From assembly GCA_002701875.1 (NCBI GenBank), contig NZWI01000037.1, positions 7,851 through 20,928 on the forward strand: DNA of 13,078 nucleotides, written 5' to 3'. The notes below the pieces were generated by a model. It searched no databases. It saw only the letters and a list, made by a program, of their open reading frames with translations, and had not been told where the DNA came from. This document shows, in pieces, positions 1 to 13,078 of the stretch; within the stretch, counting starts at the first letter, position 1, and each line of letters starts with the position of its first letter. Made by a program: the position numbers and the translations under genes. The stretch comes from Fidelibacterota bacterium (lineage in GTDB: Bacteria > Fidelibacterota > Marinisomatia > Marinisomatales > TCS55).

Positions 1-1140
1 TTGGTTCTCTGGATTAAATCGTTCTATTAATATTAATTCATCGGTAGATAAAATTACGGTATCAGAGTTAATATCACTGAAATTAGTATCTGGATGCCAA
101 ATAATATATGCAGAATCAATAGGTTCAGTTGTAGTATATGACAGTGAAACTTTTTTCATATACTTATCCATTTCAAGAGTCATAATAGGTGGACTTATAT
201 CATACATAAGGTGTGACAATAAGCGCTTTGTCGCCATATAACCTTTCACCCCTTCACCATCAAAATGAACATTGTAAGTAAAACTATCTTTTAGAGTACT
301 TTCGTCAGGCAAATAAATAATATGATCACCACGAATAATTTTACTTAAATCAGCTCGAATACTATCTTTCATCCCTGGAATAATCCAGTTCAAATAACCC
401 CATTTTACATCTCCATCTAAATTATATGATATTGCACTATTATTAACAAAACTTGTGTCAGGTGGACCTGTAAACCAAAAGACTGCCTCTGTACCATCTG
501 GGCTCAATTTTACATCCATAATCAACACACCATTAGAATCGTACTCAAACATGTGTGTAATATCTAAATCATCATAATATTTAAATAAAAATTTGTGCAT
601 TGATTTGCCATCTGGGCGACGAAACCATTCATCTCTTATTACGCGACCTAAAGAATCATAATCGAACTCTTTACCACCATATTCAAATGCATCAACATCA
701 AAAAATTGGTAATTATCCGGTTTATTGATTGTATTTATTTTTGACGTTGTAAATCGATCATCCCATTTTTTCACTGAATCAACACCAAATACCCACTCTA
801 TGTATGATAGAGAATGAGATTCACGGCCAAATATAGTTTGCTGATAAATATTTCCACTAAGATCTACAAAATCTTTTTGGCGAATAATTGAATTGGAATC
901 AATATATGAATACTGTTCTTGATTCTTTGATTTTCCTGAACGATCAATATATGATTTAACAATTAAACGATCTAAATCGTCATATTCTGCACGGATATGT
1001 GGCTTACGAACTACTTCGGATTTAGGTACTGATTTTCCTGATAGGAAATCATGTTCAGATAAAAAATATCTTATCTGACGTTGCTCTGCGATCAGAAACA
1101 ATAAAATAATTGTCAGGAATGTGAGTTTGACGGTTTTCAC
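1..1140 (-). CDS. Large exported protein of unknown function, C-terminus cut by window edge
   Basis: The frame is open from a GTG at 1138-1140 to the window edge, giving 380 residues without a stop. I read it by hand. An in-frame TAA lies nine codons upstream and no ATG or TTG lies between, so GTG is the only sensible start. The N-terminus (MKTVKLTFLTIILLFLIAEQ) is a basic, then hydrophobic segment like a signal peptide or membrane anchor. The rest is rich in Tyr, Asp and Ser, with phrases such as FDYDSLGRVIRDEW and FEYDSNGVLIMD that resemble the YD-type 'Y-D-x-x-G-R' strands of RHS-like surface proteins. The pattern is too irregular to call RHS. Residues near 325-375 look like a beta-sandwich (Ig-like) piece. 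It follows the CNNM gene after 72 bases in the same direction. I do not recognise the family; a surface or periplasmic location is inference. Confidence 0.72.
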   Translation of the reverse strand, partial: MKTVKLTFLTIILLFLIAEQRQIRYFLSEHDFLSGKSVPKSEVVRKPHIRAEYDDLDRLIVKSYIDRSGKSKNQEQYSYIDSNSIIRQKDFVDLSGNIYQQTIFGRESHSLSYIEWVFGVDSVKKWDDRFTTSKINTINKPDNYQFFDVDAFEYGGKEFDYDSLGRVIRDEWFRRPDGKSMHKFLFKYYDDLDITHMFEYDSNGVLIMDVKLSPDGTEAVFWFTGPPDTSFVNNSAISYNLDGDVKWGYLNWIIPGMKDSIRADLSKIIRGDHIIYLPDESTLKDSFTYNVHFDGEGVKGYMATKRLLSHLMYDISPPIMTLEMDKYMKKVSLSYTTTEPIDSAYIIWHPDTNFSDINSDTVILSTDELILIERFNPENQ

Positions 1141-1212
1141 AGCCTTTAATTTATGAGTGATTTACAGAGATGGAAACGTAGTAATGAAAGAAAAAGAAGA
1201 AAAAATACAGAA

Positions 1213-2262
1213 TTAAGATTTTCCGTTCTCAGCTTTACGGCGTTGTTGACGTACCTGGTCCTTTGCAAGTTTTCGCATATCAGCTACTTCATCGGATTCA
1301 TCAACTATTTCTACCCCCAATAAAGTTTCTATGCAATCTTCAAGAGTTACGATGCCTGTAGTTCCACCGAATTCATCTTTAACAATGAAAATATGAGAAC
1401 GATTTTTTGTAAATTTATTTAGAACAGATTCAACGGATTCTTTTTCAAATACAGTTTCAACAGGCTCTGAAATATCTGACATTGACTTTTCAAAATAATC
1501 ATCAGCCATTGTCTCTAATAAAGTATCTTTATAGACAATCCCTATTATATTATCGATATTTTCTTTAAAAATTGGAATGCGTGAAAAGTTAATATCTTCA
1601 TCTGCATCCATTACCTGTCCCACCGTTTGAGTATCTTCAAAAGCATAAATGACAGATCTGGGAGTAAGAATAGCCTCAACATGCATTTCTTTAAGTCTAA
1701 ACAAATTTTCAATTATATCTGATTCATGCTCATCAATCGACCCCTCATCTTCTCCCATTTCAGCCATAGCCGCAATTTCTTCACGGCTTACTTTTTTTAA
1801 ATCATCTTCGTCAGGCGTGAGCTTAGCTGACAACATTTGACTTAACCAAACAAATGGAAAAGTAATGATCATTAATATTCTAATTACATAAGCAGATGAT
1901 ACTGCAAGTCTCCGCCAGTAAGTTGCACCAATAGTTTTTGGAATAATCTCTGAAAAAATCAAAATACAAAATGTTAAAATAGCTGAAGCAATAGCAACGG
2001 CATGAGAACCATATACAACAAGAGCTTGAGCTCCAACGCCAGCAGCACCAACAGTATTGGCGATTGTATTAAGAGTCAATATTGCAGCTAAGGGTTTATT
2101 AATATCATTTTTGAGCGTTATAAGTAATTCGCCACCTTTTGAATTGGTTTTAGATATAATTCCAATATGCGAATGAGTTATAGACAGAAGAACCGACTCT
2201 AACATAGAACAAATAAAAGAGACTATAAGTGCAAGTAAAAAATATCCAATTAATAAGGTCAT
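1213..2262 (-). CDS. CNNM/CorC-type membrane protein with CBS pair (putative divalent cation transporter)
   Basis: A 349-residue protein of the CNNM/CorB-CorC group, often labelled 'hemolysin family'. Family members are linked to Mg2+/Co2+ export or Na+-coupled Mg2+ transport at the inner membrane. Residues 1-150 form the DUF21/CNNM transmembrane domain, with the family phrases TLNTIANT (63-70) and FSEIIPKTIG (103-112). An acidic linker (about 151-185) leads to a CBS pair (about 195-318), including RIPIF, GIVYKD and the second-repeat phrase DEFGGTTGIVTLEDCIE (296-312). The C-terminal CorC/HlyC domain found in longer relatives is missing; the chain ends in a short basic tail (330-349). The start is ATG at 2260-2262, 13 bases after the preceding gene, with only a weak, distant AGG. 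The transported ion cannot be read from sequence. Confidence 0.9.
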   Translation of the reverse strand: MTLLIGYFLLALIVSFICSMLESVLLSITHSHIGIISKTNSKGGELLITLKNDINKPLAAILTLNTIANTVGAAGVGAQALVVYGSHAVAIASAILTFCILIFSEIIPKTIGATYWRRLAVSSAYVIRILMIITFPFVWLSQMLSAKLTPDEDDLKKVSREEIAAMAEMGEDEGSIDEHESDIIENLFRLKEMHVEAILTPRSVIYAFEDTQTVGQVMDADEDINFSRIPIFKENIDNIIGIVYKDTLLETMADDYFEKSMSDISEPVETVFEKESVESVLNKFTKNRSHIFIVKDEFGGTTGIVTLEDCIETLLGVEIVDESDEVADMRKLAKDQVRQQRRKAENGKS

Positions 2263-2275
2263 AAATACAATTAAC

Positions 2276-3004
2276 CTAAATAGCTATTTTCTTAACTAGT
2301 TTTTTTTCATTACGATCAACAATTATCCACATAGGTATATAAATAATAAACATTAGTATGGATGCTACCGCAGCAAATATGTATAAATAATATGGCCATT
2401 CACCAATTAAAAAGGGGTTATCACCACCTGGTTGGCGACATACAAACCAATAATTAGCATTGTGACCGATAAATTTATTTATAAATCCTATTAAAAAAAC
2501 TGCTCCGCCTGATATAAGTAATATATTTAAGAAGGAGCCTTTTCTGCAACGCATATCATTAACAATCATTAGCCAAAACACATTAAGAATAATAATACCA
2601 TGAGAAAGAAAGTTAAAAAATATTGAAATATCTCCGTAAGTAAATCTTCCTGGATCAGGTGTAAAAATTGCTTGCGATGCACCAGCTATGCCCCAAAAAT
2701 ATGAAATCTCAAAAGCAGTCTGACTTTTATAATATAATGCATAGCATGAAATAAATATACTAAGTCCACACATATGTAAAGATAGATCATCTCCTAAATC
2801 AAAATCATCTATATATAACTGAAAAAGATCAAATTGAAGTTCATGCAATAGTGTAATAGCAATTAATGTAAGTGCTAGAGTCGTTTGCTGACTTTTAGTA
2901 AGATAATTTTTACCAATCCAAGGAATGCCAAACCATAAAACAAAAGAAGCCAATAAATACATATTATGTTCAAATCCAAATGTAGGGAAATCAGCTGATG
3001 TCAT
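2276..3004 (-). CDS. YwaF/TIGR02206-type integral membrane protein
   Basis: A 242-residue polytopic membrane protein with about seven hydrophobic segments (near 15-32, 43-58, 78-92, 100-115, 130-148, 160-178 and 205-227). It carries the hallmarks of the YwaF family (TIGR02206): LHMCGLS (76-82), SYFWGIAGASQAIFTPD (101-117), LSHGIII (133-139), NYWFVCRQP (184-192) and EWPYYLY (202-208). The biochemical function of this family is unknown. The start codon overlaps the methyltransferase stop as ATGA (3001-3004), so the two are almost certainly translationally coupled. Conserved polar residues (H77, C79, H135, W203) inside or beside membrane segments suggest a buried functional site, but this is inference. 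Confidence 0.86.
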   Translation of the reverse strand: MTSADFPTFGFEHNMYLLASFVLWFGIPWIGKNYLTKSQQTTLALTLIAITLLHELQFDLFQLYIDDFDLGDDLSLHMCGLSIFISCYALYYKSQTAFEISYFWGIAGASQAIFTPDPGRFTYGDISIFFNFLSHGIIILNVFWLMIVNDMRCRKGSFLNILLISGGAVFLIGFINKFIGHNANYWFVCRQPGGDNPFLIGEWPYYLYIFAAVASILMFIIYIPMWIIVDRNEKKLVKKIAI

Positions 3005-3813
3005 GATTTTTGAAATGCTTTTGCAAGATAAACAGCACTACCGTCATTGAAAGCATTATATATTTTAGAATTCTTAACTCCAGCAAAATCTTTAAACGCA
3101 GGTTGAATAAATTTCGGCACATGTAGTTTGATCATTTCCATTTTTCTCTCATGAATACCGTCAAGAGCCTCTATCACTTCTGATGTAATGGTTTGCTCAT
3201 GAATACACTTCAAATCTAATTCTGCAAAAACGGATTCAGTATCTTTTATCATATCTTTTCCTCTTAGATCGACCCAGCTAAAATGACCCCCTTTTTTCAA
3301 AACTCTGCACACTTCATTTAAAAATGATTTCATATTCCCATAGCAGTGTGACGATTCGACGTTAATCACAGCATCAAATGTATTATCATCAAAAGGTAAA
3401 TTTTCTGCATCACCTTTAACAAATTTAAGATTTGAAACATTATTATAAATTTTATTTGACAGTTCAATTGCAGAGCGAGAATAATCCAAACCTGTCATCA
3501 ATTTTGGATTATAATATCGAGCTATAAAGGACGCTCCACCTCCCCTTCCTGATCCAACTTCTAAGACTTTTTTATTCTCTAGTGGTATCTGGGATAATGC
3601 GTAATCATATAATTGAATGAAAAGTCGATTACTTTCATCTTCAGCTTTTAGATCAATAGAAGAATTATCATTTAGTGAAATATATCCATAATTCATAAAG
3701 GTCCATCCACTATCAGTAGCTCTCTTTGCAAGTCTTTGATACCACCATTTCCACATTGCGCGTTGAAATTTTGGTGAAATTCTCAAAAGTGAAATAAATA
3801 TTTTCGCTATCAT
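3001..3813 (-). CDS. Class I SAM-dependent methyltransferase
   Basis: A 270-residue methyltransferase of the Methyltransf_11 (UbiE-like) fold. The SAM site is clear: motif I VLEVGSGRGGGASFIA (83-98), acidic residue D110 in LMTGLDYS that should bind the ribose, motif II GDAENLPF (134-141), and FDAVINVESSHCY (146-158). The layout, with an N-terminal amphipathic WKWWYQRLAKR segment, the GYISL phrase and NVESSHCY, resembles the phthiotriol dimycocerosate or fatty-acid O-methyltransferase branch, which acts on large hydrophobic substrates. The substrate here cannot be assigned. The start is ATG at 3811-3813 without a clear ribosome site, 13 bases after the lipoprotein gene. It overlaps the next gene (YwaF type) by 4 bases, so a lipid-like or membrane substrate shared with that protein is a reasonable guess. 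Confidence 0.9.
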   Translation of the reverse strand: MIAKIFISLLRISPKFQRAMWKWWYQRLAKRATDSGWTFMNYGYISLNDNSSIDLKAEDESNRLFIQLYDYALSQIPLENKKVLEVGSGRGGGASFIARYYNPKLMTGLDYSRSAIELSNKIYNNVSNLKFVKGDAENLPFDDNTFDAVINVESSHCYGNMKSFLNEVCRVLKKGGHFSWVDLRGKDMIKDTESVFAELDLKCIHEQTITSEVIEALDGIHERKMEMIKLHVPKFIQPAFKDFAGVKNSKIYNAFNDGSAVYLAKAFQKS

Positions 3814-3826
3814 AAATAATAAATTG

Positions 3827-5056
3827 TCATTTTTTTAATTTATTTGACTTATAAATTTTCCCATCGCTTGAACCCAAATATAAATCCCCATGCCATAAGG
3901 CAATTGATGAAAATGATTCTTCACCTAAATCTAAAATTTGAAACAATTTATTTGCTGACTTTTCATTAAAACGGTATACACCAAAAGCTTTATTATCTAA
4001 AACGTTCACAGCTAATAATAACCAATACCCTTTTTTCTCACCAGGTGTAACATACAGAACTCTTTTATCAGACCAATTAGTTAGCACTATAGGGCTAGTA
4101 TCATCAATTTGAAATGTTTTGGATATTCCTGAACCTACATTGCCTACTGCTAAACCTAGTTTTTGATTTAATTGCCAAGTTTTCCATACGACTACTTTTT
4201 CCATTTCTCCATCTAGATCACTTATTTTATTATTTCTAACAATTAAGTGTCGACCTTCCATTGGAAGATCATCATCTGATGGATTTATATATCCAAAAAC
4301 GTACAAAGTATTTCCAATAGTCAATAATGCCCTAAATCGAGTATCTCCATCCCCCATACTATATCTTTTTCGATGAAATACAGAAAATGTTTTACCCATA
4401 TCATCACTCCGCCATAAATACCGATAAATACTATTTTCTTCCCATTCACGGCGATTCGCAGCGCCAGAGCCAACCGCATAGATTGAACCATCTAAATATG
4501 CTAAATCATGAACATGTTCTCCACCTGGAATATTTCTTCTTTTTTCCCATACAGGTTTATTTTCGTCATTTTTTAAAACAAATATATTTCCTTGGATTAA
4601 TCTTTCTGGACCTGGAATAGCTTGTGTCCATAATTCATCATCATTATTGGAATCATATCCAGCCTGCCATAGTTGCTTATTAAATCTATTAAAAGGAATA
4701 ATGCGCTCTTCACCAGTATCGTTAGGTGTTCTTTGCTTAGCGCCCTGATTGTCAGCTAAAACTAGAGTAGATTCTACTTGGTTTAATGAAGGATCGTTAA
4801 ATCGCCTAAATTCAATAGGAATAGTTGAGCCCATATTAACTCTTGTATCACCATAGCCTATCCATAGCATATCATCAAACACTTCTAAAGCGCCAATCCT
4901 GGTATCAAAATCATTAGGATATTTTTTTTCACCTATTATTAAATAATCATTTATTGGTTCAGACCAAAGAGTAGGTACGCCATATAAAATATTTTCTGGT
5001 GATTGAAAAACGCAACCAAAAGTCAGACATAAACTTAAATAGAAACTAAACTTCAT
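3827..5056 (-). CDS. Exported beta-propeller-like protein with Asp-box, probable lipoprotein
   Basis: A 409-residue protein whose N-terminus (MKFSFYLSLCLTFGC) is a short hydrophobic signal ending in Cys15. This looks like a lipobox, though the signal is short and Phe at -2 is unusual. The body has repeating strand pairs such as ALEVFDDMLWIGYGD (56-70), DLAYLDGSIYAVGSG (184-198), LTIGNTLYVFGYI and IALWHGDLYLGSSDGKIY, spaced like blades of a beta-propeller. SDDMGKTF (217-224) is a textbook Asp-box (S-x-D-x-G-x-T-F), the turn motif of sialidase/BNR folds. No sialidase catalytic set (Arg triad, Tyr/Glu) is evident, so I do not call it an enzyme. The start is ATG at 5054-5056, with no good ribosome site; a small inverted repeat (TTGAC/GTCAA, 5056-5070) abuts it. 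A binding or surface role is inferred. Confidence 0.8.
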   Translation of the reverse strand: MKFSFYLSLCLTFGCVFQSPENILYGVPTLWSEPINDYLIIGEKKYPNDFDTRIGALEVFDDMLWIGYGDTRVNMGSTIPIEFRRFNDPSLNQVESTLVLADNQGAKQRTPNDTGEERIIPFNRFNKQLWQAGYDSNNDDELWTQAIPGPERLIQGNIFVLKNDENKPVWEKRRNIPGGEHVHDLAYLDGSIYAVGSGAANRREWEENSIYRYLWRSDDMGKTFSVFHRKRYSMGDGDTRFRALLTIGNTLYVFGYINPSDDDLPMEGRHLIVRNNKISDLDGEMEKVVVWKTWQLNQKLGLAVGNVGSGISKTFQIDDTSPIVLTNWSDKRVLYVTPGEKKGYWLLLAVNVLDNKAFGVYRFNEKSANKLFQILDLGEESFSSIALWHGDLYLGSSDGKIYKSNKLKK

Positions 5057-5097
5057 TGACTTATGGTCAAACTAATCAGACGCATCAGTAAAAAGAC

Positions 5098-5232
5098 TCA
5101 AGTCCATTGAGGAAAATTAAAAATTGGAAAAACAATTTCAACGAGTTGCATTATAATAAATGCAACTACAGCATAAGATGCTGCTACTCTAAAAACTTTT
5201 CTTCTCTTTAACTCTTCGATAAAATTACTCAA
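5098..5232 (-). CDS. 44-residue membrane peptide; likely remnant of a TolB/TPR-type protein N-terminus
   Basis: A short frame (TTG at 5230-5232, TGA at 5098-5100). An AGAGG ribosome site (5242-5246) sits 9 bases upstream of the TTG, and an in-frame TAG lies above it. It encodes a basic opening FIEELKRRKVFRVAASYAVV and then one membrane span ending ...FNFPQWT. This is the signature N-terminus ('FxxELKRRxVxRVAxxYxVVxWxxxQxxxxxxPxxxxPxW') of a widespread family of proteins that continue with more membrane helices, then a TolB-like or TPR domain, often annotated as adenylate cyclase-like or winged-helix/TPR proteins. Here it stops right after PQWT, and the following bases do not continue the family in the same frame. 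It is either a gene remnant from a deletion or a surviving single-span peptide. The lipoprotein gene starts 41 bases downstream. Confidence 0.55.
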   Translation of the reverse strand: MSNFIEELKRRKVFRVAASYAVVAFIIMQLVEIVFPIFNFPQWT

Positions 5233-5321
5233 GAGTAATAACCTCTATTTATTAGGGGGAGATAATGTACAATAGGATGAGTTTATATAGATAATAAACA
5301 AATTATGATTTTTTTGATGAA

Positions 5322-6614
5322 TTACCGAGTTAAACGATATATTAAAATTGCTGCACGTGAAGTCGTTTTAGGCAAAGTAGATAGGTCTAGCCATTCATCC
5401 TCAGAGTGAGCACCATGTCCATCCGGACCCATCCCAGCTAATGCAGCATCGACATATGGAGCAACAAATGAAATATCAGCAGCACCACGCATACTTGGGT
5501 CTAGTGGTTTAAGGACGCCATAGCCAAGAGATTTATTAATTACTTCTAATTTATCTAGTAAATCATAGTTTGCCTGAGTTGGTTCCATTGGAGGATAACT
5601 AGTCTTAAACTCTATCGTAGCAGTCGTACCTGGTAGATTATTAGAAACAATTTTTTTCATGGAATTTATGGCGTCATCTAATTGATCTATAGAGATAGTC
5701 CTAATTCCTCCATGAACAACGACTGATTGTGAAACAACATTTGTCTTTCCATATGCATTTCCTCGTGCATTCAATGGGTCATATCCTACATCCGTTCCAC
5801 CGACTATAGCACCAGGGTTAAATGTAAGATACTGCTCTTCTGAGAGCTCTTCCCTAAATGCATTTAAAATTCTTGAAGACTCAAATATTGCGCCATAACC
5901 TAAAGACTCACTAAATACTCTAGATGAATGCCCTTGGATACCGGTTGTTTTTAAAATCCAAGATGAGGCGCTCCTTCTAGCAATTGTTCCAGTATTCATC
6001 CCACCAGCGCCTTCAAATCCAAGTCCAACATCAGCCCACTTGCCAGCTTCAATTAATTCTTTTCTTACAATTGAAGAATGTGCGCCAAGTTTTTCTTCAT
6101 CACCAATAAATACAAGAGTAAGATCCATATCACTTAATACACCTACATGATCTAAGGCTTTCATAGCATAAATCATTGATACATCACCAGACTTCATATC
6201 TCCTATACCTGGACCGAAAGCTTTATTTCCTTTACGAATATATTTTTGAAAAGGATGATCAATTTCAAACACCGTATCTAAATGACCGATCATAATAAGT
6301 TTTTTACCTTTACCTCCTCGCATTTCTGCAAAAAGATGGCCAGCTCGTTTTACGCTATCGTGGTAAGTCACCCAATATGTCTTAAATCCTAGTTTATCTA
6401 ATTCTTTTTGAAAAATTTTCCCTACTTCTTTATTGCCATCAATATTTAAGGAACCGCTATTTATATTTACAACTCGTTCAATTAGCGCAATTGCATTGTC
6501 ATTTTGTTTTTCAATATAGGTTCTGATTTTTTTCTCTGTACGATTTAGCTTTTGACTAAATCCAATACTAGAGATCAATAAAACAGATAAGGATAATCGA
6601 AAGAAAATATTCAA
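5322..6614 (-). CDS. Exported M20-family zinc carboxypeptidase (glutamate carboxypeptidase type)
   Basis: A 430-residue metallopeptidase of family M20, CPG2-like. A signal peptide (about 1-20, ending SIGFSQ) sends it to the periplasm or beyond. The di-zinc site is complete: GHLDTVFE (H111 ligand, D113), GIGDMKSG (D139 bridging), GDEEK (E173 general base, E174 ligand), GFEGAG (E201 ligand) and GAHSEDEW (H403 ligand). The dimerisation insert is present, with GIQGHSS (H229). CPG2 relatives remove C-terminal glutamate from peptides or folates; substrate here is inferred. The start is TTG at 6612-6614 with no obvious ribosome site, 5 bases after the pxpA stop; an upstream in-frame TGA limits the alternatives. 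As last gene of the 5-oxoprolinase operon, it probably feeds glutamate- or pyroglutamate-type products to the symporter. Confidence 0.9.
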   Translation of the reverse strand: MNIFFRLSLSVLLISSIGFSQKLNRTEKKIRTYIEKQNDNAIALIERVVNINSGSLNIDGNKEVGKIFQKELDKLGFKTYWVTYHDSVKRAGHLFAEMRGGKGKKLIMIGHLDTVFEIDHPFQKYIRKGNKAFGPGIGDMKSGDVSMIYAMKALDHVGVLSDMDLTLVFIGDEEKLGAHSSIVRKELIEAGKWADVGLGFEGAGGMNTGTIARRSASSWILKTTGIQGHSSRVFSESLGYGAIFESSRILNAFREELSEEQYLTFNPGAIVGGTDVGYDPLNARGNAYGKTNVVSQSVVVHGGIRTISIDQLDDAINSMKKIVSNNLPGTTATIEFKTSYPPMEPTQANYDLLDKLEVINKSLGYGVLKPLDPSMRGAADISFVAPYVDAALAGMGPDGHGAHSEDEWLDLSTLPKTTSRAAILIYRLTR

Positions 6615-6619
6615 GAAGG

Positions 6620-7339
6620 TTATTGGATCTGTTCTTTTACTGCTTGCGCAATATCAACAGCGTTGGGGGTGTCACTGTGAACACATACACTGGTTATATT
6701 TATTGGAACTGAAGAACCATCTACAGTAAGAATATTTCCATTTAGCATTTCTTTCATCTGATTTGCCGCTTTTTGTGGATCTGTAATTAATGCATCATCA
6801 AACTTACGGCTTCTTAGTGTACCATCTGCTTCATAAACACGATCAACATACCCTTCAGATATTGTATCTAGTCCTAATGCGTCAAAAACAGTTAACATTT
6901 TGGAGCCGGCCAATCCAACTGCTTTATATGAAGAATCAACATCAATAATGGCTTCGGCAATTGTTTGCGATACCTCTTCATTATTAACTGCAAAATTATA
7001 AAGAGCACCATGCGGTTTTACATGAGTTAATTCCATTTCATACTCAGAGGCTACATCAACTAAAGCTTCTATTTGATCTCGAATTGAGTCCAATAATTCG
7101 TTAGGGTCAATGTCTTTCATCTCTTCTCTACCAAAATTTTCCTTATCAGGGTAACTTGGGTGCGCGCCTATATGAAGACCTTTATCTTTTGCCAATGTAA
7201 GCATTGCACCCATCATTTCTGGATCACCTGCATGACCTCCGCAAGCGACATTGATAGATGTGACATGATTCATAAGTTTTTCATAAGTACCATCGGCTAA
7301 AAGTGTATTCAACTCACCTATATCTGAATTAATATCCAT
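6620..7339 (-). CDS. pxpA: 5-oxoprolinase subunit PxpA (LamB/YcsF family)
   Basis: PxpA is one of three subunits of the prokaryotic ATP-dependent 5-oxoprolinase (with PxpB and PxpC), which opens 5-oxoproline to L-glutamate in the cytoplasm. Family phrases are all present: MDINSDIGE (1-9), NVACGGHAGD (30-39), IGAHPSYPDKENFGR (57-71), THVKPHGALYN (105-115), VGLAGS (141-146), YVDRVYEADG (164-173) and SVCVHSDTP (217-225). I chose ATG at 7337-7339 (239 residues) because AAAGGA at 7345-7350 sits 5 bases upstream and the protein then starts like other family members. The frame is open to 7378, and an ATG at 7343-7345 overlaps the symporter stop as ATGA; that start would add only Met-Ser but leaves no room for the ribosome site. 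The usual FADR is YVDR here, a mild variation. Confidence 0.94.
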   Translation of the reverse strand: MDINSDIGELNTLLADGTYEKLMNHVTSINVACGGHAGDPEMMGAMLTLAKDKGLHIGAHPSYPDKENFGREEMKDIDPNELLDSIRDQIEALVDVASEYEMELTHVKPHGALYNFAVNNEEVSQTIAEAIIDVDSSYKAVGLAGSKMLTVFDALGLDTISEGYVDRVYEADGTLRSRKFDDALITDPQKAANQMKEMLNGNILTVDGSSVPINITSVCVHSDTPNAVDIAQAVKEQIQ

Positions 7340-7341
7340 GC

Positions 7342-8727
7342 TCATCCTTTCTTCATTCCAATATAAACTATCAAGCAAGAAGTTACGAATGGGAAAATCC
7401 TTTCAAAAGGATTTCCCTCAGGCTTTAGGTCTGAATAGTAAAATATTAAGGTTCCGAAAAATCCAACTAACATTGCAATTATAGCATATTTTGAATCTAC
7501 GTTTCCATTTAAACGACCAATAAGTAGAGGGCCAAAAGCAGAACCCATGGCTGAAAAAGCAAATAAAACTCTGCTATAAATAGTTTTATCAACAAAAATT
7601 GCCATTGCCACTGCTAAGACACAAATAACTGCAACAATTATTCGAGTATCTTTCAAGCTAAACTCGTCATTTTTACTTTTCAAATCATGACTTATGCTTG
7701 ATGCAGCAACTAAAAGTTGGCTGTCAGCTGTAGACATTATAGCTGATAACACTGATGCTAAAATTATACCTGCAATTACTGGAGGAAGTAATTGGTTGCT
7801 CATTTCTATTAAGATTTGTTCATTTTTAGGAATATCAACTAATAATCTGCCTGCCCAACCTAATAATATCATCCCAGGATATATTATCAGAGCCCATACA
7901 ATTGCAATCATTCTTCCCTCTTTAATACTTTGACCAGGCTTAATTGCTAAAAATCTATTTACAACATGTGGTTGACCTGGATAACCAATTCCTATTCCCA
8001 TAGTGCCAAGTATAAACCCTAATGAAATAATGCCTCCAAAACCGGCAGGAGATAAAAATAAGCTTTGATTAGATAGATTACTTAGTATATCATTTAGTCC
8101 AACATGAATTATTGCAACAATTGGTAGAATAATTGCTGATATGGCCATCATGACACCCTGAAGTGTATCAGTCACACTCACGGCCCAAAATCCACCTAAT
8201 AAAGTATATACTAGTATAATAGTAGCTCCAATCAGGATACTTATATTCTTCTTTATACCAAAGGTAGATTGAAATGATTGACCAGCTGCATCAAATTGGG
8301 ATGCTATATAAAATATAAAACAAAATAAAATGATGCCTGATGCAATCCAGCGGATTAATCGAATAGATTCTCCATTTTGATTTGTTGCCAAGACATCCGT
8401 CAAGGTTAAAGCATTTATATTACGCCCATATGAGCTTAATCGAGGAGCTATATAAAACCAATTAATAACAAATCCTGACAAGGTTGCAGGAAATAACCAA
8501 ATTGCAGGCAAACCCCATAAGTATGCTGCACCACTAACACCTAAGAGTGTCCAGGCAGAAGATGAACTTGCAGATGCGCTTAACGCAGCAACCCATGGCC
8601 CTAGTTTCCCTCCGCCAAGGAAGTAATCAGATGTATTATTTGTCCTACGATTTGCCCAAACACCAATGATAATCAAAATTACTTTATAAAAGATAAGGGT
8701 TATAAGAATCGCTAAAGAACTATCCAT
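7342..8727 (-). CDS. Sodium:solute symporter family (SSS/PutP-like) permease
   Basis: A 461-residue polytopic symporter of the LeuT-fold SSS family, closest in style to PutP. Visible landmarks are DYFLGGGKLGPWVAALSASAS (34-54), GFWAVSVTDTLQ (179-190), GYPGQPHVVNRFLAI (248-262) and SAIMSTADSQLLVAASS (328-344). The last one holds the Ser-Thr pair (S332/T333) that forms part of the Na2 sodium site in this family. Position 55, the functionally important Asp of E. coli PutP (SAGASDMSGW), is Ser here (SASASSSSAW), so proline specificity should not be assumed. The start ATG overlaps the pxpC stop by 8 bases, and the stop nearly touches pxpA. Being embedded between pxpC and pxpA makes 5-oxoproline, glutamate or a small peptide the most likely cargo, by context only. 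The C-terminus is short compared with PutP (502 residues). Confidence 0.9.
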   Translation of the reverse strand: MDSSLAILITLIFYKVILIIIGVWANRRTNNTSDYFLGGGKLGPWVAALSASASSSSAWTLLGVSGAAYLWGLPAIWLFPATLSGFVINWFYIAPRLSSYGRNINALTLTDVLATNQNGESIRLIRWIASGIILFCFIFYIASQFDAAGQSFQSTFGIKKNISILIGATIILVYTLLGGFWAVSVTDTLQGVMMAISAIILPIVAIIHVGLNDILSNLSNQSLFLSPAGFGGIISLGFILGTMGIGIGYPGQPHVVNRFLAIKPGQSIKEGRMIAIVWALIIYPGMILLGWAGRLLVDIPKNEQILIEMSNQLLPPVIAGIILASVLSAIMSTADSQLLVAASSISHDLKSKNDEFSLKDTRIIVAVICVLAVAMAIFVDKTIYSRVLFAFSAMGSAFGPLLIGRLNGNVDSKYAIIAMLVGFFGTLIFYYSDLKPEGNPFERIFPFVTSCLIVYIGMKKG

Positions 8728-9646
8728 GATCTGCTATTCTCTTTACATAGATTTCTCGCTCATATCGAAGTGTTTCTGCTTTTTCTAATGATACCAATTC
8801 AAATTGAAATTTATCACCTGGCTTCAATTGGCCTACTTTATGCAGCTCAGATGTTATTACACTAGCAATTTTGGGGTACCCTCCAGTCGTTTGATGTTCT
8901 ACAAAAGAAATAATTGGAAATCCATTACTTGGTAGTTGAATTGCTCCTAGGGGAACACCCTCAGTTATTATTTCATTTTCATTATCTAATTTTAGAGATC
9001 TACCTTCCAATCGAATGCCCATTCTGTTTGATAAATTAGAAACAATATATTTTTGACTAAGAAAAGTTTGCCAAGTAGATTTTGATATGTAATCGCTCTG
9101 TAACCCTTTTATTATTAATAATTTAGACATATCTATATCAAGTAATTTATTAACTATGATTGGTTTTAATGATTTCTGGTCATCACCTATTTTTAATACA
9201 TCATTTTTTTTTAAAGATCTGCCATTCAAACCTCCCATTTTAGAAGTTAGATGAGTGGTTTTAGCAGACAACACATTATTGATATCAATTCCTCCTCTTA
9301 TAGCCAGATAGCATCGTGATCCTTGCATCGATTGGCCAATGGATAGAACTTGACCTGATTGAATAGATGTATTCTTATAAAAATGTAACGATTCACCATC
9401 AATTTTTGCATCAAACTTGCTACCCGTTAATGATATGTTAGTATCAATATCAAATCTAAAGTCACCTCCTACCAATGTCATTTCTATACCCGCTAAATTT
9501 TCTTTATTCCCGACTATTAGATTGCCTAATCTAAAAGATAAATCATCTGCTGCGCCCGATGAAGAAATCCCATAATGACTATATCCATTTCTACCAAGAT
9601 CTTGTATGGTAGTCTGAAGACCAGGATTAAGTATTTTTATACTCAA
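8720..9646 (-). CDS. pxpC: 5-oxoprolinase subunit PxpC (biotin-dependent carboxyltransferase/KipA-like family)
   Basis: A 308-residue PxpC, the family often mislabelled 'biotin-dependent carboxyltransferase' or 'urea amidolyase related' because it shares the AHS2 (CT_A_B) fold. It acts with PxpB and PxpA in ATP-dependent 5-oxoproline hydrolysis. Family phrases: GLQTTIQDLGRNGYSHYGISSSGAADD (9-35 region), GNLIVGN, CYLAIRGGIDI, MGGLNGRSLKKNDVL, LSNRMGIRLEG, and the long C-terminal block EGVPLGAIQLPSNGFPI...TTGGYPKIASVI...LKPGDKFQF. The start is TTG at 9644-9646, overlapping the pxpB stop as TTGA, with AAAGG seven bases upstream, so it is translationally coupled. The downstream end overlaps the symporter start by 8 bases. 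Confidence 0.94.
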   Translation of the reverse strand: MSIKILNPGLQTTIQDLGRNGYSHYGISSSGAADDLSFRLGNLIVGNKENLAGIEMTLVGGDFRFDIDTNISLTGSKFDAKIDGESLHFYKNTSIQSGQVLSIGQSMQGSRCYLAIRGGIDINNVLSAKTTHLTSKMGGLNGRSLKKNDVLKIGDDQKSLKPIIVNKLLDIDMSKLLIIKGLQSDYISKSTWQTFLSQKYIVSNLSNRMGIRLEGRSLKLDNENEIITEGVPLGAIQLPSNGFPIISFVEHQTTGGYPKIASVITSELHKVGQLKPGDKFQFELVSLEKAETLRYEREIYVKRIADHG

Positions 9647-10326
9647 GAAGAGACCTTTTGGAATTCTTCTTCTGCAATCGAAACAAAACGAATTTGGTCT
9701 CCCATTTTTAAATAGCTATTTTCAGGATTCTTCGTATTAAATATCGTTTTGGGTGTTTTACCAATTAAGTTCCAACCCCCCGGTGAGGATAATGGGTAAA
9801 TCCCTGTTTGATTTCCAGCTATACCAACTGAACCCGCATCAACTAATTTTCTAGGAGTCTCAAGTCTAGGAGTTGAAATTGACTCATCCATACCACTACA
9901 GTAGGGAAACCCAATAGAAAACCCAATAAAATTAACAGTGTATATTGCCTCAGAATGGAGCTTTATCACTTCAGATTCACTTTTGCCCGAATAATTGGAA
10001 ATACGCTTTAAATCGGGTCCATATTCACCACCATAGACTAAAGGAATTTCTACAGTTCTTGTTTTACTTTCAATTTCAATATCATAATGAGTGAGTGCAT
10101 CTTTTAAATATGTATTGATTTGATCTAATTGAGCTGAATTTGATAGCGAAACCATTATTGAATTATATGCTGGGTGAATATTCATAATTTCATCTTTTGG
10201 ATGATTCAAAAGATATTTTGTAAAAGAAAAAACCTGCTTGTGCAGGTCTTTAGTAATTGAATCTCCAAATTTAACTAAAATTGCTCGATCAGATGCTGGT
10301 ATAAGCTTAGGATAAGAGATCAGAAT
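9643..10326 (-). CDS. pxpB: 5-oxoprolinase subunit PxpB (KipI-like), with probable non-standard ATT start
   Basis: PxpB (AHS1/KipI family) partners PxpC in 5-oxoprolinase. Core motifs are VEIPLVYGGEYGPDL, IGFSIGFPYCSGMDE, TPRKLVDAGSVGIAGNQTGIYP and SPGGWNLIGKTP. From the first conventional start (TTG at 10207-10209) the protein has only 188 residues and lacks the family N-terminus. Reading upstream in the same frame there is no stop for 39 more codons, and they encode LIPASDRAILVKFGDSIT, matching the usual 'GDxALxVEFG' opening. The frame reaches an in-frame TGA at 10330-10332. Candidate starts are ATT at 10324-10326 (227 residues), CTG at 10321-10323, or ATA at 10327-10329. I prefer ATT because it overlaps the upstream TAA by one base, the geometry of a TAATG coupling. 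A sequencing error or a mutated ATG is equally possible. A terminator-like hairpin lies inside. Confidence 0.9.
   Translation of the reverse strand: MLISYPKLIPASDRAILVKFGDSITKDLHKQVFSFTKYLLNHPKDEIMNIHPAYNSIMVSLSNSAQLDQINTYLKDALTHYDIEIESKTRTVEIPLVYGGEYGPDLKRISNYSGKSESEVIKLHSEAIYTVNFIGFSIGFPYCSGMDESISTPRLETPRKLVDAGSVGIAGNQTGIYPLSSPGGWNLIGKTPKTIFNTKNPENSYLKMGDQIRFVSIAEEEFQKVSS
10227..10247 (-). terminator. Intrinsic-terminator-like hairpin inside pxpB
   Basis: On the coding (minus) strand, ACCTGC (10247-10242), a four-base loop ACAA, and GCAGGT (10237-10232) form a six-base-pair GC-rich stem. It is followed at once by a T-run (10231-10227), then C and TTTT. This is the exact form of an intrinsic terminator, but it sits about 80-100 bases inside pxpB, over codons for KDLHKQVFSF. 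It may be chance, or an attenuator that ends transcription when pxpB is not being translated. On the plus strand the hairpin lacks a good T-run. Confidence 0.45.
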
Positions 10327-10553
10327 TATTCACTAATTATTTCAACTGAATGAATTGGAAGAGTCCATAGTTTATCATTTTCATCTTTAAATAAATAACG
10401 TGTAGGAAAATGAGCAATACTATCTAAAATTAATTCTACGCCCTTTTCTAAGTCTCCTTGAACTTCATGATGAAATTTTACTGTTTTAAACTTTGTACCC
10501 TTTTTCACACCGAAATGTTCGGTTGACAATTGATCGAACTCTTTAGTTTCCAT
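10326..10553 (-). CDS. 75-residue protein of unknown function, first gene of the 5-oxoprolinase operon
   Basis: A small soluble protein with no signal peptide or membrane segment. I do not recognise it. The start is ATG at 10551-10553 with a clear AAGGA ribosome site (10560-10564) six bases upstream, so it is very probably translated. The sequence has alternating strand-like pieces (GTKFKTVKFHHEV, GVELILDSIAHFPTRYLF, KLWTLPIHSVEIISE), consistent with a small beta-barrel, SH3-like or PilZ-sized domain; this is only a shape guess. Its TAA (10326-10328) overlaps the proposed ATT start of pxpB, which puts it in the same transcript and makes it a candidate accessory or regulator. It lies divergent to the rlmB-like gene. 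Confidence 0.82.
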   Translation of the reverse strand: METKEFDQLSTEHFGVKKGTKFKTVKFHHEVQGDLEKGVELILDSIAHFPTRYLFKDENDKLWTLPIHSVEIISE

Positions 10554-10614
10554 TAATAATCCTTAATTATATATATGAAATTAAAGTTTTTCATACAATT
10601 GTTTCAATCAATGG
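10554..10614. promoter_or_regulatory. Divergent promoter region between the 5-oxoprolinase operon and the rlmB-like gene
   Basis: These 61 AT-rich bases separate two divergent start codons and must hold both promoters unless one lies inside a gene. Toward the plus strand, TACAAT (10594-10599) is a good -10 match about 15 bases before the rlmB-like ATG, without a clear -35. Toward the minus strand, a TATATA/TATAAT run around 10565-10576 could be a -10, with TTGTAT upstream at about 17-base spacing as a -35. The elements overlap, so the two promoters may compete. No clear operator palindrome is visible. Confidence 0.4.
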
Positions 10615-11379
10615 ATGAATTCTATTATTATATTCAACTTAATGAGAAAAGGTCATCATACTATTTTTGGTATAAATGGATGCGCTGCTGTACTAGAATC
10701 AAAAAAATACAAAATAATAGAAATAATTATCCAATCTGGTAGCCCAGCGGAAAAAGATGGGAAGGTTACCCATGCTCTTGGTTATCATGGTGGCCATATT
10801 AAAGTTCTCTCCTCATCTCAGTTTAAATCAAAATTTCCCCAATGGCGGACACAAGGTATTGTTGTAAGATTTTCTGGTATAGTTGATTGCGATCTTCCTT
10901 CTTACAAAAAACAAACTGGCAATATTGGCTTACTTGTGTTAGATGGTATTGAAGACCCTCAAAACTTAGGGCAAATTATTCGTACCTCAGAATGTGCGGG
11001 AATAGATGGTATCATAATTTCAAAACATTCTAGTTGTGGTATCACAGATACCGTCTTACAGGTTAGTCAAGGTGCATTCACTCAAGTGCCTATTCATATA
11101 GTATCTAATTTGAATCAAACTGCAACACAACTTAAAAAAGAAGATTTTTGGATAACTGCATTTGAAAATGGCATCCAATCAAAAAATTGGCATGAAATAG
11201 ACTATAAGGGAAAAATGCTAATTATAGTTGGCAGTGAAGGTCGTGGAATAAAAAAGTTGAATTTAGAAAATAGTGACTTTCAAGCAAACATACCCATGCA
11301 AGGTCAAATCAATTCTCTAAATGTATCTGCTGCTGTCAGTGCGATTTTATTTGAGCGCTTAAGGCAACTATCTATTTAA
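10615..11379 (+). CDS. rlmB: SpoU/TrmH-family RNA 2'-O-methyltransferase, RlmB-like
   Basis: A 254-residue SPOUT methyltransferase that should 2'-O-methylate a ribose in rRNA (RlmB acts on G2251 of 23S rRNA in E. coli) or tRNA. Residues about 15-88 form the small substrate-binding domain (HHTIFGINGCAAVLES...). The knotted catalytic domain has motif 1 LVLDGIEDPQNLGQIIRTSE (107-126, with N117 and R123), motif 2 IVGSEGRGI (204-212, E208) and motif 3 IPMQGQINSLNVSAAVSA (226-243, S234 and N236). Length and N-domain favour RlmB over TrmH or TrmL, but the exact target is not proven. The ribosome site before 10615 is weak; an in-frame ATG at 10642 is an alternative, starting just before the family's usual opening. 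It is the only plus-strand gene and ends 6 bases from the convergent barrel gene. Confidence 0.9.
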   Translation: MNSIIIFNLMRKGHHTIFGINGCAAVLESKKYKIIEIIIQSGSPAEKDGKVTHALGYHGGHIKVLSSSQFKSKFPQWRTQGIVVRFSGIVDCDLPSYKKQTGNIGLLVLDGIEDPQNLGQIIRTSECAGIDGIIISKHSSCGITDTVLQVSQGAFTQVPIHIVSNLNQTATQLKKEDFWITAFENGIQSKNWHEIDYKGKMLIIVGSEGRGIKKLNLENSDFQANIPMQGQINSLNVSAAVSAILFERLRQLSI

Positions 11380-11385
11380 TAATAA

Positions 11386-12321
11386 TTAAAAAGTGACACT
11401 GATACCTATGGAAATCCTGCTATCTGCAGCTTTATAGTTATTAATATAATATTGACCATAGCCGTCTTTCTCAGACTCAGCTAAATCTCTATCAATACTT
11501 GGCAAACTTGCTTTGCCTTTTCCTGGGTTAGCAAAAGTAATTTTTTGACCTTCAGTATAATATTTTGGATCGTACTGCATAAAAACCTTAGGTGCAGGTT
11601 GTGCGTCATTTTTAATATTGTACTTTATAACAATATTTAACCATTCTTCAGCAGTTTTAATTGTAAATGTATTTCTCCAGTCCGTTAGAACATCATCACC
11701 AGCAGGTTTATAATAATATTCGGACTGATAATAAAAATTTTCACCTATAGGAAGTTTTAACTTAGGCCTAACAGAGATCCTACTATATTTAACTGGTTTT
11801 AAATTATCATTATCTTTGTAAGCAGTTACTCCAAGGGAATCACCATAATCCGCATAAAGGTGAATACTATTCTTTCCCACGATTTCTTCTTCTTCAGATA
11901 AAAAAGCTGCACTAACAGAAAGCAAATCTCCAAGAACGCGCCATTTTGCACCTAATCCATAATTAGAGCGACTTTTAATACCAAGAGCATCATCAAAGGA
12001 AGATTCAGCGATAAGAAATGGAGATATAGTACCATTAGCCCATAAATCAAATTTCAATGTCATCTGTTGATCATTATAGTAATTTTCAATACCTGCCCAG
12101 GTTGCATTATTTTTTTCAAAAGCGAACAAAAATTCAGAGTCTTTTAATACAGTAGCACCTAAGTTAATATCTCCATAGGAAGTAAGTGCGTAGGAAATAT
12201 TCCAATACTGAAAATCTGTATTACCACCTCTACCAGAATAACCTCCTGATAAATCATGCTCAAATTGAGCAAGAATAGTCGATGAAATGAATATTAAAGT
12301 GAAAAGTATTCTAAAAATCAT
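11386..12321 (-). CDS. Outer-membrane beta-barrel-like protein of unknown function
   Basis: A 311-residue protein with a signal peptide (MIFRILFTLIFISSTILAQ, cut after about residue 18-19) and a body of alternating hydrophobic and polar strands with Tyr/Phe/Trp at likely girdle positions: FQYWNISYALTSYGDINLGATV, MTLKFDLWAN, NYGLGAKWRVLGDLLSVSAAFL, FYYQSEYYYK and others. It ends in SRISIGISVTF; a C-terminal Phe with alternating hydrophobics is the recognition signal for BAM-dependent insertion. A stretch near 250-290 (YTEGQKITFANPGKGKASLPS) is loop-like. No specific porin family is recognised; the number of strands is uncertain. The start is ATG at 12319-12321, with AAAGGA 10 bases upstream, and a weak -10 (TAAAAT, 12350-12355) lies between the terminator and the gene, so it probably has its own promoter. 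Confidence 0.8.
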   Translation of the reverse strand: MIFRILFTLIFISSTILAQFEHDLSGGYSGRGGNTDFQYWNISYALTSYGDINLGATVLKDSEFLFAFEKNNATWAGIENYYNDQQMTLKFDLWANGTISPFLIAESSFDDALGIKSRSNYGLGAKWRVLGDLLSVSAAFLSEEEEIVGKNSIHLYADYGDSLGVTAYKDNDNLKPVKYSRISVRPKLKLPIGENFYYQSEYYYKPAGDDVLTDWRNTFTIKTAEEWLNIVIKYNIKNDAQPAPKVFMQYDPKYYTEGQKITFANPGKGKASLPSIDRDLAESEKDGYGQYYINNYKAADSRISIGISVTF

Positions 12322-12372
12322 GGCATGTAAGTCCTTTATTTCAATATAGATTTTACAATGAATTAGGGGTAA

Positions 12373-12404
12373 AAAAAATAGGGCGAATAATCGCCCTATT
12401 TTTT
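12373..12404. terminator. Strong bidirectional intrinsic terminator
   Basis: A perfect inverted repeat: 12373-12386 pairs with 12391-12404 around a four-base loop. The core is TAGGGCGA/TCGCCCTA, flanked by A-runs on one side and T-runs on the other, so both strands give a GC-rich hairpin followed by a U-run. It lies 25 bases past the stop of the 107-residue gene, which it should terminate. It also isolates the barrel gene at 12321 from upstream transcription, and would block any plus-strand read-through arriving from 11386-12321. Confidence 0.9.
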
Positions 12405-12428
12405 GGTAAAAATTATCTTCAGATAATC

Positions 12429-12752
12429 TTAGTTAGGATCTTCTTCTTTTTTGGCTTTCTTGTTTTTTCCAAACAAGCTCTGCCAGAAGCTTCCTTTTTT
12501 AGCAGCTTTACCATCATCTAAAACAGCTTTTTTACCTTCTTCATGGCCAGCCATTTTAGCTTGTGATGGCTTAGATCCTGGATCTTTAGCCACTCCGTCT
12601 AATTTTACTCCACTACCTGCCTTAGCACCGTCTGACATATCCTTAACGGATTTGTCGCCTTTTCTTGTATCATCAAGTTCATCTTGTGCATATACAAAAG
12701 AAACTGTTGAAACTAAAAGAAAAAGAGCAAAAGTTTTTAAGATACGATTCAT
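12429..12752 (-). CDS. Small exported lysine-rich protein of unknown function
   Basis: A 107-residue protein with a clean signal peptide (MNRILKTFALFLLVSTVSFVYAQ, cut about residue 23). The mature part is low in hydrophobics and rich in Lys, Asp, Gly and Ala, likely unstructured, and includes an SFWQSLFGKNKK patch (88-99) that could be a short amphipathic membrane- or partner-binding helix, then an acidic-basic tail KKAKKEEDPN. An excellent ribosome site AAGGAG (12759-12764) sits six bases upstream of the ATG, the best in the window, so high expression is likely. A CRP-type palindrome lies about 90 bases upstream and a strong terminator downstream, so it looks like an independently regulated single-gene transcript. 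The opposite-strand frame over it is a shadow. I do not recognise the family. Confidence 0.8.
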   Translation of the reverse strand: MNRILKTFALFLLVSTVSFVYAQDELDDTRKGDKSVKDMSDGAKAGSGVKLDGVAKDPGSKPSQAKMAGHEEGKKAVLDDGKAAKKGSFWQSLFGKNKKAKKEEDPN

Positions 12753-12841
12753 ATTATTCTCCTTATTAGGTTCAGTTTGACCCTTTAGTTAAAGATAAAT
12801 TAGTTAATAAGCAAGCATAGTTCAATAGCATAATTTTCACT

Positions 12842-12857
12842 TGTGACCTATGTCACA
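12842..12857. promoter_or_regulatory. Perfect CRP/FNR-family-type operator palindrome
   Basis: The 16 bases read TGTGA, six bases, TCACA: both half-sites match the CRP core consensus exactly. It lies 90-105 bases upstream of the start of the 107-residue gene. A TATGCT hexamer (12814-12819) on the minus strand could be a -10; it would place the start of transcription near 12807 and the palindrome centre about 42 bases upstream, the class II activator position. The regulator (CRP, FNR or a relative) is not in the window, so the identification rests on the motif alone. Confidence 0.6.
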
Positions 12858-12871
12858 TTGACCCCATTTTG

Positions 12872-13042
12872 CTACTTATCATCAGATTTTTTTTGTCCAT
12901 CTTTAGATGGACCCAATAACGATTCAATATTTTTTGCAACACCATCAAAAAAAGTATTTATACCTTTTTTGAAGTGGAATGAGCTATCATTAAGTAATTC
13001 AGAAAATTTATCAACAGAGTCCTTCTCTTTTTTAGATCTCAT
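12872..13042 (-). CDS. 56-residue highly charged small protein of unknown function
   Basis: A short frame from ATG (13040-13042) to TAG (12872-12874), too short for usual length cut-offs. The product begins MRSKKEKDSVDKFSELLNDS, continues with FHFKKGINTFFDGVAKNIESLLG (22-44), which can form an amphipathic helix, and ends in a charged tail KDGQKKSDDK. There is no signal peptide and no membrane segment, so it should be cytoplasmic or peripherally membrane-bound. No clear ribosome site precedes the ATG, which lowers confidence. It shares direction and the charged, lysine-rich style with the downstream exported protein but is not an obvious copy. Its stop lies 14 bases before the CRP-type palindrome. 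I do not recognise it. Confidence 0.55.
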   Translation of the reverse strand: MRSKKEKDSVDKFSELLNDSSFHFKKGINTFFDGVAKNIESLLGPSKDGQKKSDDK

Positions 13043-13078
13043 TACTTATAAAGCTTTTGATGAAACGAGATTATTTAA

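Follow-up and report, generated by a model that had tools for sequence, protein, structure and literature searches.

The pxpB locus and its open frame

The window analysed here is a stretch of 13,078 nucleotides from a Fidelibacterota bacterium, whose genome (G000) is incomplete, being distributed over 66 contigs and 67.6% complete. On its minus strand the window holds a gene for a protein of 75 residues, pxpB, pxpC, a sodium/solute symporter gene, pxpA and one more open reading frame. PxpB is subunit B of 5-oxoprolinase, which opens 5-oxoproline, and the genes of both its partners, pxpC and pxpA, are present, with the symporter gene lying between these two. The pxpC product scores above the cut-off of TIGR00724 and below that of NF045499, the PxpC equivalog. 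The features discussed below are the following.

Positions 10326 to 10553, minus strand: upstream gene of 75 residues and a candidate for termination-reinitiation, with the end of its TAA 5 nt from ATC 10320
Positions 9643 to 10320, minus strand: most likely full frame of pxpB, 225 residues from an ATC start (10320-10318) to the stop TGA (9645-9643), as judged from the conserved ATT column and from PF02682 and TIGR00370
Positions 10324 to 10326, minus strand: ATT, alternative pxpB start proposed earlier, overlapping the preceding TAA; column not conserved
Positions 10321 to 10323, minus strand: CTG, alternative pxpB start, in a column that is CTG also in L011 and L013 (g4)
Positions 10318 to 10320, minus strand: ATC, most likely pxpB start, in the ATT/ATC/ATA column common to nine genomes of g1, g6 and g7
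Positions 10207 to 10209, minus strand: TTG, first in-frame canonical codon of pxpB, rejected as a start; it would cost 37 residues, PASD included
Positions 8720 to 9646, minus strand: pxpC, whose TTG start shares bases with the stop of pxpB (TTGA)

The 75-residue reading frame (METKEF...IISE; 10553-10326) precedes pxpB and ends in TAA 10328-10326, and scans of its product (METKEFDQLS...) against Pfam and NCBIfam gave no match. A similar protein of 75 residues is encoded upstream of pxpB in L003, L007 and L008.

Between the stop TGA at 10332-10330 and TTG 10209 the pxpB frame meets no further stop, and none of the 39 codons before that TTG is ATG, GTG or TTG, just as the sequence-only reading of this window had stated. 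Reading down from 10329, the codons are ATA 10329, ATT 10326, CTG 10323, ATC 10320, TCT, TAT, CCT and AAG, after which the frame continues with CTT, ATA and then CCA GCA TCT GAT, which encodes PASD. The protein would have 188 residues from TTG 10209, 225 from ATC 10320 and 227 from ATT 10326, so that the earlier lengths, short from the TTG and longer from upstream, are correct. The same is true of the overlap that had been pointed out at the TAATT junction: the last A of TAA 10328-10326 is the A of ATT 10326-10324.

That reading had also taken the extension for the N-terminus of PxpB, and here the evidence is strong. Namely, PF02682 matches residues 8-203 of the 227-residue form over profile positions 3-199 of 202 (E-value 2.3e-63; 214 bits vs a cut-off of 22.1), and TIGR00370 matches residues 12-215 over profile positions 2-202 of 202 (202.5 bits vs a curated cut-off of 145.55), both matches beginning within the extension. 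Over codons 3-38, pN/pS is low, between 0.17 and 0.40, in the six pairs formed by the window with L003, L004, L007, L008, L009 and L010, with pS in these pairs at 0.68 to 0.83 and hence near saturation. Five further pairs gave values from 0.19 to 0.39, except for the near-identical L004-L005 at 0.61; over codons 39-56, the L011-L013 pair gave 1.78. When the 225-residue form was compared with six solved relatives, the alignment began at query residue 7 for 2phc_B, at residue 11 for 5dud_B and only at residue 13, 28, 28 or 88 for the remaining four, so that not all of these relatives have the first residues in their alignment. Judged by these comparisons, the codons ahead of TTG 10209 are coding and make up the N-terminus of PxpB. 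Thirty-nine open codons in a row are unremarkable on their own; what is remarkable is conserved coding sequence that, in the alignments described below, lacks a canonical start in 11 genomes.

The probable initiation codon in the window and in its relatives

A sample of 130 genomes of the order contained a match to PxpB in 23 (a first sample of 61 had given 15). Between the in-frame stop and PASD, a canonical start codon is absent from 11 of the 23 loci (the window, L003-L011 and L013) and present in another 11, the remaining locus, L024, having been set aside from the classification, as its N-terminus is truncated. In L012, L014, L015, L016, L019, L020, L021, L022, L023, L025 and L026 the canonical codon lies at most 30 codons upstream, it being understood that this criterion scores the presence of such a codon and not its use. 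Of the PxpB loci of the genome_contigs set, the best 80 of 591 confirmed were examined, and every one of them has a canonical codon no more than 30 codons upstream; L027 is from Marinimicrobia and the other loci are from many phyla. It is also L027, from an uncultured Candidatus Marinimicrobia, that gives the best match to the window protein in that set, at 50% identity. In the two genomes of the same genus, G001 (77% complete) and G002 (58% complete), no match to PxpB was found. In the PxpB tree the 11 rows without a canonical start fall in several spots and need four changes, at least two of which are forced by starred branches, and a single origin is therefore unsupported. The distribution may reflect repeated origin, transfer, or a canonical codon that was lost and regained.

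Which codon, then, would start the protein? The codon aligned to ATC 10320-10318 of the window is ATT in all eight of L003-L010, seven of them from g7 and one from g6, and this column is alone upstream of PASD in holding ATT, ATC or ATA throughout the nine genomes of g1, g6 and g7. The next-best, column 8, is broken by ACT in L003. In L004, L005, L007 and L010 an in-frame stop stands two codons before the conserved ATT, leaving one codon between. On this evidence we favour ATC 10320 as the start of pxpB in the window, if with some reserve.

The proposal made from the window alone, that initiation takes place exactly at ATT 10326-10324 within the TAATT junction and yields 227 residues, had an attractive geometry, since an overlap with the preceding stop is well suited to reinitiation. 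However, just three of the 11 genomes, the window, L008 and L013, have ATT in this column, and the conserved one is found two codons further downstream. What is more, 3 nt separate ATT 10326 from the end of the purine-rich AGTGA that precedes it, closer than the usual spacing, and the predicted duplex with the anti-Shine-Dalgarno sequence is unfavourable (+0.4 kcal/mol). As both the ATT 10326 column and the position of the upstream stop vary, the TAATT overlap is not the conserved element, and we regard a start at this ATT as unlikely. In other words, aligning the junction in relatives, the check that had been suggested, bears out a rare codon upstream of the TTG, with ten relatives likewise devoid of a canonical one, but not the exact codon, which was probably placed two codons off.

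A start at CTG 10323 is a slightly weaker candidate still. Here the two genomes of genus g4, L011 and L013, are instructive: their conserved column reads AAT, and one codon earlier they have CTG, as in the window. Lacking the conserved ATT, they need the CTG, and the g4 start is probably a CUG one codon upstream of the conserved column.

Preceding genes, ribosome supply and readings that dispense with a rare start

The ribosome-binding signals before the conserved column differ widely between genomes. Predicted anti-Shine-Dalgarno duplexes reach -6.0 kcal/mol in L004 and L005, -4.7 in L006, -4.0 in L007 and -3.9 in L009, with an AGGA or AAGGA element in L004, L005, L007 and L009. They are weaker in L010 (-1.9), in L011 and L013 (-1.5 each), in L008 (-1.0), in L003 (-0.9) and in the window (-0.4). 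Against a background of 1396 internal ATT/ATC codons from reading frames of the own genome, shadow frames included (median -0.6, 5% quantile -5.9 kcal/mol), even the strongest of these are no more than close to the 5% quantile. In the window no Shine-Dalgarno match was found before either ATC 10320 or ATT 10326; AGTGA ends 9 nt before the former. Because such a match is missing and the preceding stop ends just ahead of the ATC, termination-reinitiation appears the likelier supply of ribosomes for pxpB in the window. At its other end, pxpB is overlapped by pxpC over 4 bases in the window and in six relatives: the window has TTGA at 9643-9646, and ATGA is found in six of ten relatives in the group (L003, L004, L005, L007, L008 and L010).

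The gene that precedes pxpB is not the same throughout. In L004, L005, L006 and L009 it is a long gene labelled acylase-like by resemblance; in L011 and L013 no upstream gene was identified, and L010 has only a doubtful reading frame of 40 codons. The distance from the first base of the upstream stop to the conserved codon is 6 to 12 nt in all of the eight identified cases but L007, where it is 40 nt; taken together, the eight stops occupy frames 0, 1 and 2 relative to pxpB.

This variation speaks against a reading in which no separate start would be required at all, namely that a programmed frameshift or stop readthrough fuses the upstream gene to PxpB. It is true that the two frames abut, that in L004, L005 and L009 the long upstream gene is in the pxpB frame with just a stop between, and that the genome comparison described below recovered prfB, a known frameshift gene, from the same genomes. 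However, the identity of the upstream gene differs between relatives, and its stop is found in three frames and, in L007, 40 nt away, so no single recoding event could serve all. We have rejected recoding common to the group on these grounds and hold the fusion reading in general to be highly improbable.

Even less plausible is a shorter PxpB of 188 residues from TTG 10209, with a dispensable stretch upstream. This is the form that a mechanical list of open reading frames gives. Yet the first canonical codon is not conserved in position, falling at column 16, 17, 27, 33, 39, 47 or 57 across the 11 genomes, and we rejected the short form for this reason; in addition, the stretch it would discard has low pN/pS and includes the beginning of both family profiles. 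Finally, a sequencing or assembly error, or a mutation as had been offered earlier, that turned an ATG of pxpB into another codon is hardly credible, for although the window does come from an incomplete genome in 66 contigs, the same lack of a canonical start is seen in ten relatives.

What the comparisons point to, therefore, is a rare start codon of pxpB and not an error, and probably the ATC two codons inside the ATT that had been proposed. More broadly, it is likely that this lineage of uncultured marine Marinimicrobia begins the translation of PxpB at a weak non-canonical start, AUC or AUU being the likeliest codons and CUG the probable one in g4, and that this start is probably aided from upstream.

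Expected behaviour of the proposed start, and other genes like pxpB

How might such a start work? The pxpB of the window would initiate at AUC 10320-10318, and its eight relatives at AUU in the same aligned position. The initiator tRNA would pair with AUU or AUC through a third-base mismatch, so that, as with infC, initiation is expected to be weak and to be selected against by IF3. Ribosomes that have just terminated on the preceding gene, a few bases ahead of the pxpB start, would probably account for much of the initiation in the window. Since pxpC overlaps the stop of pxpB, a weak pxpB start should limit both subunits. Initiation at the non-canonical codon, control by IF3, coupling and low output are thus what we infer for pxpB. 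The literature is in keeping with such a scheme. Namely, IF3 destabilises initiation complexes at codons besides AUG, GUG and UUG, with infC and sigR as the worked examples, the latter having a conserved non-canonical start outside infC that IF3 represses (PMC5472188). Excess IF3 lowers reinitiation, and does so less in the presence of a Shine-Dalgarno sequence (PMC2268962), and with an AUU/CAU pair, raised IF3 led to a smaller share of full-length product (PMC10158994). Taken together, these accounts suggest a pxpB start that is weak and sensitive to IF3 and that would limit PxpB and the coupled PxpC.

Genes of this kind were also sought by comparing 80 pieces of the own genome (1.136 Mb) with 60 pieces of G015 (1.056 Mb of about 1.9 Mb). 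A first comparison gave 675 usable pairs and 137 candidates, many of them antisense shadow frames; once pairs overlapped by better-scoring ones or truncated at an edge had been dropped, 480 reciprocal best pairs were left, some shadows remaining. The approach is confined to genes present in both sets and detects a start if 6 or more aligned residues precede a canonical codon, so that its yield is a floor and not a census. In nine of the 480 pairs, 20 or more aligned residues precede the first canonical codon of both genomes. Four of these, of 71 to 142 residues, were dropped, as they lie inside longer reading frames on the opposite strand; the three of them that were scanned had no NCBIfam match. 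The five genes kept are pxpB and the NCBIfam-named infC, prfB, selD and lpxA. The prfB entry is explained by the known prfB frameshift, and that of selD by an in-frame TGA of the selenocysteine-containing SelD kind. In selD (L177, positions 9777-10772, plus strand) a TGA stands in frame directly before GCA TGC AAA, both in the own genome and in G015. The lpxA entry is explained neither by a frameshift nor by a TGA of the selenocysteine type.

In the case of infC, a match was present in 35 of 40 family genomes, from which 30 loci (L127-L156) were taken and 29 aligned by motif. All 29 rows have ATC at the expected start behind AGGAG, and the thirtieth locus, L146, missed by the motif, has the same ATC. 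Between the in-frame stop and the motif a canonical codon is absent in 23 of the 29 and present somewhere in the other 6. For lpxA, 122 of 130 genomes gave a match, and 22 were read, namely the own genome, G015 and 20 chosen by hand, from seven families. The loci are these.

L188, positions 14748 to 15548, minus strand: lpxA, ATT/ATC/ATA at the start
L247, positions 6447 to 7247, plus strand: lpxA, likewise
L277 to L296: lpxA, likewise

All 22 have ATT, ATC or ATA at a position 3 to 5 codons upstream of the His in IHPT. From the in-frame stop to this conserved His, 16 have no canonical codon and 6 have one, which in L290 and L296 is near enough to serve as the start. By eye, most rows also have a G-rich, Shine-Dalgarno-like element in front.

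One could go further and suppose that AUU, AUC and AUA starts form a standing regulatory class in Marinimicrobia, as opposed to being relics, with infC, lpxA and, in one family, pxpB translated in step with IF3 activity. We consider this rather unlikely; if true, it would tie envelope synthesis (lipid A, through lpxA) and nitrogen scavenging (5-oxoproline, through pxpB) to the state of the translation machinery. Quite apart from such a class, gene callers that assume ATG, GTG and TTG miss starts of this kind, and annotations of these genomes are likely to give such proteins a wrong start or to cut them short. None of the open-licence PMC titles listed deals with a non-canonical start of pxpB or lpxA, which does not prove its absence from print. 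Both pxpB and, in the order genomes read, lpxA are lineage-conserved cases found through comparison alone, and they make it testable whether discrimination by IF3 reaches beyond infC.

Among the known systems closest to pxpB is infC, with its AUU/AUC start and autoregulation by IF3: as proposed for pxpB, an AUC start is conserved in the family, here in infC of the same genomes. Unlike pxpB, whose match to the anti-Shine-Dalgarno sequence is weak or missing in several genomes, all 29 infC rows carry AGGAG, and pxpB is a metabolic gene in which feedback on IF3 is not evident. In the same order, lpxA resembles pxpB in having ATT, ATC or ATA at its start, but it mostly has the G-rich element and spans seven families of the order instead of one. 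Escherichia coli pcnB is a gene other than infC that starts with AUU; it is likened to pxpB by that codon, although the gene and the phylum are different. The sigR of Streptomyces starts with GTC in 32 of 34 species, and not with AUU or AUC, and has a strong conserved ribosome-binding site and an experimentally shown start (PMC5472188), whereas that of pxpB is proposed from sequence comparison. That said, it is like pxpB in having a lineage-conserved non-canonical start and in being the first gene of a coupled pair (PMC5472188). Characterised non-canonical start codons are few, according to the same paper (PMC5472188), and on the present comparison pxpB joins the small known class in which, as in infC and sigR, they are conserved.
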